Source: Pithys albifrons albifrons
Taxonomy: Eukaryota; Chordata; Aves; Passeriformes; Thamnophilidae
Direction: 5' to 3'
Assembly (NCBI RefSeq): GCF_047495875.1
Contig: NC_092497.1
Location: 67,688,992-67,752,991, forward strand
Length of the DNA stretch: 64,000 bases
Shown: one piece after another, positions 1 through 64,000 of the stretch
How the letters are laid out: the number at the start of each line of letters is the position of its first letter
Numbering within the stretch: the stretch's first letter is position 1
Program-made: the position numbers and the translations under genes
The notes under the pieces: generated by a model
Database searches by the model: none
What the model was told of the DNA's origin: nothing
Seen by the model: only the letters and a program-made list of their open reading frames with translations

Positions 1-1394
1 TTTACTCAGTTAGAATGACAACAAATGAACTAAATATATGATTTTATTATACATTTTTTTGATATGCAATCCCTAAATAATGGAATACAAGGATTCCTAT
101 CTTGCTGAGAAAGCCATCAACAACATGGTTAAATGACAGATTTTCTTTTAATTAAAAATAGGCTACTTTGGATTTAAACTAAATTTAGTTTCACAACTAG
201 TATCCCATTATTAGTCCAGAACAATTCTGTCTTGCTTTGAAAAGTTTTAAAAGCTTTGGTTTCATCAAGAGACACTGAGGGGCTCCTCACATGAAGCTAG
301 GAAAATAACTGGCTCACAGTGAAGTAGAAGTGCTTTCATGCAGTTGCATATTCTATGTGTAAGCTGTAACAATGCATAGTGTTGATGCTATTTCTATGGC
401 TATGAATCAAATATTAAAATAGTGCAAAAGTCTTATGTAAAGTAAAAGCCTCAGAAAATATGTATATGTGTTTTAAAATATTTTTGAATATTTAAGTCAG
501 TCTTCCATGATCTTAATTACACTTTTACACCTTCCTGATAAGAAAGCTAGTTTAGCAACTCTTCACACGCTTTAAGCTGTGAAGTGTGTTCATATTAAGA
601 CTCTGTAACAAGAAATACAACACAACCCTGAAGAAAGAATGTCTTTCCGGCAGAATACATAAGTTTCCAGGTTTAACCTGCAAAAGTAAAACAAAGCGAA
701 ACAAGCCACACAGCAAGTTATTGTAGCATTGCATAAATTATATTTAGCATAGGAGTAATGTAATCGTTATTAAACTGTGCAATTTCTCAATAAAAAAATC
801 AAAGAAATATTATATACATCTGTCTACAAGTCTCTATTTAAAATAAATGCAGTATGTTGTCTCTTGTGTATGGTTAGTAACACTGTTGGTATAAAATCAT
901 GCAGTCTACTGAAGTGATTTCCTGAAGCATGCAAAGAAGATGAATTTTTAATTATTATCAGAAATCCAATTTACCACTGGGTGTAAAATGAACACCTTTG
1001 GAGCAGTTACTATAATAAAACAACACATCATATGTGACTACAGAAATAATTTTTTTTGATGACATAAATGACAGCTACAAATCTATTCTCAACAGACTGA
1101 AAAAAAAAAAATTAAAGAAACAGATCCAGTTACACTACAAGTGGCAGTTTTAAGCTTTATATTGAAGTTATATGTGACAAAATGAAGAAATTCTGTAATG
1201 GAAATACGTGTCTCACAAATTTAACAGACTTCTATGAAAGGCTCAATAAACACATAGATCAGAGAGTGATCCAGTCAACAATGCTTATTTGGGTTTCCAA
1301 GAATTATTCAACACATCTTTAACCAACAAGTTTTGAGGATAGTATTACCACATAAATATACGGAAGACCCTTATGTAAATAAATAACCAGTTAA
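1..1394. other. AT-rich unassigned DNA
   Basis: There is no convincing gene, RNA or mobile element here. Open frames are short and AT-driven. There are short A and T runs, for example near 1101-1111. The right boundary is the 3' terminus of a CR1 element. Confidence 0.6.
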
Positions 1395-2654
1395 GGATCA
1401 TAGAAACACAGAGTCATGGAATCATTAAGGTCAGAAAAGACCTCAAAGATCAAGTCCAACCTATGATGAAACACCACCATCCCAACTAAACCATAGCACT
1501 AAATACCACATTCAGTTGTTTTAAATACCAGAGTCAGTGACTCCACTACCTTTCTAGGCAGCTCATTCTAATGCTTGTCCACCCTTCCAGTGAAAAAAAT
1601 TCTTCCTAATGTTAAACTTGAACCTCTTCTTGGGCCATTTCCTCTTGTCTGGTTTCTAGTTTTCAAGGTGAAGAAACTGAGCGCCATCTTGATACAACCT
1701 CCTTTCAGGAGTGCAAGGCTTCTCCTCAGCCTCCTTTTCTCCAGGCTAAAAAATCTCAGCTCCCTCAGCCGCTCCTCACAGGACTTGTGCCTCAGACCCC
1801 TCACCAGCTTCTTTGTGCTTCTCTGGACATGTTCCAGCATCTCAAAGTCTTTCTTGAATTGAGTGGTCCAGAACTGGACACAGTACTCAAGGTGTGGCCT
1901 CACCAGTGCCGAGTACAGGGGTGTGATCACTGCCCTGACCCTGCTTGTTGCACTATCACTGATATAAGCCAGGATGCCACTGCCCTTCTTGGCCACCTTC
2001 TTTGCCAGCTGACTCACATTCAGCTGCTGTAAACCAGCATGCTCAGGTTGTTTTCCGTAGGGCAGCTTTCCAGCCATTCATCCACAAGCCTGTAGTGCTG
2101 TCTTGTGACCCAGTTGTAGGACCTGGAACTTTGCCTTGTTCAACCTCATTCCATTGGCCTCAGCCCATCAATCCAGCATGTCAGGATCCCTCTGGAGACC
2201 CTTCTGATCCTCCAGCAGATCAACACTCTTGCTCAATTTGACATTATCTCTGAACTTACTGAGGGTGCACTCAATCCCTTCATCCAGATCATCGATGAAG
2301 TATTAAACAGGACCAGCCCCAACAGTGAACCCTGGTGAATCCCACTGGTGACTGGCCACCAGCTGGATATAACTCCATTCACCACCACTCTTCTTGGCCC
2401 GGCCATCCAGGCAACTTTTAACTCAGCAAACCATGCACCTGTCCCAGCCATGGGAAGCCAGCTGCGGCAGGAGCATGTTCTGGGAGACAAAGTAGCCAAA
2501 GCTTTACTAAGCCCAGGTAGATGACATCCACACCCTTTCCATCATCCACCAGGTGGGTCACCTGGTTATAAAAGGAGCTCAGGTTGGTGAAGCAGGACTT
2601 ACCTTTCCTAAACCCTTACTGGCTGGGCCTGATACCCTGGTTGTTCCTGCTGTA
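1395..2654 (-). mobile_element. CR1 LINE, 5'-truncated, ORF2 3' part and 3' end
   Basis: This is a minus-strand CR1 fragment of about 1.26 kb; its 3' terminus lies at the left, where ATAGAA- and TGGAATC-type end motifs occur. Read on the minus strand it encodes decayed ORF2. A 169-codon frame (2077-1568) holds the CR1 C-terminal signature LYSALVRPHLEYCVQFW at residues 54-70, followed by a degenerate LEHVQR and an RLRELRFFSLEKRRLR block. A second frame (2499-2233) holds the reverse-transcriptase strand motif SGIHQGSLLGLVLF, so the RT palm lies at the right and the element is 5'-truncated there. The two parts are in different frames, and the catalytic FADD block is not readable, so this is a dead copy. 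Family membership is confident; the subfamily was not determined. Confidence 0.93.
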
Positions 2655-5600
2655 CAAATATAAATTATAAATTATAATTTTAACAGTTGCCACTGATGAT
2701 TGTGTTGATAATGTTCAATTTAATTGTTTCACAAAGGAGTCACAAAAAAGGGTGAATTGTCCAATGCTGACAGTTAATGACTAATATGCAGAGTACTAAA
2801 TCTGAGACATGAATTGCACAAGAGCCTTAAGCAACTGATAAAAAAAAAAAAAGGCAAATTAAATTCAACATACCTAACTGTAGAATGACATATGTGGGGG
2901 AAGTAAACCTATACTTCTTACAAACAAAGAACTAATTATTAGCACTCTAAAATTTTCAGTGAAAATATAACCTCACCACTCAGCAGCCATCAAGAGTGCA
3001 GACTGAACACGAAGAATTATTAGGGAAGGAAAACTGAACAAAATACACAACATAAAGAAGTGACATTATTCACCCTCCTGAATTAATGTTAAATTTCCAT
3101 CTTATCTTTCTCAAAAAGAGTGCAACTGTTCTAAGGTACAGAGAATTGTGACAAAGATACACAATTAAGTGAATGGCTTTTCTACAAGAAACAAGTATGT
3201 AGAACAAGACTTGAAAACTAAGATCACCTGCCAATGAGGGATGTTTTGCAGATTAGAAAATACATATAACACTGAAAATTAGCAGGGAAAATGTTCTCTG
3301 CCTAGAAAAAAAGAATTCTTCCATACATTCCAAAAGCTGCTGACAAGTATCTGAAAGAGGGTCTCCCAGACACTATCCTTATGAAGAATTTAGAAATCCA
3401 CTGGGACTACAAGGTGGCTCCCTTAAATTATCAAGAAGCCTGCTAAGCTCTGTTAAATTGTGGCAAATCCTTTTGAATTCAAGAACTCTGTTCTTTATGA
3501 TGACAAAAAAATACCTCACTAAAAAAGATTTCCACATTCTTCTTGCGTAGAACACAAGCACAATTGCAAATGACCATTTACTGTGCAGTCAAAGAAAAAA
3601 CTAGTAATCCTGTCTTCAGAGTAGGGTTTAATAAGCATGCAGAAAATACAGCAGAGGGTGTATTCTTTGAATAACAAATGAAAAACATATCAAACAACTG
3701 CTCACTAAGCAAGTACTGGCAATTCCATGAATCAAATGAGGCAGGATCTTACAGAAAAAACCCCCACAACATATAATTAGACAGTTAAACGATGACAGTG
3801 CACACAAACAAGAAAACTAAATTAAAGTATTAAAGGGAGATCCCTTTATTTGTTGTTTTATTGTGGTTTTTAAGTATTTCAATCAAAACAGCATTGCCTA
3901 AAGATAGACTAGTTTATTCTTTTTAGCACACTATAAACCTTGCAGGACTTTCTATTAACCAGCATTTACAAACTAGCTCAATTACATTAGAAAAGAAAAA
4001 CAAACACATAAAGAAGTTTACCAAGAGTAGCTTCAAGAACCCAGAATGTCTTGCATTAATTGGAGCTCTATGCACCAACCAACTGAACCTGTGGGTGGGA
4101 CTGAACACAGTTATGTAATGCCATGCTGCACATACAATAGGTTATCTGAGAGACCTAAGACATAAACCTACAGGGAACTCATGTCTTCCTGCTGTGGCAT
4201 CACATTTTTAGGTCCTACATAAGAACTGGTGTGCTTACATTTAAATAGTAAAATCCAACTTTCCATGTACAAAGCTAAATCCATGTATTCATCTTCCTGC
4301 CTAAAATAACAATCGGGAAGGCACAGTACTCGTCAGTATACACACTAAGCACCTGGAATTTAAGTTTGTAGGTGTGCTGTCTTTCTTTGTGGTGAACTCA
4401 CAATCACTGCTCCCTGCTTTGCACTTCTTCTTTGTAAAAGGTACCATATATAGCAAGCCCTGTCTTGGAAAAGTACAATGCTTAATGTTTGCTAAATAAA
4501 ACAACATTCTCATAAAACCTGATAAAATTACCACAGGCAAGGAAAAGCAAAACAGCTGTCAAGTAGAAATAAACTGCTTGTATTTTGGACTTTGAAAATT
4601 TAATTTTCAGCAAAAGATCTTCCTTAGTTCATTTTCTAAAAAGCCTGTACATGGTGACTGGAAATTCTGTTTCTGGTTACTTCCTTCTCTTGGATTAGTA
4701 GCTAACAGCTCAACATCTGTAAGTAGAACCAAACATTTAAGAAAAGGACTGGCAGCATATCCATCTAGTTTTATATTTGCATCTACCACTAACTTAAAAT
4801 TCTTAAGTAAGTAATCTATAAACTGTGTCTACAGATAAGAAAAGAAAAACAAAACAAAACCATGAGAAAAATAATACTTCTAGAATTTACTTTCAGACCT
4901 TTGAATTAAAGTTGTTGTTCACATCAGTGCAAAATCTTATTAATATAATTACATTATATTTCTATTCTTTTCTAAATAAGGGCTTTTTTGGTATTCACTA
5001 GAGGCATTACCTTTAGAGATAAATAGTCTACTCCAAATTCAGTACAAACTGAGTCTATAAATATGGGACAAGTATAATATTGAATGACAGTATTCTGGGC
5101 TAATGTTCTTTCAGGAAACTTGTCTCACATCTGTTGTGAAAGCATTCTGAAATATTTGTAATGAAATATCTTGAACAAGAAGATAGCATCTCAAGAAAAC
5201 TTGAAGATGATCTTCACTAGGTAGCCTTAAGAAACTTCCCAAACTATCATTTAAGTTTTTTAGTGTTTTGTGACAGCCATTTGGATGAGGCCTCTCACAT
5301 TATTAGGTTGGTGAGTTTATTCTTTGAATCAGCACATCAGGCAATCTTGATCCCCTGCTACAATATAATCGTCTTCATCTAGTGCCTGTAGGATGTCATG
5401 TGCAAGATTAGAGTTTGGTTCTATTGCTATAGCATACACTGCTCTTTGCTTTATCCTTTACATATCTATTCTCCATCCCTCAGGTGTGCTGAATACTTCT
5501 AGTCTGAGACTGAAATGACAGTTCCTCCATAATCCTTTGCAACCACCTCTGCTTCCAAACACATAGAAGTCATGAATGCAGAGAGCATAGAGTCTTTCAT

Positions 5601-7216
5601 TCTACAGCTGTGCTGGACTCCTTCCCTATTAATGAGTTACTGAATTTTCCCGGGCTGAGCCAAACAGAACACCAACTATTTCTTTCAAAAGATTGCTAGC
5701 TCAGTGTAATTAAATATATCCAGAGCAGCTTTCTTGTGATTTATAAAGACAGATGTGTTCAAATATTGGCTTAAAGCCTTGGCGATCAGAAATCTGTAAT
5801 ATCACAGTGAACTTTTTTTAGTTAAGCAAATGTAAATGGAGTTGATCTTCTGGTTCTATTCTACAGCGTTTTTTCCAACTATATATGATCTCAAAGTTAG
5901 TAAATTGCACATTTCCAGTGAAAAATTTATTTTTTGATGTTGGGGAGGTTCCTAAAAGTACTCAAAATAAGAACTTGTAGGGGCTAGTGTTTTCCCTATT
6001 TGATGTCATAAACAGCTTAGAGTCATTTGAAGTCAAAATTATAGAGTATAACTCTTCCTTAATTGTTAGTCATCATGAAGTCCTGAGATTACAATGGCCC
6101 TCCCTATCTGAAAAGGTACAGTAGGACCTGTCATATGAATACTACAGTTAGTGTGAAGTAGCCAAATTATTATTTTGGTCTTCAGTCAGAGAAATTTCAA
6201 CCATCTATTTCTTCCTGGCTACCAGCTCATGCAGTTCCTCTGATGGGTAAAAAATGTAAGTCCCTGTTGACTCTAGAGACAACCTAAACCAGAACTGAAC
6301 ATTCAATAGCCACTGAAGGTATTTCAGCTTTAAAATGTAAACACCCAAGATTTAACTGAACATTTCTATTGGTTTTATTTTGTTTTGTTTTGTTTTGTTT
6401 TTTAGTGCATAGTACCCCTTCTTAAAGTTTGATAGGGCAGTAACTTGGACAAATGTGTTTGAATTACCCCATATTCGAATACTTCCAGGTTATCCTGCAT
6501 AACAGTTTTCTGTCACCACATACTACCCAACAGATATGACTGGCTTCACTGTTTATGCTTTTAACGCAAAACTAGTGAAAACCACATCTCTTTTGTTAGG
6601 ATTAAAGGTCATAGACATTGTATCCTATCAAGTTAATGAATTTCTGATTTTTTCTATTCAGGCTAGATACGAGTGTCTTATATAAAGTGGAAACATAACA
6701 TGACCGGGTGCACATGACTAGCTCATTTAGCCTTTCTCAACTGTCTTTACCTTCTTTCCCTTACAGTTTACATCACTTTTCTATCTGCAGATATTTTGGA
6801 TCACAGACACTTCATGGTCACATGATTTTAAGTTTCTCTATGCTGAAGCTAGGTTTTAGACACTAAGCCCACTTAGGCATACTCTATTTTAGTCTGAACA
6901 TTTCTTAGCTCGGCATAAATTTGTATACCAGATGCTGCCTTATAATTAACACATTGCGATTTGGGAACTGTAAATTTCTCTGCTACAAACTTTCTATCAA
7001 ACCGACATCTGTGATTTAAGCTTCCAACTTCTTTCAATACATTTACATAATCTGTTCAATATAAGGAGAGATCATAAACTTTCCTTACATATGTAGAAAT
7101 AGATTCCACAGAGAGAGTTAAAACCAAATCAAAGAATGGTTAAGCTTCTCTTTTACAGTGACAGTTACTTTAAAACACCTATAATCAAACTTCCACAGAA
7201 CAAAAATAAATTTTAC
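2655..7216. other. AT-rich unassigned DNA
   Basis: No gene or recognisable repeat family was seen across about 4.5 kb apart from simple tracts. These include an A-run near 2839-2852 and a TTTTG-type repeat at 6369-6404. Short open frames have no protein signature and no supporting splice or promoter context. Confidence 0.5.
6369..6404. repeat. (TTTTG)n simple repeat
   Basis: A pentanucleotide tract of TTTTG units, slightly degenerate at its ends. It is one of several T/G or A/C low-complexity tracts in the window. Confidence 0.85.
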
Positions 7217-8169
7217 AATCACAGAACCACATTATTCTTTAGATTGAAAAGGACCCTTAAAACCAACAAGTACAACCAGAAATCTAACACTGACAAAGTC
7301 AAACACTAAATGCGTGCCTAATCTGACATCTATACATCATTTAAATTCCAGGGACCAGGACTCAACCAGTGCAATAGGTAGTCTGTTCGAATACTAGATA
7401 ACTCAGTGAAGAAATTTTTCCTGATATGCAGCCTAAACCTCCCCTCATGCAACTTGAGGCTATGTTCTCTTGTCCTCTCTTGTCCTCTTGCTTGTTAATT
7501 GGGAGAAGGGACCAACTCCCACCTGGCTGCAACCTGTTTTCAGGAAGTTGCAGAAGGCCCCTCCTGAGCTTCCTTTGCTCCGGGCTAAACACTCCCAGCT
7601 CCCTCAGCCACTATGTACAAGACTTGTGGTCCAGACCATTCACCATTTTTTTGCCTTTTTCTGGACTAACTCTAGCACCCCAATACTTTTCTTGTCATGA
7701 GGGACCTAAAACTGAACACAGGATTTGCGGAGTGGTCTCACTAGTGCCAAGATCAGGAGGACTGCCCTTGTCCTGCTGGCCACACTATCACAACCCAGGA
7801 TGCCAGTGGCCTTCTTGGCCACTTTGGCAACTGTTGGTTCATGTTCAGCTGCTGTCAACCAACACATCCTGCTCATTTTCCACTGGGCAGCTTTCCAGCC
7901 ACTCTTCCCCAGGCAGCCTATTGTGCTGCCTGGGGTTGTTGTGACCCAAGTGCCAAGCGCAGCACTTTGCATTGTTGAACCTCATCCCACTGGCTTTGGC
8001 CCATTCATTCAGCTTCTCAGGATCCATCCAGAAACCCTTCCTACCCTGCAGCAGATAAACATTACCCCCCAGCTTGGTGTCATCTGCAATATGACTAAGA
8101 CAACACTCATCTCATTGTCCAGATCATTGATAAAGAGACGAAATAGAACTGGTCCCAAAAGTGAACACT
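7217..8169 (-). mobile_element. CR1 LINE, 5'-truncated fragment
   Basis: A minus-strand CR1 piece of about 0.95 kb, with the 3' end at the left (reverse-complement end motif near 7217-7230). On the minus strand, 7972-7706 translates to a degenerate CR1 RT connection region in which AKKATGILGCDSVASRTRAV and LALVRPLRKSCVQF can be read. These correspond to the family's 'ANGILGCIRKSIASRSREV... LYSALVRPHLEYCVQFW' region. Frames are broken by stops and frameshifts. The right end stops abruptly in the region that in CR1 follows the RT palm, as expected for 5' truncation. Confidence 0.92.
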
Positions 8170-10350
8170 AGGAAAAATGTTTCTTCACAAGGGAGGACAA
8201 AAAGCAAGCTATGGTTCAACCAGGAAATATTACACATGAAACAGAAGGTTCATAACTGAAATTTTCCTGATGTTTGTTATTTTGAATGTCCTCATTTTGT
8301 TTAGGAGTATTTCAGGAAGCAGGCTCTCTTTGAAGAAGACTGGTAAAGCAGAGCACACCTGTGCATGGATCTGCAAGGATGAACTTGATACTGACCTCAG
8401 TGCTGTGGTTCTGTCCTCAAGCCCACATAACTGCTGTCAGCCTATGTGCAGTTACATAGTTTTCCCTCTGGAGGACACACATAGGCTGTCCCACAAAACA
8501 TCTGCCAGAGCCATCCAGTAAATTAAACTGGTCATATCAATGGGAAAGGTTGGTTGTGTTCTGAAGGACCTCAGGAAATAGAGAAGTAGAGCAAAGCAAG
8601 ACTTGCACAAGAAAATAAGACAGCTAGAGACATTTTTTTTTTTCTTCTTCCCCTTCTTTTTCTCTTGGTAAATGCAGAAATTACACGACTGGCCCTGCAC
8701 TCCAATTATTTTTTTTCTTATGCTCCCCAAAGCATTGCTAATTAACCAGAACTCGACTTTCTGCCCTGTACTGAACTGATTAAATAAAAACCCACATTTG
8801 ATCAAGTACATTAAAGCATATATTATGATATTAGGGTTCATTCTATCTGGTGAACACTTCCATTAAGGGTTGAACCTCCACCGACTACTAAGAAGATAGC
8901 TTCACATCTTAATTCTGTACTACCTGAAATAGCTTAGATATTCTCTCTGTATGTCTTGGGAAATAATTAAATATTTGGAGAACACAACTATATTAATGCA
9001 GATTGCTATTAAATTTCTAAAGGCCAATAAGAGAAAAATTTGAAACATTATTGTGAAAAGTTTGTATACATGACTATTAAATATTATTGGAAATTAAACT
9101 TTCACAATTTTAACCAAGTTGCCTTTCAATAAAAGAAAATCACTAATTCTAAAAAACACACAGAAAAAAAAAAAGAGGAAAAGAAGAATATTGAAGTCGC
9201 TTTTATGTTCTGCTCCAATTAAAGAAAATACAGACATAAACTGAATCATTTGCATGAGATGAGAAATATTAAAAAACAACAAACAACACTGTTTTTCATT
9301 CCAAACATGACCATAAAATCAGTCTCCAATATTTCTTTTCAAAATATACTTTGATTAAAGCTTCTTACTTGCCTGACAGAATACTTTACTCTGAACATTA
9401 TATATTCACATAAAAACTCCCCATACCTAAAGTTATTTTTAATTTTTCTGGAAAAGCTTCACAGAAAATTCTTAAAAAAAAAAAAAGTAGAAAAAAGAAA
9501 ACCCAGAACAATTATTTTTCCAATCACTTTGTTTATTAATTATATAGACACACATACATAAGTTTATATTAAAAATGTATATGCATTTATCCCAATCACT
9601 TATGTACTCAGTTTCTGATTTTTTAACACTACAGTCAATATTTGTATACATTTGCTATAGCAAATTACTATCCTAATGTAATCATAGGTAAACTAAAAAA
9701 TAGATTTGTATTTCTGGATAACCTTAACTCACAGGGAGTATTCTGACTAATATCATAAAGGAAAAGTCATTAACCTGAAGATGAGTAATTTCTAATAACA
9801 AAATTAGAGATCACTCACTACATCTAAAATCCAACACCTTTAAGACAGACTGATTACATAGATAGTAATATACACCCTTATTCATTAAAAAACAGAGGCA
9901 GTAACCTGATAGAGTCTCCTTAGAAAAATCTTGTGGCAGATCAGGACCTTTCTGCTTATAATTGTTATTAACCGTGAATAGAGTTACCAAGAAGATTAGT
10001 TACAGAGTCAGAGCATGGTGTTTCACTTGGCAAACTGAAATTGAGGTGATGTTCAATGGGAGAGAGAGGCAAGGCTCTGCAGGAGCTGTGTTGCCAGTGA
10101 AAGGATGCTGAGACAATCCGCCAGAACCTTGTCTCTGTAAGATCAGAGCAAGAAAGAGGTTGCAGTGTCAGACCTTGAGATATAAACCCATGCAGAAAGG
10201 AAAGGGGGTGCCCATTCAGTCATCCTGAACGTGCTGTGCATAGTTCTCTTGCCTTAATACTATCTAGTGAAGTGTCTGGGCAAAGTAACTAGCAAAAACT
10301 AGTTTAAGAGCACTGGAGTTCAGTACCACTTTTTTTGAGTTTGTTTTGGG
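8170..10350. other. AT-rich unassigned DNA
   Basis: Nothing assignable. There is a polypyrimidine tract at about 8631-8664 and A-rich runs near 9166-9181 and 9473-9498. The segment 9960-10250 has somewhat higher GC but matches no family I recognise. Confidence 0.5.
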
Positions 10351-10422
10351 CTTAGTAGAGTTTGGTTTACAACTGGACTCAATGATCTTGAATCTTTTCC
10401 AACCTAAATGATTCTATGATTT
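10351..10422 (+). mobile_element. CR1 3'-end remnant
   Basis: Only the last ~70 bases of a plus-strand CR1 remain. They show the typical terminal series: GGACT-CAATGATCTTGA, then a TTTTCCAACCT block, then the ATTCTATGATT end octamers. Strongly 5'-truncated. Confidence 0.85.
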
Positions 10423-12193
10423 TAATCACAATCGATATAGATTCAGAATATACTAAGAATCAGCTACCAGTACAGACCAACTACTTTCCTATCTCCATTA
10501 GTTAATAACTAGGCTTTTTTAATAACAGCTGCACATTAAAAGATTATTTGAAAGCATGCTAATGACCTCAGTTATTGGAAATGTGGCATGTTGCCATGCT
10601 TCCTAATTTAAGCTACCCAGGTGAACTTCACTGCATTGCTGCACTTATGTATAACTGCTTTGTGAACTGAATTTCATCTTCTTTAGTACTGTTGGAGATA
10701 ACCACGTGCAATGTCTGATTTCTCCACTATGGATTAGTTTACCATTACAAATGAAGGGAAAATAAAGTATGTAAAACTTGAAAATATGTGCTTCACTTCT
10801 TTTTTTATGTAAATAGCTAAGCCATAGAGTCCAATATATCATCTATTCTATTAAAATAGAAGGGAGTGGGGGAACTACACGACACCAGCTTATACCAGTA
10901 TTAAAAATGTTTTCTTGGAGTGAAATAAATTATGGAAATAAAAGCAGTGAGTGAAGTTGAAAGGGAATGACTGCATGGTTGTTTGAATCTATTTCAACAA
11001 ACACATAATTGCCTCTTTTCAAATTAAAGCAAATAGTACAGCATAAAGACAGATGAAACATCCAAAATATCTCAATAAGTTTCAAAATAGACTTAGGGTA
11101 TTTATAAAACTAAACCAGCATGGATTTCATGAAGCTCACAGTGATATGGAATTCTAACTTTCATCAGATATCAGAAATGCAAGATGTTAATGAAATATTG
11201 GTGAACTGATACTAAACTTAACATGAAGGATAGAAGAAAAACAAAAACACAAAACACAAAACCACCACGAAATAAGAAAATCAAAACTATGAAAATATAA
11301 CAAGATAGGAAAAGTCATCTTGACTCATTTTAATAACCCTGTTTCTGGAGTGTTATACAGACTTGTGTAGACAACTCTGTGGCCTAGAATTCTACAAGAC
11401 TGTGACCAGGAAGAAGAGGAGGCTCAGGTTAGGAAAAGTCAACACTGCTTGAGGGGATTGCTTGAGTGTCAAAGTGGTGAGTGGTGGCTGATATTACCCA
11501 TTTCAGATATTCAACCTTTAGCTGCAAAATTCTTCATTTTATTCTATCTGTTTCTAGAAACTCTGTAGGATTCTTCTCCTTGGTATTTATTGCTTTGGTT
11601 CCAGTTGTCTGGGATTAGAAGTGATGTGGTCAAAAACCCTCTTGAAAACTTAATACAGTTAAAGTGAACCAGCTAGCTCTGATTTTGAAAGTGCTTAATG
11701 TGTTAGGGAAAAGCATCTTCATAAATATGTGGCTAAGCTGTTTGCCCACTTTCAGATATCTCCAGTTTCCTCATTTCTGTGCCCTATCACCTGCAGAGCC
11801 AGAAAATCCTCCCACACAGAAATCCTTGCAGCTAAAGCTGTAAACATGGACATTTTCCCTTGCTCTGGCTTTCAAAACCTTATGTTGCTCAGAGAGCACT
11901 ATAGACCATGAATGAAAGCAGTATGGCTTGTTTCTAGAACCACCATTAAGAAAGGATATACGTCAGATTATTCATCTCCACTTTACAGTGAAAATATTGA
12001 TGGTAGGATTAGCTCTGAGTTTTCTTCTGAAAACACACAGTTATAGGAGTGATAAAGAAGACTTACTGCTTGTGCATGGGGGGGCACTATAATCCAGAGG
12101 GAAAAAAATAATATTTTTGCACCCTCCCCCCCCACCTTTAGTTTGTTTTGGTTTTGTTGGGTTTTTTTAGCTAATATTGTATGAATATACAAA
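10423..12193. other. AT-rich unassigned DNA with an A/C-rich tract
   Basis: No gene or transposon recognised. An A/C-rich tract sits at about 11236-11275. A short C-run followed by a TTTGGTTTTG-type tract occurs at about 12123-12172. Confidence 0.5.
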
Positions 12194-12510
12194 GGAGCTC
12201 ATAAGAAAGATGGAGGGAGACTTTTTACCAGGGCCTGTAGTGACAAGACAAGGGGCAAAGGTTTCATACTACAAGAGGGTAGGTTTAGATTGTACATAAG
12301 AAAGACATTTTTTACTGTGAGGGTGGTAAGGCACTGGAATAGGTTGCCCAGAGAAGCTGCAGATGACCCATGACTGGAATTGTTCAAAACAAGGTTGGAT
12401 GGGGCTTTAAGCAATCTGATCTTCTGGAATAGGTCTTTGTCCAAACAGGAGGGCTGGAACTAGATGATCTTTAAAACTGCCTTTTAAACTGTTTTATGAC
12501 TGTATGATAT
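12194..12510 (+). mobile_element. CR1 LINE 3' fragment
   Basis: About 317 bp of plus-strand CR1, covering the C-terminal ORF2 and 3' end. The nucleotide landmarks are the ATAAGAAAGACATTTTTTACTGTGAGGG block, the CACTGGAATAGGTTGCCCAGAGAAG block (the HWNRLPxE region of the protein) and the terminal GGAACTAGATGATC...ATGACTGTATGAT series. Diverged and non-coding. Confidence 0.9.
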
Positions 12511-13710
12511 AGATTCTACATGCAGTTGTAGAATATTTAGAAATACATAAAATAATTTTGAAATTCTGTAGGTATGTAAAGTTGATTACTTAAGAAGACA
12601 GAAATATTCCATACTATAAATCTGCATAATGTGTTTTTCTCAAGATAACAGCCAGAGTGCACAAGGATCCAAACTGATACAGAGCTGCCTTGTATGTGGA
12701 GAAAAAGAGGCACAAAATGTACCTTCAGAAAGCAGCACTTAATAAAGCTTGGATGCAGTGGCTTGCAATTGTGTTTCCAATTTTCACAGAATTTACTACT
12801 TAGGCAATGACCAAAGATAAAGTTATTGTACTCTGTAAAACTAAATGTCAACACAGAAAAAAAAATATTGGGGATAAATGCGGAAATAAGGAAGATGAAA
12901 ATTAGATCAGCCATCACAAGTTCTATTCTTTAGAACTCTTCTTTAGACAATATGTCAATTGACATAGATCCTTTTGGACCACTCATTTCTTTCAGTGAAA
13001 AAAAAAAGTATATTTCAAAGAGTGATAGATATTAGAAGATAACTAAAAATTGTATCTTACATACAGTTGTGATCACATCTCTGAGTGTTTGTCAGGGAAT
13101 GGAATGCATGAAATAAAAGTAGTGCTTATAACCGAAACAACTATCAAAAAGAGGGAAGAAATTAAATGCTTGTAAAATCCTAGTTTTGCTTTTAAGTTCC
13201 CTGAAAACACATGGTCAATAGTCAATCAACTTACATGACTGCAGCCATGCACGGTTCTCTGGTATGTGGACTGACACGAAATCCAGGTACAACTGGGAAA
13301 CAATGGCATGTTTTTATGTTGATTGTGAAAAGACACATCTGTTTTAATAAACCATACAGAATTAGCACAGTTTTGGGTTGGTTTTAGTACCCTGGAGAAA
13401 AAACAGAACATTTCTCATATAATTAAGGGATTTTCCCAGCAGTTTGCAGATCTATAGTCAACTAATATTTTTTATAGGAATGCCTGACAGAGTTGAAAAG
13501 TCACATTTTCTAAATACTACAGAACAGAGTGCAACCAGAAAGTCCAGAGACAGATCCTGCCCAAATATCTGGGAGACTGTTGAGATGTACTTGAGGGCAC
13601 TGCCCAAGCTGCAGCACTCTTGTATGAGACAGACACCGATATACTACTGTGAGTTGAATGTAGACCACCAAGGTGAGTGGGAGATGAAGCACTGATTGTT
13701 CAAGGAGCAG
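12511..13710. other. AT-rich unassigned DNA
   Basis: No assignable element. The open frame at 12917-12537 is AT-driven and shows no domain signature. The segment 13500-13690 is slightly GC-richer and matches no family I recognise. Confidence 0.45.
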
Positions 13711-14047
13711 CTGTTGAAGCTCAGTCTGTTCAATCTGGAAAAGGATGGCTTTGGGGAATCTTAATGACACCTACAGATACTAGATAGAAAAGAAAGTATG
13801 AAAGCAGACTCACTTCAGAGGTTCACAGCTAGAGAATGGCAGACAACTACAAGTTGAAGTAAATGTTTTGTTTAATGTTATGTATACTTTTTCATTGTGA
13901 GGGTGATGAAGCTCCTCAAAGACATTATGAGGAGCCAGAGATACTCAAAACCTTAACAGAAAAAATCAAGAGCAACCCTATCTAACAAAGGTACTTTGAC
14001 TTAGACGACATTCAGAGGTCACTGTCAGCCTCAATTATTCTATGATG
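13711..14047 (+). mobile_element. old CR1 LINE 3' fragment
   Basis: A strongly diverged plus-strand CR1. It retains a CTGTTCAATCTGG-AAAGGATGGCT block, a TTTTTCATTGTGAGGGTGATGAAG block, an AACCTTAACAG-like segment and a terminal TTCTATGATGCC motif. Many indels. It is probably older than the 1.4 kb and 35 kb copies. Confidence 0.75.
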
Positions 14048-15251
14048 CCATTATATCTACTTTCTTTGCATACATTTTTCAGCATTAGAAGTTCTTATAT
14101 CCCTTACTGTACAAGATATTATATGAAAATGCATTGAAAACTGCCAAACTGAAACCCAGGAGAACTCTAGTCCCAGACAGGCCATTCCGTGGATCTTTGG
14201 TACCACCTCAGTACTACTGAAACATTTTGTGAACAACTTTCCTCCCTCTTAAAATAAAAAAGGGTTAGTTGTGGCACATGCACAGACAAATATATGATGA
14301 AAGAAGTTCAATTTTTATGTTTTTAATCAGGAAAATGGTGATGCTTTCGAAGCAATATTACTATATTCAGCAATGTATATATTTCTTGAGTCAAAAATAT
14401 CAGTGTAACCATAGAAACACTGATTTACTGTTCAACCAATTTAAAAACAGGTGTTATGACAGATATGTTAACCCAGCCAGGAGACCAAGATTATCCTTAT
14501 ATCTTCTGTGGTTGTCTAACATTAGTAATGAAAAATAATTTAAAAAAAGACTTTATTTAGAATTTGTAAAGAAATAGTCTACATTTTAGACTATTATTAA
14601 TGCTTCCATAGAATTAAGTGACATTTCCAGCTACAGAACTGCAAGTTCTGACAGTGTCCAGAAAAAATATATATAGCAATTAAGTTCAAGTTAAAGAAGA
14701 CCAGAGGTGATATCTTAATTTAATTTGCTATGACACTGTGTTCTTTTACCCCTGGTGAATATACTGATTCTCCACCAAATCAAAATGGTAATATTTTTCA
14801 TCTGCTTTGTGTGAGGTGTAAAGGACTACACACAACAGAAGAGGTATGGAGGAGGCTTTGGGGACAATTTTAAAAGCTGTATGATGTAGGCAAAGATAGC
14901 CCAGTTAAATTAAAATCAGAGTTAATGGTTGTAAAGACAAAAGCACATAATAAAAAAGAACTTATTGAAATGCCATGCATGCATAGCCTAGTAGTTTACG
15001 AAGACAGGAATTGAATCTATACTTTTAAAATATCTTTAATGCTTTGTGCTCTAATGTCACATCAACAACATATTCTTTTTTAGTAAATATCCCTTCCTAC
15101 TGAGAAACATCTGATATATAGATCATGGAGAATCAATGAATTTTATATAGTTTATGAAAATCTCACTTAAAAGAAAGAAAAACATTTTTGCATTACTTAA
15201 TATAGATAGAATTAGCACTTTAAGTATTATATGCAAGACATAAACTCGCAT
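14048..15251. other. AT-rich unassigned DNA
   Basis: No gene or repeat family was recognised. Short open frames only. Confidence 0.5.
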
Positions 15252-15340
15252 TCATAGAATCATCATAGTTTGAGTAGCAAATGGCTTTTAAGGGTCACCT
15301 AGTCTAACCCACTGCCATAGGCCTGGACATCTTCAACGGT
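15252..15340 (-). mobile_element. CR1 3'-end remnant
   Basis: About 90 bp of minus-strand CR1 3' terminus. CATAGAATCATCATAG at the left is the reverse complement of the end octamers. It is followed by a GGGTCACCTAGTCTAACCC block, the usual CR1 'GACCTCTGGAGGTC' neighbourhood. Diverged. Confidence 0.8.
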
Positions 15341-17393
15341 ATTCCTGCCTGAATGAGTTATGACAACCAAACAACTGTATCACCCCTCTCCTTTATCACG
15401 CTGTAATTGCTACAGTTTACCACTGTACATTAACAACTGGGTTTACTTTGTTAACACCTGCCTTTTTTACCAGGGTTCTCCAGAAAACAAGCATGTTTCC
15501 TGCTTGCTATGATATATTACGTATCAATGACAAATCAGCTGTCGCAAGAAGCACTTAGCCGCTTAGCTCAGCAACTCTGTGACTGTTTCCATCTCAACCC
15601 TTCTGTTTCTCAGTCATGCACTGCAGTCATAATGAAGTCATCCATCCTCCTGACAACAAAGACCTTAACCCTTGGATACAAGTACCAGCTGCAGAATCTT
15701 CAAATCCAGCAAAGATAGAGTTACTAAGGAAAGCACTTAATGCTATAAAAAACTATTATTTTTTAGGTCGACAAATTTGCATACATGCACAACCACTCTG
15801 TACACATACAAACACTTCTCTGTTTATCATAATTTGTTTGTAGGGAACATGTGATTACACTACCTAATAAAGCTTGGGGTTTTTTATTTTTTTGGTTTGG
15901 GGTGTTTTTTTAGTGCAAATATTATGTACGACTACACTGTTGAAAAAAGGTACAATTTTTCGACTTTTCAGTCATACTTCCAACTCTACAGTATGCAATA
16001 CTTTTAAAAGTAGGACAGCAAAGTGTTGGCATCTAAAATGGACAAAAACTCTTCATTTTGTCTCATTTTACTGGATACTATAGAGGTCATGAAGATGACT
16101 CCTCACCATTGCCATAATTTTCCAGTGCACACAGACAATTTAATATGGATTCAAAGAGTGCTTGATTTTGGCATGAGGCAGTGTTTGAATATCTGAGTTT
16201 ACATACCATACATCACATTATACAAAAATGTTTCTGAAATTTGCAGCTGCAGCAAGGTCTGCTGATTTCCCCTCCAGTGCCTCAGCTGTAAGACCACTGT
16301 TTTCATTGTCTAGTTAATTGCCTAGACAAGGAATTAAATTCTTAACTTCACTGCGAAACAGACTGTTTTGGTTTAAATTTATGCTATCTTCACTTAATCT
16401 GAAAAAGCTATATCTGCACTGAGTATAATGACCCCTACTTTGTGGTTTGGGTTTTCTTTTCCCATGTACTAGGGTGTTCCTAGAGGACTTTATCAGAGTT
16501 TTTTGTATCACTTAATTTTATCTCAGTCTTCCTAGAGAAAGAAAAGAAGTATTGTTCATTTCAACCTTTGGCAGCCAGCAATTCCCCTATTCCTACATTC
16601 GTTATAAGTGGGAAGAGAAAAATCCCCTATTAAGAATTTATTTTAGAGTGAAAATATTTAAGTATAATTTCTTTGTAACATACAGTAAGTATTATTTATT
16701 AACAAGTGCCTCTTACATTTCTAGGCATCTTTTCATTTTTAATTAAATCAAGAAATATACCCCCTGCATAGTAACCACTGAAAAGTGTATTCACTACTTT
16801 TATCTATATTTAAAAAAAAAAAAAAGTGATAATTCAGTGCTTAGAAAAGAGGAACACACTCCTGTTTACAACGTTTTCATGGCAGATTAAAATTCTTCAG
16901 TATGCTCCCTAAAGATTTTTTTTTTTAAGCAAGACCTTTAATGTGCTCAGTGAAAGTTCAGGTTTTGTAGCAGCTCTTCATTAAGGCTAAGTTCAAAGTA
17001 ACCAGTCTTTTGCCTTATTACCAGAAAATGCAGGTCAGGGAGCTTTGAGTTTAGCACCATTTCTCAAAACCAGTCAGGATTAAACCATGATATACCCCCA
17101 TAATTACTTTATCTAAAATAACCCTAGGCTTAATTGGAGAAATAGTTTGTTAGGCTTCAAATTTTTATAATGTAGCTACTCAAGTAATAGGAAAAGATAA
17201 GCCCATTCTCCATTTTCTCCCCATTTCCCTTTAAGAGTGACAATAGTTTTTTGTTAAAGATTTCCAACTGAAGCTAAAGATATATTTTAAACTGATTAAT
17301 AAAAAATGCATATTTCCAAGTACCCATTACATTCCCATGTGATTTGCCACTTCCTCAGTGGTGTGAGAACCTGGTATACTTAAAATAAATAAA
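15341..17393. other. AT-rich unassigned DNA
   Basis: No gene recognised. There is a T/G low-complexity tract at 15877-15915 and A- and T-runs near 16810-16824 and 16917-16926. The 16850-17080 segment has mixed composition without a repeat signature and could be conserved non-coding DNA, but nothing proves that. Confidence 0.4.
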
Positions 17394-17470
17394 GGGGGGT
17401 TTTGTTGTTGGGGAGTTGTTGGGGTTTTTGTGTGTGGGTTGTTTTTGGGTTTTTTTGGTTGGTTAGTTGG
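17394..17470 (+). repeat. G/T-rich tract with G-run clusters
   Basis: The tract has G-runs of 6, 4, 4, 3 and 3 separated by T-rich loops of about 7-11 bases. Long-loop G-quadruplex formation on the plus strand is possible but loops exceed the strict consensus. Composition is strongly strand-asymmetric: almost no C. Confidence 0.6.
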
Positions 17471-17499
17471 CTTTTTATGCTTACATATGAGTGACTTGA

Positions 17500-18600
17500 A
17501 ATGCAATTAGTAAAATAAGGAATTGGTAAAAAATCATTTAGGGAACCCCCTTGAAGATGCTGGCATAATATGGCATGACTCTAAGGCATATTGCGATGAT
17601 TAAAAAAAATCAGATATTATGGCCAAGAACTCAAAACAATTTTTTTTTTCATTTGAGGAACTCCTGTTCAATTGTTTTAAATTGCATATGTCATGCCTGC
17701 CTTACTTGGCCTTCCATTTATTAATATAATTTTTCAAAGGAAAGGTAAACTACAAGGAAAGAAAAAATAATGGGTATTTTCTTTATAATTGAAGCAGCTC
17801 TTGAGCCATATGAAGAGAGGAAAAAACACTGTCACCGCAACAGTGAATTCTGTAAGAAAGAATGGCACACAAAATTTAAGATTTTATTGTTCTGTTCTAA
17901 AAGGACAACACAATGTTATGGAGACATAGTGAAAATCTCCCCATCTTAAACAGCAAACCTTTATTTTCTTGCTGTAATAAAATAACATGAATTACAACAA
18001 TAATGCAACAAATCAGCATGAATATAATCAAAACCTCTCTAGGGGCTACTGTCATTATCCATTAAAAGGTAAATGACAACTTCTTCTTAATTTACTATTA
18101 ATCTTGCACATTTCCCCCACAATTTAATACAGCAACATTTTATTTAATTAGTATGCTCATTATAATTGTTTGTCATGGTGGTTTGTTTAGTTGACACAAG
18201 TTGTCTAGCATCAACTGTACAGATGGCAGAGTACCGGTGTCTAGTCTCAGAGGAACTATTTGACCACTGCAGTAAAAGAGCAATAAACAAAATAACAACA
18301 TTGCAGCCCACTCCAGTTTATGTACGCAGTCAGCCCTTTATTGCTGTAAAAACCTTGAAATGGATGTATGAGCACTGCTGCTATAAACAAAGAGTTGTTT
18401 ACAGCTTTGAAATGGCAGATACCCCTACTGGCCTGGAAGCTTCAGCAGCCTGAATGTCAGAAACTGACTAATGTGGAGAAACATACAGTGGCTGGTTTTA
18501 TAGAGAATATGTTTTATAAACCTCAAGGGACAATGCATCACAAATTCATCCACTCTCTTGTAGATTGCTGCTTTAATGTTCAATACTAGGTTTCAGTCTA
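17500..18600. promoter_or_regulatory. candidate conserved non-coding / enhancer-like segment
   Basis: This stretch has no repeat signature and no homopolymer decay. It contains dense homeodomain-type cores (ATTA/TAAT), for example around 18050-18160. A forkhead-type ATAAACA overlaps a SOX-type AACAAAG near 18382-18392, within a particularly even-composition block at 18205-18590. A 95-codon frame at 18166-18453 runs through it but has no recognisable protein features. Evidence for regulation is pattern-based only; no alignment was possible. Confidence 0.3.
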
Positions 18601-18610
18601 CACATCAGCT

Positions 18611-19208
18611 CCAGCAAAGAAGGAAGGGGAATCAAAGGGTAACTACCTTATATTCACTTCATCATGATAATTGTGAAATTTCCCAATAGAAAATTTTAAA
18701 TGCCTATTATCCCATTTGTATAAAGAAAATATTGTATGATTTATGCATAGTTTATTAGGAAAAGACAAGCCTAGATGCCATTATACCCTATTTCAATACT
18801 TCCTATTCATTTGCATGCTGTTCAATCTGCATGTGCAGATTGTGTGTATGTCGGTTAATAATAATAAACCCCACATTTTAAGCTACTAATACGCAGACAA
18901 AAATGCATCTGTACTCCCATATTGAAAAGGAGTATTTCAAGAGCAGAAAACCAAGAGGAATTGTGCTCACACTGATTTTGCATTTTTTACTGCCTTGCCA
19001 AGTACCTGTGTAAGTAGCCAACAAGTAGTCACTGCTTCCCTCCACCCTTTGACAGTAATGAGATGGGTACATATCATTTTATTTCCTCTACCTTTTCTCT
19101 TCGTACAATGTGTAACACATAATTCTGACTGCAAATGTAAAGTCAGATGTTGAGTGTTGCAATTTGGAACTAAAACCTAGTTACTTTCCACTGATACCAG
19201 TTTAATGA
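18611..19208. other. AT-rich unassigned DNA with a short palindrome
   Basis: No gene. It contains a 9-bp-stem palindrome at 18823-18842, listed separately. Confidence 0.5.
18823..18842. repeat. palindrome, 9-bp arms
   Basis: CAATCTGCA at 18823-18831 is followed by TG and then its exact reverse complement at 18834-18842. The spacer is too short for a stable RNA hairpin loop without opening a pair, so a dimeric protein site or chance are the alternatives. Confidence 0.7.
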
Positions 19209-19410
19209 TAATGTATGCATGTATGGCCAGACTTCACGAACAAAGATTTTGGGAAGGGCTCTCCCCACGTGGGTGTGCCCTTCCAGCCTGCGTAGTGGAT
19301 GTTTTAGGTAAGGCACAGTGTGCACAGAACTGGCCCCACCCTTTAACTCCTAAGGTCCATTTGCGGTGGCCAAGCAAGCTTGAACAGTGACAGCGAAGTC
19401 CTCGGGACTG

Positions 19411-19492
19411 TCACAGCACCTGGTACTAACCAGAGCTGACCCTGCTGAGCATCCGAGGTCTGACAGCATCAGATGGCAGGGAGGCATTTAAC
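19411..19492 (-). pseudogene. 5S rRNA-derived segment lacking Box C
   Basis: Minus-strand sequence keeps the 5S-like CTCAGCAGGGTCAGCTCTGG and GGTTAGTAC stretches and the GGTGCTGT end. It lacks the 24 bases that hold the GGATGGGAGACC Box C in the sister copies. It is part of the SINE, not a ribosomal gene. Confidence 0.8.
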
Positions 19493-19504
19493 TGCCCAGG
19501 GGAT

Positions 19505-19581
19505 GGTCCGCACTGAGGCTTAAACTCAGGTTCTTAGGATTCAGAGTCCAGAGTGCTCTCCTTTATGCCACGGGACTACCC
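19505..19581 (-). pseudogene. tRNA-Gln(CTG)-like module
   Basis: On the minus strand this reads as a degenerate tRNA. The A-box region contains GTGGCATAAAGG. The anticodon arm has AGCACTCTGGA, then CTG as the anticodon, then AATCC. The T arm has CCTGAGTTTAAGCCTCAG, in which the B-box GGTTCRANNCC has decayed to GAGTTTAAGCC. The anticodon-arm block closely matches vertebrate tRNA-Gln from memory. The acceptor arms no longer pair well, so this is not a functional tRNA. It forms the 5' end of the surrounding retroposon. Confidence 0.72.
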
Positions 19582-19588
19582 TAATGTA

Positions 19589-20243
19589 ACTCTGCAGAAT
19601 TACACAAAATTTATACTGACAGAAAATGTCAGTATCTAACATTATTGTAACTTAAGTCTTGCTTCCAAAGCACATTTTCAAAGGCAAAATCCTTTTCTGA
19701 ATGACTTCTAAAAATACTTTACACAAGTTTCACAATTTCAATAGAGTAACTCCCTTCTCATAACATATTTGCTGGAAATATTATGTAGCTGTTTGTGTTT
19801 TTCCAAGTTTATAGCTGAGGGATTATTTGAGCACCACTTGAAGGAAATTTGAATTTTCAGCGACAGTTTAGGCTGATAATTCATGTGTAGGCTCACTGTA
19901 TCCACATTTGCTCAGCACTTCTCAAGGCTTTCCTGTCTTTGAATTTTTGCCACACTTAATCTGAAACCCTGGCTTTCCCAAATAGAGTAAAATTATTTTC
20001 TCACAATTACTAAGATTTTGTAAGGAGTTCTAAACAAAACCAAATGGATTGGCTGAATCATACAAGTATGTTTTTCAAAGGAGAATATGAGATCAACTTT
20101 TATAAGATGACCATTCAGATTCTGTTCACCCTATTAAGCATAAAGAGAAAGATTAAAAAGGATATACTTGCAGGTCATTTGTGCATAAGTTTTATACATT
20201 ACTCCTGTAAAGATGGTATAACTTAAAAATCTCATTGTAGCAT
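19589..20243. other. AT-rich unassigned DNA
   Basis: No gene. A 9-bp stem-loop lies at 19613-19635. Confidence 0.5.
19613..19635. repeat. inverted repeat, 9-bp stem, 5-nt loop
   Basis: ATACTGACA at 19613-19621 pairs exactly with TGTCAGTAT at 19627-19635 around a GAAAA loop. There is no downstream T-run, and no gene is nearby. Probably chance or a small structured site. Confidence 0.6.
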
Positions 20244-20847
20244 TGTCCTAGTTACAGCAGCCAGGACCAATTTATCACTGTATGGGTGTAACCAAAGATG
20301 GATATTCTACACGCTCTGTCTCATTTCTCATGAACTCTTTCTAATGAATTATTGGCAGCAGCTGCCCAGGGCACACCTGACACCTCAGGCTACAAGCTGG
20401 GTGTTAGAGAACCCTGGGAGACAGGGAATGTTTTCTGCTGTTCATACCAATGTATGATAACTTCCCTCTGGAGAGGCATTAGCACCTCCATACCCAGGCC
20501 ATCAAAAGTTCCAAAAATATCCCAAGACTCACAGAGTCAAATCACCCATTGTGAAAGCCCCTTCCCTGGGGGAGGTACTGGACTTTCCCACCTGAATGTG
20601 AGCATATATAATCTTGTGGTTTGGGAACTTCTGGTACTACCTGTTGGATCCAGAGGAGGACCAGAACCTCAACAGGACTGTGACTGCCGCTTTCAACCAG
20701 ACTGTGACCATCACCCGCACCAAGAGGTTTTCCTTTCCTTTTACTTTTTATTCAGAGGCACCACGTGGGGCTCAGCACAGAGGCTAATAAACAGTAAGGA
20801 TTCTCAAAACTCATCTGTTTCTGCTTCCATTACTCAACCAGACAACA
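20244..20847 (+). mobile_element. solo LTR of an endogenous retrovirus, copy 1
   Basis: It begins TGTCCTAGTTACAGC and ends near CA at 20847. It contains a TATATAATC promoter-like box near 20608 and an AATAAA signal near 20788, the layout of an LTR's U3 and R regions. It is repeated head-to-tail by the next entry, 607 bases downstream start to start. It lacks about 130-150 bases of the 3' part present in the second copy. The 168-codon frame within (20352-20858) is incidental. No internal retroviral genes adjoin, so the ERV class cannot be fixed; an ERVL-type is only a guess. Confidence 0.7.
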
Positions 20848-20850
20848 TAA

Positions 20851-21602
20851 TGTCCTAGTTACAGCGGATGGGAGCAGCTTATTACTGCGTGAGCGTAAAC
20901 AAAATTTTGTATTCTACACCCTCTGCATCATTTCTCATGAACTCTTAATAATAGATTGTTGGCAGAAGCTGCCCAGAGCACACCTGACACCTCAGGCTAC
21001 AAGCTGGGTGTTAGAGAACTCTGTGATATACAGTAGTTTTCCTGTCTTTCCACCAGTGACTCAGCCATTATAACTTCCCTCCAGGCAGGCATTAACACCT
21101 TCACACCCAGCCTGATGTGCCATGTCTGCTCATGGGCCACCAAAGATTCAAAAAATATCTCATGATGCACTGAGTAATTCATCCACTTAGAAATTTCTCA
21201 CCCTGGGGGAGGTATTGTGCATTCCCATCTAAACCTGAGCGTATGTAATCTTGGGGTTTGGGAATTTCTGATACCTCTCATCAGATCCAGAGGAGGACCA
21301 GAACCTCAACAGAACTGTGACTGCCACTCTCGACCAGACTGCAACTATCATCCTCAGAAACAAGTTTTCCTTTCCTTTTATTTTGTATTCAGGGTGACCA
21401 GGTGGGGCTCAGCAGAGGCTAATGAATACCATTCTGTTTGTGACCCAAAGAGCTGGGTTATACCTTTGTTTTGTGTGGCTTAAAACCAATTTTTCTCTGT
21501 ATCATTGTATTTATTGTAATCTTTTTAGTAAATTGTGACTCTGACTTATAGTCTCTTTTGAGTTGGGTTTGTTTCTGCTGCCGGTTTACCTTTAGATCAG
21601 CA
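20851..21602 (+). mobile_element. solo LTR of an endogenous retrovirus, copy 2
   Basis: It starts with the same TGTCCTAGTTACAGC as copy 1 and matches it block by block. Shared blocks include CACACCTGACACCTCAGGC, CCTGGGGGAGGTA, a TATGTAATCTTGGGGTTTGGGAA box and CAGAGGAGGACCAGAACCTC. Past AGGCTAAT it has a longer tail with ATTGTATTTATTGTAATC and GACTCTGACTTATAGTC before rejoining copy 1 at GTTTCTGCT. The copies differ at many sites, so they are not a recent duplication. No primer-binding site or gag/pol/env lies between them. Confidence 0.7.
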
Positions 21603-22302
21603 CATATATCTAAAACTGTTGGAAGAAGAAAGCTGGTGATGTTCTTCTGTTTCAAGGGCAAAGGCACAGACATCACCTGAAAAGAGTTCTGCAGCCTGAG
21701 ACAGGAACAGAAGTGCCAGGTTACCCAATCGTTTTCTTATGGTGTGCAGCTTTTTATGGTTTGAGCAAAAAATGTTCATAAAAATGAGAAATTATGAATA
21801 ATGATGCATCCTGGCCAGGTGTATTTCTGCTGACCAGCCACCTCACACAGTGTGTAATGACAACGAAGGCAGATTTTTGCTCACTGTTCGCAATTCAGTG
21901 GAAGGAGAGGATGTCCCTGGCACCAGCTGTGTACCTCTGAGCATATGGGGGTTGAAGTTACAAAAAAATGAACAAACAAAAAAAAAGACCAATTTGCAAG
22001 AAGGCTTTTGGGGAAGTATGTGACCACTCAGCAATATCAGGGGACTATAGAATAGGGAAACACCGTCCTTTGGAAAGAGTAGAGTCTAATTCTGTGCTGC
22101 AGTAGACATGACTCTTTCTGCTGTATCAGTAAGGAGAAAATAGATTTGGCACTCCTCTGCTACTTGTATACCCTGGAGAACTACCCTGGCAGAGACACAT
22201 AATTGGTGTTTTTGTACATTTTTTTGTCCCTCAAAACATATAAGCCAGGCTTTATAAACTTAAGAGCAGTGACTGAATGCTCTGATGAGAAACTGAAAGC
22301 CA
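21603..22302. other. unassigned DNA
   Basis: No gene recognised. Composition is mixed, with a small A-run cluster near 21961-21985. Confidence 0.45.
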
Positions 22303-22442
22303 GTTGAAAAAAACAAAAAAAAAACACTAAAACAAACCAAAGGAAAAAAAAATCAACCAAAAGAAAACAAAACAAAACAAAAATAAACAAACAAACAAAA
22401 AAAAAACACCAAAAAACCCCACAACAAAACAAGGCAAAACAA
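22303..22442 (-). repeat. A/C-rich low-complexity tract (CAAA-type)
   Basis: About 140 bases of A-runs broken by single or double C, mostly AACAAAAC and CAAACAAACAAA units. On the minus strand it is the same T/G-type low-complexity sequence found near 17.4 and 28.6 kb. The open frame over it (22510-22181) is a poly-Phe artefact. Confidence 0.85.
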
Positions 22443-23642
22443 ATGAGGGCTTGGAAAAATGGAAGCTTGGATGTCTTCTGAAACACATTATCCTGTTTAA
22501 AAGGGAACAAAAACCAAGGTCTTGGCCTGGCTTTGAAGTTAAAGGTCAGAAAACTACCTCAGCACATTTAGCTAGTAAAGTTATGGTACCTTCACCTACT
22601 CTGATGTCTGATCCCTGTGGTGATCATCAACATGTCTATTACATCTGGGAGAACAAGAACTTTTGTTCTAAGGTGAATGCAAGCATAAAACTCAAATTTC
22701 ATACTTTTCAAAAGTGAAAGGTTTTTAACCAGCTGTTTCAAGATGATTTGAATTTATAAACCTTTAACATAGAAAGAGTTCATAGCCTTTAAGACACATT
22801 GATGCATACGTATATAATTGTTCACTGTATTACGTTGGCTATTATCGCTTTAGCCAGCCTCCTCTGACATAATAACCTCAGAATAAAGATTCCATTCCTC
22901 TTTTTTCCTCCTCTTTTTTTTTCATGGGCATGACAGACAGATTCAGTCCTGATTTACTGGAAGCTTCCCTTCTGTAATTCATTATTTGTTCTCCTCTAAC
23001 ACAATTATCTTGCATCTTTTAACTCAGTTCAAGGTGTCCTTTTCATTTGCCAATGTCATGTTCCACCTCTAAGTCTCTAATTTTCCCCTGTAAGTCTATT
23101 CTCAGATATTTTAAATTTCCCAGAACGTCAGTACTGTTTTTTTTTCCTGCCTAGCTGTTACGAGTTGGCAATCTTTTTTGTCTTTCTTGGTAAATGCAAG
23201 GAAGGATCACTCTCTTTTTTTTTCTCCTTTCTTCTTTAGTTTCTGTTGAGCATAATATAGGAAAAAAACATGAATCCATTTATATTTGAATCAAACCAGA
23301 TAAAAATAACTGTAAATTCACTAGCTACAAGCAAAATGTGATTGAAATAGCTTTCTATTATTGAAAAAAAAAAAAACAACAACGAGATTTATGCCTAGTG
23401 GATTCATTCACTTAGTTTGCAAAAGAAATGAAACAAATCAACTTGGTAGTCTTCCACCAGCATTTAGCACATCCCTTCTCACATCACAAAAGCATTACAG
23501 TTTGGCACTGTTCTGAATGACTGGCAACTTCTACTCAGGACAGACCAAATAATGAAATGCCAGAGAAAGAAATGCCAAGGGCTTTTCAGGTCAGTGCTTT
23601 GCCAGAACTATACTGGAAAGCTTATTTCACTCTTTGGAAGTG
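22443..23642. other. unassigned DNA with pyrimidine tracts
   Basis: No gene. The segment 22500-22730 has even composition and a nuclear-receptor-like GTTAAAGGTCA near 22539. Pyrimidine-rich stretches lie near 22900-22925 and 23208-23240. Confidence 0.4.
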
Positions 23643-23982
23643 TTATAAGTTGCTTTATCATCATGGCTGGGCTTCGCGAACGAAGATTTGCGAAGGGCTC
23701 TATCCATGTGGGTGTGTCCTTCAAGCCTGCACAGAGGATTATTTTTTTTGGTGAAGCACGCAGTGTGCCCTAAACTGGCCCCACCCTTTAACTCCTAAGG
23801 TTCATCTGCCATGGCTGAGCGAGCTTGGACAGTGACAGTGAAGTCCTCAGGACTAGAACCTCCAGCACCTGGTATTCAGGAGGTCTCCCATCCAAGTACT
23901 AACCAGGGCTGACCCTGCTTAACTTCTGTGATTTGACAGGATCAGGCATCAGGGTGGCATTTAACTGCCTTTTATAAGCTCC
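23643..23982 (-). mobile_element. SINE copy B: 5S rRNA head, RTE-like tail
   Basis: A minus-strand element of about 322 bp (23650-23971). Flanking TTATAAG occurs at 23643-23649 and 23972-23978, and the match extends to 9 of 11 bases, consistent with a target-site duplication. Minus-strand order: GGCAGTTAAATGCC start, 5S-derived segment (23961-23859) with Box C retained, body with CTGTCACTGTCCAAGC and GAGTTAAAGGGTGGGGCCAG, then CCCACATGG, TTCGTTCGCGAAGCCCAGCC and an ATGATGATAA tail. There is no tRNA module. The body and tail match copies A and C. Confidence 0.88.
23859..23961 (-). pseudogene. 5S rRNA-derived segment
   Basis: Minus-strand landmarks are AAGTTAAGCAGGGTCAGCCC, GGTTAGTACTTGG and ATGGGAGACCTCC, which correspond to 5S rRNA's internal promoter region. 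Several substitutions and a short deletion (CTGAATACC where 5S has CTGGGAATACC) exclude a working 5S gene. Confidence 0.85.
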
Positions 23983-24338
23983 TTAGACTGATGTTAAATA
24001 AAGTACAATCAAATAAAAAAGGTAACAAGGAAAAGAAATCAGCAAGATACTTATTGCTCAAAGTTGATGAGAGAATGAAAGAGAAGCATTCTGAATCTGC
24101 TTCCTCTCATTCCAGAAATAAAACTGAGATTTGAAAGCTTTATAATAGGGAAAATATCGTCATTGTTGAAATGGTAGTGGGTTGGTTCCATATTTCTCTA
24201 ATCTATTTATCATGAAATAATACAGAGTAATGAATCAGCAGATGTGTAAGTACAACCTCAGACAAAGGTAGCATATCACTGTTATTTTAGCAGAGAGTGT
24301 GGAAATGCTCTGATCATAAAATGGCAAATTCCTAAATT
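23983..24338. other. AT-rich unassigned DNA
   Basis: Spacer between the SINE and the CR1 element. Nothing recognised. Confidence 0.5.
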
Positions 24339-25674
24339 TACAGAATCTCAGAATGGTTGGGGTTGAAAAGAGCTTCTGGAGAATATCTAGCCCAACTACA
24401 CCTGCTAAAGCAGGTTCACCTAGAACGAGTTTCACAGGATTAAGTCCAGGAAAATGTATCCACAGGAGACTCCACATCTCTGGGCAGCTTGTTTCAGTGC
24501 TTGGTCACCTTCAAAAAAAAAAAAAATCCTCAGATTCAGGTGGTACTTTCTGTGTTTCGGTTTGTGGCCATTGAACCTTGTCCTGTCACTGGGCATCACT
24601 GAAGAGAGTCTGATCCCATCCTCTTGGCACCTGCCCTTAAGATATTTGTACACTTTGATAAGATCCCTGTTCAATCATTTCTTCTTTGGGCTAAACTGGC
24701 CCTGATCCCTCAGGCTTTCCACCTAAGAGAGGTGATGCTTCAGTCCCCTAATCATCTTTGTAGCCCTCCCTTGCACGCTCTCAAGTATGTTCTTGTCATT
24801 CTTGAACTGGAGAGCCCAGAACCAAACACAGTACTCCATGTGAGGACTCACCACGGCTGAGCAGAGGTGCAGGATCACTTCCCTTGACCTGGTTACAATG
24901 CTCTCCCTAATGCACCCCTGGATACTATTCGCTTTCTTGGCCATCAGGACACACTGCTGGCTCATTGACAGCTCTTTGCCCACCAGAACCCCCAGGTCCT
25001 TTTCTGCAGAGCTGCTTTACAGCAGATAAACCGCAGCCTGAAATGGTGCCTGACATTATTCTTCTCCAGGTGCAGGACCCTGCATTTGCCTTTGCTGAAG
25101 TTCATTGGGTTCCTCTCCACCCAACTCTTTAGTCAGCCCAGCTTTCACTGATTGGCAGTAGAGCAGTCTGGGCTATCAGCCTTTCCTCTCAGTTTTGTAT
25201 CATCTCTAAACTTGCAAGAGAGGACACTCTATCCCTTCCTCCAGATAATTTATGAATAAGCTGAACAAGACTGTACCCAATACTGACCCGTGTGGAACAC
25301 TTCCTGCTATGGATACCTAACTAGACTCTGCAGCAACACGTTGAGCTCGGCCCTTCAGCCAGTTCTCAATCCACCTCACTGAGTTATCTAACTGCCCGTT
25401 TCTGGGCTTACCTATGAGTATATTATGGGAGACAGGGTCAAAAATATTGTTGAAGTCAAGGCAGACATCCACTGCCCTTTCCTCATCTCATGAAACAGTC
25501 ATGACATCACAGAAGGCAATCAGATTGGCTGAGAACAATTTCTCCTTAGTGAATTTATGCTGACTACTCTGAGAACTTTGATTTACTCCATAGACCTAAA
25601 AATGGCATGCCACAAGAGTTGTTCCATCATCTTTTCAGGCACAGAGGTAAGGCTGTCTGGCCTGTAGTTTCCTG
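24339..25674 (-). mobile_element. CR1 LINE (outer element), 3' part
   Basis: A minus-strand CR1 with its 3' end at 24339. On the minus strand, 24983-24723 encodes a decayed RT connection region: KKANSIQGCIRESIVTRSREV, then VVSPHMEYCVWFWALQFKND, then LESVQGRATKMIRGLKH. An A-run at about 24513-24526 interrupts the 3' region. The element is interrupted at TTCCTG (25669-25674) by a plus-strand CR1 and resumes after the second TTCCTG at 26200-26205. The combined outer element is about 1.45 kb and still 5'-truncated. Confidence 0.93.
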
Positions 25675-26199
25675 CACTGGTGCGACCTCACTTTGAGTGC
25701 TACATGAGTTTTTGGGTACCACAATATTAGAAAGATATTGAGCTCTTAGAGAGTGTTCAAAGGAGGGCAATGAAGATGGTGAAGGACCTTGAGGGGAAGC
25801 TGTATGAGGAATGACTGAGGGCACTTGGTCTGTTCAGCCTGGAAAAGATACTGAGAGGAGACCTCATAGCAGTCTAAAACTTTCTCAGCAGAGGAAGAGG
25901 AAGGGCAGGCACTGACCTCTTCTCTGTGGTGACCAGTGATAGAACCCAAGGGAATGACCTGAAGTTGTGTCAGGGAATGTTTAGGTTGGATTAGGAAAAG
26001 TTTTTCAGCCAGAGGGTGGCTGGGCACTGGAAGAGGCTCCCCAGGGCAGTGGTAACAGCACCAAGCCTGACAGAGTTCAAGAAGCCATTAGACAACAGTC
26101 TCAATTGCATGATGTAATTCTTGGGGCTGTTCTGTGCAAGGCCAGGAACTGGACTTTTATGATCCTTGTGGATTCATTCCATCTCAGCATATTCTGTGA
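25675..26199 (+). mobile_element. CR1 LINE nested in another CR1
   Basis: A plus-strand CR1 fragment of about 525 bp, inserted into the minus-strand CR1 and flanked by TTCCTG on both sides. It begins inside ORF2: GGTGCGACCTCACTTTGAGTG corresponds to the VRPHLE region. It continues through the GAGGGTGGCTGGGCACTGGAAGAGGCTCCCC block and ends with a CTCAGCATATTCTGTGA terminus. It belongs to the same CR1 group as the element at 35.4 kb: shared GGGCACTGGAAGAGGCTCC and ACCAAGCCTGACAGAGTT-type blocks. It must be younger than its host element. Confidence 0.92.
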
Positions 26200-26320
26200 T
26201 TCCTGGGTCCTCTTTCTTGCACTGTTTAAAGACTGGAATGATACTGCCTTTCTGTCAGTCCTCAGGCTCCTCCTATTTTCCATGACCTTTCAAAGATGAT
26301 AAAGAGTAGCTCAACAATTC
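26200..26320 (-). mobile_element. CR1 LINE (outer element), continuation
   Basis: The outer CR1 resumes here: TTCCTGGGTCCTC, then CTGGAATGATACTGCC and CAGTCCTCAGGC, then ATGACCTTTCAAAGATGAT. These are the antisense landmarks immediately 5' of the segment lost at 25674. The 5' truncation point is near 26320. Confidence 0.88.
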
Positions 26321-26991
26321 CAATTAGTGATATTAGGTTGAGAAAATTTTATAAACCTGAAAGATATTTGGAAACTGAGATTTGCTGTGTCTGTCTTGGG
26401 TTTCAGACAGTAACTTCTTATTTGAGCTTATGCTCAGTTTGAGTACAGAGTATCATAGATTTTCAGACATGCCCATCTTCCATTTATAAGTTTTCCAGGT
26501 CATTTTAGCCAACAGCCCAATAAATATGATGTTGTCATTGTTGCTGTAAGAATTTTCAGGATTTGTAAAGTTAAACTTGTTTTGGACTACCTTGATCCCT
26601 GGTTTAGCTTGTTAAGCAGGAATATTGTCTAACCATCAGACAACTATTAGGCACTTCGTTTTGGCTTTCACTGAGCCTTGTACTGCTGTATTATAGAACT
26701 ATAATTATTATTTATATATCTCTAAATATTAATAACAACCAGAATTCTGTGTGGGATAAACTATCTGTCACCCTAACAGTAAAATGCAGTGTACAAGAGT
26801 ACAGGCAAGGATGGTTAACACAGGTTTTGAAAGTACAGGCACATGACATCAGAGTAGGGACCAGGCTACAAGAAACTCACAAATTATCATTAAGCACGCA
26901 TGAAACAAATGCAACTTTGGGAGCTGGATAAAAACACTTTTAGAGACAACAAAGAGCACAAAAGCAAGTATTCAGCTTAAGAAAAGCATGT

Positions 26992-27033
26992 CATATGTAG
27001 TCAATCATTCATATAGTCAATCATTCACATAAT
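26992..27033. repeat. short tandem repeat, about 17-19-bp unit
   Basis: CATATGTAGTCAATCATT is followed by CATATAGTCAATCATT and a partial third unit starting CACATA. Two and a half imperfect copies. Confidence 0.75.
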
Positions 27034-28570
27034 GTAAATGCAAGATATAATACTGAATTGCAAACCAATGCAGAACAACCAAGTTAGTAGATTGCAGGAC
27101 CAAACACGTAAAAATTGTCTCAGGTGAATCCAAGAGTAAGAAGACACAACCCCTCTGTTAGTACAAAACTTCGTCAGAGGCATGTCTTACTGACAGATCA
27201 CTGTGCTCTTTACACTCCAAGACTGAAATCATTGCCCATCATCCCTAAGAGCAGTGGAGAAATGATCATGACAGTCAAGAAACCACAAAGATATTTATGT
27301 TATTTGAAATTGGAAAGTGAATACAAATGAGGTCTAATAATTAGATAATGTGAACAATATATGTCAATATTGTTATGACTGGAGTAACAATAATTCTTTC
27401 ATTAGACTGTTAAGATTTTAACTATGCTAATAATAAATTCATGGCTTGCCTTGGCCTATATATAGTCCAGAAGTAGTAATCCACTTTCGAGCAGAATGCA
27501 GACAACCTACCAAACAATTTGGAAGGAATAACTTGGTAGCAACTGCTGCAGTTGTAGTTAGCAGTCTACACCATTACAATTCACAGCAACACATTGAAAA
27601 TTGAAGTAAGAGAATTTAAAACAACTTGAATATTATTTCTAATCAATCCAGCTGAAGTTATACTGATAATTCACTAATTCTATTTGAAATATGAGCTAAA
27701 GAACTCCTATATAATGTTGATTTGGTGTGTTATCAACTTGGAACAACAATCTATAGGTCTCGCTACACAAACTGTCATTTAGGTACAATTGTGATCTTAT
27801 ATAGGAACCCAAGTAAAAATAATAAAGGATACAAAATGTAACATTGCCACCATGAAAAAAAAAGCATAGCAGATTCATTCAACCAACAACAAATGGCAGC
27901 ATTTCTAGGACGTTCAGGTGGAAGCATGGCTGGTTAGTGCAATGACAAAAAGAAATTTATAGGAATAGTATCTTTGTAATACAAATGCAGAATGCATATC
28001 TAAAGAAAAAGAAAATTTGTAATCATGAATAAATAATTACAGTATTTTAAAATCTTTTTAAAGCCATTCGTAGTTGCCTGTGCTAAAGACGTCTGAAATC
28101 CCATTAGTTTTCATAAAGTGAAAACATCTGTCTTTCCTTATTCTTATCTATCATATATATACAAATACGAATCTTTCTGGAACATTCTAATTTTATTTCA
28201 AAACCACCTATTAATTCATAGATTATTATAGCCTATTACCACCTTAAAATTCAGCACTATGCTGTGTTGTATTTTTAATACCAAAAGGCTAGCATATAAT
28301 ACATCTGATCTATATAAACCAGTCTAAACTATACTTGCTGATATAATGACAAAATTTGCTTTATAAACACAGATGCTCTGTACTAAGAATAACATCTTAC
28401 ATCCAATGCATTGTAAACCTACATCAGCTTGTACTGTATTATAAAATGGCATAAATTTTTTATTAGTTCACTGAGAGGATATGAAATATACTTTTCTACT
28501 TAGACCCCAATCATTTCTTTGCTTAATTGCCCTGTAATGATTTGGAGAAAAACGAAACACATAAATATCA

Positions 28571-28650
28571 AAGTTTGGGGTTTGGTTTTGGGTTTTGTTT
28601 TTTTGGTGGATTTTTGGTTGTTTGGGTTTTTTTGTGTTTTTTTTTTAGCT
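28571..28650 (+). repeat. T/G-rich low-complexity tract
   Basis: T-runs broken by G-doublets and G-triplets (GTTTGGGGTTTGGTTTTGGG type), ending in a run of T. There is almost no A or C on this strand. Same compositional class as the tracts at 17.4 and 58.35 kb. Confidence 0.8.
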
Positions 28651-31600
28651 GAAGGAAGTATACTGTATATCAAAATGCTGTTAGCTAGACAGTGACCTTC
28701 AGTAGAATAGATAGGAGTACAATATAAAAGCATTGACTTTTTTGGTTGGTAAAGTCTCTGATCATGAACTCACTGAAATCAATGCAAAGCTGTTCCTCTA
28801 ACTGCAGTCACAGCAGTTCTGCCCCTCTAACTCCCTGCAAAGGAACCAGATTAAAAAAAAATATGATCACATTTGTATGAACATCCTTTTTTATTTCATG
28901 GAAGCCTGTAATAAACAAAATCCAATAAATGACATATAACTGTCTGCAGAAAGAATGTTAAAGAAATTAAATGGAGACAGGAGGGCAAGACATGAGTTTC
29001 TACAGATTTACAGTAGCATAACTGATAAAAGAGTTTATTTCACTTTGTCCATACTGTTTATCTGCCTGCCATATGGCTTTTTGTCCTATTTAGCAATCAC
29101 AAGCAGATTCAGTAAATGTCTTGTTCTAGTTCTTGCAAAAGAAACTGTACTGCATGTATATTTTCACTATATGTTTCTAACTGGATAAGGAAAAAAAAAT
29201 CTACCAGGCATGTTACTAAATCGTTTCTGATACTGATATTAAAAAAAATAGGAGAAATAAAACCACAAAAATACAGAGTTGCAAAAATGTACTGCAAAAA
29301 TAGCTTATAAATTTACTACCTGTAATGTAAAGTCCTTTCTCTGAAGTACTGTACTTAAAAAAAAAAACCCAAAACATTTTTAGCTGATTATGACCTATAT
29401 CTCTTAAAATCAAAGTGTAAAACATTCCACCTCTGCAAACTGTACTGCAACTAAATAGAAAAAATCCAACACTCACTATGCTGCTAGGGGAATTAAATGG
29501 TAAAATGCAAAGGATGGCCTCTTCCCACTCCCAGAAATACATCACACAAGACCACAATGCTGAATTTCCAAATTTCAGATATATCTGATACTATAATTTT
29601 ATGAAAAGCATTTTTCTAGTTGCATAATGGTAAGAGGAGAGGAATCCTGAAGTTAAAAAAAAAAATTCTTCCTACAAAAATGTTAAAAGACTGAAAAGCT
29701 CACTCAGTCATGCCATATACAAACAATGTAGCAGAATAACATCAGTCAACACTCAGAAAACAATATAAATGCTATCTACTCAAGTGGAGAGAATCTTGTT
29801 AGATTCTACTAGATTTTTAAAAAAAAACAAATAAAAGATCATTATAGCCTACAATTCAGTAAATTCACTACAGGTGTCAGAATTACTGAAAGGAGATCTT
29901 CTAAGAACTTGCACAATATTTTTCCACAAATTACAGAATTAAAAGGAAGTAAATGACTTATTACCTTAGGAAGTAAACAAAACCAGGTAATGAGGTCTCC
30001 ATGAGTCTGTTTTACATACTAGCTAAGCAAATATTTTGGTTCTCTTTTCAAGTCAATTCTGTCACTACTTATCTGTCTCTGTTGCAAGTGCCCTACCAGT
30101 GTCCTGTATTTTATATCTGAGTGTATAATTAAAGATATATCCACCATAGTTGCCACAGTTATTTGGAGCATATAAAAAAAGGACTCTGTAATTTTTATGT
30201 ACTACAGGGCATCTACCAATCTTTGAACCAATATATTTCACATGATTAGAGAGTCTTAATAGGGGGAGAAAAGGCTAAACAGCTTACCGGAATAATGCAA
30301 ATGATCTTCAGCACATTGTTGACATTTATCAAAGTATTTAATGGTCAGCAACTGGGAATGTGTAACTTTAACATCACTTTACATCACAGCAAAGAAAAGA
30401 AAGTTGTGTGTATTACTGGATATTTAAGGAAACAGGCTTTAACTACTGAGTATCATGAATTTATCACAGAATAAGAAAGAAAGCAATACATTCCTCATTC
30501 CCTCAAGTCAGTTGGACTAAACTTTATATAGTAAGGTTTCCATCTTTCCTATTCTGAGTCAAGGGATTTTATTTTATTGAACCAGTTAACAGACATTTCA
30601 ACATACTGCTGAAAACACATTCTCGAACTTACCATGAGCTCTTGATAATCAAGATATTTCTTGCTCAGAAACAGTAAGAAAGATCACACAGATTTTGAAT
30701 CAAATCCTGTGCTGTAATGGGAGAGAAAATGTACAAAAGCTCTTTGTTGTTCTTTTTTCTGTCAGCCTTTGAGGAGACAGCAGCTGACAGCCACACATTG
30801 GTTGCAGAAAAAATAAGTGGAAAAAAAGGCATTATTTTCAGCAAAAGAATAAAAAAATATATAGAAAAGAAAGAAGCAGTACTATCTAAACCCTGATTCA
30901 GTGATGTCATAGTGCTTGTCAAAAAGGAATAGGCATTATCATTTCTATTTCACAGGCATTGAATTGTCCAGAATGAATGTAGACATCCTCATAAGGCACA
31001 GACATTGCTGGTACCCAGGGTTCATTGAGCAAGTCGCTGTGATGGCAGCATCAGTGATATAAATACACTTATCTGGATATTAAGACCTTTTCCTAAATGT
31101 CTAAATCACACCAGAATGAAAATTCTTATCTGAAGAATTAGGTACATGGACTTCACCCTATGAAGCCTATTTATTTTGTCTTAGACAGTTTATAAAACAT
31201 TTCTCTAGACAGAGATTTAGTTACCATGTGAGAAGTTTGTTCAGTCTATCACTCTCCCTGATTAAATTTCCAAGCAAACAGAGTTTAAGGATAGTGTAAG
31301 AATTCCTCACTTTTTTTTTTCTTTAAGCCCATGTAATCATCTTTTTTAACACAGTTTTTTCAGAGTGTAATAAGCCTTTCTTTCTGGCACAAAGTGATAT
31401 AGCCATCTTCCAGGCTTTCAGACCACAGTACATTTAAATACTACTAGTTCTCTGCTTGCCACAGTATTTATTCTTTGGCAGCAGATGAAATTAACATAAT
31501 GAAATATTTATATTGATAAGTAAGATCAAGATTTTTTTTGTTTAATTAAAAGGAAAGAAAGACCAAGCAAAAATTACAGATGACCACTTTGCTCTCATTG

Positions 31601-32200
31601 AGTGTGAATACATGAAGAAAGAAAAGATGAATGCTATTAATTTTTCAGGTTAAAGTCTTTTACCCAGGCCACATTTAAAGCTGAGTTGTACACAAAAGGC
31701 AATTTAAGAAATTCTTAAGAGGTCAGTGAGATATTTCAGCTCCAAATTCAAAAGTAAGTTTGGTTTCAAGAGCAAGTTTTTTCCCTGTTGGTAGGCTCAC
31801 ATAAATTTGAATCTAAGTCAGACTATATTATAAACATACGCAAACTTCTTCAGCAAAGTGTAATGATTCAGACTTCCCATTAAGTATGTTTCTTTTTTCC
31901 AAGTCTCTTTTACAAAACTATAAGAATAAAACACGTTGAAAAAAAATTCAGTCTCCCACAGATGTACAGAGGGAGAATTAGAAGGGCAAAACAAAGCTCA
32001 AGAGCTGAGATGCAGAGAGTTAATTAAATTAAAAAATATTAAAATATAAGAAAGAACAAAATGTAACAAAGAAAAAAATAAAACCTCTAAAAAGCAACAG
32101 TGATGCAAAAGATAATAATTGCTCATCACCCACCTTCCAAGGCCCAGCCACTCCCCACCAACCTTCCCCTACCCCCCAGTTTTATTGCTGAGCATGATGT

Positions 32201-32352
32201 CATTCACAGAATTGTCAAGTTTGGCAGAGACTTTCAAGATCATCTGATCCAGTTGTCAACACAGCACCACTAGAACCACCCCTAAACCATATTCCCCAAG
32301 TGCAACATCCAAATGTCTCTGAACACTTCCAGAGACACTGCCTTCCAGCTTG
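32201..32352 (-). mobile_element. CR1 3'-end remnant
   Basis: About 150 bp of minus-strand CR1 3' terminus: a CATTCACAGAATTG end, then TCAAGATCATCTGATCCAG, the ACCACCCCTAAACCATATTCCCCAAGTGCAACATCC block and TTGAACACTTCCAGAGAC-like sequence. Diverged, with no coding potential left. Confidence 0.82.
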
Positions 32353-35300
32353 AAATATAAATACCAAAAGAAGTTGAAAGAACAACTACAATTCAGACTT
32401 ACTAGAATACTATTATAAAACAATCAGCCCTTATTTCCATGGAAGATAAATGTTATTAGCTGGGTGTTACAGACCCATCCATCAATGCAATATACACTTA
32501 GAATCAAAGATGAGGGTTTTTTTTTTCAGCACAGACAGTGCTAGAATGTAGTATCATTAAAAGAAACTGTAGGCATTTTTCAGAATTGACAAGAAAGTAG
32601 CAATTTTTCATTAATTACTGCATGCTTTTGAGAATTTTTGAATGAAGCAGATGAGGCATATTAAAATATTACACTAATAGCAAAACAGGAAAATTTTTAT
32701 AACAGCTTTTTTCAGTCACAGTGCCTGGAAATTTATTGAACAGCTATAGCACCCTGAGGCACTCAAAAATAAATGATAACTGAGTTTGGTTAAGTCTAAT
32801 GTTCCTGTGAGGGATGAGTGTAGAGTTATGAAGGAGGCACATTTATATGCATGTCCTACAAAATACATCTTTGGCAGAAGCAAGCTTCTGTGATATATAT
32901 TCCTTCTCAAACTGCATGACTGCCTTTGGTCCTTGTTTACATTACACTCTTCTATTCATTCCTTCTTTTTTTCTTTTTTTTAAGCCTGCACACAATGTAA
33001 TTAAATAATGATATAAAAATACACAACTATACAGTGATAATTGATAAAATTCTAATTATGACATTGAAAGAACTATTTTACTATTTATCATATTAATATT
33101 ATTAAATGTATTGGAAGGGGTTCAATAGGACTTGGGGATAGAGGAGAGTACTCTTTCTCACTTCAGTGCAGTCCTCATATCTGGGGCACAGCTATAGACC
33201 CCATAGCTGAAAGCTGCTGTGTGCAGATGCACTCCTGCAAAGCTGGCATAGTGGCCTGCACATAAAGTTCTGTCCCCACAGGATGTCAATATCTCTAGCT
33301 GTGTGTGCATTCTGCTCTACACCTACTCTTTCAGGAGAAAGAAGAAGGCAGGATGAAGGAACAACAGAAAAAGGAAAGACAAAGGGAAGGAAAATGACAG
33401 CAGAGGGGAAGGGAAAGCAGGAGCAGAAGGGAAAAAGGAACAGAAACAGGAAGGAAGGGCAGTACAGTCAGAGCTCTGCATGCATCCTAGTCTTCCTGGA
33501 ACTTGTCGCCTGTTCTCAGGGTCAGATATAATGCACATGTCCAGCTCTGCATCAAATAGCCTCAATGTGGGCATATCCTTTATTCATTTAGGAGTTGCTT
33601 GTGAGCACAGCCTCATCATGTTGTCCTTGCCTGATCTTTAGTCCTCCCTATGCCAGGTCACACATCTCAAGAGCACTTTGTCTCAAAGGCATGACTTCCT
33701 GGCTTGATATTAGACTTGCCCCATTACTCTGGATTGCTGGTTAACCCACACCACTGTCACAGACCTGTTCCATTCCTCTGGTTCAGATACTGGGAGATGA
33801 AACCCTTCTCTCTGCCCTGTTGCAATGCTCACTCTTCCTAACTCCTCTCACAGACCATAGTCTGTGCTTGCTGCATTTGCTGCACCAGTTTTAGTCCCTC
33901 CCCAGTGCAGGTTGTGAGGACGTGGAAAGAAAAAATAAAAACAGTCAAAGACATACAAGTATAGTCAGCATATAGTATGATATAAGATTGTCATAGTAAT
34001 TAAAGTGGTGCAAAACTTGCACCTAGAATTACAATATTATCATAATATCATAGTGATGCCTGTCACTGGGCTGTGACCCCCCCAAAAAAAAAGAAAAAAC
34101 AACCAACAAAAACCCAGGAGCTAGATAATGTTTTATTTAGCTTAATCTTTTCCCTTTTAGTTCAGAACAGTGTACTGAAAAAGAAGAAAAAAGTCAGGGA
34201 TGTAAAAATATACATGAGGATAATTTAAAATGCAAAGTGCCATAGTTTTAATAAAATACATATGGCAATAGATAAGACAACTTTTTACAATATAGTAAGC
34301 ACATGAAAATGAATTGCTGAACAGGTGCAGTGAAAGGAAATATCTATTAGAAAGTCAATTGGAAGGTCAAGATATCAATTAAATGGTTAATAAGCTATTT
34401 CTGGAAAAATCAGACAACTGCATTTTACAGAAACTCTCAGAATACGAGCTAGAAAATAGGTCACAAAGCTGAAGAAGCAGAAGGGTGACCATGATGAATT
34501 CTAAAAATCACAGTCAATCCCAGTATTATTTGTTTGCTTTTTATGTAAGCTGAAGCTTAACTAATGTTATTGTATCATACTCATCAGCAATTAAAGATGG
34601 CTATTCATTTCTGGCATATAACTGCCAGCAAGATGCAATACTAGCTCTAAAGCAATTATTCCCTCTGTGATGAGAATCTTGCTATGGCACTAAGCCACAT
34701 CACTTCCTGTGCCTTTTCTTTTACAGTCTGCTGGATAGCCGATGTAACTATGAGAAAATATATAGCCAACTTGTCTACTACAATGCCAGATAAAAGAAAA
34801 CTTGGGAACAATTTTTGCTTTGCTTCTGTAAAATCTTCAGGTAACTGGTTAGACTTTTTGTATCAAAAATTTGAAAGAGTTCTGCTATCCATTCGCATGG
34901 ACAAGGTCTTTGGGCTGCAACCTACAGTTCCCCAGTTATGTTTAGTTAGGTCTCCAAAGACATGTAATACATCTTGTCCTATACATCATGACAGGATGAT
35001 AGTGATTCAAAAGAAACTTCTTCAGAATAGAGAATGCTTTGTTCTATGAATTTTCCAGAACAGCATTAGTCAAATAGACCTGTGTTGATGAAAAGTGCAC
35101 CTCAAACAGTATCAGAACTCTAGCAATAACCATAAAAATATGCCTTTGAAAGTGTAAGAATAGCACATTTTTTATGCTACCCCATAGGGTTTTCCCAGCC
35201 CTAGTATTATCAGTTCGTGTGATTTCCAGAGTGCGATGTTAATTATGCAATAATCTCCAGTTAATCTCTTCTCTGAGTTCTCATTCCATTACTACTCAAA

Positions 35301-35446
35301 TATATGTAAACATTCTGCACTCACAGCATCAATGTGCGCATCCAGTTTGCAAAGCTGTAAAGACTTCCAGAAGTATATCTTCTTTTGCATGAAGTACCAC
35401 AACCTTTTGTTTTAAACCAGTCTCCTTTCCACATAATTTGGGTTTC
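32353..35446. other. unassigned DNA with a GC-richer block
   Basis: Mostly AT-rich. The segment 33110-33930 is clearly GC-richer than its surroundings and contains a GA-rich tract, but I recognise no gene, LTR ends or LINE motifs in it. The block 34684-35049 has a 121-codon frame discussed in the findings. Confidence 0.45.
33333..33461 (+). repeat. GA-rich polypurine tract
   Basis: About 130 bases, nearly all purine on the plus strand, of AGGAA, GGGAA and GAAAGG units with occasional C and T. Polypurine tracts of this kind can adopt triplex structures. Confidence 0.75.
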
Positions 35447-36641
35447 AGAGAATCACAGAATATGCCAAGATGGAAGGAACCCACAAGGATCACCAAGTCT
35501 CATTCCTAGCCCTGCAGAGGACCACCCCCAAGAGTCACCATGCACCTGAAACTATCATCCAAACACTTCTTTAACTCTGTCAGGCTTGGCGCTGTGACCA
35601 CTGCTCTGGGGAGCCTCTTCCAGTACCCAGCCACCCTCTGGTTCAAGAATCTTTTTCTAACACCCAGCTTAAGCCTCCCCTAACACACTTTCATGCCATT
35701 TCCTCAGGTATTGTCCCTGGTCACCACAGAGAAGAAGTCAGTGCCTGCCCTTCCTCTTCCTCTCCTAAGAAAGTTGTAGACTGCTATGAAGTCTCCTCTC
35801 AATATCTTCTTCAGACTGAAAAGACCAATTGCCCTCAGCCATTCCTCATACAGCTTCCCCTCAATGTCCTTCACCATCTTCATTGCCCTCCTTTGAACAC
35901 TCTCTAAGAGTTTAATATCTTTCTAATATTGTGGTGCCCAAAATGGCATGCAATATCCAAGGTGAGGCTGCCCCAGTGCAGAGCAGAGTGGGACAATCCC
36001 CTCCCTCGACCAGCTGGTGATGCTGTGCCTGCTGCCCCCAGGGCATGGTTGGCCCTCCTGGCTGCCACGACACTGCTGACTTATATCCTACTTGCCACAG
36101 GTCCCTTTCCATGGCACTGCTCTCCAGCATCTCATTCCCCAGTCTGTCCGTAGGTCTGGGGTTGCCCCATCCCATGTTCTGAATCTGGCACTTTCCCTCA
36201 TTGCACTTCATATGGTTGGTGATTGCCCAGTCCTCTAATTTGTCAAGATCTCTCTGCAGGGCCTCCCTGCCTTCAAGGGAGTCAAAAGCTCCTTCCAGTT
36301 CAGTGTCAACTGCAAATTTGCTCAGTATCCCTTTCAGTCCTGTGTCCAAATCATTTATGAAGATGGTGAAGAGCACAGGGCTCAAGATGGAGCCCTGTGA
36401 AACCCCATTAGTGACAAATCTCCAGTCTGATGCTATACCTTTCACTGTTACTCTCTGTGCTCTGCCCATGAGTCAATTGCTCACCTACTGCATGACGTGT
36501 TTATCCAGCTGTGTGTTGAACATTTTGCCCAAAAGGATTCTGTGAAAGACAATATAGAAAGCTTTACTGAAATCCATAAAGATGACATCAACTGGCTTTT
36601 CATGATCAACTAGGTGCATTACCCTGCTTGTTGCAAAGAGG
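35447..36641 (-). mobile_element. CR1 LINE with decayed reverse transcriptase
   Basis: The best-preserved CR1 in the window, about 1.2 kb, minus strand, 3' end at 35447. A 185-codon frame (36469-35912) holds RT palm motifs: GVSQGSILSPVLF at residues 22-34, INDLD at 38-42, and LSKFAVDTEL at 49-58. The last is the catalytic FADDT block with the first aspartate of the pair changed to valine, so the enzyme would be inactive even if expressed. The EALQRDLDKLEDWA block follows. Downstream frames shift, and the 3' end carries the GAGGCTCCCCAGAGCAG and CAAGCCTGACAGAGTT blocks. It is truncated 5' of the palm at about 36641. Same subgroup as 25675-26199. Confidence 0.95.
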
Positions 36642-36898
36642 CATTAAGCAGTCTACTCTTTTTTGCTCATGATTCTACAGACTATTTTCTATCTCTTTTA
36701 GCCATTTTTCCAAACTGATTCGTCCTAATGCTTGCAGCTGTACCTAAAACACTAGTTCCAGTCCATACTTTTAATTATACATGTTGCTTTTCTCTGCATC
36801 TTTTTTTTTCCATTTTTACAAATTCTTTTTTGAAACAAGCAATCAGAACTCCTCCCATAGTATTCAAGCTGTAGCAAACTGTGGATTTATGCAGTTGT
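36642..36898. other. AT-rich spacer
   Basis: Short T-rich spacer between the CR1 and the SINE. No features seen. Confidence 0.5.
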
Positions 36899-37235
36899 AT
36901 AAATCATATTTAAGTACAGCCATGCCACCCTGATGCCCAATCTCGTCTGATCTCTGCAGCTAAGCAGGGTCAGGCTCAGTTCTTACTTGGATGGGAGACC
37001 TCCTGGGAATACTGGGTGCTGTAGGTTCTAGTCCTGGGGACTTTGCTGTCACCATCCAAGCTCACTCGGCCGTGGCAGATGAATCTTAGGAGTTAAAGGG
37101 TGGGCCAATTCTGTGCATGCTGTGCCTCACATAAAAAATCCACTGTGCAGGCTTGAAGGATACACCCACACGGGTAGAGCCTTTCCCAAAATCTTCATTC
37201 ACAAAACCTAGCTATGAATGATGATAAATCATATT
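36899..37235 (+). mobile_element. SINE copy A: 5S rRNA head, RTE-like tail, 12-bp TSD
   Basis: The element (36911-37223, 313 bp) is flanked by a perfect 12-bp direct repeat, ATAAATCATATT, at 36899-36910 and 37224-37235. This is direct evidence of retroposition. Order: 5S-derived head (36914-37027), body with CTGTCACCATCCAAGC and GAGTTAAAGGGTGGGCCA, then CACCCACACGGGTAGAG, TTCATTCACAAAACCTAGCT and an ATGAATGATG tail. It lacks the tRNA module of copy C. The ATG-repeat tail and preceding motif differ from CR1's ATTCTATR ends and recall RTE-clade LINE ends, so the mobilising LINE was probably an RTE type. Best-preserved copy. Confidence 0.93.
36914..37027 (+). pseudogene. 5S rRNA-derived SINE head
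   Basis: It follows 5S rRNA over nearly its whole length. Landmarks are CCATGCCACCCTGATGCCC, AATCTCGTCTGATCTC, AGCTAAGCAGGGTCAGG (Box A/intermediate region) and GGATGGGAGACCTCCTGG (Box C, 36989-37006), ending ACTGGGTGCTGTAGG. Substitutions and the absence of an immediate T-run terminator argue against a ribosomal gene. The internal promoter is nearly intact in sequence, so Pol III initiation is conceivable. Confidence 0.92.
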
Positions 37236-37389
37236 CACTGTTATGTTCTTTGTTCCTTTTCTAATCCTTTCTAATATCTGACTTCTTTCTTTGGCTGCTG
37301 TAAAATATTGATCTCATTTCCTTGAAGTATCTGTCTCAATTTCAAGGCCTTTTTCCTGAGTAGTAATGATGCACTGAACCCATCACTTA
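37236..37389. other. spacer, possibly part of the ancient LINE relic
   Basis: Too diverged to assign. It adjoins the old CR1/L3-like relic and may be its 3' portion. Confidence 0.3.
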
Positions 37390-38280
37390 ATATGGGAAAC
37401 TGTTAACATGACTATTATGCAATTCATATTTGGTGGCACTGAATTTCACTTGCTCCATATTGCCCTGTTACCCAAATTTGTAAGAATCTCCTTTTAGTCT
37501 TGACAGTCACCTCTCACCCTTCTTACATTCAATAGCTTTGTACTATCAGCAAACTTTCTTGTTGCACTGGGTCAGTCTCCTTTGCCACTGGTTTTATGAA
37601 TTAGTGTGTTAAAAGATACCAGAAAAAATCTCTTCAGAACAGTGGCTTCCAAAGCTGCAAGAACTTGCCCTCTATGCCACAAATTACTTATTCATATCAG
37701 ATCTTCTTTTTTCCTCCATGGATGTTGATATGTCTTTAAAAGCCCTTTGGGAATTCATGCAGTCTATCACAGCTTATTTATTTATTTCCTGATTCCTTTG
37801 AAACACTCAAAAGCAATTTAAATTGGGATCTCTTTTTTTAAAGCAAGCTCATTCTTTTTCAAGGATATTTACCCCATGTTCAGCAATTTGTTCCTTCACT
37901 ATAATGATCAGTCCCATGTCCAGTAGGGATGTCAGGCATACAGATTCATAAGTCTCTCCCTGGAAATCTTTCCCAACACTGGAAACATATTTCCCCTCTC
38001 ACAATTCACAAGTACCAAGGAAGTTTTCCATGCCTTTGTTAGAAATTGTTTCAACACTGTGCTAGAAATTCTTAGGAGCATATCATCTCATCCCAGCAAT
38101 GTATTGATGATTATTCTATTTATTCAATAATATCAGTATGACAACATGTTATGTCTGTTTGTACCACTACTTATTTACTCTTACTGGTACCAATCTTCAG
38201 TTGGTCTTCTGAGATCTTTATCTAAGTCTGTATGCTTTTGGTGGTCAGGCAACAGATCAGTCTCCCTTCCTGAAGGACTT
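37390..38280 (-). mobile_element. ancient CR1/L3-like LINE relic
   Basis: A minus-strand relic with faint antisense landmarks of old amniote CR1/L3 elements: ACTGAATTTCACTTGC, CCAAATTTGTAAGAATCTCC, TAGCTTTGTACTATCAGCAAACTTT (the ...KIADDTKL region in reverse), and TTAAAAGCCCTTTGGGAATTCATG (reverse of the FxKAFDxV region). Divergence is far greater than in the ordinary CR1 copies and no frame survives. Assigned from remembered landmark order only. Confidence 0.5.
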
Positions 38281-41200
38281 TTTTTTAAGTCTTAAGACCT
38301 TTGATTCCACAGCTGTTTTTGGAAAGGGCAAGCTGTAGGTGGTTTCTTGCCATTACTATATTAAGTCTTTTAAACTTATCATACCAGATGACTTTGCACA
38401 GAGTACTTCCTTGCTTTCTAATAACATTCTCTTCAGTTAATCCCTTCACAATAAAAAGGTACAAAAATTACTTATTAGAGCAATCCAACTCTGCAAGAGT
38501 TTAACAACAAAATGAAGAAGAGTAGGATTCATGTTGTCTAACTATAGGTATCTACAGAATCTACATCACTAGTCTCTGTAGACTCCCTTTTATTGGAAAC
38601 AAATACATCAAAACTGCAACTCATTGACTAGTTTCACACATTTCCTCATAGGCACTAGATACAAAATTTGATATAGATAGTAGTTATCTGCATTATAAAG
38701 AAACAGCTATAGAACAAGGGTAGCAGTGCAGAAAAATCACATGCAATAGAAGCCACTCAAATTTGTTCTTCACTAGCCAGGCTATGCACTGTTTGTTACA
38801 GCACAAGTTACAGACTTGGGTCAGCAGGGAGTTGGCTTTTTACTTTTACAGAAGAAAAGAAACAGTTTATTGTAGGGTTGACCTCACAGTTTCATTAGAT
38901 AACTTGTTCTATTAATTTGGTATGTTGACAGCTTTAAGATACTGATTTATTTATTAAATTCTAGTTATGACTTTAATTTGATCACTGTAAAGTTCTGTCT
39001 AACCAGTTAAATAATTTAGTATAAATTAACTCACACACACACTCACTCCTTTTAAAAGACATCCAAACAAGGTATACACAGCTATTTTTATTCCATCAAA
39101 TATTGTACAATAACTCAGAAAAACTGGGTAATAGAAATCTCCAGTAATGAACACACATAGCTCTTGACTCCATTTTCAAACTAATATTCAAATATAGTAT
39201 CTTAGTAGATGTTCTAACCCATTTCTCAGTGACAAACACAAAAAAGCCATCAAAAATCATGTTCGTAAAAGTACAAAAAATATAGATGCTTTTTGATTGC
39301 CGCGTAAAAGAGATTACTTCATAAAATAATTCATAAAATAATACTAAGGGCTGCTATTCATCTGTTGGATAATGCATGAACCAACTATGCATGATTATGC
39401 ATTTTAATTCTCTTCACACTCATGGTTTAAATTTGAGATCTCAGGCTTTATTACCACTTAATGATATTAATTAAAGCTTCTGCTGAATGTCCTCGGAAAC
39501 ATGTAATCTTTTAACTTTTTTGTAGTAATACAAGCATCTGCCATGGCAAGAACAGATAAAGAACATATTAAAACACATCTCTAAGATTTTCCTTGTCAAG
39601 GAACTTCATTTTATTGACTTGCCATGAGCTAGATCCACAAAGAGTATTCTTTTCCTATAATTATTGGTTTTACTGTGTCTATGCAGTGCAGATTCCTTTA
39701 CTTGTTGTACAAATAAGAAGAGGCTTGAAATCAATTTTCTGGACCCCAGGTTTCTTTTTGTTTTCTTTTCTGGTTTTTTTTTTTCTTTATTTTATGAATT
39801 CTTTTTGCTTATATGTTATTAGGCAGCTTTTTTTGAAGAGCAGAGAACTATGGAAAGTAGGTTCAGAAAAGCAATATTTCAACCATATAACATATTGCAA
39901 CTGTTTCGAAAACTGCTTTAATCCCCACTCCTTTGAAGGATTGTAATGGTATTGACCTTTTGGGGGCAGAACTTGCCTGATACCACCCACCTTCAAAATT
40001 ACCTAGTTTCACAGGTAAAAGAAATAAATGTAAATGTCTTCAGAGACCCATCTTTCCTGAGAAGTCAGTTGAATTCTGGAAATTTTATGTGCTAATGCTA
40101 ATGTCTGCCACATTCCTATGTATTCAGTTCACTCAAAAATCTATCTTTCACATGACTTCACATCACTTCACTGTTCTAATATTCCTATTCTTATTGGCAA
40201 AATACTTATTTCATGAGCCTGGAGAAAGAAATGGAGAAAGGAGCCCAGCTGCAATTCCTTGCTCTTTCACAGAATCACTGATATTTCACACAAATATTTT
40301 TACATCTAAGAAACAATTGTATGAAACATGTATGTATCTTTCTCTTCTGTTCAATGAGGAACCTCTTGTTTTCACATTTGAAAGCTGTAAAAAAAATGTA
40401 GATTTTTTGCGAGCTTTGAGATTTACTAACAAATGCCAATAAATAACAGCAAAGTATTCACACCACTTCTAGGACTAGGAAATGGCTGCTTTTCTGACAG
40501 AGAAAGATACATATTCTTTTCTGTAGAGAAGATACATATTCAATTACAGCCAGTTTCTGGCTTACTCTGATCTTATTTTGCCCACACTGTTTATCTGAAA
40601 AGGGAGAAGAAAAAAAAAAGCTAGAATGACAAGGTTTTGTGGGTTTTTTTGTTAGTTGCCTTTTATTTAACATTAAGAAATAGAAAACCACATTACAATT
40701 CTAAAGAAATATTTGAAGCAATATCACTGCACTATCACAATACCTTTATTTCTGATCCATACAGCAAAAGCTGTCACTTTACTGAAAGCATATGAACGTT
40801 ACCACCAACAGTGATAGTGAAATGGTCTGTTTTCATGACAAGTCAATGAATCAAAATCTTCTACGCTGCCACTTTACTCTCAGAATTTAAGCTTGTAGTC
40901 ATTTTTTCCCCTAAATCTGAAGACAACCAGAAAATTCTGAGTATGTGCAAACTGATGACAGATGAAAAAAACAGAAACACACAAAAGTTATGTACTGCTA
41001 CTGGTTAACACTGTATCATATAAAAATAGAGAACTGCTCAAATTCCTCCAAGCGATAAGTTTTTAGCAGTATCATGAGAAGTTGATAGATGGGACAGAAT
41101 GTGGTTTTTTGCCTATGGAGACTCTGTAGATTCAAGAAAAACTGAAATCTTAGGTGGTATTTAAGCTTGATATGGACAAAATCCTTTAGGATATCAATAT

Positions 41201-43602
41201 GCATTCAAAATTTACAACTTGAAATTCCTCTACTGGAAAAGCCAGATCCCTTAGTTCACAACAGCCCTGCTGATAGGCTAGAAAGACATTGCTACTCATT
41301 ACATACAATGTACTGCATACATTGAAGTCCTATTGCAGTGACTACACTCTGAACACACCTCTGATTTTTTAAATTTTCACTTAAGGGCTGATCATCAACT
41401 TTTCAAAAACTGGGTTTAAATTCTGACATTGATCCCTACATACACAACCACTGTGCCTGTGAAGTCAACAAATCTAGGAAGAGAACAGCCCAAGAAGATC
41501 ATCAAAATCCAAAAGATCAGTTTGCATTTATAGAGTCAGTGTCTTCTACAGCTTTTCAGTGTGTAAAGCTTGGAAGTCATGATTGCCATATACTTCTTTC
41601 TTAATCTCCTGTACTTTCCTGAACGTATTCTAGGAAAAAAGAAAGAGTACCGTTGACACATACTTTCCATTTACATGTCAGCAACATTTTTATACATTAC
41701 TAAAGCACATTAAGAGATAATTTAACAAAATACATTTAAAGAAGTTACTCTACATAATAAACCAGTAAAGAATTGACAAAAGTGGTATGAATTGCAGTTT
41801 CAGAAACATAGAAAATATCTTTGTGATTCATACTTAATTTTTTAACTATGTGAATCAGTTCTTTAGCAGATATTTTGTATGCAATAATTACATGATTTTT
41901 TTTTTTAAATATAATATGCTAAGGGTGAGTACTTAATAAAAGATTTTCAGTTATCTTTGATGGACATAAATACACTTAGAACTTAATAAATACATTAGAA
42001 CTTCTGTTGTGCACAACTCAGGAAAAGAATTTAGAAATATAAAATAATACACTGTAATAATACACAAAAAAATTTGTAACCACAAAAGAATTTTTATTTG
42101 CAGAAAGAAGTAACTATTTCATATATATTATTCAACAATTTCAGTTACTTTTTTCACATTTTAAAATAACCCATGCTTTCTTCTTATACATAGCTATTTT
42201 CAGTGACATAAGTACAACAAATGATTTAGGACCCATTCATTTTGCCACTGGAAACAAAATTTTTTCATGATTTTAAAAATATTCAAACTATAGTGTGTTT
42301 TGCCACTATTTACCAACAGTTTTGCCACAATATTTGTCAAATTCACACTGAAATGTGCCACAGAGGCTGAAAGACTCAGTGCACAGACTGTAAGCCATGC
42401 TGAACCTTTGGCATTCCAAGACATTTAATGCTAAAAATGCACCTCCCAGTATTTTTCTGCAAATAAATACATGTCTTAAAAGTATTGGTGATAAAAGTAA
42501 GACTCACATAGATGTGTACTTTCATAATACCAATGTATAGCATTATACAAAACAGAAATCCTAGATAAATGTATATTATACATTAGTTCTTGGTTGTCTA
42601 CTGGTGTGGTCTGATGCTCATGTTTCATTGTGGGCTTCTCACTAGGTACCTCAACTAACACTGCATATCTAAGAAACATCATGATATCAGTATAAATATA
42701 TTCTTTGGATTCACCAATGTGGAACCTTCCAAACAGATTACTTACCACCTGTGGTTTACTAGTCCATCCCAACATAGTCATTACTTTCTACTCTTCTTAA
42801 CCATTATTTGGTATTTACCTTCAACAAAATGCTTGTATATCAAACTCAGGTGTTCACCACCTCTCAGAACATGGTCCACAACTGCCATTACTTTTTCTTT
42901 AGCTGACACCTAATGGAACTTACCCAAATCAGTATATTCAAATGTTTAATATTGTATCAACAGCTGGATGCTTGAATTAGTGTCCTTTTTTTTCCATTTA
43001 AATTAAATTATTTTCAACTTCCATTATTTCTTCCTACCTAATATTTTTTATATTCTATAGGTATGTAACACTACAGAAAAGAAAAAAAAATTGTAGACTG
43101 ACTTCACACATGATAATTTATGAGTGTTGGGCGAGCAATATAGCAGACATGTTACAGCTTAAACAAATTCAAACCATCTAAAAAACTGTGAATTAAATTA
43201 CAATTACCTAACAAGAGTAGAAAGAAAGGTAACATAGAGCTTATTGGGATTAATAATTCCCAAACAGTTTAAGGTTTGTGAGTCTGGAGATCTCTGTAAT
43301 TTAGGAGAAGCAGAATGATTAACTACTTCATTATCAGGTACCTTAAAATACTTAGGTGGTGATCTTCTATAAGATAAAGATAGTGGTTTGGTACAGATAT
43401 TTACTCATCCCCAAATAAACCCACAGCTACAAGCATGGCTCTAAATTATCATCAACTTACACTAAAGTCAAACAAATTCCTTTTCTCTGACCAGAAGCAC
43501 AGTATTTTCTTGCATAGGTTAGTTTAAAACAGCAAATGTTACACTAAGTGTCTTAACATTTTAGAGTAACCATATTTTGACAGTAGTAACATAGTGCAGT
43601 TG
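38281..43602. other. AT-rich unassigned DNA, about 5.3 kb
   Basis: No gene or mobile element recognised. Small simple tracts: a CA run near 39033-39047, T-runs near 39774-39785, and a short duplicated block AGATACATATTC near 40505 and 40530. The open frames at 39593-39946 and 40089-40442 have no domain signatures. Confidence 0.5.
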
Positions 43603-44416
43603 ACACATCTGCAGGAAAAGGATATCATTCAGAGGGACCTGGACAAGCTTGAGGAGTGAGCCCATATGAACCTCATGAGGTTCAGCAATACCAAGTGCAA
43701 GGTGCTGCACTTGGGTTGAGACAACTCTCAGTATCAATACAGGCTGGGAGACAAACAGAACAGCAGCCCTGCCAAGAAGAACTTCAGGGTGCTGGTGGAG
43801 GAGAGATTGGACATGAGCTGGCAATGTGCACTTGCAGAACAGAAAGCCAGTCATGTCCTGGGTTGCATCAAAAGCAGCATAGCCAGCAGGCCGAGAAAGG
43901 GGATTCTGCCCATCTACTCTGCTCTGTTGAGATCCAGCTGGAGTGCTGCATTCAGCTCTGGGGTCTCCAGCACAGGACAGACATGGACCTGTTGAAGAGG
44001 GTCCAGAGAAAGGCCATAAAATCTATCAGAGGGATGGAGCACCTCTCTTATACTGAGTGGCTGAGAAAGTGAGGTTGCTCAGCCTGGGGAAGAGAAGGCT
44101 CCAGGGAGACCTTATGACGACCTTTCAGTATTTAAATAGTGTTTATAAGGTGGGACAAGGAATAACAGTTTTGAACTAAAAGAGGGTAAATTCAGAATAG
44201 ATATAAGAAAGAAATCATTTTTGATGAGGATGGTGTAACATTGGAACAGGTTGCCCAGAAAGGTGAGGATTCCCATCCTTGCAAACATTCAAGATCAGAT
44301 TGGTCAGAGCTCTGAGCAACCTCATCTACTTGAATATGTTCCTGCTTATTCTAGGACCGTTGGACTAGATGAACTTTAAAGATCCTTTCCAACCCAAAGC
44401 ACTATATGATTCTCTA
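43603..44416 (+). mobile_element. CR1 LINE, 5'-truncated
   Basis: A plus-strand CR1 of about 0.8 kb, starting just downstream of the RT catalytic block (AGAGGGACCTGGACAAGCT corresponds to LQRDLDKL). It runs to the 3' end TATGATTCTCT. Broken frames include SHVLGCIKSSIASRPRKG, then IYSALL, and in another frame DLLKRVQRKAIKSIRGMEH. The C-terminal part is recognisable as nucleotides only (GGAACAGGTTGCCCAGA, then GGACTAGATGAACTTTAAAG). Confidence 0.94.
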
Positions 44417-47400
44417 ATTCCATACCCACACAGTAATAATAAAATTATGCAAAAAAATGGGTACTTATGTAATAAATTAGGAAGGAAATAATGGATGGCC
44501 GTAATATTCAGCTTTGTCTACTGAAAAAAATATAATTTTTAATAGTAATTGGCACTAAAATAATTTGTTTTCAATGGAAGCTATTTCCACCCATCCAAAG
44601 ATGATACAACCAGTTTAAAAATCTCATTTATTGAAATTAGTCTTGGTTACAAATATATCTTAACAGATAATTTTGCCGCTTCTATTGCCAAAATCTGTGC
44701 CTGAGATTTTTCAGTGAAATTGTGCATGCCTTGCTCATAGAAGACATCAGCTTCTATGAGAGTGGAGAACTAGCACCAGCAGTTGCTAGACCTTCAGCCA
44801 CATGTCTTTCTCACCTGCCCTTAGCAGAGAAGCTACCATAAATTGTAGATGTGGAAATAGCCATCTTCATCAGACTGATGGTCAGACAAACAAGCATCAG
44901 GTTGTTTTAATAAAAATCCATACATTACCCAGGTAAAAGTCTGTGAAGCAGAGGGAAGATGGCATACGTTTCTTCTATCTCCTATCTTAAACTATTTGCC
45001 AATGAAGTAACTATTAAAGATTTACTTTGGAAGGATCTCATCACAATTGTGGTGAGATATATAATTAACACACTGGGAAAACTGATCTACCTTTCTAGGT
45101 GAGAGCAGAAATCCTACACAGAAATTTTCTAAAATGCATGTTCCTCCCTCTGAGGGACATTGACTTATATGGATTATTTCTGACTGATAACAAAGATTAT
45201 ACATTTGCCTGCAAATTGAAACCATTAAAAAAATCTGGTTTGGGTGAATTTCTCCCAGCATGTGTGCAAGACATTCTCCTTGTCATAGCAAACACAAGTA
45301 AGACTTCTATCATATCTGGCAAAAAGCACCGTTCCATAAGTTTCTTTTATTTCCATTACCCATTTTTTTTCTCTTGGAAAAAGGTCAGCTGCTCAGTCAG
45401 CCTGTCACACCTGCACAGAATCTGAACAAACACTGCAAAATATTTTGTGAAATTGAGATACTGGTTTCTAAACAGGCCTCTTGCCTGGTGGCTCAGTACT
45501 ACTTAGATTCAGATTTTAATGTGTAGCATAACAGAAAACGTACGTCTTAGTCTTTAGAGGCTGCTAACCAATGTCTTTCTTCTACGTGATATATAAAACA
45601 CATTTGGGAGACTTCTTTATAGTACATGTTATTAAATGACAAAATGCATGGAAGGTGTTAATTAATACATGCACATACTAAAAAATAAAACCAAATGAAC
45701 ACAAAACACCAGCCACATTTGGGTCTCTACTTGCATTTAGGTGTCTATTCTGCTTTGGATCTCTGCTTCTAAATCTGTTTAAAAAATTAAATTTAAAGAA
45801 AATTTAATTTTAAAAGTTAGCCACAAGAGAACCCATCAACCACTGGAATTATCAAGAATATTCATTCTTCTAAACCTACACAAGTTTAGAAATGAGCTTT
45901 CTATTTTTAGTCCTTCAAAGAAATGCACAGTTTTAGGCTACCAGTAATAACTTCTTTATGTTTGGCTTGAGGTTTTTTGGAATTTTTCCGCTAAAATAAA
46001 GAAAAAGAAAACAAACAACAAATACATTAATTTATCTAAGGTCAGATTAGGCAGTGCCAAAAAAAAGCAAAGAATTTCAGTTAGATCAGAAATCAAAGTT
46101 TCAGAAGGAAAAGTGCTTTGGTTACAGTTTTTAGTCTGCATGTATATAATATGTAAGTACATATTTTTCAAATACATTATGCACACACTTATTATATAAA
46201 CATACCCATACTCTTCTTTCATGTAAACCTAATGGGTGTGTAGAGTTATGCATATATCTTCTCCAAGGTAATACAGCTACTATGTGGAAGGCCAGAGAAT
46301 TTGTGAAAATGTAAAGCAATTAGCCATTGCATGATGCTTACTCTTAGCTTTCAAGGATCTCCCCAGAAAATATTAATCTTATTAATTATTACCATTTATG
46401 AATGACTCACCCATTTTTAATATTAAAAAATATAATTGTTACTTACTTAGAATTTTAAAGCATTTGTTTTAATGATAAAGACTACTACCATCTTCTAGAC
46501 TTGATTCTGATTGCTTTATATTCCTGTACCTATAGATTTAGTAAAAACAAGTTTTTTCATTAAATAAAAATATGTTTTGAAAGTTTCTCTTACTTTAAAA
46601 CAGTGAATTCAAAGTACAGACTTCAGGGATTATGTTTTTTGTTTTGTTTTGTTTCATTTTGTTTTTTTAAATAAGCTTTAAATCTGTAATTTCCATGTAT
46701 TATCAGTTTGGGTTTGCCCTATCTGTCTGCCAGCAAGAGACAGTGACCACTTACAGTGATTACAAAGTACACAAAATGTAGTATATATGTCACGTCTCCA
46801 TAAGAGCTTGTTGGCAGCTTTGATCGACTTCTTTTTGATTACACCACAATCACCTCATTCCTCTTTAGCTACTCTCACTCGCACTCCCTCTCCAGGGGTT
46901 CAGATGTCATTGCTGTATACCTTAGCAGATGAATCAGTTTTCCTTTTGTTAAATCCTCTTCCTGGGAAGATGAATCTACTCATTGATTTTGACCAAAGAC
47001 TGGGTTTTTAAAAGGGTAGAAGAGACTTCTGACCTTTTAAATGATCAGATTAAGGTGGTTATTTTCACATTATTAAGTAATCAGGGAAGAAATACATTAA
47101 GCAAGAGTTTAGTTCACAGGCTGCTTTGCTGGCTGCTAAAAACTGTTGTGCACTGACAGCTAACCTAGATTCCATTTCTTCCTTTTCCTCTGAACCACAA
47201 GGGAAGCTAAAATGCATTTTCACATTGCATTTTGCCTAAAGGCTCTCAGTAAAATTTAATTTTCTTACCACATTGATTTTTCCATTATAAGTTGTAACAG
47301 TCTAATGATATCTCATAAGAATTTTTACTGTTGAGAAAAAAGGATGTGAATGATTTAGCAATAGCAACTGCAAATGCTAAAAGATATATTCTTATTTTCT

Positions 47401-50400
47401 TAAGAACCTTCCTTCTGTCTTTTTGATGGGCAGTTTTTGAAAAAGTCTATGTCATCTCGCCATCCATTGGATGGCCTTAAATTAGTTCCTTAGACTGTTG
47501 CACGAGTGTAATACATGATCCAATTTCCTCAACACTTCTGAAAACCCAAATAAAGCTTTCTAATTTTGGAGTTGAAAACAGTGCTTAAAAATTAATGGGC
47601 CACATGGAAAGAGTACAATTGAGATATGCAAAAAGCAAAACCATTTCTGTCTTGCAGGCTACGTTATACTCACTGAAGACTGACATTCTTACTACCCCAA
47701 ATACTTCAAGTTTTTCCTTATGCTGGACAAAGAATACCATAAATCAAAGAAATATAACATGTTCCCTTGAAAAATAAACTTGCAGGCCGAGTCTTCCATT
47801 CAAAACAATTAAGTCATCAACAAAGCTGCAGAAATCATGTCCAAAAACACCTGGTATGACAGACTACAGAAAAAAGTGAGTGCCAGAGCAAGTAAAGCAG
47901 AGGTTTGCAAGTCCCTGTGTTCCACAGCTACAAGATATTTTCTTGCTTATTTCACTTTGTCAAGGATTTGATAGATAGTAATATATATTGTACATTTGTA
48001 CATTATTTTTCCATCTCTTAAGTTAAACAGTGTGAAGCCTGGCATCCATTTTTCTTGGTAAACAATAGCCTGATAGGGACCTTCCTCTACATTTTCTAAA
48101 AATTTGAAGAAAGCTGAAAGACTGGCCAGTTTCTTTTTTTCTGTGTTTTTCTTTCACAGTTAGTGTTCACAAAAATAACAAAATGGACCTTTTTACAGAT
48201 GCTGGAAGCAAGTTAAGGAACAACTCGCATCTAGTCCAAGTCATCTAGATTCTTCAGGTGCACATTTTCCTTTTTTCAGTCTTGGAAAATAAAATGAGCT
48301 AAAGAACAGACCTTACAGAAAAACAGTTCTGAAGTGCTCCCTCCCACTACAATTTACATGAAGCATGCATGCAACTTTACAAACTCAGTCAGTTGCAGGG
48401 TTTTTTTTGGTTTTGTCATGATTGCTGTATGCTTATTGCACTTGGGAAAGGTGGTTTGCTTGTTGCTTGGTTTTTGGTTTTCCTAATTTGTTTTCATGTA
48501 GAAAGCAGGTATGTTCATAACACAATAACAGTTTTCTCAGAAAATACTGCTTCTAAGGTAAATGCTTGTTGAGAACTATTAGATATCTGAAACAAAAATT
48601 CCAATACCTGTACTAAACCATTTGTTTTACTAATGTTTCACTAAATTTCTATAGTGCTTGGCACTACCCACTCTTACCTGTTATAAAAATAATTAAGCAT
48701 AAATACCATAAAAGATGTTTCAACTAGCATTTTAAATTCTGTTCAACTACATGATTATAAATTAAAGGCATGTTCATAAAGTCATGCAATGAATGAAATA
48801 ATATAATTAGACAAAATCTGTTCGCTATCCTATGTTACCAATGGGCTTCAAAGATTTTTTTTTTTTAATATACCTTGCTGGACTCATAAGTCTGTTTTTG
48901 AGAAGAGACCTAGATATGACCATATCTTTATTATAGAAAAGATGAATCAATGTTAGGTTCTTTATGGTTCAAATACTATGGAAATAATTTAGACAAGAGA
49001 TTTTGCATGCTTCCATGATCTGCAGATTTTCTTTTTAGCCAGCACTATCTCCACTGTGCAGTAAAATAGTACACCAATACACCTATTCCATCGAAGAAGC
49101 TGATACTGACATCCCAGACTCTTTATTTTTAAAACTGACAGAGTTTTAGGCTCTCTAAATAATGAGCATGCCAACACATTAAAGGGAGAAATTCACCCCT
49201 TCTTAGCTGGTATCACTTTAAATTGGAAAAGCAACTCTGTGTATTTTAAAATGCAACACAACACTTTAAATTTAGCCAAGATTTAATAAATTTCTTCTTC
49301 TGCCTCTGCTGGGCTTTAGAGACATTCTCTTAGTGATGCAGAACAGACTTTGTACTAACAATAGACATCTCGAGGGAGGAGGGAATCTCACTTCTCCCTC
49401 CCGTTTGAATCTAGCTGCTAGAACAAAAATCAGCATGTTAGCTCCTAACACAAGGGAAAAATCCCTGTCAACACAGTCTCACCACATGCAACAGCATTGA
49501 AGACCAGGAGCTGCAACACAACACTCCTGCCTTCTGAATTGTCCTATCAATACCTAGAAAATTATTTCTTCTCAAATAAGAAATTATCTCACACAGGTTG
49601 GGACATCCACAGTGTCTGAAACCAAAGGCCAGACTTGGACAGTCATACCCTTCAGTACTCTGTATCTGCCATTCTTTCAAAACCTGTCAGCAAATACAGT
49701 CTGGGGGGTCTTACAGTTTTGCTATAGTGCTGGCAATGAGAAACATGTCTGTGATATGAGGCTGTTTAAACACAAACATCTCACTGGATATTACATGGCT
49801 GGTTACAATCCATAAACTTGGGAAGTGACATCACCTCTTGTCCATATAGCAGAGTTAAGGACAAGCTCAACTTATCTGATTAAGAAAGAAGACTTCCGTA
49901 GCAAGTAAGTAAATATTTCTGGGGTACATAAGGTGGTGACACATTAATTTTCTTTCCAAAACAAGAAGCAAGGGAGGAGGAGCAGGATGCACAGAGGGAG
50001 GTGAGGGGAGAGAAGCAAAAGCTAGCAACTATGAACTGAATAAGAAGAAAAGTTCCTGAGAGATTATATTTACATATAACAAACATAATAAATAAAGAAT
50101 GAACTCTTAAGAGCTGAACATGCAACACATGCCTTATAGCAAAACATGGCAGTATCTATAAAAAAAGTTTTTGTTAACATTGTAACATGTTTGGAGCTGA
50201 GGAATCAAAAGTTTGAAGAGCAACACAGAAATGTTTTCTTGTGAATATCTAATGTATTGCTGGAGAATTTCAAACATGAAGACAAGACCAGTCTAGTTGA
50301 TAGGTCAAGACATAGAGAGACATAAATTACTGCTACATAATATTAGTAGTATAGGATAAAATTTGTGTTACACTATTATAATTAGAGAATAATAATGCAT

Positions 50401-50401
50401 T
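44417..50401. other. AT-rich unassigned DNA, about 6 kb
   Basis: No gene or transposon recognised. A TTTTG-type tract occurs at 46635-46673 and T-runs near 48851-48862. The segment 46780-47020 has more even composition but only a 74-codon frame without signatures. Imperfect G/C-rich inverted sequence near 49370-49402. Confidence 0.5.
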
Positions 50402-50771
50402 AATCTCTTCAGCCTGGAGAAGAGGAGACTGAGGGGAGACCTCACTGCAGATACAACTTCCCTGTGAGGGGAAGAGGATGGGCAGGCACTGATCTTTTCT
50501 GTGTTGACAGGACCCAAGGAAATGGCATGAAGCTGTATCAGGGGAGGTTGGGTATTAGAAAAAGGTTCTTCACCCAGAGAGTGTTTGGGCACTGGAACAA
50601 ACTCCCCAACACAGTGTTCACAACACAAAGCCTGAAAGAGTTCAAGAAGTATTTGGATCGTACTCTCAGACAAATATTGTGACTCTTCAAGATGGTCCTA
50701 TAGAGGGTTAAGAGCTGGACTTGATGATCCTTGTGGATGCCTTTCAGCTTAGTGTCTTCTTTGATTCTGTA
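50402..50771 (+). mobile_element. CR1 LINE 3' fragment
   Basis: About 370 bp of plus-strand CR1. The 72-codon frame at 50464-50682 keeps a readable C-terminal block: LYQGRLGIRKRFFTQRVFGH followed by WNKLPNTVF, then SLKEFKKYLDRTL. This matches the CR1 'RKxFFTxRVxEHWNRLP...SLEIFKxxLDxxL' end. It ends with GGACTTGATGATCC and TTTGATTCTGTA. Same general CR1 group as the 25.7 and 35.4 kb copies. Confidence 0.93.
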
Positions 50772-51931
50772 ATAATAAAGTATCAAAAACAGGAAAAATT
50801 CCTAAACAAATCAGTCACTTAAAAGGACACTAATCACTCAGGTAAAACACACATCTGAATGCTACAAGAATGTATAGGAATATTCATTTTAGAAGAAAAA
50901 AATTATACAGCTTGAACTTAAAGTCATCTGGCTTTTATGCTTACCATACCACTTCTTTGTGGCTTGGTCAAATACTCAATACTAGTTATTCAAGTTCACA
51001 AAAATTTTCAGAAGTATGTTGATGAATAAAGTGTAAATCAGCAATTTAGCAAGTGTGTAAGAATAAAACACTGAAAAATTTAAATGTGATTCTGTACAAA
51101 CTGATCCCACTTAAACTGTAAATAAAAAAAAAAGTTAAAAGTACATCTTTAAGTTAACTAATTTCAGGTTTGATAAAATTAGTAGCTTAGAATAAAGAAC
51201 TCATGATTGCACTGTGTGCATCAATCATTAAAAAACCACACAGAATTACCTAGTGGGTTTTTAGTAGGGTCATCTCTGCTAAGAATTCTGTTGGTTTTCA
51301 ATTTTTGCAAACAACGTAGGTTATTGAATTTGCTGATAATATAAAATTTGTAGAAAAACTGCATCCTTAGCAAGTAGTAAGTCAAGTTTAAATAAATTCT
51401 GACTTTCTCTGTATCTCAGTTGTCAAGCAAAAGCTGAAATTTAATGTTGACAAATGTAAAGCAATAAAATCTGAATATAAAAATAATAGTTATGAACATT
51501 TTATGAATAGGTCTGTACAAAAACAAGAAAACTGTACCCACCCGCAAAAAAAAAAAAAAAGGTGAATGAATATTCCTTTTCATATATTAAAGCAAGATAA
51601 GGAAGCAATTTAAAATCCTTTAGAATTGCAGGTTGCAAATGTGCCATGTTGCACATTCATCTGGCAAGCTCTTGGAATATTCTGTGAACTTTTCATCATA
51701 ACATTAAAAATAATACATTTTTCACACTTAATCATTACAGAATAAAGTAAAACTAGTCTAATTTTATAGGTGAGAGTTTGAAATAAATCTGAAAAATAAA
51801 CATATAAAAATCTCAAGTTTTTTTAAAGGTTAAGGCAATGATTTAGCACATTATACTGATTAATCAAACAGACTAACTTAAGAAATATTATTGGGGAACA
51901 CAGGGAAGTGCTTTGAATAGGACTTTAAACA
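50772..51931. other. AT-rich unassigned DNA
   Basis: No gene. A-run at about 51547-51561. Confidence 0.5.
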
Positions 51932-52320
51932 TGGAAGCACTGAATGGTTTGGATTGGAAATGGCCCTAAATTTCCAACCCCACTTCCAAGGGCAGGGATA
52001 CTTTGCACTAAATCAGGTTTCTCAGAGCCCCATCCAACCTGGACTTGAATGCTTCAGGGATGTGGCATCCACACCTTCTCTGGTTAATCTGTTGCAGTGC
52101 CTCACCACCCCCATAGTGAAGATTTTCTTCTAATCTAAACCTGAATATTTTCAGTTTGAAGTCATTGCCCCTTGTACTATAGTGATTGCTGTCATGTGAG
52201 TATGTCTCTCTCCAGCTTTCTTGTAAACCCCTTCTAGGTACTGGACAGCTACTATAAGGTGTCCCTGAACCTTCTCTTCTCCAGTGGAACAACCCCAATT
52301 CTCAGCCTATTTTCATAAGA
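51932..52320 (-). mobile_element. CR1 LINE 3' fragment
   Basis: About 390 bp of minus-strand CR1, 3' end at the left (TGAATGGTTTGGATTGGAAATGGCCC). Blocks in reverse orientation include CATCCAACCTGGACTTGAATGC, TTCAGGGATGTGGCATCCACA and CCCCTTGTACTATAGTGATTGC, ending at CCCCAATTCTCAGCCT. The block wording differs from the 25.7/35.4 kb group and indicates another CR1 subfamily. Coding capacity is lost. Confidence 0.92.
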
Positions 52321-54978
52321 AAGGTGCACCTTTAAAAAAGGACCATAACATATAAAGGACTGGAAAGCAAAAATCATATTCATGCACAATTCTTCTCCTC
52401 TTTTTGCCCAGAGAATGAGGCTGGGAATATCTAATATATAAACTAATCTCTTGCTTGCTACCTTTCCTATCAGTCAAAGAAGAAACTTTATGGAGATTAC
52501 ATGATCTAGTGCTTTGTTTTCAGTATGTTCTTTCACATTCATGTTAGGCAGGAACAGCAAAAAACTGGAACAGATGTGATATTAGATATTAATACTAATC
52601 ATCAAGAACTATCTTTATGTTGCCTATTAGAAACCTTCAGAATTTCAGGCACTGGACCACACCTTTAAGAGATGCATCTGGGTTTGCCTAGCTAATCACA
52701 TATCCCTGCTTTAGACAATTTGCTTAACCTAGTGGTCTTTTTTGGTTTTTTGAAACATCTATTTTCGGATTTAACCTAATAGTCACAAACAACATGAGAT
52801 TTCACACAATCTGAACACACAATGTATTTAGGTCTTTCCTTATTTTGCTCTCATATTCTTTAAGATTTTTACTAAGTCTGTTGTAATACAGATTGTAGAA
52901 TGCTCTGGCTGTGGCAGGACTCCCATTCTTCTGTACCAGGGAAAAAACACATATATAACAATGCACATGAGAAAACTATTTGCATAATAACGTATGTATT
53001 TCTATCTTTTTCTTTCTAAGACAACAGTACGAAACCAACATGATTATGCATCTGAAGGTGTTTGTTACTACATGCAGATGAAGTCAATGGTACCTCACTT
53101 ACATATATGTGCACAACTGCTCTTACACATACAATTTCAGTAATGTTTCTGTGTTAAACTTATCTATTTTCTTCATTTATTCTTTTTAACCATGTTTCTC
53201 TGGAAACTGTCAACAGGGACTTCATTTCAACTTTCCTTTTCCCATTTAAATTGTGGCATTTTGGAATCAAGATAAAGAATTAGTTATTGTGAAATATGTC
53301 ATGCTAACACAAAGCCACTGCACACTTGAGACCACTGGCTCTAACCCTCATCAGTCTTCTATTCTATTCTGGTTCACTTACATTTTTACTGTAATAGCTT
53401 TATAAGAAATGTTTACTTCTACACAACAAGCTGCTGAAGGTCTACAGTGAACATAATTTTGTATTCTACACTAGCAAAACAGAAAGAAAACTGCTTCCTG
53501 ACAGTGCAAATACATTTGCTTGCTTTTTAGTTTTCTTTTTTTAACTTATTTTACTCATTTCCATTCTACTAGCAAATAGGTTCCTGATATTTTTTCTAAA
53601 TGAATAAAGGGGGAAAAATTCATATGAAAAAAAGCCATGACCATAATTTGTAACAAGTTTACACTTATTTCTTCATTTCAGAAAACCAACACATTCTAAG
53701 TGAAGGTAACGAGGCATTCAGTTTGTTACTTGTGATGGGATTACTTTGGATGAAAGGAGTAACATATCATCAAGAACTCTAACACTGCAACTCTTTTATT
53801 CTCAGCACTTTGACCAGGAATCAATACTGTAGTTCAGGGTCATTGAGTCAAAAGTGATCTCAGATGTCATTTTCAACTGAAGATAAATGCATTTAAGATC
53901 ATTATCTTTTGGCTCCTATTTTAGAAGTTAATCCCCTCTCCTGAATACTCTTAAAAGCAAGCCAAAACACTGGGGAGAAAAAACGAAAAAAACTGAACAA
54001 AACCCTTTTTTTCCAGTTGAATTTGTGTTACTTCCTGTCCACAATGAATAAATTAAAAAAAAAAAAACAACAAAAAACGCTACATAATCCAACAAACCAA
54101 ACCCTACCACCACTTTCTTCTTTTGCAAACAGGTGATTTGTATCAGCAACACTATGCATTGTATTACTTCATCTTTACCTTTTCTGTTTGACTGCATGAG
54201 CATCTATGAATACAAGTAAGCCATAAAAGAGACTTGCATACAAAATCCAGCCATTATTTAGGAGACATGCTTGCCATTTAAAACCATGTATTTGGAGGAT
54301 GACATAACAGAACATCACTTATTTGAGACTGGAAAATTTTTTGAACTTGAGAAAGTTTTCAAACTGACAAATGTTTGTTATAAATGAAACTTTTGCTTAA
54401 GCCATTTGATATCTGATTGAAGTTCAGCTACTGCCAGCAAAAAATGAATGAATACCTTACAATTTTCTGATCTTGACCTATTTAAAAATCACTGAATTGA
54501 AGACATTGTAGTACCAGAAGGTTACATCATTGCCAGTTACTAATGTAATGGGTATCAGAAATGCTTCACCAACTCAAAAGCCTTGGAACATAACAATATG
54601 CCAGGCATAAAAGAGTGTGATATCTCCATACTCAAAGATGAGGTTTATTTTGAAGAAAAATTTCCATGTCATCTAATCAAAAGAAATAAACTGTTTCCTT
54701 GCTTTACCATTTGCACTTCAAAGATGCAAACTTCTATGTTGCCAGGGAAAAGAAAAAAAAGAAATATAGACTCCTCTTTCAATGTCTCAGCACAGCTTGG
54801 CTAAATTACTTAAATAATATTAGTTTTCATAATTTATAATTTAAACCATATGTCAAGCTCAATAGAAAGAAAAATTCCATTTTAATCACGTTTTCCAGTT
54901 CTTATGTATTTTTCAAAAGTTATCTTTCCAAAACAGCATTGGACCATCCACTTAAACTGATGTCCTGTATAAAAATTA
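52321..54978. other. AT-rich unassigned DNA
   Basis: No gene. A/C-rich low-complexity tract near 54055-54078. Confidence 0.5.
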
Positions 54979-54984
54979 CATATA

Positions 54985-55525
54985 TACACATACACATACA
55001 TGGCTAGGCTTTGCAAACAAAGGTTTGGAAGGGCACTACCCACACTTGCTGCAAATGTACTGAAGGCTAAAAAGGGCGATGCAGGATAGGCAAATCTGGT
55101 CACAAAATGCACAGCAGAAAGTCTCCTCAGGCAATATTGGCAAGGAATGATTCTTTAGGCCACCTTTCCTAGGCCCCTCTCGATGTGGAGCAAGCAACGC
55201 TCTCCTTAAAAAAGGTTGCTTGGTCATTCAGGATGCTGCCGAACCCGACTGTCATCTCCAGGGTCAGTCTCAAGTGACCAGTGTGCTGAACCGCCTGCAT
55301 GCAGGGCTGGGGCTGTGGCTTCCAGTACTTCTTATCACCTGCTGTTTCAATCCTCACCTGTCGCTACAGAGCTTTACAATGTGGGTGAACCCTTTGAGCC
55401 TGGGCAATGGATTTTCTAGTTGAGGCACAGAGTGTGTAGATCTGGCCCTACCCTTTAATCCTAAGGTTCATCTGCCAGGGCCTAGCAAGCTTGGACGGTG
55501 ACAGTGAATACCTCAGAACATAGGT
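54985..55525 (-). mobile_element. SINE/RTE mosaic locus (copy D), minus-strand part
   Basis: Both ends match copies A-C. At 54999-55043 is the antisense 3' end (CATGGCTAGGCTTTGCAAACAAAGG, then CACTACCCAC). At 55381-55525 is the antisense body (GTGGGTG, then TTGAGGCACAGAGTG, CCTTTAATCCTAAGGTTCATCTGCC and GCTTGGACGGTGACAGTGAA). Between them, 55044-55380 is 337 bases absent from the other copies, joined exactly at the centre of the family's CCCAC/GTGGG palindrome. The 5S head is missing. A weak CATATA repeat at 54979-54984 and 55803-55808 might bound the whole mosaic. Confidence 0.7.
55044..55380 (-). mobile_element. 337-bp extra segment, possible RTE ORF end
   Basis: On the minus strand, the frame at 55227-55036 ends with TFCCAFCDQICLSCIALFSL followed by QYICSKCG. 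The spacing CxxC, then xxxCxSxIxLFS, then C, resembles the zinc-finger-like C-terminus common in RTE-clade LINE proteins (C..C.R.C.SRIGL.SH...C), with several key positions changed. Upstream in another minus-strand frame (55357-55169) is an uninterrupted stretch of 62 codons with balanced amino-acid use but no motif I know. The alternative is an unrelated insertion such as an LTR; no clear target-site duplication is visible. Confidence 0.4.
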
Positions 55526-55800
55526 TTAGTTAGAGTATTCATCTCTCAAATGGATAGCCTTACAGGGCTAAGTGAGGTCCATCTGCCTAAGTTTGGAGTT
55601 GGAGTTGTCCTTCTCCTAGGATGGTTGCTGGGGGGCTAGCGAGCCCATCCTGCCTGTGGACACACTTTGTCTGACCCTCAGTTGAGACCTATCTGGCATG
55701 GGAAACCCTACTGTAGGCACATACTGCCACCTGCATAGCTCTCAACCGCATGAGGGCACGCAAGCTTCTCCCTCTCAACAATAGGGTGTCTGCAGAGAAG
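55526..55800 (+). mobile_element. RTE-like LINE 3'-UTR fragment
   Basis: Plus-strand landmarks: TTTGGAGTTGGAGTTGTCC, GGGGGGCTAGCGAGCCCATCC, then GTCTGACCCTCAGTTG. These are followed by ACCTATCTGGCATGGGAAACC and the CACCTGCATAGCTCTC and GGGCACGCAAGCTTC blocks. The order 'CTGTCCGGCATGGGTGACCCTACC ... CATAGCTCTC ... GCACGCAAGCC' is, as I remember it, typical of RTE-clade LINE 3' ends in several animals. It is not a CR1 pattern. Immediately left is the oppositely oriented SINE/RTE mosaic, an arrangement a 5'-inverted insertion could give. The family call depends on memory. Confidence 0.5.
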
Positions 55801-56949
55801 TGCATATAAGTTAATTGAATCCTAAACTACGGGCCAAGGTAACTACTTACTATAAACTAATTTGTAAGACTTTAGTACTTCTAATAGGTGAGTGACCTTT
55901 TAAAGTTCAGCAAAACTCTTCTCTCTAAACAAAGCACGTTGACAGCACAAGTTAAAAAATTGGTAATTTCCATGCAAATTTAAAAAATCCAAAGAGATAG
56001 ATAAAATAAAGCAAAACAACAAAAAGAAAGGTAATTATCACTTTATTCAGAAAAAGTGCAGGTACAGTCTTTGTCTTTTAAGGTGCTGTTCTGCGTTACG
56101 TTTAACTTCGTTCAAGGGAAGTGGAATTTTTCCTCTAGAATTTACTTGGAACCAGAACTTTGGTGCTTTATTACGAAGGTGTCAAGTAATTTGTAGGTTT
56201 TTCATAGTTACAAGAATCTGGAACACAAAAGCATGAAAAGTTTTTTTCAAAGTCTTACTATGAAAGTGACATGTTTCTAGAGTAGTCAATTTCACTTCTA
56301 TGTGTTTACAATATGCTTTGGTGTCCCATGGGAATGTCTAGCAGCTTATTAAGAGAATCTGCATCCTAAACTGAATTGCAAGCCAATTGAATTGAGGTTG
56401 GTTTTCATGACACTGGTTCATGACCACATGACAAGAATTCACTCGAAGAATAAATCATTCCATTAAAATAGGTGGCATTTAATGTCACATCTATTTTAAC
56501 AGAAAAAAAGGAATTAAAAAAAAATCAATGATTTTCGGTCTCCAGAATGATCATTCCAGCATGTTCCAAGAATCTAATTATAACACAAACCCACTGAAGG
56601 CTTTTCATCAGTGGGACCTGGGGCTTGGAACTCATTTCTGCTAAGTACAAAGCCCAAGGGTTCCTTGGATCATGTTGATTTTATAGTCTCTATATTCGAC
56701 AAGCAGACAGTGTGTTTCATGAGGCAGATCCAGGAACTCAAAAAACTGACCTGTCCTTGCCTATCAAGCCACCAGAAAAAAAATTCACTTTTCTCAAGTA
56801 AGGGAGAGACTCTTAGTAAGACAGCTACTTATCACTGAAATTAAGTTTGTAGCAGGGAATGTTATTCTATTTAAACATTGTTAGAGGTTTCTAGTAACAA
56901 CTTTCAAAAATAAGGTTATACCCAAAAATTAAGAAGATGGGATAGTATA
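55801..56949. other. AT-rich unassigned DNA
   Basis: No gene or repeat family recognised. The short frame at 56611-56838 has no signature. Confidence 0.5.
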
Positions 56950-57090
56950 TCCAGTGGTGAAATCCTCATCCCTGGAAGTGGTCAAAAAATGTGGACGCAG
57001 CACTTGAAGACATGAGTTAATTGTGAACATGGCAGTTGATGTTCAGACATGACAATCTTTCTAACCTTAAAGATTGTTAATGTGGGATAC
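56950..57090 (+). mobile_element. old CR1-like 3' fragment
   Basis: A diverged plus-strand fragment: CATCCCTGGAAGTGGTCAAAAAA, TGTGGACGCAGCACTTGAAGACATG, then GTGAACATGGCAGTTGATG and a CTTTCTAACCTTAAAGATT end. It follows the order of an old CR1-type 3' end, in which an ACATGGT-TTAGTGGTGAACATGG block precedes the CCAACCTTAATGATT end. Confidence 0.65.
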
Positions 57091-58346
57091 TTTCCATCCT
57101 ACAGCATTTCAGGCCAATACAGAACTCCATGTAATTTTCTAAATTTCTATAAGACTATGTATGTACAGTAAACTTTTGCTTAACTAACTACACAAAACAG
57201 AAAAATCTTCCTTCTTGAGAAACGTAGTCAACTAAGTAAGTCTGTGTTAGTGAGCCAGGCAATGGAGTTTGTAGTAATGAGATGCTGATGGAAAATGAAA
57301 CAGTCTGCCACTTACAATATAACTACAACCATACTGTCATCTTCAGGATGTATAAGAAATGACTGCTCTTATTTTAAAAACATGTTGATTGGCTATTTCT
57401 TCAGTAGATAGTAGATTTTGCTGTTTCTGTTTACAGACTTGACAATGCATAAAGCATATACTCTGGTGAAAAGGAAAAAAACAGATTTATATGACTACTT
57501 ACATTTTCTAGCTTGTGATGAACTTGTATAAAAGAAACATATGAAAAAGTACTCTTGCTAGCCATATATTAACAATGCCGGCTAGTCCCAGCTGCCCTAT
57601 GGTTGACATGGGTGCTACTAACGTGTAATACTCATTTTCATGTACAATTGTAGCTCAGAACTTGCGTATTGCTGGCTCTTCTTATATCTCATCTGTGTTT
57701 GCCACTGAAACTATTTGACTGATATAACACAATACAACACACTGCTGTATTTAATAATGATCTGCGCATTTCTAATGCACACATGTTTTAATCACCAGTT
57801 TCTGAAAGCTTTCCAGTCATTACATAGCGGCAGGTGAAAGAGGAGCATACTATCTGTCAGTCTTTCCTCAGAAACATATAAAAATCATATTATTGCCTTT
57901 TTCAAACAAAAAGTAACAGCTGACCAACATGAAAATATATTTTAAAACATATATTAAATGAGCAATTTTTACTTAATATAAACTTACTAGAAGCACTTGA
58001 ATAGTTTCAGATTGAAATATGCATCACTGGAACTATGGAGATTTTCTTTGCATTTTCACTAACACTAATGATGTTTGCTTTCAAACACCATTATGAAAGC
58101 AAATAGTGCAGACAATTATATCTCACTTTACGCGTGTTACTCTAAAGTTGAATTAACCTTCCAATTTGATATTTTGGGAAAATTCCTCTTTCATCATGAA
58201 TTTACACACTGTGTATTACCATAATGTTCTTTTCATTACAGTTTTGAGAACAAGATTTGCTGGTAGCTACATGGATATACAAACAATATTAATTGGTATT
58301 TTTATGATCAATCTAGAGTTTAATATACACATCTGTCACAACTAGG

Positions 58347-58397
58347 CTTTTGTGGGTTTTGTGGGTTTGGTTTTGTTCAGGGATTTGGTTTTTTTTA
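58347..58397 (+). repeat. T/G-rich low-complexity tract
   Basis: TTTTGTGGGTTTTGTGGGTTTGG-like sequence with T-runs. Same compositional class as 17.4 and 28.6 kb. Confidence 0.7.
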
Positions 58398-58565
58398 CTG
58401 TAAGAAGGAAGAGACACCTATACAATTGTTTAAAGACTTTGCTTTGAGATTTCACCAGTTCTCATTCCTACAGGACTTCACTAGATAAAAAACAAATTAT
58501 GCGTATATGTCATCTTTTTTTCTTTTGGGGTATTGCAACCAGATTATGTTTTACAAGTAAAATTT

Positions 58566-58604
58566 AAAAAACAAACAAACAAACAAAAAAACCAAACCAA
58601 ACCC
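58566..58604. repeat. (CAAA)n-type simple repeat
   Basis: AAACAAACAAACAAAC units grade into CCAAACCAAACCC. It is the complement-type partner of the T/G tracts. Confidence 0.8.
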
Positions 58605-60840
58605 AGGAATTTCTGTGTAAGGATGTTGAGAGGAAAAGTTACCCTCATTTCCCATATGAAGTTGTTTAAACATACACTTTTAATTTTTTAAGTAGTTCAT
58701 TCTTCTTACTGTTCAAGAGAAGAAATATCTGAGCTTCCACCTCATTGCCAACTTTGATTGAAGGCTAGATACACAAGCTGAACTAGATGGCCTTTACAAA
58801 TTCTTATTAAGATGTTCTTCCATTTACCTGTCTAGTTACAGATAGCTTTAGTTAAATGATCATCATATTTCAAAATTTAGAGCAAGATTCATTTTTTTAC
58901 CCAACAGAAAGTATTGGATAAGTAGATAAACATGATATTGCTGTATCCTTAAAGGCTCATTCCACAATTCAAAATTAATACAATAGTAGAGTCGGTCACT
59001 AGATGTTCTTACATATTTACTAACACACCCTCTCCCTGCCCTTCTCTCCCCCATAGAAAAACTGCAACAAACCAACAAGAAGCAGTGAATTGCATTGAAA
59101 AAAAAGAGAAACAGAAATCAAGCTGCAATCAGTAACACAATATTACCTGCTCAAAGAAACTTGGTTGAAATAACCTCAGATCATTGTCAACACTATTTTT
59201 AGCCATTCTCACACAACAATCCCTTGGAAATTACCCTATCTCATGTGTGAGAACAGATTTTTAGAACTACATTTTCAGTTAATAGGGAGACCTAGCTGTT
59301 GAAAATTAAGAGGAAAACTTACTACCACAGAAAAGTTCCTGCAAACATCCTTCTGCAAGGTAGCTTTCCCATCTTAGTTCCCTTCTAACACTGCTAAAAA
59401 CGTAACTTAGTAACAAAACAAAAAATGGCATTACACTGTTTACTCTATTCTTGTTATTTTTCTCCTTGAGTACAGAGCAAGAAAATACAATCTACTTCCT
59501 CTGAAATTTACAATGTGGCCTTGTTTTCAATCATAAGACATAACCATAATTATTATTAACATAATGATTACCCATCCTCTTTATTATCCCCCAAGGTCCA
59601 TCTGGCTTACAACTTTTATATTATTCACACATAAATGACAACAAAAGATACCGTACTAATTTTAGAAACAAAGAGTGTGATTATGTTATGAAAACCTGAA
59701 CTTGGCATAGTTTATTTTTTTGTTGTTGTTTCCCCAAATTAGTAAAATATAGGCAAACACTGAAATACCTTAAACAGATGTTACAGTCTGCATAAACTGA
59801 GATACTAAGTTACAAAGATTAGGGCCATATACATTAATAAAATTAAATGAAACAATACAGATCAAGTTCTCTTTGGATCCTTTTTACTGCTCATGAAATT
59901 GCTCTGTTCTTTTTGATTATCAGGATAAATTTTGAAAACCACTTCACCTACTGTTTATGGAAAATGTTTCTGACTCACAAACAGGATTTATACTCTTGCC
60001 TTCCTAATGCCTTGATAGATAAGTAACAGGCAGAGACCTCCATCTTTAAGAGCAGTCTCAAGCATGCTAGTTGCAATACCCTTCACCAGGCAGAATACTT
60101 AGAATTTCTTTTTCAACAATCATTTAATAACCAACTGACTTCAGTAAATGCAGATTTATTTATCTCAAACTTTTTGTCCAAACCAAATGTCATCAAAAGT
60201 TATATGCAAGTAGTGGTATCACCATAGGATTTATCCTATTAGCTTTGTTTATACGCCAAGATCAATAGCACTGACCTCAGAAGAAAATATAATCTTTATT
60301 GGTTGCATAATGGTCAAATGTCAATAATACAAAAACAGAAAACACACCTCACTGTGGTATAATTATATTACACAGATTCCCAGGTCCATCTTTTCTTTCC
60401 AAGAAACAGAAAAAGGTGACCTACGAAATCAGCAAATTGAAAAAAAAAAAAAAGGCAGTGTGGCATTACACAGTTCATCACATTTCTCTCAGAGGTACCA
60501 GCTTAGTGTCAGAGTAGGAAAGCACAAAAGTTAATTCTGTGGATAGACTGCAATTAGTAGCAGAAACTTTTGGACTGCCATCAACCTGTATGTCACTGAC
60601 AAAAAGGGTAAAAAATTACAACAAAACAAGGAAACAAAAACAACATATAAGTGTTGTTTCAGAATATGAAGACAAGGATGATGTCACTTCCAACACACAG
60701 AGATTCATACATGCATGATAGGATTTATAGGATGTCTCCAAAATATAATTAATCTAATTATGCTGATAGCTAGGCACAAGTGTTGATTAAGGGAGCTCTC
60801 TGTGTTAGCATCTGATACAATTAGCATAACATGAAAAAAT

Positions 60841-60863
60841 CCTTGCCTTTTGGAAAGGCAAGG
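60841..60863. repeat. perfect hairpin, 10-bp stem, 3-nt loop
   Basis: CCTTGCCTTT at 60841-60850 pairs exactly with AAAGGCAAGG at 60854-60863 around TGG. The stem is half G-C. It is not followed by a T-run and is too short for a miRNA precursor. Confidence 0.85.
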
Positions 60864-62159
60864 AAGAAAGGCAAAAATTCTAGATATTACATCTGAATAC
60901 AGACATGTAAAATTCATAATCCTGAATGCAGATGAAGGCATTCTGGATGTTCTTTGTTTTCTGAAATACCTGTATGGGACTGGATATGGTGCACAAGAAC
61001 ATAGTCAAAGGCTGAGCAGATATCACAGGGCACCTAAAACACATGAGCCACTATGCTTAGGTAACTAAATCTCATTTCCAGCGCTTAAAGAAAGCATCAT
61101 ATGACTGGACATTGCATCAGAGACATAAATAGCAGGAGTATTGCTGAGGATTTCTTCCACTCCTGTTACTTATCTATTTTCTACCCTCACTTTCAATTCC
61201 CTCCTCCTCCTGTATTTTCTAACAATTTCCTTTCTTAAATATACAATGAAACATGAATTGTCTTTTTTTTTAAAAAAAAAACCCAAACCTTATTTAAGTA
61301 ATGAAGAAATGCTCATTCAGTTCCCAAGCCAACCAAGACCTGTCAGACCACTGGAGGAGGTAAAAAAGATGTAAGCCCACAACTGCACTTCTGTGTTTCC
61401 CAAAGACACTAACATATCTAACTCATCCCAAAATTCATAAATGTCCTCTTTAATAACTCACAACTCTAGCAGAACTCTATCAGTTACTTCTTCATCTCTC
61501 ACCTTGATTAGGAAACCTGATATTTACATAAGCTGGAGTGCTCCCTTTCCCATTTTTATCAGTTCTAGTAAAAACAAAGTAAGTAGGTTACAAACATCAG
61601 GCTACTTAAAAACAAATTCTTTCCGAATATATATATAGCGAAAGAGTCACTATACTTAGTATCAGTGAGACAAAATTGAAATCCAAATTATGAGCAAATT
61701 TAATAATAATCAGACATTTTAAGCATGTTCCAGCCTCCTGGAAGGAAAGGGTAGGGAAAAGGGGAAGATGGGAAGAGTAGAAAAGAGTGACCTCTATGCT
61801 GAGAAGAAAAAAAAATTATTCTGAACAAAAAATACATTTGGATACTTTCCAATTTATGATCTTATATAGAATGTGATACTGAAAACATCCAAAGACTTCA
61901 TTTCCACACCTATAGAAACCTCTGCAAACCTACAGTTGATGAGGAAAAATGTGCTGCAACACAATTATTACTGTTGTGACAAATAAAAACATCACTTTTC
62001 TTTATAATCATAGAAAAAAAAATCACCAACAACAGAAAAAATTATAAGGAGCTCTCAAAGGAAAGAGAATTTTAAATAGGAGAAATTGTGCATTCTGATT
62101 AGGTCAAGAGAGCAGCACAATCTATGTGGAAGCTTCTCAGGAAATTATTCAGAAGTAAA

Positions 62160-62213
62160 CAAAAAAATGACAATAAAGAAAAACCCAAACCAAACCAAAC
62201 TAAAAAAATCCAC
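62160..62213. repeat. A/C-rich low-complexity tract
   Basis: A-runs broken by CCC, CC and C (AAACCCAAACCAAACC type). Confidence 0.7.
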
Positions 62214-64000
62214 CACAAACCCATGAACTACACTTCTGACCACTTTATTCTTCCCAATGGCCTCTGATAGCTAACTTTATTTTTGCACTACATTGCCTCT
62301 TATCTTATACTCTCATTAGAATGAAAAAATTAAAATAAACTGCACAAGAAGTCCGTTGCATTTTGTTCTACAAATGCAGACTAAATTAATTTGACCCTGC
62401 TTTTGAATTATTTCTTGGTTCTTCCAAATAACACCTTTTGCATGCTGCTTGTGAACTTATCACTGAATAAGTTGATCTGAATTTTGCAGAAGACTATCAT
62501 GTATATAGGGAGCATGGCTAACAGACCCAGCTTTGGTGACCTACATACCTTTTGGCTGCTCTGGAAGCTTTACTGTCCTCTGTAAACTTCCTAGCTTAGG
62601 CATTTGACAAAAGAGTCTCCAATCCCAAAAGAGTCGCCAACCCCAAGAACTGATTGCTGCTTCAATGAAGTGAGTTTATGTGGAAAAAGAGAAGTCAGAT
62701 CAACCCATTCCAAAGCCTATGCTCTGCAAAAACTGGCAAATGCATTTGCATAGCTTTTCAAGTCTAGCTGCCCAGCATTCTTGGGGGAGGAAAAAAAAAA
62801 GATTGGGACAAATTGTGTGAAAAAGCCATTAGTGTATATTTTATTCACATGGAGAAAGGACAATTTCACAGAATTAAAATGGACATGCTTGAACAGTTTA
62901 TATAGATTCTCTTCAATTTTTTTTCATTGAGAACTGATGTTGCTTTGAGCTTTTGCTAACACAACATCATGGTACATACTTTCCAAGGTAAAAGAAAACA
63001 ATTCAAAGCTGGGACTATGCACTACGCTGTAGGATTTTTTCTGATTGTTAAATTGATGGGATGGATACCCTTATGTCTTTTTACACAAATGGAGGGCAAT
63101 TAAAACATCACTTTGGTTTATCTTTTAGTTATTGGCAGAAATTCTGTAGCTACACAAGTAAGAATTACATCATTGCCCTCCCTTATAATTATAGGCAGAG
63201 GTATTGAAAGTCTGTAGTGCTTTGTCAGAACCAACTTGTAAGGTTAAAATTAAATCCTTCAGTGTGGATTAAAAAATTGTACTGTAAGAATCTCAATTAA
63301 CTCCTGATTTAAAAAAAAAACAAAAAAAAAAAAACCAAAAATCCCCAAGTTTTAAATCCATATACTTTAAAATAATACACTATGGATATAGTTACAGTAT
63401 GGAGAATTACTTTTTCACTAAAGACTAAAGAAAAACATGTTTGACTAACAGAAGGAGAAGGAGGAAAATACAGACTTGAACTACTTTAGTCACTGTCTTA
63501 TGTAGTACAAGGTCTGGTGAGAGTATGCCCTGCACCACAAGGAAGGATGCATTTTAAGAGTGTAGGGGTGAGACAAATAGTGAGAGAATGTGTCAAAGCT
63601 AGAGCAAACCTACTTTGCCTGACATACTCCCACACTGACTGTTAAGCTGTTTCATGAGAGTCTAAAAATCACTCGATGTTCAGACTACAATGGATGCAAT
63701 TGTTCTGTATGCAGCTACTTCTCCTGCAGTAACCTTAGGAATTACTGTTCCCAGAAGACTGCTTGGTGTACATTTCCAACGTGTTGTCACCAGAGGACCT
63801 TTATTCAGGTTGGTCAGGTGAAATCAGTCATCATCATAATGTAATATTTTTCTGTCACCGATGAGATGATCACCAGCTGGGAGGTCTCGTGAGCACTCTG
63901 GAAATATGAGTTTATCATACCCACACAGTTTCCATAGCTAAATAGCTGAATAATACCACTTCCCATTAAACCATGAGCCCTTCTTCATGTTTACAGATAA

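Follow-up and report, generated by a model that had tools for sequence, protein, structure and literature searches.

A 5S-headed SINE with an AviRTE tail is already on record in birds: GymnSINE, from the antbird lineage, carries a tail made of part of the AviRTE 5'UTR and the full 3'UTR (Suh et al. 2016, PMC4844689). The consulted part of that source describes transfer of AviRTE between filarial nematodes and birds, and separate births of its SINEs in different bird lineages; in every one of these SINEs the tail combines 5'UTR and 3'UTR pieces, with the 3'UTR (about 40 bp) kept in full (PMC4844689). In the literature searched, the name GymnSINE occurs in this paper alone. ManaSINE1 of manakins and tyrant flycatchers is described there as an AviRTE SINE with a tRNA-Glu head (PMC4844689). 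TguSINE1 and PittSINE, likewise passerine SINEs, have CR1-derived tails with tRNA-Ile and tRNA-Asp heads, and in PittSINE a head exchange by template switching has been proposed (PMC5729268, in the part consulted). A 5S head on the tail of an RTE-clade LINE is also described for Ped-1 of the springhare, but there the partner is BovB and the host a rodent (PMC3747384, in the part consulted). AmnSINE1 and SINE3 (DeuSINEs) share the 5S head as well, but the partial description consulted gives them a CR1-4_DR-type tail.

Here, four related elements, named A to D, were found by BLASTN and nhmmer within a stretch of 64,000 nt (hereafter the window). With high probability, A, B and C represent fossil copies of a 5S-headed SINE that AviRTE mobilised; the family is most likely GymnSINE or one of its close subfamilies. 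Membership in GymnSINE itself is likely, as judged by anatomy and primer sites compared with the published description: both have a 5S-derived head, a two-part tail that joins a stretch of the AviRTE 5'UTR to the 3'UTR, and a bird genome as host, but the tRNA-Gln-like head of copy C is absent from the GymnSINE description as far as it was consulted (PMC4844689). The suspicion in the original prediction that the family may already be described was well placed, as a family of this build has been known in kind since 2016; this locus adds the naming of AviRTE as the partner, a copy (D) that helps to explain the build, and the tRNA-Gln-like head of C.

Extent and retroposition of the elements

A profile of the four copies places B at 23660-23969 (-), A at 36912-37219 (+) and C at 19223-19497 (-) in nhmmer, returns D as two pieces (55377-55520 and 54998-55042, both -), and finds no fifth element above the inclusion threshold within the window. 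Since A to D themselves went into the profile, their scores are high by construction. With A alone as the query, BLASTN matches B and C and, of D, the larger piece; a B query matches both D pieces. Pairwise alignments show that A, B, and C are mutually alignable, the 5S part and body of C being 73% identical to B over 308 columns. The three elements had been predicted to share a 5S head, a body, and a tail, which is the case for A and B; in C the 5S part is damaged, and the first ~75 bases of the copy are tRNA-Gln-like rather than 5S. Coordinates of all features are collected in Table 1.

Divergence from the four-copy consensus spans 4.6-15.2% across the copies, with B the nearest at 4.6% mismatches to a consensus that includes B and gives ties to it. 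Non-CpG distances between bodies (0.098-0.179 in six copy pairs) would be compatible with an old invasion, and from four copies we draw no date. The AviRTE wave that includes suboscines has been dated to >20.2-17.7 million years ago (PMC4844689, in the part consulted).

The perfect 12-bp duplication predicted around A, ATAAATCATATT, is present and identical at all 12 positions, and none of 300 shuffles gave one as long. The predicted 7-bp duplications of B and C are present too, but each is weak alone, since about 10% of shuffles reach the same length; only that of A is strong by itself. D has no useful duplication, its best being 5 bp, a length reached in 280 of 300 shuffles. Relative to the shuffles, these lengths give good support for retroposition of A and make it likely for B and C. 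The short duplications of B and C, weak as they are alone, would also fit a unit of 5S-pseudogene or segmental-duplication origin that was never retroposed. Such an origin is contradicted by the 12-bp duplication of A. In addition, with 500 bp of flank added on each side, the copy-to-copy matches end within 8 bases of the element borders, and the AviRTE 5' and 3' ends are fused in the elements. We regard an origin of this kind as highly improbable.

Two further features of the window are recorded here as observations in their own right: a direct tandem duplication at 20244-20780 and 20851-21417, with a unit of ~610-640 bp and copies ~80% identical, and a low-complexity A-rich stretch with irregular AAAC units at 22300-22456.

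Table 1. Positions of the four elements and of their parts within the window
Feature	Positions	Strand	Basis
Copy A, full 5S-headed SINE	36911-37223	+	Matches to the other copies in BLASTN and nhmmer
Copy B, 5S-headed SINE	23650-23971	-	Rfam 5S score (38.5 bits), primer sites, identity to consensus
Copy C, composite of tRNA-Gln-like head, 5S-like unit, AviRTE body, and tail	19216-19581	-	Alignments, Rfam, tRNA comparison
Copy D, best read as AviRTE-derived, without 5S head	54998-55520	-	nhmmer E 2.5e-46 and 5.9e-10 (profile includes D), BLASTN from B, primer sites
5S rRNA-derived head of A	36912-37027	+	Rfam RF00001
5S-like unit of C	19412-19496	-	Alignment with A and B
tRNA-Gln(CTG)-like head of C, immediately 5' of its 5S unit	19505-19577	-	Rfam tRNA (18.9 bits), tRNA-Gln alignment, box motifs
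Body of A, AviRTE 5'UTR fragment	37031-37171	+	int-F and int-R sites, 126-bp predicted product
Tail of A, putative decayed AviRTE 3'UTR with ATG-rich end	37175-37223	+	Alignment with B, C, and D; starts at the presumed LINE stop codon TAG
Start of the sequence shared with SINE tails in D, GGGTAG	55036-55041	-	Frame 0 reads ...YICSKCG*; the junction in the SINE copies falls here too
5' target-site duplication of A (ATAAATCATATT)	36899-36910		12/12 identical to 37224-37235
3' target-site duplication of A	37224-37235		Match to 36899-36910
5' flanking duplication of B, CTTATAA	23972-23978; second copy 23643-23649		7 bp; 34/300 shuffles as long
Flanking duplication of C, TACATTA	19582-19588 and 19209-19215		7 bp; 31/300 shuffles as long

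5S heads, AviRTE body and tail, and the lesson of copy D

The 5S rRNA model of Rfam (RF00001) scores 63.2 bits (E 6.3e-11) in A and 38.5 bits in B (23857-23972, -; gathering score 38), both past the cut-off, which bears out the predicted 5S-derived heads of these two copies; in copy C, Rfam reports no 5S rRNA. The 5S head of A presumably holds an internal Pol III promoter of type 1. The 5S unit of C, recognised by alignment, is without ~26 bp that are present in A and B, a segment that we take to hold the box-C stretch. Compared with a vertebrate 5S rRNA, A and B have in common a 3-base gap, seen also against the Rfam consensus, and a T for G (GAGACCTCC), which argues for one founder for both. 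At the start of the 5S unit it is B and C that have GGCAGTTAAATGCC in common, while the start of A is more 5S-like.

The body and tail can be compared with the AviRTE primers printed by Suh et al., of which AviRTEint-F and int-R amplify 126 bp of conserved AviRTE 5'UTR (PMC4844689, in the part consulted). Exactly four AviRTEint-F sites with at most six mismatches occur in the window, one in each element (one mismatch in B; three each in A, C, and D), and the best int-R sites also fall in A (2), B (3), C (3), and D (4), the next site in the window having five mismatches. As a control, the window was resampled five times with its dinucleotide steps preserved; there the best int-F sites had at least six mismatches and the best int-R sites four to six. 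The two sites (in A, 37033-37053 with three mismatches and 37140-37158 with two) predict products of 126 bp in A, 133 bp in B, 127 bp in C, and 126 bp in D, against the published 126 bp. At the other end, primer full-4R, from the AviRTE 3' end, fits the tail of B with a single mismatch (23657-23675), where the next best site in the window has five and the resampled windows four to six. On the tails of D, A, and C it has 6, 8, and 9 mismatches of 19 when placed ungapped, which taken alone is chance level, and the 3' ends of these copies are tied to AviRTE solely by aligning with that of B. None of the remaining seven AviRTE primers has a site with fewer than four mismatches in the window, as expected if no full AviRTE LINE is present.

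Judged by these primer fits and product sizes, the SINE body is AviRTE 5'UTR and the tail is the AviRTE 3' end, the shared 3' piece of B measuring 45 bases from TAG to its end, against ~40 bp for the published 3'UTR. The RTE-clade partner named in the original prediction was therefore right and can be specified as AviRTE. The predicted non-CR1 3' end also stands, as the elements end in CCAGCCATGATGA (B) or related forms and not in the CR1-type ATTCTRTG. A terminal hairpin that might be a reverse-transcriptase site (CTTCG-TTCG-CGAAG in B) was found in the minimum-energy fold of D only, one of the four copies, and is absent from the D centroid; the fold z-scores are -2.25 for B, -0.26 for D, -0.73 for C, and -2.59 for A, and on these results we assign the hairpin no such role.

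Copy D is the possible fourth copy that had been suspected, and it does exist, but without a 5S head or duplication, and it is better read as a LINE derivative. It consists of a 5'UTR piece (55380-55520), ~336 bp that are absent from the SINE copies here, and a 3' piece (54999-55042). The middle part (55046-55379) is probably the end of the AviRTE ORF and ends in a CxxC-type stretch ahead of an in-frame TAG (55036-55038) that would be the LINE stop codon; in Pfam the best match was a zinc finger at E 7.6. D was also considered as a SINE with an insertion, a reading that was rejected because the extra sequence begins exactly at the join of the two SINE tail pieces and frame 0 ends there in CSKCG*. 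D is thus best read as a deleted AviRTE copy that has lost most of its ORF, with what is probably LINE sequence still lying between the two pieces.

The tRNA-Gln-like head of copy C

When the ~75 bases that precede the 5S unit of C are aligned with a tRNA-Gln sequence, 54 of the 71 aligned positions agree, including an unbroken stretch of 21 across the anticodon arm; the alignment scores 66, and the best of 500 shuffles 25. Among the four isotypes compared (Gln, Glu, Ile, and Lys), tRNA-Glu (15; shuffle mean 14.2) and tRNA-Ile (13) are at chance level, and tRNA-Lys (28) lies inside its own shuffle range (maximum 32). C therefore shares with ManaSINE1, as described, the bipartite AviRTE tail, but its head fits tRNA-Gln and not the tRNA-Glu of that family, and it also has a 5S unit (PMC4844689, in the part consulted); A and B start with 5S. 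The Rfam tRNA model gives the head 18.9 bits, below its gathering score of 29, and ARAGORN at normal settings found no tRNA. At 80% ARAGORN calls a tRNA-Gln(ctg) in C, a call that is worthless alone because 26 other sites in the window are called as well, and it is the sequence match to tRNA-Gln that carries the claim. The head also contains an A-box-like TGGCATAAAGG and a B-box-like GTTTAAGCC, the B-box match being the looser one. A match of C to PhotoRC-I (19.3 bits; gathering score 45) was taken as chance.

How this head came to stand in front of a 5S SINE can be approached from its borders. The tRNA part ends ~8 bases before GGCAGTTAAATGCC, the start of the 5S unit as found in B, and the 7-bp duplication of C encloses the entire composite, whereas no duplication is found at the inner border between tRNA and 5S (best 6 bp, reached in 89 of 300 shuffles). 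A tRNA head is present in one of the three SINE copies, and elsewhere in the window the C head finds nothing better than E 2.3, as would be expected if C is a one-off that founded no family, a reading that we consider somewhat better than even. Such a one-off could have arisen in two ways. In the first, a template switch led from the 5S SINE RNA to a tRNA-Gln; switching to a tRNA has been proposed for PittSINE in suboscines (PMC5729268, in the part consulted). In the second, the 5S SINE landed beside an older tRNA-Gln pseudogene. The head differs from the tRNA-Gln sequence at 17 of 71 positions and the body from the A/B/D majority at 24 of 181 (Fisher P 0.056), a weak excess that favours a landing and leans slightly against a fresh switch, while the duplication around the whole composite and its absence at the inner boundary speak against a landing, yet 7 bp arise in 31 of 300 shuffles.

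Alternatively, C may belong to an undescribed tripartite subfamily, tRNA-Gln plus 5S plus AviRTE, one that acquired a type 2 (A/B box) promoter ahead of a 5S unit from which the box-C stretch has gone. This would amount to a promoter swap within one family and possibly link the 5S-headed and tRNA-headed AviRTE SINEs of suboscines; we put it forward tentatively, as the less probable origin of C. Among the matches listed in the literature on composite-head SINEs, in sources consulted in part, no 5S/tRNA-Gln bird SINE appears.

Host, proposed mobilisation, and implications

A CR1 reverse-transcriptase remnant at 35915-36472 (-), recognised by Pfam RVT_1, speaks to the host. Its relatives past the threshold number 203, of which 120 were listed; all 102 of these with a species name are birds (18 are nameless), which agrees with the bird genome assumed in the original prediction. 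They comprise 48 entries from Pitangus sulphuratus, 34 from Willisornis vidua, and 20 from other birds, the best match being Zosterops borbonicus; Willisornis is an antbird and Pitangus a tyrant flycatcher. These relatives show a bird origin and are compatible with a suboscine, of which they are no proof because the Pitangus and Willisornis genomes have many such entries. Related CR1-like 3' parts lie at 35449-36472 (-), 25672-26202 (+), and 50452-50768 (+); two of them end in ATTCTGTGATTC and the third in a decayed form of it, and the part at 35449-36472 (-) adjoins the reverse-transcriptase remnant.

The host bears on whether the family is GymnSINE or a different 5S SINE born independently, in parallel, on AviRTE in another bird lineage. 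The latter would fit the more 5S-like start of A next to the GGCAGTTAAATGCC common to B and C, and repeated lineage-specific births of SINEs on AviRTE, with several heads, are described (PMC4844689, in the part consulted). The single founder of A and B, marked by the 3-base gap and GAGACCTCC, does not separate the two, and the presence of the antbird Willisornis among the CR1 relatives counts against a parallel birth, though these relatives show just a bird. We judge a parallel birth to be unlikely and retain GymnSINE or a close subfamily as the preferred identity.

A substantial copy number in the genome is plausible. Three patterns run against viral contigs and two against other genome contigs matched nothing, and blastn against phages gave no further copies, which says little as these are non-bird collections; a protein search with one reading frame of the copies' consensus gave one candidate and no match up to E 10.

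The SINE copies carry a 5S head and an AviRTE body and tail, and A is flanked by its duplication. From this anatomy and from established LINE/SINE pairs, we propose that Pol III would transcribe the SINE from the internal 5S promoter in its head, and that the RNA, whose body is the AviRTE 5'UTR piece joined straight to the 3'UTR, would be taken as a template by the AviRTE endonuclease/reverse transcriptase because it ends in the AviRTE 3'UTR. Copying at the nicked target (target-primed reverse transcription) would then leave duplicated target sites.

Copy D suggests the site at which the bipartite SINE tail was joined. Further copies of AviRTE SINEs with clean target-site duplications would be useful markers. 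If copy C proves to be one of a family, it would show a change of promoter type with the LINE tail kept, which can be tested via junction counts in suboscine genomes.
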